Shown: positions 1 to 5,502 of the stretch, piece after piece
Layout of the letters: each line of letters begins with the position of its first letter
Numbering within the stretch: the stretch's first letter is position 1
DNA from: Candidatus Tectimicrobiota bacterium
GTDB taxonomy: Bacteria > JACPSX01
Length of the DNA: 5,502 nucleotides
Assembly (NCBI GenBank): GCA_016193065.1
Contig: JACPSX010000250.1
Span: 1-5,502 of the forward strand
Reading direction: 5' to 3'
The notes under the pieces: model-generated
The model's database searches: none
What the model saw: the letters and a program-made list of their open reading frames with translations, nothing else
What the model was told of the DNA's origin: nothing
Position numbers and translations under genes: made by a program

Positions 1-342
1 ACCGATGGCCGCTCCCCTGCCAGTGCGCCTGCCGCCTCCGGCAATTTCTCCGGTAGCGGCTCCCACTCCTGCACCGAGCGCGCCTCCGATCAGGGCATCA
101 GTTACCGTTTGGGCGGTCTTGTCGCCCGCAACGGACTTCGCGTACTCGTTACAAGCCGCGATATCCGTTGCCGTGGGCCTTGGTGCCGCTTGGCGGGCTG
201 GTTGCCTCGAAACGGTGGGAACAGGTGCCTCCTTCTTCTGGCTCCTGCTTGCTACCACCAATCCCGTGACGAGCGCCGTAACGACCACCAGAGCCATTCC
301 GATCGCCGTCATCTTCCAGGGATTCCAGGTATTTTTCGACAT
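1..342 (-). CDS. Glycine-zipper protein with N-terminal membrane anchor (partial, C-terminus outside window)
   Basis: The ATG (CAT at 340-342) opens a frame of 114 codons that is still open at the left edge, so the C-terminus is missing. GAGGAGG lies 8 bases upstream and supports the start. A short polar N-terminus with two tryptophans (W6, W9) is followed by one hydrophobic segment at about residues 11-31, most simply an uncleaved membrane anchor with the rest in the periplasm. Residues 34-60 form a Pro/Ala-rich linker. A CNEYA motif with a lone cysteine (C64) comes next, then from about residue 84 a Gly/Ala repeat with GxxxG spacing (GGALGAGVGAATG). This is the glycine-zipper pattern of small envelope proteins that pack or oligomerise in membranes. 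It is the third gene of the sigma-54-controlled operon, 22 bases after the lipoprotein stop. The exact function is unknown; the family call rests on composition and spacing only. Confidence 0.82.
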   Translation of the reverse strand, partial: MSKNTWNPWKMTAIGMALVVVTALVTGLVVASRSQKKEAPVPTVSRQPARQAAPRPTATDIAACNEYAKSVAGDKTAQTVTDALIGGALGAGVGAATGEIAGGGRRTGRGAAIG

Positions 343-364
343 GGCGATATCCTCCTCTAGAAAC

Positions 365-595
365 TCATCTCTTCCTGTTCACTTCATCAACGACAAGCCC
401 TCCGGCGACGCCCGCAGCGCCTCCGACAATAGCGCCGAGGACCGCACTACCGCCGGTGAGCGCTCCAATTACGGCGCCGCCAACAGTACCGATGGCTCCA
501 CCAGTCAGAGCCCGCTGCTGTTGGGGAGTCAGACCCGCACACCCCGTGCTTCCGAACAACATCACGACGATTAGAAACGCACTAATCAATCTCAT
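365..595 (-). CDS. OsmB-like glycine-zipper lipoprotein
   Basis: This is a 76-residue protein. The start at 595 is preferred over an in-frame ATG at 634 for two reasons: it has GGGGAGG upstream at good spacing, and it puts the signal peptide at the very N-terminus, whereas the longer form would overlap the preceding gene. Residues 1-18 form a lipoprotein signal peptide (MRL, then a hydrophobic core) ending in the lipobox-like STGC, so the mature protein would begin at acylated C19. After a short LTPQQQRAL linker, residues 31-67 are almost entirely Gly/Ala/Val/Ile with repeated GxxxG steps, and the tail is charged (DEVNRKR). Size and order match E. coli OsmB and other glycine-zipper lipoproteins, which are small stress-induced outer-membrane proteins. 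It sits 28 bases after the response regulator gene and 22 bases before the next zipper gene. The symbol osmB is not assigned because orthology cannot be shown here. Confidence 0.87.
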   Translation of the reverse strand: MRLISAFLIVVMLFGSTGCAGLTPQQQRALTGGAIGTVGGAVIGALTGGSAVLGAIVGGAAGVAGGLVVDEVNRKR

Positions 596-623
596 GACAG
601 ATACCTCCCCTGACCATTTCGAA

Positions 624-1031
624 TTACGGATCAAGCCTGCTCACGACTGCCTTTAACTGGGCGAGATCAATCGGCTTCTCAAGAAATTCCGACACCTTCA
701 AAAGCTCGGCTTGCGCTTTCACTTCCGGACCCGCGTCCGCGCTCACCACAATGATGGAAATCCTTGGGTGAAACGCCCGGAAAATCCGCACCAGATCCCA
801 ACCGCTCATCGTCAGACCGTGAACGGGCGGCAGGCCGAGGTCGATGATCGCGACCTCGAACTGGTTTTCCTTCACTTTCTTGATGGCCTGCCAGCCGTCC
901 GTAGCCGTTTCCACCTTCCATCCCCCATGCGCCAGGGACCATCTCAAGCCTTCGAGACTGTGAAGATAGGGATCTACAATGAGAATCCTTCTTTGCGCTG
1001 CCACTGATCGTCCACCCAGCTTGACATCCAT
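624..1031 (-). CDS. Single-domain response regulator (receiver only)
   Basis: This protein has 135 residues, essentially one CheY-like receiver domain (about 15-133) with no output domain. The phosphoacceptor is D64 in IIDLGLP, the switch Ser/Thr is S97 in VVSAD, and the conserved lysine is K119 in LEKPID. Two features are odd. The usual Asp-Asp/Glu-Asp metal-binding pair is D20-P21, so one acidic residue is missing. The loop after D64 (PPVHGLTMSGWDL) appears to carry about four extra residues before the Gly that precedes alpha-3. The frame stays open upstream to 1193, but I start at the ATG at 1031: the extra residues are not receiver-like, and a consensus sigma-54 promoter inside that stretch would place transcript initiation near 1059. 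The Shine-Dalgarno is modest (GAGAG, 8 bases upstream). It is the first gene of the operon; without a DNA-binding domain it probably works by protein contact or as a phosphate sink. Confidence 0.9.
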   Translation of the reverse strand: MDVKLGGRSVAAQRRILIVDPYLHSLEGLRWSLAHGGWKVETATDGWQAIKKVKENQFEVAIIDLGLPPVHGLTMSGWDLVRIFRAFHPRISIIVVSADAGPEVKAQAELLKVSEFLEKPIDLAQLKAVVSRLDP

Positions 1032-1069
1032 GGATCTCGCTCTCAGAACACCTTTCACTTCCCCGATAA

Positions 1070-1085
1070 AGCAACCGGCGTGCCA
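1070..1085 (-). promoter_or_regulatory. Sigma-54 (RpoN) promoter, full consensus
   Basis: Read on the minus strand this is TGGCAC-GCCGG-TTGCT, matching the sigma-54 consensus TGGCAC-N5-TTGCW at every defined position, with the invariant GG and GC at the required spacing. Transcription would start about 12 bases downstream, near 1059. That leaves a leader of about 28 bases before the response regulator ATG at 1031. The site lies in the 295-bp gap between the two operons and points into the response regulator and glycine-zipper genes. Sigma-54 holoenzyme cannot open DNA without an AAA+ activator, and such an activator is encoded about 2.5 kb away in this window. Confidence 0.88.
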
Positions 1086-1192
1086 ATCACAGGCATTCAC
1101 CTCTGCCGACCGGAGAGCTCGAGTTTTCTGAGTCTTTTGAGATTCACAATTGGCCGGGTAAGGAGATACTGAGCTTGCTTGGAAGAGAAGCA

Positions 1193-1205
1193 TGTAAACT
1201 TTACA
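1193..1205. promoter_or_regulatory. Palindromic activator site 1 (TGTAAA-C-TTTACA)
   Basis: This is a perfect 6+1+6 palindrome with core GTAA-N3-TTAC at 1194-1204. Its centre is about 140 bp upstream of the predicted sigma-54 transcription start, within the usual range for the upstream sites bound by NtrC-family activators. The GT-N7-AC form resembles the layout of NorR sites. That the activator encoded nearby binds here is inferred from position and symmetry. Confidence 0.6.
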
Positions 1206-1215
1206 CTGTGGGCCT

Positions 1216-1226
1216 GTAAGTGTTAC
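1216..1226. promoter_or_regulatory. Palindromic activator site 2 (GTAAGTGTTAC)
   Basis: This second copy of GTAA-N3-TTAC has its centre 22 bp from that of site 1, so both sites present the same DNA face two helical turns apart. It lies about 160 bp upstream of the predicted sigma-54 start. Paired dimer sites on one face suit cooperative assembly of an AAA+ activator hexamer. The three central bases differ from site 1 (GTG against ACT) while both outer half-sites are kept, as expected for an operator. Confidence 0.57.
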
Positions 1227-1326
1227 GCAGTGGGGCAGGTGGCATGTGACGTCGATGTCAGAGAAAATCGTTGAAGCGAAGGGAGCGCACGATTCCAGTT
1301 GCGGGACAACAACGGGGAGAGGTTCC

Positions 1327-1746
1327 CTAGCGAAGAGCGCTCAACAGTTCTTCTGCCAGAACGTAGGCTTTGTCAGCCAAGTTAAACGCCTGCTGGAACT
1401 CTTTGTTTGCGAGCGCCGCCTTTCCTCTGGCAAGGAATCCGTGGATGAAAGAAAGGGTCTCCTGTTGATCCTTGGCCAGCCTTTTGGGATCGATCCGCGT
1501 GACCATGCGCTCCGTGCCCTTGATCCGCGTATCGGCCTGCTGCCTCAACCGATCTTCTTCTGCCGGACTGAGCTGAGGAGACAGCACGGCAGGAGGCCGC
1601 GAGGGCTCCTTTTTCGCGGGTGCCGAGGGTGGAGCGGAAGGAGTGGGCGGTGCAAGGATCTCTTTCAGCCGGGTACAGCTCGTCAGGGCCAGTGCGATGA
1701 GTACGAATGCAAGGAAGTGTCCGAATGTTGGACGCAATTGAGTCAT
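1327..1746 (-). CDS. Small lipoprotein coupled to the histidine kinase gene
   Basis: This is a 139-residue protein of no family I recognise. Residues 1-23 are a lipoprotein signal peptide: a short polar start, hydrophobic FLAFVLIALAL, and lipobox LTSC with C24 as the acylated residue. A Pro/Ala/Ser-rich linker follows (about 32-60), typical of a tether reaching from the membrane. Residues 62-138 are predicted, by their heptad-like pattern of Leu/Ala and charges, to be all alpha-helix. The last part (FLARGKAALANKEFQQAFNLADKA) resembles a single TPR-like helical hairpin. Its ATG overlaps the kinase stop codon as ATGA, so translation is very likely coupled and the two proteins are probably made in fixed ratio. 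The context suggests a periplasm-facing accessory to the kinase, comparable in position to ZraP-like partners, but there is no sequence evidence for metal binding. No clear terminator is visible downstream. Confidence 0.87.
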   Translation of the reverse strand: MTQLRPTFGHFLAFVLIALALTSCTRLKEILAPPTPSAPPSAPAKKEPSRPPAVLSPQLSPAEEDRLRQQADTRIKGTERMVTRIDPKRLAKDQQETLSFIHGFLARGKAALANKEFQQAFNLADKAYVLAEELLSALR

Positions 1747-3572
1747 GAACGGTCCGCCTTCGCCGGGAAACGGACGACGACGGTAGTACCCTTGCCCACC
1801 TCCGAGAAGACATCAATGGCGCCGTCGTGCATCTGGACAATGCGATAGGCCAGAGACAAGCCGATTCCACTCCCCTCGGGCTTGGTCGTGTAGTAGAGCT
1901 TGAAGACCTTTTCCAGATCCTCCGGGGAGATACCGATCCCTTCATCGATAATACGCACTGTGACGCACTCCTCTTGCCTCTTCTCGCCCTCGGTCACAAG
2001 GCTGACCGTCCCTCCGGCCGGCATGGACTGGCAAGCGTTTAACACGATGTTTAGGAATACCTGGCGCAGGAGTTCCTCATCAGCCGTGACAGGGGGGAGG
2101 GAGGAATCCAACTTGAGCTCAAAGTGGATCGCTGACCTTTCCCATTCTGTCTTCAGAAGCGCTGTGACTTCTCGCAGGAGCCTGTTCAGGTCCACGAGCC
2201 TCAAGCTCAGGTCGTGGGGCCGCATGAACTTCAAAAACCCCTGGACGACGCGGTCCAGCCGGCGGATCTCGCCGCGGATGACCTCCAGGCTGTCCTGCAC
2301 TTCCTCGGGAGACCCAGCCAGTTTCTCCTTGAGCAGTTCCAGGTGGATCATCATGGCATTGAGTGGATTCTTGACTTCATGGGCGACTCCGGAGGTTAGA
2401 CTCCCGAGGGCGGCAAGCTTGGCCGAGTAACTGATGAGCGACTGAAGCGTCTTAATGGAGCCCAGGTTCTTCAGGAGGATCATGGAGCCCATCGTCTTCT
2501 GGGCATCGGACACAAAGAAATGAGAAACCAGCAACTCCTGGGGCTTGCCATATCCGGGAACGACGATGGTGGCGTTTCGGAAGCCGGTCTTGCGCTCGAA
2601 GGATCGCTCCAGGAGCGGATGCAAAGGGTGAGAGGGATCCAGGATGTGGGCGAGCCGGGATCCCACCGCTTGCTCCAGAGGCCGGCCCACGACTGCCTCG
2701 GTGGCTCTGTTGTAGAAAAGGATCTCGCCATCCTGGTTGAGGAAGACGATCCCGTCCTCCAGGTGATCGACGACCTGTTGAAGACGGGCTTTCTCGCTCA
2801 GCATCGTCAAACGGTCAGACTGGATCTGCCGTCCCAGGAGTTGGATCTGGGAAGCCAGCTCGCCTACCTCGTCTTTCCCAACCAAGTCCGCAGCCACCCC
2901 GGGCTCTCCGCGTCTGAGGCGGTCCATTTCCAGGGTGAGCGCGCGGATCGGCTTCAGGATCACGCCGGCCAGCCCCATGGCAACCAACCAGGCGACCGGC
3001 AGTGCCACACCGGCCAGAGCGACGCTCTGTCCCAGGAAGGCCTTCAACTCCCGCCTCAAAAGGGTGGTGGACACTCCAAGCTTGATATTCCCGAAGGGCT
3101 CATCGTTGAGCTTTATGGGCATGGCGACTTCGTAGATCGTTTCGCCCGCATACAAAGACCGGAAGCGCCGAACCGGATCGAGGGAAAGGAGATTTTGAAG
3201 GTTTGGCCGCTCGGGAGCGTCTGCTCCCTCCCTTTCCCCTTCGCTGCCGAGAACCACCCGGCCCGTTCGGTCGGCAATCAGGACATACAAAAGGTGGGGT
3301 GAGTAACCGACGCTGGCGTGGAGAAGGCTGCGAAGATCCCGGTCTACTTTTAACACCTGGCGGGGATCCCTGCCCGGGGCACGGGCAAGGGCGCGCCGGC
3401 TTTGCGCGTAGACCTGCCTGGCGATGAGTTGGGACTGCTCCAGTGCTTCCCGAACGACGACCCGGCTCAATTGAGAGAGGTGCACGAGCGTGGCGGTCGC
3501 CACCGCGAGGAATGTGAGCGCACTGATAGCGACCGCTTCCTTGGCCTTAATGCCGAAGCGCATCCGGGTCAC
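1743..3572 (-). CDS. Membrane sensor histidine kinase (Cache-HAMP-PAS-HisKA-HATPase)
   Basis: This 609-residue kinase is the partner of the activator gene just upstream. Domains in order: TM1 about 12-32; a periplasmic single-Cache-like sensor about 33-180 (LLYVLIADRTGRVVLGSE, later GNIKLGVS); TM2 about 184-206; HAMP about 204-258; PAS about 262-375 (HLEDGIVFLNQDGEILFYN); HisKA with phospho-acceptor H398 in GVAHEVKNPLN; and HATPase with N box around N508-N512, G1 box DEGIG (543-547), F box about 557-564 and G2 box GSGIGLSLA (567-575). All catalytic motifs are intact. It should autophosphorylate on H398 in response to a periplasmic cue and pass the phosphate to the activator. The start is uncertain: GTG at 3572 or ATG at 3563 (606 residues, MRFGIKAKEA). 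Both lie inside the 3' end of the activator gene, neither has a good Shine-Dalgarno, and translation is probably coupled. Residue numbers count from the GTG. The ligand cannot be read from the sequence. Confidence 0.97.
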   Translation of the reverse strand: MTRMRFGIKAKEAVAISALTFLAVATATLVHLSQLSRVVVREALEQSQLIARQVYAQSRRALARAPGRDPRQVLKVDRDLRSLLHASVGYSPHLLYVLIADRTGRVVLGSEGEREGADAPERPNLQNLLSLDPVRRFRSLYAGETIYEVAMPIKLNDEPFGNIKLGVSTTLLRRELKAFLGQSVALAGVALPVAWLVAMGLAGVILKPIRALTLEMDRLRRGEPGVAADLVGKDEVGELASQIQLLGRQIQSDRLTMLSEKARLQQVVDHLEDGIVFLNQDGEILFYNRATEAVVGRPLEQAVGSRLAHILDPSHPLHPLLERSFERKTGFRNATIVVPGYGKPQELLVSHFFVSDAQKTMGSMILLKNLGSIKTLQSLISYSAKLAALGSLTSGVAHEVKNPLNAMMIHLELLKEKLAGSPEEVQDSLEVIRGEIRRLDRVVQGFLKFMRPHDLSLRLVDLNRLLREVTALLKTEWERSAIHFELKLDSSLPPVTADEELLRQVFLNIVLNACQSMPAGGTVSLVTEGEKRQEECVTVRIIDEGIGISPEDLEKVFKLYYTTKPEGSGIGLSLAYRIVQMHDGAIDVFSEVGKGTTVVVRFPAKADRS

Positions 3573-4917
3573 CGTAGCGATGGAGCTTGTTGTGAAGGGT
3601 CTTCAGGCCGATCCCCAGTATCTCGGCGGCTTTGGTCTTGTTGTTGTGAACAAAGGCGAGGGTGCTCAGGATCAGTTGCTTCTCGGCCTCCTCGACGGTG
3701 GTTCCCACGGGTATCGTGACGGCTTCCGAGTTTTGGTCGTGCGCCCCGACTCGAAAGCGTGGGGGAATATGGTCCGCAACGATAAGGTCACCCTCGCAAG
3801 CAATGATCGCTCGTTCGATGGTGTTCCGGAGCTCTCGGACGTTCCCGGGCCAAGGATTACTGAGCAGGATCTGGAGAGCCGCGCCGTCAATCGCTTTGAT
3901 CCGCTTCTCATATTTGCGGTTGAACTCCTCGATGAAGGCCTGAACAAGGAGGGGGATGTCATCAGTCCGCTCCCGCAGGGGCGGAAGAAAGAAGGTGAAT
4001 ACGTTCAAACGGTAGAAAAGGTCCTCCCGAAGGCTGCCTGCTTTGATGGCCTTCTCAGGATCTTTGTTGGTTGCGGCCACAATCCGCACGTCTATCTGGA
4101 TTTCCTTCTGTCCCCCAAGGCGCCGCAGCGTGCCGTCCTGAACGATGCGAAGGAACTTCGCCTGGGTGGATGGGCTCATCTCGGCGATCTCATCCAGGAA
4201 AAGGGTGCCGCCGTTCGCCATCTCAAAGCAGCCGATCCTGCGCTCCAGAGCCCCCGTGAATGCTCCCTTTTCGTGTCCGAAGATCTCGCTCTCCAGGAGC
4301 GTTTCCGGGATCGCCGAGCAATTCACCGGAACGAACGGACCGCTCCGGCGGGGGGAGAGATCATGGAGGGTGCAAGCGACCAACTCCTTGCCGGTTCCGC
4401 TCTCTCCGCAGATCAAGGCGGGAGCCGGGGTGGGAGCGGCCAGCTCGATGAGGCGGTACACCTCCTGCATGGGCTTGCTCGTTCCTACCAGATTGCCAAG
4501 CCCCCAAACCTCCTTCAGGCGCCGGCGGAGGAGGGTCACCTCGCGTAAGGTCTCGCCTTTCTCCAAGGCTTTCTGGACGAGCATTCGGAGCCGGGGGATA
4601 TCGACCGGCTTGGTCAGGTAGTCGTAAGCCCCCTCCTTCATGGCGGAGACTGCCGTTTCGATGGTGCCGTGGGCGGTAAGGAGGATGACAGCCGCGAAGG
4701 GGAGTTCTTCCTGAAGGGCTTTCAAAAGCCCCAGCCCGTCGAGCTTCGGCATGAGGAGATCAAAAATAACAACGGACGGCAGGAACGTAGCGGCCTTTTT
4801 CAGGGCTTCCTCGCCGTCCGCGGCGTCTTCGACTTCATAGCCCCAGGAGGAAAGAAGCGCCTTCAATCCCTTCCGCGAGGCCTCTTCATCATCCGAAATC
4901 AAGACCCGATGCGGCAT
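3547..4917 (-). CDS. NtrC-family sigma-54-dependent response regulator
   Basis: This 456-residue protein is a full-length NtrC-type enhancer-binding protein. The receiver is about 3-118, with acidic pair D9-D10, phosphoacceptor D53 in FDLLMP, T81 and K103. The AAA+ sigma-54 interaction domain is about 142-370: Walker A GESGTGK (171-177), the sigma-54-contacting GAFTGA loop (218-223), Walker B LFLDE (239-243), arginine-finger candidates R297 and R303, and WPGNVREL (356-363). A Fis-type helix-turn-helix lies at about 408-448 (NNKTKAAEILGIGLKTLHNKL). Every motif needed to hydrolyse ATP and remodel sigma-54 holoenzyme is present. The ATG at 4917 has a GAGGGGGA Shine-Dalgarno and starts exactly at the receiver; an in-frame start at 5004 would add 29 residues of no recognisable domain. 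First gene of the operon, its 3' end overlapping the kinase start. The likely target is the sigma-54 promoter at 1070-1085, with binding at the paired palindromes; this is inferred. Confidence 0.98.
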   Translation of the reverse strand: MPHRVLISDDEEASRKGLKALLSSWGYEVEDAADGEEALKKAATFLPSVVIFDLLMPKLDGLGLLKALQEELPFAAVILLTAHGTIETAVSAMKEGAYDYLTKPVDIPRLRMLVQKALEKGETLREVTLLRRRLKEVWGLGNLVGTSKPMQEVYRLIELAAPTPAPALICGESGTGKELVACTLHDLSPRRSGPFVPVNCSAIPETLLESEIFGHEKGAFTGALERRIGCFEMANGGTLFLDEIAEMSPSTQAKFLRIVQDGTLRRLGGQKEIQIDVRIVAATNKDPEKAIKAGSLREDLFYRLNVFTFFLPPLRERTDDIPLLVQAFIEEFNRKYEKRIKAIDGAALQILLSNPWPGNVRELRNTIERAIIACEGDLIVADHIPPRFRVGAHDQNSEAVTIPVGTTVEEAEKQLILSTLAFVHNNKTKAAEILGIGLKTLHNKLHRYGDPDALRH

Positions 4918-4954
4918 CGTTCCCCCTCGCCCTTCGTCTGAAACTGATCCTGCA

Positions 4955-4960
4955 ATTGTA
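4955..4960 (-). promoter_or_regulatory. Possible -10 element for the activator-kinase-lipoprotein operon
   Basis: On the minus strand TACAAT lies about 38 bases before the activator ATG, giving a plausible leader of about 30 bases. No good -35 hexamer is seen 16-18 bases upstream, so this is a weak sigma-70-type call. I found no sigma-54 consensus in front of this operon, so the sensing genes are probably not under the same promoter class as their proposed target. Confidence 0.25.
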
Positions 4961-5159
4961 CCGCATCCGGTGCTTGCGGGCATGGAGGAGCGCGGAACAC
5001 TCACAGGCGCCTGGTGGTCGATGGACGCATCATCTTTCGATTGTGGAGTCTTACGGTCGAGCTATGAAAAGTGACCAGCGCGGCTTTCCGAACCGAAGGA
5101 CGAACGTGCGCTGGTAAGTGAGAGGAGAGAGGCTCGCCAGGGGCGATAGGGTCATCCTG

Positions 5160-5193
5160 TTCGGGACTGTCCGTTCAGTGCAAGAGTCCCGAA
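5160..5193. repeat. Perfect 9-bp inverted repeat, 16-base loop
   Basis: TTCGGGACT (5160-5168) and its exact reverse complement AGTCCCGAA (5185-5193) can form a stem with a 16-base loop. It is not a convincing intrinsic terminator in either direction: the plus strand is followed by AAAACTT, and on the minus strand the Ts precede the stem rather than follow it. It may be an operator, an RNA hairpin or a mobile-element trace next to the proposed integration border. Confidence 0.6.
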
Positions 5194-5252
5194 AACTTCC
5201 CGCGCAACCAGGAGGGGGGGCCCGAAGCCGGCTTGCTAACCGCTTGATTTTT

Positions 5253-5290
5253 TGGTGGAGCTGGCGGGGATCGAACCCGCGACCTCTAGA
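5253..5290 (-). other. 3' end of an alanine-type tRNA or tmRNA, candidate attachment site
   Basis: On the minus strand this reads variable loop AGGTC (5281-5285), a perfect T stem-loop GCGGG-TTCGATC-CCCGC (5264-5280), acceptor 3' strand CAGCTCC (5257-5263) and ACCA (5253-5256). This is the 3' end typical of tRNA-Ala and of tmRNA. Upstream I cannot fold a matching anticodon arm, D arm or GGAGCTG 5' acceptor strand at tRNA distance, so it is a fragment rather than a working tRNA. Such fragments are the usual trace of a tyrosine-integrase element inserted at a tRNA or tmRNA 3' end. In that model the sequence beyond the 5' side (higher coordinates) is the element and the lower-coordinate side is host chromosome. 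A complete tmRNA extending beyond the right edge is an alternative, but I see no supporting pseudoknot or tag features. Confidence 0.6.
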
Positions 5291-5299
5291 GTGCGATTC

Positions 5300-5326
5300 G
5301 GTTCCCGTCCCTCAAGGGCTCCAACC
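5300..5326. repeat. Short nested hairpin beside the tRNA-like fragment
   Basis: On the plus strand an outer GGTT/AACC pair encloses an inner CCCT-CA-AGGG stem, within about 27 bases. The outer and inner stems are separated by unpaired or weakly paired bases. There is no T run after it on either strand, so a terminator is unlikely. Confidence 0.4.
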
Positions 5327-5405
5327 CCATCCATCTAACCCCATAAAGTTTCTATCGGTTCACCACTCCGCTTTGGGCCTGAATTGGGGCCTTTCGGCTA
5401 CAGTT

Positions 5406-5425
5406 CACGGACAAAACACGGACAA
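5406..5425. repeat. Tandem direct repeat CACGGACAA x2, 11-bp period
   Basis: CACGGACAA occurs at 5406-5414 and exactly again at 5417-5425, separated by two bases, so the copies lie on the same DNA face one helical turn apart. Short direct repeats between an attachment core and the start of an integrase gene are typical of arm-type integrase binding sites. That reading is inferred from position. Confidence 0.55.
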
Positions 5426-5490
5426 TTTCGGGGCTCTTTTTCAGTATGCGGGCTCCGGCAACGGAACCTATTTCCAAGGAGGCTCATCCC

Positions 5491-5502
5491 ATGAGGGGCA
5501 AG
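5491..5502 (+). CDS. Start of a plus-strand gene, possibly a tyrosine integrase (only 4 codons inside)
   Basis: AAGGAGG (5476-5482) lies 8 bases before ATG at 5491, a near-ideal translation start, and the frame begins Met-Arg-Gly-Lys before the window ends. Many phage and island tyrosine integrases start with MRGxxxxRG-type sequences, and the adjacent tRNA-like attachment fragment and direct repeats fit an integrase gene here. Four residues cannot identify a family, so the integrase call is contextual. It would be the only plus-strand gene in the window. Confidence 0.4.

Follow-up and report, generated by a model that had tools for sequence, protein, structure and literature searches.

A predicted sigma-54 promoter conserved across NC10 bacteria probably belongs to a self-contained two-component envelope module

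Results

A predicted sigma-54 promoter between a two-component system and glycine-zipper genes

The 5,502-nucleotide contig analyzed here (the window, meaning the whole stretch) carries on its minus strand a predicted sigma-54 promoter. It probably belongs to a self-contained two-component, sigma-54 envelope module, in which an activator, upstream dyads, and the promoter drive genes for a receiver-only protein and glycine-zipper proteins. The gene order on the minus strand is activator, kinase, small lipoprotein, a 240-base gap, receiver, glycine-zipper lipoprotein, and second glycine-zipper protein. The promoter motif, the dyads, their conservation, this gene order, and the GAFTGA and HTH motifs of the activator are all features that can be read from the sequences. 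Window coordinates are as follows.

3547..4917, minus: NtrC-type sigma-54 activator, receiver-AAA+(GAFTGA)-Fis HTH (Pfam Sigma54_activat, 1.3e-67)
1743..3572, minus: membrane sensor kinase, sCache-HAMP-PAS-HisKA-HATPase (Pfam); sensor domain conserved in NC10
1327..1746, minus: small lipoprotein with an LTSC lipobox, encoded together with the kinase; conserved (36-46% identity) in 8 loci
1215..1227: distal candidate enhancer dyad, on the minus strand CGTAACACTTACA with one mismatch, spaced 22 bp from the proximal dyad
1193..1205: promoter-proximal candidate enhancer dyad, exact TGTAA-N3-TTACA; identical 13 bases in the paralogous contig C182, same place in loci L092 and L093
1070..1085, minus: predicted sigma-54 promoter, -24 TGGCAC, -12 TTGCT, spacer GCCGG; exact match, kept in the paralogue and 7 orthologous loci
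1059, minus: predicted transcription start (+1), placed from the -12 GC at 1072-1071
624..1031, minus: receiver-only response regulator, start ATG 1031 or GTG 1004 (Pfam Response_reg, 3.6e-16)
365..595, minus: small glycine-zipper lipoprotein (GCAGLTPQQQRALTGGAIG), sub-threshold YMGG-like; orthologues in L088, L089, L094, and L096
1..342, minus: second glycine-zipper protein, N-terminal membrane segment, truncated at the contig end; shares 90% identity with the C182 copy

A sequence resembling the 3' end of a tRNA (T-arm, acceptor, and CCA) was noted by eye on the minus strand at 5253-5280 and is perhaps an integration-site remnant; ARAGORN found no tRNA in the window.

An earlier sequence-only reading of this DNA had reported an exact TGGCAC-N5-TTGCT on the minus strand. 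This was confirmed: TGGCACGCCGGTTGCT at 1085-1070 was the sole motif match in the window, and none of 200 dinucleotide shuffles of the window contained the motif. The GG and GC stand 10 bp apart in TGGCAC-N5-TTGCW, the sequence pattern of a sigma-54 promoter, and the match lies upstream of the receiver start in the gap between the small lipoprotein and receiver genes. The same reading had placed +1 near 1059, with an ATG at 1031 28 bases on, and this agrees with the position of the -12 GC. Its promoter-based interpretation is supported.

Motif occurrences in the genome and a decaying paralogous copy

Genome-wide (2.9 Mb), TGGCAC-N5-TTGCW had 8 matches versus 1 for a backwards control, with a chance expectation for the exact motif of ~2.8 per genome from base composition alone. 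Behind every one of the eight, a plausible same-strand reading frame opens 27-218 bases after the motif start. One match belongs to a paralogous module on contig C182; the receiver proteins of this module and the window share 89-91% identity. The -24 and -12 elements of the C182 promoter are intact and its spacer is ATCCG where the window has GCCGG, the pattern expected from selection on -24/-12.

The C182 module (L037, 1-3825) is a second, decaying copy in which promoter and receiver are intact. Its first glycine-zipper gene is stopped after 26 codons (L037 2602-2680), and the second has shrunk to MAKDIWNPWKSK (L037 3141-3179). The left end of the contig holds a further copy of the second glycine-zipper gene (90% identity), and behind it comes a gene for a Phenol_MetA_deg-type outer-membrane protein. 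Contig breaks within the second glycine-zipper gene suggest that the module is present as tandem repeats.

The six remaining exact motifs are in L039, L040, L041, L044, L045, and L046. Among the genes behind them are those for a cNMP-binding protein (with a MotA-like protein encoded downstream of it), a heavy-metal-binding-motif protein, a small periplasmic protein beside a Spy/ZraP-like one, and a pseudopilin-like protein. About 100-150 bases upstream of the motif, L040 and L046 carry TTGTGCA/TGCACA-type repeats (e.g., TTGTGCACATTGCACA), a candidate enhancer for a different activator.

Conservation of the promoter across orthologous loci

The receiver alone, used as a query of the genome collection, retrieved no locus; the small lipoprotein and the kinase sensor domain were then used. 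The lipoprotein query yielded two genomes with the same gene order (G225 and G355), and the sensor domain yielded six NC10/Methylomirabilota contigs, one labelled Candidatus Methylomirabilis oxygeniifera. Nine loci were compared, comprising the window, C182, G225, G355, and the five of the six NC10 contigs that reach the lipoprotein-receiver region; five of the seven orthologous loci are NC10/Methylomirabilota.

TGGCA[CT]-N5-[TC]TGC was present in 9/9 loci, between the lipoprotein or other upstream gene and the receiver gene. In all nine, the surrounding intergenic sequence has diverged although the motif is kept at the same place, and the shuffle probability per occurrence was <=0.002. Over the 91,492 bases of the nine loci the motif occurred nine times, once per locus and always here, and the reversed control 0 times. 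Because this pattern was used to locate the orthologous promoters, the constancy of its letters partly reflects how they were picked; neither the fixed position nor the control count is affected. The sequence-only reading had proposed examining orthologous upstream regions for loss of -24/-12, and we saw none in the nine loci. At the level of predicted sites, the promoter arrangement is kept across NC10 (Methylomirabilota). The best other glycine-zipper match (57%, genome G084) had nearby no recognisable kinase, receiver, or such promoter and was rejected.

In two genomes of the set, TGGCA[CT]-N5-TTGCT precedes a PII (glnB-type) gene that is followed by glutamine synthetase.

L090:4552 and L091:4859: motif before the PII (glnB-type) gene, TGGCACACGATTTGCT / TGGCATACGACTTGCT

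A PII gene with glutamine synthetase is a classic sigma-54 target, and the motif at this place supports the TGGCAT variant. These PII-gene promoters could usefully serve as a positive control when sigma-54 promoters of NC10 are studied.

Presence of rpoN

Searches with three models did not find rpoN in the window's own assembly, a MAG that is 86% complete in 294 contigs. The sequence-only reading had named lack of rpoN as a finding that would speak against it. That is true of this assembly, but rpoN is present in all eight other genomes carrying the locus (8/8), and the genome encodes about 15 strong sigma-54 activators. Given these observations and the 86% completeness, an assembly gap is the likelier reading.

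Activator, kinase, and paired upstream dyads

The protein encoded at 3547-4917 has the receiver, the AAA+ domain with GAFTGA, and the Fis-type HTH of NtrC-type activators. The GAFTGA motif and the HTH segment around NKT..AEILG..LKTLHNKL are conserved in seven aligned proteins, and the activator gene stands two genes upstream of the promoter wherever an orthologous locus extends that far. The small lipoprotein encoded at 1327-1746 matched no Pfam family. Neither the dyads nor the activator and kinase genes directly upstream had been mentioned in the sequence-only reading.

The dyads lie ~120 (120-122) and 142 bp before the -24 element, with starts 22 bases apart, distances that fit the range for upstream activator sites (~100-200 bp). 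NtrC-like activators usually use paired dyads and 100-140 bp spacing (PMC11841059, PMC7962754). When the window was aligned with C182, the dyad block was nearly unchanged. Exact TGTAA-N3-TTACA was found at three genomic places, all in the window and C182 promoter regions, and about 0.8 would be expected anywhere in the genome. L093 has both dyads with the same 22-bp pairing and L092 has one, at matching distances. The Methylomirabilis clade has only looser GTAA-N3-TTAC cores at other distances, and no such core was found in the promoter region of L094; the dyads are thus clearly conserved within one clade only. We infer that they are activator sites and that the neighbouring activator binds them. 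Upstream of the activator gene itself we found no sigma-54 motif and no GTAA-N3-TTAC dyad, leaving autoregulation by the same kind of site unsupported. TGTAA and TTACA were absent from the main text of a survey of Desulfovibrio response-regulator targets (PMC3333781).

Receiver and glycine-zipper genes

The earlier proposal that the ATG at 1031 begins the receiver gene fits the 28-base distance, but this ATG is not conserved. The C182 paralogue, L092, and L093 align best from the in-frame GTG at 1004-1002 (N-termini VAAQRRILIVD / VAVEKVTVQKRILIVD / MEKRILIVD / VAVQKKKILVVD), and with this better conserved start the leader may be ~55 nt rather than 28 nt. Between the two clades, receiver identity is only 20-27%. 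Both receiver copies of this genome retain the phospho-Asp, the Ser, and the Lys (Asp64, Ser97, and Lys119 in the window), and the second acidic (Mg-binding) residue is replaced by Pro (Ala in C182): VDPY in the window and VDAY in C182 (L037:2166-2573) versus VDDD in relatives. Since both copies have lost this residue, receiver chemistry may have changed. In L096 (5966-6628) and L095 (8516-9028), receiver and glycine-zipper lipoprotein share one frame with no stop between them; the lipoprotein's own start and signal lie inside, so that either a fusion or an internal start is indicated.

The first glycine-zipper gene begins 28 nt after the receiver stop and has a strong ribosome-binding site (AGGGGAGG). 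Its product, with a lipobox Cys after STG (by eye), had been called OsmB-like, a label that the profile search did not bear out: the best Pfam model was Gly-zipper_YMGG at 27.3 bits (cut-off 28.9), followed by Gly-zipper_OmpA and Gly-zipper_Omp, all below cut-off. The L088 orthologue passed the YMGG cut-off, at 34.3 bits. For the second glycine-zipper protein, the C182 copy had a sub-threshold match to YMGG-like Gly-zipper. OsmB of E. coli is likewise a short lipoprotein with a glycine zipper, and its gene is controlled by Rcs and RpoS, not sigma-54.

Comparison with known systems

The closest parallels combine a kinase with an NtrC-type activator. The E. coli system QseE-QseG-QseF (GlrK-GlrG-GlrR) has its kinase, lipoprotein, and NtrC-type activator genes in one operon, as in the window; several dyads ahead of a neighbouring sigma-54 promoter (glmY) serve as binding sites for its activator, and the system is linked to envelope homeostasis (PMC6075780). 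It differs from the window in gene order, kinase sensor domain, dyad (TGT-N12-ACA), and targets (the sRNA glmY and rpoE). Homology of the small lipoprotein to QseG was looked for with a profile search of PDB sequences, which gave no QseG match and nothing else credible. PrsK-PrsR, with the PEP-CTERM sigma-54 promoter motif, resembles the window in having a kinase and an NtrC-type activator, with an intergenic activator site and -24/-12 elements before surface-protein genes (PMC1569441). However, the window activator scored 389 of 502.6 bits against TIGR02915, below the PrsR cut-off, and no PEP-CTERM gene was seen; the predicted targets here are a receiver and glycine-zipper lipoproteins. In the enterobacterial ZraS-ZraR system, a membrane kinase is likewise paired with an NtrC-type activator, and the sigma-54 promoters on which it acts belong to small envelope proteins. 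Its targets differ from those in the window, and scores were far below the equivalog cut-offs for both ZraR (363 of 760) and ZraS (188 of 479). With the regulators below the cut-offs for AtoC, PrsR, and ZraR, and no QseG match for the lipoprotein, the module would work like QseEGF or PrsKR but is filed as neither.

Discussion

The arrangement described above can be read in several ways. That the consensus match arose by chance in a species lacking sigma-54 would accord with the missing rpoN and with the number of chance matches expected per genome, but is very improbable: the motif occupies one position in nine loci, orthologous genomes have rpoN in 8/8 cases, the backwards control gave 1 match versus 8, and the genome encodes 15 strong activators, the window's with GAFTGA. 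We rejected a chance match on the conservation in paralogue and orthologues. There is some prospect, though a rather poor one, that the promoter serves the receiver gene alone and that the neighbouring glycine-zipper genes are transcribed independently. L093, where we found promoter, dyads, and receiver without a glycine-zipper gene, would fit this, as would C182, with its first glycine-zipper gene truncated by a stop and its promoter and receiver intact. Against it, the gene immediately behind the receiver in L088, L089, L094, and L096 encodes the glycine-zipper lipoprotein (in one frame with the receiver in L096), a lipoprotein start follows the receiver in frame before the contig end in L095, and the window gene has its strong ribosome-binding site at a distance of only 28 nt.

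It is also unlikely that the promoter is real but the dyads are used by another of the ~15 activators or by a different DNA-binding protein, the neighbouring two-component system being linked by position only. The alternative activators exist, the Methylomirabilis clade does not clearly retain the dyads though it does conserve the activator's HTH, and GTAAT-N-ATTAC-like cores (as in L088) also resemble Fur/Zur-family operators. Yet wherever an orthologous locus extends far enough to include the activator gene, that gene is a neighbour of the promoter, and the dyads of the window clade form pairs with 22-bp spacing at some distance upstream of the core promoter, which is enhancer-like and not usual for repressor operators.

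We therefore favor a self-contained module, which might operate as follows. The kinase, with its periplasmic sCache domain and probably tuned by the adjacent small lipoprotein, would phosphorylate the NtrC-type activator; kinase and lipoprotein together may sense envelope state, for which QseG and QseE offer a parallel (PMC6075780). The activator would bind the two dyads, 22 bp or two helical turns apart and 120-142 bp upstream of -24, loop to sigma-54 RNA polymerase at TGGCAC-N5-TTGCT, and open the promoter. The resulting transcript would encode the receiver-only protein and the glycine-zipper envelope proteins. For the receiver protein, the most likely role would be feedback on the kinase, either by drawing off phosphate or by competition; changes to the envelope would come from the glycine-zipper proteins. 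Activator-dyad binding, the lipoprotein's role, receiver feedback, and the signal are the inferred parts of this scheme.

More tentatively, the module may represent an undescribed NC10-wide envelope-response system. In it, activator, sCache kinase, and lipoprotein co-sensor would act through paired TGTAA-N3-TTACA enhancers on a receiver-only feedback protein and glycine-zipper lipoproteins; the target module would have been duplicated in the window lineage, and loss of the second acidic residue from its receiver would have made feedback independent of phosphorylation. We hold this extended version to be possible, with the balance somewhat against it.

The sequence-only reading had described sigma-54 control of such an operon as not known. 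For the operon this is fair: in open-licence PubMed Central we found no paper joining glycine zipper with sigma-54 or RpoN, and only passing co-mentions of Methylomirabilis with sigma-54/RpoN. Control of lipoproteins and the cell exterior by sigma-54, however, is an established theme (PMC3162934), so the interest lies in this particular module. A single promoter match has become a testable regulatory circuit that offers a concrete enhancer motif together with a candidate activator and its predicted targets. The circuit belongs to NC10, a phylum that includes bacteria oxidising methane with nitrite and whose gene regulation is little known. The module would lend support, from a deep lineage beyond the usual model organisms, to the idea that the bacterial exterior is under sigma-54 control (PMC3162934).
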